Shown here in pieces: positions 1 to 5,234 of a stretch of DNA of 5,234 nt. The notes beneath the pieces are model-generated. The model was not told where the DNA came from, ran no database searches, and saw only the letters and a list, made by a program, of their open reading frames with translations. Numbering within the stretch: position 1 is the first letter of the stretch; the number at the start of each line of letters is the position of its first letter. Position numbers and translations under genes: made by a program. Source of the stretch: Alistipes sp. (GTDB taxonomy: Bacteria; Bacteroidota; Bacteroidia; Bacteroidales; Rikenellaceae); assembly GCA_017384185.1 (NCBI GenBank), contig JAFNUH010000329.1, forward strand, positions 1 through 5,234. Reading direction: 5' to 3'.

Positions 1-260
1 GCCATACTCTTCATACACTCGGCACCACCTACGGGGCAGTACAATGCAGAGATGTCGTCACGCAATACCATAGCCTCAGCCATAGCACGACAACCGGCAA
101 ATCCACAACCACCGCAATTTGCACCGGGAAGCATCTTCTCGACCTCATCGATACGGGGATCCTCCTCCACCTTGAACTTCTGAGCTACGAAGTACAAGAT
201 AACGGCAGCAAGAATACCCAGCACGCTGAGTGTCAGAATTGTAGATAATAAAACCGTCAT
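1..260 (-). CDS. rnfB: Rnf electron transport complex subunit B, N-terminal part (runs off the window)
   Basis: This is the first 86 codons of RnfB, the iron-sulfur subunit of the membrane Rnf complex, which couples electron transfer from ferredoxin to NAD+ with ion pumping. The start is the ATG at 258-260. Residues 3-25 form one hydrophobic membrane anchor, followed by the short charged linker QKFKVEEDPRIDEVEKMLPG. The cluster motif follows, with C49, C52 and C57 in ANCGGCGFAGC and a fourth cysteine at C75 in LYCPVGG. This spacing is that of the RnfB 4Fe-4S domain. The later ferredoxin-type clusters expected in the full protein lie outside the window. The start codon overlaps the rseC stop as ATGA, so translation is probably coupled. 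The rseC-rnfB order is usual in Bacteroidales, where rnfC, D, G, E and A normally follow. The assignment is firm even though the gene is partial. Confidence 0.95.
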   Translation of the reverse strand, partial: MTVLLSTILTLSVLGILAAVILYFVAQKFKVEEDPRIDEVEKMLPGANCGGCGFAGCRAMAEAMVLRDDISALYCPVGGAECMKSM

Positions 261-679
261 TTTGTTTGTTTAATTATTATAAATTTTATTTTGTTTTTCA
301 CCTTATCACGCAACAGATGCAGCACTACATAGTAGATAGCAACTCCGCCCAGCGCAGATAACACCGCAACGCCCTCGCCCGCACCCATCATCAGCGAGCC
401 AACAAGCATCAGCGTCAAAACTAAAAAGGGTACTACGTACGCCAAAACGACAGACTTAGCACCCATAGAATCACTCAAAAGAGCTACTTCAACACTCTCT
501 CCAATATTAAAATCAGCAGCCGAGGCGGTCTCCACCTCGACTATCTTCTCAGTACTCTCCGATACGCCACATACTCCCTTGGCGTGGCAAGCGCTACAAG
601 CACTATTGACCGTCATACGCACAAAGACGCTATTGCCCTCAATGCGTATCACCTCACCGCAATGTTTCACTGCTGCCAT
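257..679 (-). CDS. rseC: RseC/SoxR-reducing-system family membrane protein
   Basis: This 140-residue protein belongs to the RseC/MucC family of small inner-membrane proteins. Members are found with Rnf/Rsx operons and have been linked to SoxR reduction and envelope-stress control in proteobacteria; their role in Bacteroidota is less clear. The N-terminal part has the family cysteines in the run ACSACHAKGVCG (C28, C31, C37), a possible metal or redox site. Two hydrophobic segments follow at about residues 74-97 and 101-122, then a basic, isoleucine- and lysine-rich tail. The start at 677-679 gives the usual family N-terminus, in which MAAVKHCGEVIRIEG precedes a beta-rich domain. It lies 52 bp after nadE with no visible terminator, and its stop overlaps the rnfB start by an ATGA. 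I saw no Shine-Dalgarno sequence. The family call is strong; the molecular role here is inferred from position. Confidence 0.9.
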   Translation of the reverse strand: MAAVKHCGEVIRIEGNSVFVRMTVNSACSACHAKGVCGVSESTEKIVEVETASAADFNIGESVEVALLSDSMGAKSVVLAYVVPFLVLTLMLVGSLMMGAGEGVAVLSALGGVAIYYVVLHLLRDKVKNKIKFIIIKQTK

Positions 680-731
680 AACCTAAGAAAGAATTACAGA
701 TTTACGACCGAACTCCTATCGAGTCACTCAA

Positions 732-2315
732 TTAATAACCGTACTTATTAACCAACGGGAACAAGCACTCGTGGCGGAATGAGCAAGTCGAAAGACGCAA
801 CACGGGGGGATACTGATAACGCTTCTTCACGTTCTGCATCACCATAGAGTGAATCTTCTCGACAACCTGCGAGTCGAAGCCGGCATTGATAATCTCCTCA
901 CGATGCTGACCCTCCTCAATCATACGATAGAGGATTGCATCCACAACCTCGTAGGGAGGCAAAATATCGCTATCCTTCTGGTCGGGACGAAGCTCCGACG
1001 AAGGCTCCTTCTTCAAGATTACCTCAGGGATAACATTATCGAAACGGCTATTGATATAGCGAGCCAAATCGTAAACCTCGCTCTTATAAAGGTCACCGGT
1101 AACACTAAACGCACCAGCAGTATCGCCATAGAGCGTACACCAACCGATAGCATTCTCACTCTTATTCGATGAGTTGAGCAATACGTAACCATCCTTATTC
1201 TGCAAAGCCATCAACAGCACGGTACGGATACGTGACTGGATATTCTCCTCGGTAGCATCGAACTCCGTACCACCCGTCACAGGCTTCAAAGTATCCATAA
1301 TAGCTGTATATGCCGCAGTGATGGGCAATACGCTATACTCAATACCCAGGTTTTCTGCCAAAATCTTTGCATCCTCCACAGAGTCATCAGATGAGAACTG
1401 CGAGGGCATCATCAAGCCCTTGACATTCTCCTTACCCAAAGCACCAACAGCCAGACAAGCGACAACAGACGAGTCGATACCACCCGAAAGACCTACGCAA
1501 GCCTTCTTGTAACCATTCTTGTGGAAGTAGTCACGCAGACCCAAGCACGCTGCCTTGTAAACCATACGTGTGCGGTCGTTATACGATGTGTAGGGAATAT
1601 CAATAGGTGTGTGCTCGGCCTTAGTGTCGAAGATTACAAAATCCTCCTCGAAGCTCTTCATCATAAGCTCCACATTGCCATCCTTGTTCATAATGCCCGA
1701 AGTACCATCGTAAACGATATCTCCAGAGCCACCCACCTGATTGATGATTATGATATTGCGACCCTCAGTGTAAGACAAGCGACGCAGAGTCTCCAAACGA
1801 CGTGAAAGCAAACCCTTACCATAACGGCGTGAATTGACGTTGATAACAAAATCTGCCTTAGAATCAATCTCCGAGAGGTGAGCCAAATCGTTACCCACCA
1901 TAATAGCGACGTTTCTGCCACAGATGTTGATGGTCTTATATCCCTCGCCCTCGACAATAAATCCCATCTCACGGCGTGCCGTAACATACTGCTTCTCAAC
2001 AATCGCATCCACACAACCATTTCGCAACACGGCGGCTGCACTGACAGCACCACGCTCGGTCAACACGGGAGAACCTACGATAGCCGTAACACGGCGGCAA
2101 GCCTCGGCAATACGCTCCAAAGCCTCCTCGCACAGGGTGAGGAATGTGGTTTTACGCAACAAATCATAAGCGGGGGTTCCACTTATGGCATACTCGGCAA
2201 AGAGCACTACATCAGCGCCTTCAGCCTCTGCTTTACGGATTGAATCGATGATACGAGAGACGTTTGCATCGATATCACCGATGGTATAATTTAATTGGGC
2301 AAGAGCAATCTTCAT
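732..2315 (-). CDS. nadE: NAD+ synthetase with a degenerate N-terminal glutaminase domain
   Basis: This 527-residue cytoplasmic enzyme catalyses the last step of NAD+ synthesis, the ATP-dependent amidation of nicotinic acid adenine dinucleotide. The C-terminal synthetase domain (about 250-527) looks intact. It has the PP-loop SGGIDSS at 277-283, NKSE at 384-387, the TLYGDTAGAF loop at 394-403, EPSSELRPDQ at 437-446 and LPPY at 452-455. The N-terminal domain (1 to about 240) has the C-N hydrolase fold that normally releases ammonia from glutamine. E41 and K108 of the expected Glu-Lys-Cys triad are present. The cysteine motif, normally ICED, reads VGND at 140-143, which puts G141 (codon GGT) at the nucleophile. 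The usual LPN after the lysine and the SPF/SPY pocket motif are also missing. The best reading is an ammonia-dependent synthetase with a pseudo-amidase domain. The start MKIALAQLNYTIGD is the family N-terminus. A promoter lies about 45 bp upstream. Confidence 0.95.
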   Translation of the reverse strand: MKIALAQLNYTIGDIDANVSRIIDSIRKAEAEGADVVLFAEYAISGTPAYDLLRKTTFLTLCEEALERIAEACRRVTAIVGSPVLTERGAVSAAAVLRNGCVDAIVEKQYVTARREMGFIVEGEGYKTINICGRNVAIMVGNDLAHLSEIDSKADFVINVNSRRYGKGLLSRRLETLRRLSYTEGRNIIIINQVGGSGDIVYDGTSGIMNKDGNVELMMKSFEEDFVIFDTKAEHTPIDIPYTSYNDRTRMVYKAACLGLRDYFHKNGYKKACVGLSGGIDSSVVACLAVGALGKENVKGLMMPSQFSSDDSVEDAKILAENLGIEYSVLPITAAYTAIMDTLKPVTGGTEFDATEENIQSRIRTVLLMALQNKDGYVLLNSSNKSENAIGWCTLYGDTAGAFSVTGDLYKSEVYDLARYINSRFDNVIPEVILKKEPSSELRPDQKDSDILPPYEVVDAILYRMIEEGQHREEIINAGFDSQVVEKIHSMVMQNVKKRYQYPPVLRLSTCSFRHECLFPLVNKYGY

Positions 2316-2359
2316 TCTACGGAGATAATTATGATTACATTATATAAATAAATCCGTCG

Positions 2360-2386
2360 CAAAGGTAGCGATTATTTTACAAACAA
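2360..2386 (-). promoter_or_regulatory. Bacteroidota-type promoter for nadE
   Basis: Read on the minus strand, 2360-2367 is TACCTTTG, an exact match to the TAnnTTTG -7 element of Bacteroidota primary sigma factors. Upstream, TTGTTTG (2380-2386) could supply the -33 element, but its spacing of about 12 to 16 bases is shorter than the usual 19 or so. The -7 call is therefore better supported than the -33. Transcription would start near 2353, giving a leader of about 40 A/T-rich bases before the nadE ATG. The element sits between the terminator of the preceding gene and nadE, where a new promoter is expected. Confidence 0.6.
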
Positions 2387-2414
2387 CGACAGAATAGTTA
2401 TTAATTTTTACACA

Positions 2415-2452
2415 AAAAAGGGATAGAATCGTAGTTGATTCCACCCCTTTTT
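2415..2452 (-). terminator. Intrinsic terminator after the zinc-ribbon gene
   Basis: Two 16-base arms, 2415-2430 and 2437-2452, pair along their full length around a 6-base loop (2431-2436). On the minus strand the stem has two G-U wobbles and no mismatches; on the plus strand these positions are A-C mismatches, so the structure favours leftward transcripts. The outer part of the stem is A-tract against T-tract, so the 3' arm ends in a run of T as in a classical intrinsic terminator. It lies 21 bp downstream of the zinc-ribbon stop codon and separates the right-hand gene group from nadE. The A/U outer pairs would also give the opposite strand a U-tract, but no plus-strand gene is present to use it. 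Confidence 0.85.
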
Positions 2453-2473
2453 GTTTTAATGTTTAATCGCAGG

Positions 2474-3223
2474 CTACTCCTCGTTATCTGCAACAAGAAT
2501 ACGACCGCAATACTCGCACACGATAAGCTTCTTACCCAAGCGCACATCTGCCTGACGCTGAGGAGGAATACGGTTAAAGCAACCACCACAAGCATCACGC
2601 TTTACGGTAACAACAGCCAAACCATTGCGTACGCTACGACGAATACGAGCATAAGCCGTAAGAAGACGCTCATCAATCTTAACCTTAGCCTTCTCAGCCT
2701 TAGCCTCGAGAGCAGCTACCTGGTCGGCAGTCTCAGCCTCGATGCTCTCCAACTCAGCCTTCTTAGCAGCCAAATCGACACCACGCTCAGCAACTACCGC
2801 CTCAGCGCTCTCCAACTGAGCCTTCTTATTCTTGATTGCTGCCGAGTACTCCTTCAATCGCTTCTCAGCCAACTCAATCTCAAGCTCCTGATACTCAATC
2901 TCCTTGGTGATGGCATCAAACTCACGATTGTTACGCACGTTGTTCTGCTGCTCCTTGTAGTGTGAAATTTGAATCTTAGCCTGGTCAATCTCACGCTTAC
3001 GCTGCTTTGTGAGAGAGTTAAACTCCTCAATCTCGGCATTGATGTTCTCGATACGGGTATTCAAGCCCTCGAGCTCATCCTCCAAATCCTGCACCTCCAA
3101 GGGCAACTCACCCTTTACTTTGTTGATTTCGTCTACCTGAGAATCAATCTTCTGCAACTCATAGAGAGCCATAATCTTCTCCTGCATCGAGTAGTCGACT
3201 TCAGATGTTTTCTTTTGTGCCAT
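2474..3223 (-). CDS. Coiled-coil protein with C-terminal C4 zinc ribbon (zf-RING_7 family)
   Basis: This is a 249-residue cytoplasmic protein of the widespread bacterial family with a long helical hairpin and a zinc-ribbon tail. Residues about 15-190 are rich in E, K, Q and L with heptad-like spacing, as expected for antiparallel coiled coil. They include the conserved turn region NNRNNREFDAITKEIE-like stretch around 94-110 (here VRNNREFDAITKEIE). The tail carries two CxxC knuckles, C212/C215 (CGGC) and C236/C239 (CEYC), which would bind one zinc ion. I chose the start at 3221-3223 (MAQKKTSEVDYSMQEK) because the 24 extra codons back to 3295 do not resemble the family and are G-rich noncoding-like sequence. 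The molecular function of the family is not established; nucleic-acid binding has been suggested from the fold. The gene follows the NIF3 gene, a pairing common in Bacteroidota, and ends at a strong terminator. Confidence 0.9.
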   Translation of the reverse strand: MAQKKTSEVDYSMQEKIMALYELQKIDSQVDEINKVKGELPLEVQDLEDELEGLNTRIENINAEIEEFNSLTKQRKREIDQAKIQISHYKEQQNNVRNNREFDAITKEIEYQELEIELAEKRLKEYSAAIKNKKAQLESAEAVVAERGVDLAAKKAELESIEAETADQVAALEAKAEKAKVKIDERLLTAYARIRRSVRNGLAVVTVKRDACGGCFNRIPPQRQADVRLGKKLIVCEYCGRILVADNEE

Positions 3224-3310
3224 ATATCTCAAATTAATTTTTAGACAGCTTCTGTTCTCCTCACCCACACTCTCTGGGTCAAACACCTTCCCCAAACGCC
3301 CTGTTTTGCA

Positions 3311-4096
3311 CTATCGAACGGTGTAATTTACGGGGTTACGAGAGCACACACTCTTGCGAACTGCAAAGATAGGTATTTTTTTTGATAAAATATCAAATAA
3401 AATTTGAATTGCGCAATATTCGCTTTCAAAATGCCCCATATCGGCTAAAATTATTGCATTTTCGTGCCTCATAAAGTCATTATAGCGCAAATCTGCCGTC
3501 AAATAGATGTCGGCGCCCGACTTTCGGGCATCATCGATGAGCGAACCACCCGAGCCTGTACAGATGGCAACCTTGCGAATCTCTGCCTTCACAACATCGC
3601 TATGGCGCAATGCCTTCACATCGAAGAGCTCCATCACTCGACGCATAAAATCCGCACTCGGCATAGCCTCGGCGAGCTCTCCGACCACACCAAAACCTGC
3701 ACCCTCCGTATTTGTCGGTTGCATAACGGCGATATTCTCCAAACCCAGCATCTGCGCTACACGCCAACTCATACCATCGGGCGTAGAGTCGAGATTGGTA
3801 TGTGCCGCATAGAGGACTATGCCACGACGTATCGCCTCCTCGACACAGCGCTCAGTCTGCGATGCGGAGTTAAAACGCTTCATAGCGTGAAAAATTATCG
3901 GATGATGCGTGATAATCATATCACACCCCTCGGCAACAGCCTCCGCAATCACCTCCTCGGTAACATCTACTGCCAACAACGCCTTATGCACATCGTCGTC
4001 CATACGCCCCACTATAAGACCTGCATTGTCGTACGACTCCTGCAACGAAAGTGGTGCAAAAGACTCTATCGCAGCTGCTATATCTCTGACTTTCAT
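3311..4096 (-). CDS. NIF3/YbgI family dinuclear metal-centre protein
   Basis: This 261-residue protein belongs to the NIF3-like (YbgI, DUF34) family, which forms a hexameric toroid with a two-metal site in each subunit. The family is almost universal, and its reaction is still not settled. The metal ligands known from E. coli YbgI are all present: H64 and H65 in ITHHPIIF, D103 in HTNLD, and H222 and E226 in GHFESE. The N-terminal SYDNAGLIVG (21-30) and C-terminal KIPIFAV...NPVNY motifs are also typical, so the protein looks complete. It is the short form, close to the 247 residues of YbgI, and lacks the inserted domain found in homologues of about 370 residues such as B. cereus YqfO. It starts 3 bp after the MerR gene stop, which indicates one transcript and probably coupled translation. 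The family call is firm; no specific substrate can be assigned. Confidence 0.93.
   Translation of the reverse strand: MKVRDIAAAIESFAPLSLQESYDNAGLIVGRMDDDVHKALLAVDVTEEVIAEAVAEGCDMIITHHPIIFHAMKRFNSASQTERCVEEAIRRGIVLYAAHTNLDSTPDGMSWRVAQMLGLENIAVMQPTNTEGAGFGVVGELAEAMPSADFMRRVMELFDVKALRHSDVVKAEIRKVAICTGSGGSLIDDARKSGADIYLTADLRYNDFMRHENAIILADMGHFESEYCAIQILFDILSKKIPIFAVRKSVCSRNPVNYTVR
3364..3397 (-). promoter_or_regulatory. Possible internal promoter for the zinc-ribbon gene, inside the NIF3 coding region
   Basis: On the minus strand 3364-3371 reads TATCTTTG, an exact TAnnTTTG -7 match. A TTTG at 3394-3397 lies 22 bases upstream as a possible -33 element, slightly further than usual, and the spacer is strongly A/T-rich. 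Transcription would begin near 3357 and give the zinc-ribbon gene a leader of about 135 bases. The -7 element is also coding sequence for the conserved end of the NIF3 protein (IPIFAV), so part of the match may come from codon constraint. Confidence 0.45.
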
Positions 4097-4099
4097 AGG

Positions 4100-4645
4100 C
4101 TAAAAGAGCGACTGCTCGTAGAATGGGAACAACTCCTTGTTATCGTCATCAGCCTTCTTCTTACGGCGCACCGTACGCTTCTTGGGCTGCTCCTCAACGG
4201 GCTCTGCCGACTCCTCAATCTTCTCCACAACCTTATCACGCTTCTTGGGCTGCTCCTGCTCTACGGCAGGCGCTACCTCCTGGCTTGCCTCATCGTCGAG
4301 CAACTGTTCGCCATCGCCCGCCTTAAGCTCCTCACGCACCTCAACCAATGCGGCACGGATACGTTGCAAACGCTCCAAAAGTTCCGTATCACGAACTAGC
4401 TCGTTTGTTGAGCCTCGTTTGAGCGCCTTATTAGCGCCCTTGAGGGTCATACCACGCTCCTTGACAAGATGGTAAATCTGCTTCAACTTCTCAACATCCG
4501 CCTCGGTGAACATACGGTTACCCTTCTTATTACGATGGGGCTTTATGCAATCAAACTGAGACTCCCAATGACGTACAAGTGCAGGGCTGACATCGAACAT
4601 CTCGGCCACCTCGCCCATCGAGTAGTAGATTTTTTTTACTGCCAT
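4100..4645 (-). CDS. MerR family transcriptional regulator with charged low-complexity tail
   Basis: This 181-residue protein is predicted to bind DNA through an N-terminal MerR winged helix-turn-helix. The first helices are YYSMGEVAEMFDVSPALVRHWE (about 7-28), the wing is RNKKGNRMF (38-46), and YHLVKERGMTLKGANKAL (58-75) completes the domain. A helix at about 86-108 may dimerise. There is no recognisable ligand-binding domain and no conserved metal-binding cysteines. Residues about 110-170 are acidic and basic low-complexity sequence, with QPKKR occurring twice (132-136 and 153-157) from an exact 20-bp DNA repeat. The protein ends in the distinctive hydrophobic sequence ELFPFYEQSLF. This small MerR type is widespread in Bacteroidota, usually annotated without a known target. 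It lies 16 bp after the methyltransferase gene and 3 bp before the NIF3 gene, so it is probably part of their operon. Its regulon cannot be read from the sequence. Confidence 0.92.
   Translation of the reverse strand: MAVKKIYYSMGEVAEMFDVSPALVRHWESQFDCIKPHRNKKGNRMFTEADVEKLKQIYHLVKERGMTLKGANKALKRGSTNELVRDTELLERLQRIRAALVEVREELKAGDGEQLLDDEASQEVAPAVEQEQPKKRDKVVEKIEESAEPVEEQPKKRTVRRKKKADDDNKELFPFYEQSLF
4175..4257 (-). repeat. Direct 20-bp repeat inside the MerR gene tail
   Basis: The same 20 bases (acgcttcttgggctgctcct on the plus strand) occur at 4175-4194 and 4238-4257. The copies are exactly 63 bp, or 21 codons, apart, so both encode QPKKR in the same frame, preceded by glutamate. The bases flanking each copy differ. 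This is probably an internal duplication or slippage product in the low-complexity tail rather than a mobile element. Confidence 0.85.
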
Positions 4646-4661
4646 ATTATCTTGTTTTATA

Positions 4662-5234
4662 TTATTTCAAAATCCTTAACGAGTTGGGATACATATTATT
4701 AACTCGTGCACCAACTCTCTTCACAAAGCCTAACGGACGACCTCCATACAGCACCATATTTATACCCTCTGTAAACTCCGCTGCCTCCATATCCTGCTTG
4801 CGCAGAAACTTCAATGCAGTAGGCTCATCCACCTCGCACAACGCCACGGCATCGTAGTTCACACCTGCATAGAGAGCCAAAGCACCATCTGGTTTCAGTT
4901 TACCCTTAAAGATTTGCCCCATAGCCACGCCCGAATATATCACGGCAAGTGTTCCAGCCAGAGCCTCAATCTCATCATAGTGTTCCGAACGACAACCATA
5001 AAGCATATCTCCTGCGGCAAAGAATCGCATCTTGTCACCCTGCACAACCCATAGTGACAACTCCTGCGAGGTGCGTTTATCGACTGCCTCCATAACTTTG
5101 CGACGAGCCTTAGGTGCACGACGACGTGATGTTGCAAGACCCGCCTTACGTGCAACTGCCATAAACATACCCTCGCCCGTAACACGATGCGGAAAGAAAC
5201 GGAAGGTTTGGAATACGCCCTCACGACCCGTAAC
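4662..5234 (-). CDS. RsmF-like rRNA (cytosine-C5)-methyltransferase, C-terminal part (5' end outside the window)
   Basis: The last 190 residues of an NOL1/NOP2/Sun family methyltransferase are visible. Enzymes of this group use S-adenosylmethionine to methylate C5 of a cytosine in rRNA; E. coli RsmF acts on C1407 of 16S rRNA. The frame is open to the window edge at 5234. It begins with the end of the catalytic domain, FRFFPHRVTGEGMFMAV (about 11-26), a typical stretch for the family. A basic linker at 37-46 follows, then the RsmF-type C-terminal domains, ending in GRPLGFVKRVGARVNNMYP. This PUA-like ending matches the RsmF branch. The internal methionines at 5166-5168 are not the true start because the conserved FRFFPHR segment lies upstream in frame. 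The catalytic cysteines are outside the window, so activity and exact target cannot be judged. It precedes the MerR gene by 16 bp and is probably the first or an early gene of the operon. Confidence 0.88.
   Translation of the reverse strand, partial: VTGREGVFQTFRFFPHRVTGEGMFMAVARKAGLATSRRRAPKARRKVMEAVDKRTSQELSLWVVQGDKMRFFAAGDMLYGCRSEHYDEIEALAGTLAVIYSGVAMGQIFKGKLKPDGALALYAGVNYDAVALCEVDEPTALKFLRKQDMEAAEFTEGINMVLYGGRPLGFVKRVGARVNNMYPNSLRILK

Follow-up and report, generated by a model that had tools for sequence, protein, structure and literature searches.

A NAD synthetase without its glutaminase cysteine suggests a lineage-wide shift from glutamine to free ammonia in Alistipes

From where does a two-domain NAD synthetase take its nitrogen when the catalytic cysteine of its glutaminase domain is missing? 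The question is raised by nadE in the window, the whole 5,234-nucleotide stretch of Alistipes sp. DNA analysed here, which comes from a genome (G000) of 408 contigs that is 74.5% complete. The closest named relatives are Alistipes and Rikenellaceae metagenome-assembled genomes (MAGs), and many of their titles mention ruminant or deer hindgut samples. In addition to the features given below, the minus strand of the window carries genes for a zinc-ribbon coiled-coil protein, a Nif3-like protein, a MerR-type regulator and a protein with an RsmF PUA-like domain.

3-260, minus strand: FeS-domain protein, truncated by the edge of the window.
257-679, minus strand: rseC/mucC.
732..2315, minus strand: nadE, an open reading frame encoding a short two-domain NAD synthetase of 527 amino acids (NCBIfam NF010588, 507.7 bits against a curated cut-off of 479).
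1608..2315, minus strand: nitrilase-fold (glutaminase-like) N-terminal domain, residues 1-236, predicted to be catalytically dead (PF00795, 35.4 bits at residues 2-116; model mean pLDDT 92).
2193..2195, minus strand: E41, general-base glutamate position, kept in 85/85 Alistipes loci.
1992..1994, minus strand: K108, catalytic lysine position, kept in 85/85 Alistipes loci.
1977..1985, minus strand: VTA (111-113) replacing LPN, by comparison with active relatives.
1968..1970, minus strand: E116, second active-site glutamate position, kept in 84/85 Alistipes loci.
1893..1895, minus strand: G141, codon GGT, nucleophile position, between strand 134-140 and helix 141-149 (sequence; model secondary structure).
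1887..1898, minus strand: VGND (140-143) replacing ICED (HMMER alignment to the solved structure 5kha).
1821..1829, minus strand: RRY (163-165) replacing SPF/SPY, by comparison with active relatives.
816..1559, minus strand: NAD synthetase domain, residues 253-500, intact (PF02540, 237.2 bits against a cut-off of 21).

By NF010588, a type F model, the protein is a two-domain NAD synthase. PF00795 lies N-terminal to PF02540, both above cut-off, and the predicted structure (mean pLDDT 92, pTM 0.91) has its best fold matches among two-domain NAD synthetases, with 5kha, 3n05 and 4f4h among them. The presence of the glutaminase-like domain sets it apart from the single-domain ammonia-dependent class. 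The C-E-K triad of glutamine-dependent enzymes, however, lacks its cysteine: as the original prediction had read from the letters, the alignment with 5kha sets VGND on ICED and leaves no cysteine at the nucleophile position, where GGT encodes G141. In the model a strand ends and a helix begins at this residue, placing it at a strand/helix turn, which we take to be the place of the nucleophile in nitrilases. E41, K108 and E116 match the glutamate, lysine and second glutamate whose roles in NAD synthetases are set out in the available part of PMC6946656. The proposal that further pocket motifs had been lost was borne out: LPN and SPF/SPY are replaced and the YN of 5kha is matched by other residues. 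That these three active-site residues are retained had gone unremarked there. The synthetase half proved intact, as had been claimed.

The cysteine is missing far beyond this genome. Glycine occupies position 141 in 85/85 Alistipes loci (110 before identical sequences were dropped), including two records whose titles name strains, not MAGs (L057, Alistipes sp. An66; L082, A. muris DSM 112343), and is thus fixed in the genus. Among the 120 matches listed for close database homologues, 119 carry G, the exception being P0022 with R; a second set of family-like proteins gave 114 G, 3 N, 2 D and 1 H among 120 matches listed. Across 30 genomes of 17 other Rikenellaceae genera, hand-picked from 88, the residue was G in 27, N in 2 and D in 1. 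Cysteine loss was thereby seen in 17/21 other genera of the family; in 2 more, the site falls within the shortened part of the sole two-domain NadE read, and in 2/21 no NadE was found. A sequencing or assembly error, for which GGT lying one base from TGT might speak, and which the original prediction had considered unlikely, is practically excluded by a glycine common to all 85 Alistipes loci and nearly all close homologues listed, the loss being fixed across genus and family. That another residue has replaced the cysteine and glutamine hydrolysis persists is scarcely credible: the kept E41, K108 and E116 would fit, but no nucleophile is conserved at the site, where residue 141 is G, N, D, H or R and residue 142 is D, N, E, S or others, and the substrate-pocket motifs are lost as well. 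Gly, Asn and Asp may be favoured at position 141 since they tolerate the strained backbone expected at the nucleophile turn.

Outside the family, we chose 40 NadE proteins of other Bacteroidales among the matches listed so as to span families. Cysteine was present in 32/40 and clearly lost in 7/40; the remaining one (L266) is ambiguous and was not counted as a clear loss, as one alignment puts G at the site and another a nearby Cys. Homologues of L239, from another Bacteroidales family, have Cys in 119 among 120 matches listed, and the sole Cys-less one (P0122) is 99% identical to the query. In a further family (f107), the cysteine has been lost in another way, with FDEYE at the nucleophile site of L235 and L257. 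The tree requires at least three changes between Cys and not-Cys, of which the starred branches force only one. Within Rikenellaceae NadE, the loss is, to judge from this distribution, old.

If the enzyme cannot use glutamine, it must be fed in another way, and genomes with a single NadE bear on this directly. A NAD_synthase family search of 268 Rikenellaceae genomes found a member in 261. Seven genomes with a completeness of 90% or more (G192, G194, G208, G189, G250, G252 and G203) have a single NAD_synthase gene, and it is Cys-less, so that their synthetase must obtain nitrogen from elsewhere. Unless these genomes have another route to NAD, their Cys-less NadE is very likely functional and runs on ammonia. 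In the laboratory, several amidotransferases of the different glutaminase classes remain active with ammonia when their nucleophile is mutated. That the synthetase domain should use ammonia is to be expected because characterised two-domain NAD synthetases accept ammonia too, according to the available parts of PMC3376133 and PMC6946656; in the former, all those previously characterised use glutamine in addition to ammonia. With the seven genomes, loss of glutamine hydrolysis and ammonia as donor, as first proposed, becomes the best-supported reading of these sequences.

Five more single-NadE genomes, from two other genera (G212, G219, G220, G221 and G223), have open reading frames of 468-474 codons. 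Of these shortened forms (L185-L189), the motifs were read in two, L185 (G212) and L186, and both lack much of the K108-G141 stretch through an internal deletion around the former glutaminase active site. The idea that the dead domain is kept for structure is consistent with purifying selection on it, but these five genomes indicate that the requirement is not strict. An apparent loss of the full domain in G214 (L175, a 272-codon open reading frame) was rejected as a truncation; the contig begins there, with what we take to be Illumina adapter sequence.

Many Alistipes genomes also carry a second, long NadE (~640 amino acids, NF002730), which we found in 168/180 genomes of the genus (E 1e-100); G000 is one of the 12/180 in which it was not found, at 74.5% completeness. 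We read 88 long NadE sequences (66 Cys, 22 G), in which L165/L201 and L160/L309 are the same genes twice. The distinct sequences, 6/86 of them from other genera, thus have Cys in 65/86 and G in 21/86, with no other residue. Some long NadE matches contain one internal stop (L291-L299), a possible sign of nonsense decay. With Cys in 65/86, much of the genus can still draw on glutamine to make NAD. The search for a second nadE that the original prediction had called for was positive for the genus, though not for G000, but had an unforeseen outcome in the clade of G000. There, the long NadE has itself mostly lost its Cys, with G in 14/16 and Cys kept in G033 and G034, leaving an intact second enzyme as a possible rescue in only 2/16.

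This clade comprises 17 genomes, that of the window included, which are separated from the others by a branch with an SH-aLRT of 99; the tree, a quick one, was built from NadE, PyrG and CarA without glutaminase columns and without GuaA. The 17 had first been picked from an earlier tree with GuaA, in which that branch had 88. G125, in which CarA has Ser and the long NadE has Cys, is not counted among the 17, as too few of its genes were available to place it in the tree. Three nonhomologous glutaminase classes are listed in the available part of PMC3376133, and class I enzymes were first checked as a control; the result was the opposite of a control. We searched 36 genomes for CarA, PyrG and GuaA and, with G192 and G208 included, read 34 CarA, 34 PyrG and 29 GuaA. 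The genome search did not find CarA in G064, G041, G060 or G217, G039 and G068 contribute no PyrG row, and the partial GuaA of G058, G059 and G125 were left out. The survey as a whole covered both NadE, CarA, PyrG, GuaA, PurF, GlmS and HisH.

CarA of G000 and of its closest relative, G026, has GISLG for GICLG, a change from Cys to Ser, and that of G000 (L314) also has FYPE, with Tyr at the active-site His. Throughout the clade, CarA lacks the nucleophile cysteine (17/17; 16 Ser and 1 Ala; L314, L313, L372-L387). Outside it, the cysteine is lost in 4/16, with Gly in G136, G176 and G102 and Asn in G056; G136 and G176 have a second, intact CarA beside the Gly-type copy. PyrG of G000 (L318/L342) and G026 reads GVGLG (Cys to Gly) and FNPE for FHPE (His to Asn). 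In the clade as a whole, PyrG has lost the His in 14/15 and the Cys in 9/15 (relatives' rows L343-L354 and L357), some proteins lacking His only and others His and Cys; both residues are present in G033.

All 13 clade GuaA read (13/13) lack the Cys and His columns, in frames of 432-460 codons with one of 513 (rows L326 from G026, L359, L360, L368 and L409-L418). In G026, the glutaminase model matches at positions 1-75 of 188, below cut-off, and the synthetase part scores 461 bits; a class I glutaminase search of that genome (E 1e-5) found no other member besides HisH. GuaA was not found in G000, incomplete as it is. G056, outside the clade, also has a short GuaA with 88% identity to that of G026, which either shared descent or transfer might explain. 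In G000, one more class I match, the fourth (L325, reading CRGAQ), looks like a secreted peptidase-like protein and not like an amidotransferase.

Canonical PurF was not found in any of the 15 clade genomes searched. Fourteen of these 15, with G000 as the miss, have instead a PurF-like protein starting MSG[FI]FG, with Ser for Cys (L434, L437-L445, L449, L451, L452 and L456), which scores below the PurF cut-off (188.8 versus 350). When the class II family was searched, G000 had no match, and in G026, G030 and G029 the Ser-type PurF was the only one. Outside the clade, the Ser-type protein occurs beside another PurF in G136, G176 and G192, which makes it an older paralogue and not a new mutation, so that the absence of canonical PurF is what marks the clade. 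For PurF of G056, the cysteine lies outside the fetched stretch and we make no claim on the residue. GlmS was found in none of the 15 clade genomes, which is weak evidence because it was also undetected in 4/11 genomes outside the clade (G134, G137, G102 and G176). More generally, the absences (PurF, GlmS, and long NadE in G000) weigh less than the changed residues, since the clade genomes are mostly incomplete MAGs. By contrast with a general decay, HisH was found in 12/15 clade genomes and its cysteine is intact in 12/12 read.

Could a separate nitrilase-family glutaminase supply ammonia to the synthetase in trans? The available part of PMC3376133 describes two-subunit and remote-subunit NAD synthetases. 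The original prediction had also suggested looking for such a subunit; beside NadE itself, G000 contains a further nitrilase-like match, which is weak (G000:C377, 32% over residues 2-96). The enzyme's own N-terminal domain is predicted to be folded in place and would probably occupy the docking surface, and the CarA, PyrG and GuaA losses would go unexplained, as their glutaminase fold differs. We consider this explanation highly improbable.

The retained domain evolves quickly. At synthetase distances of 0.10-0.15, the mean ratio of glutaminase-like to synthetase distance is 2.30 for 748 Alistipes pairs and 2.13 for 49 pairs of other family members, versus 1.36 for 41 pairs of Cys-keeping relatives; the difference is smaller at 0.25-0.30, with 1.48 versus 1.26. 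Compared with the window, dN/dS of the domain is 0.036-0.132 in 16/19 loci giving a ratio, values that are rough because dS is near or above 1 (L010, L018 and L022 gave no ratio, and L011 and L012 were left out). On these sequences, the domain is apparently relaxed yet still constrained.

Such constraint might mean that the N-terminal domain has been repurposed for ligand binding or regulation, with glutamine, glutamate, NAD or a PII partner as examples, and is retained for that reason. E41, K108, E116, D143, R163 and Y165 are near-invariant in Alistipes, and in other bacteria dimeric two-domain NadE is under the control of PII proteins, as the available part of PMC7196632 reports. However, R163 and R164 are not conserved beyond Alistipes, the single-NadE genomes of two other genera lack much of the stretch where it was read, and the protein has no known ligand. 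Repurposing is thus unlikely in our view. A purely structural role would not be a full explanation either, given the strong conservation of E41, K108, E116 and D143.

A further alternative is neutral decay under weak selection, with no adaptation to ammonia. It would account for the faster divergence of the glutaminase-like domain than in Cys-keeping relatives, and for losses that look stepwise, as between PyrG without His only and PyrG without His and Cys. Against it, the synthetase domains are intact, HisH is untouched, dN/dS is far below 1, and glutaminases of different folds are affected in one clade. We therefore regard neutral decay as a tentative alternative, rather unlikely as the main cause.

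A lineage-wide shift from glutamine to free ammonia remains the best reading of the sequences. What the data show are the sequences, their conservation, the counts across genomes and the tree; the loss of glutaminase activity, the use of ammonia, the role of the N-terminal domain and the ecological cause are inferred from them. With Gly at the nucleophile position, NadE has most likely lost glutamine hydrolysis, free ammonia would be what its intact synthetase domain uses to make NAD, and the N-terminal domain would be a folded nitrilase shell, probably retained for the domain interface. In the window's clade, ammonia probably enters most of these reactions directly, that is, those of CarA, PyrG, GuaA, the second NadE and PurF. 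Most simply, free ammonia would suffice in these cells, leaving glutamine channelling without selection. The original idea of an ammonia-rich gut habitat gains weight from the degradation of other glutaminases in the same genomes. Several observations count against a complete change: the intact HisH implies that glutamine amidotransfer has not been wholly abandoned, the long NadE is intact in most genomes outside the clade and in G033 and G034 within it, and G033 also keeps an intact PyrG. We hold the account as a whole, comprising a Cys-less, ammonia-fed NadE, an old loss, clade-wide glutaminase losses and direct ammonia feeding, to be highly probable. We also lean, with less assurance, towards a broader statement: that this gut Alistipes clade has dismantled glutamine amidotransfer almost genome-wide, with three unrelated folds hit, HisH as the sole survivor found and the pathways run on free ammonia. 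The folds concerned would then plausibly be the nitrilase fold (both NadE), class I (CarA, PyrG and GuaA) and class II (PurF).

NF010588 accepts this NadE, and some sources name its relatives 'NAD+ synthase (glutamine-hydrolysing)', which is probably wrong for the whole family. The 2012 family survey infers glutamine use from domain architecture, in the available part of PMC3376133, a rule that Rikenellaceae probably break. Together, CarA, PyrG, GuaA, PurF and the second NadE, with their losses, offer a natural test of why cells pay for glutamine-to-ammonia channelling and lead one to expect that these gut bacteria rely on ambient ammonia. Among the open-access titles and abstracts listed, we recognised no report of a Cys-less Bacteroidales NadE or of glutaminases lost in parallel, although this does not prove novelty.

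Among known systems, the dimeric NadE2-Gln enzymes (5kha, 4f4h; NF010588) resemble the Alistipes protein in domain order, length, fold and synthetase residues, a comparison of sequence and fold, not of oligomeric state; the Alistipes NadE differs in having Gly for Cys and neither LPN nor SPF. The single-domain ammonia-dependent synthetases (1xng, 2e18) share a similar synthetase fold and, by prediction, the same chemistry from ATP, deamido-NAD and free ammonia, whereas the Alistipes NadE carries a full extra nitrilase-like domain. M. tuberculosis NadE C176A (3sdb, 3seq, 3sez, 3szg) likewise lacks the nucleophile and keeps the fold, and it reportedly retains ammonia-dependent activity; that mutant was made, whereas the Alistipes change is natural and family-wide. 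A natural counterpart is vertebrate carbamoyl-phosphate synthetase I, an ammonia-using enzyme with Ser in place of its glutaminase Cys. The CarA proteins of the clade share this Cys to Ser change, but the vertebrate case concerns one enzyme, and that of the Alistipes clade several.
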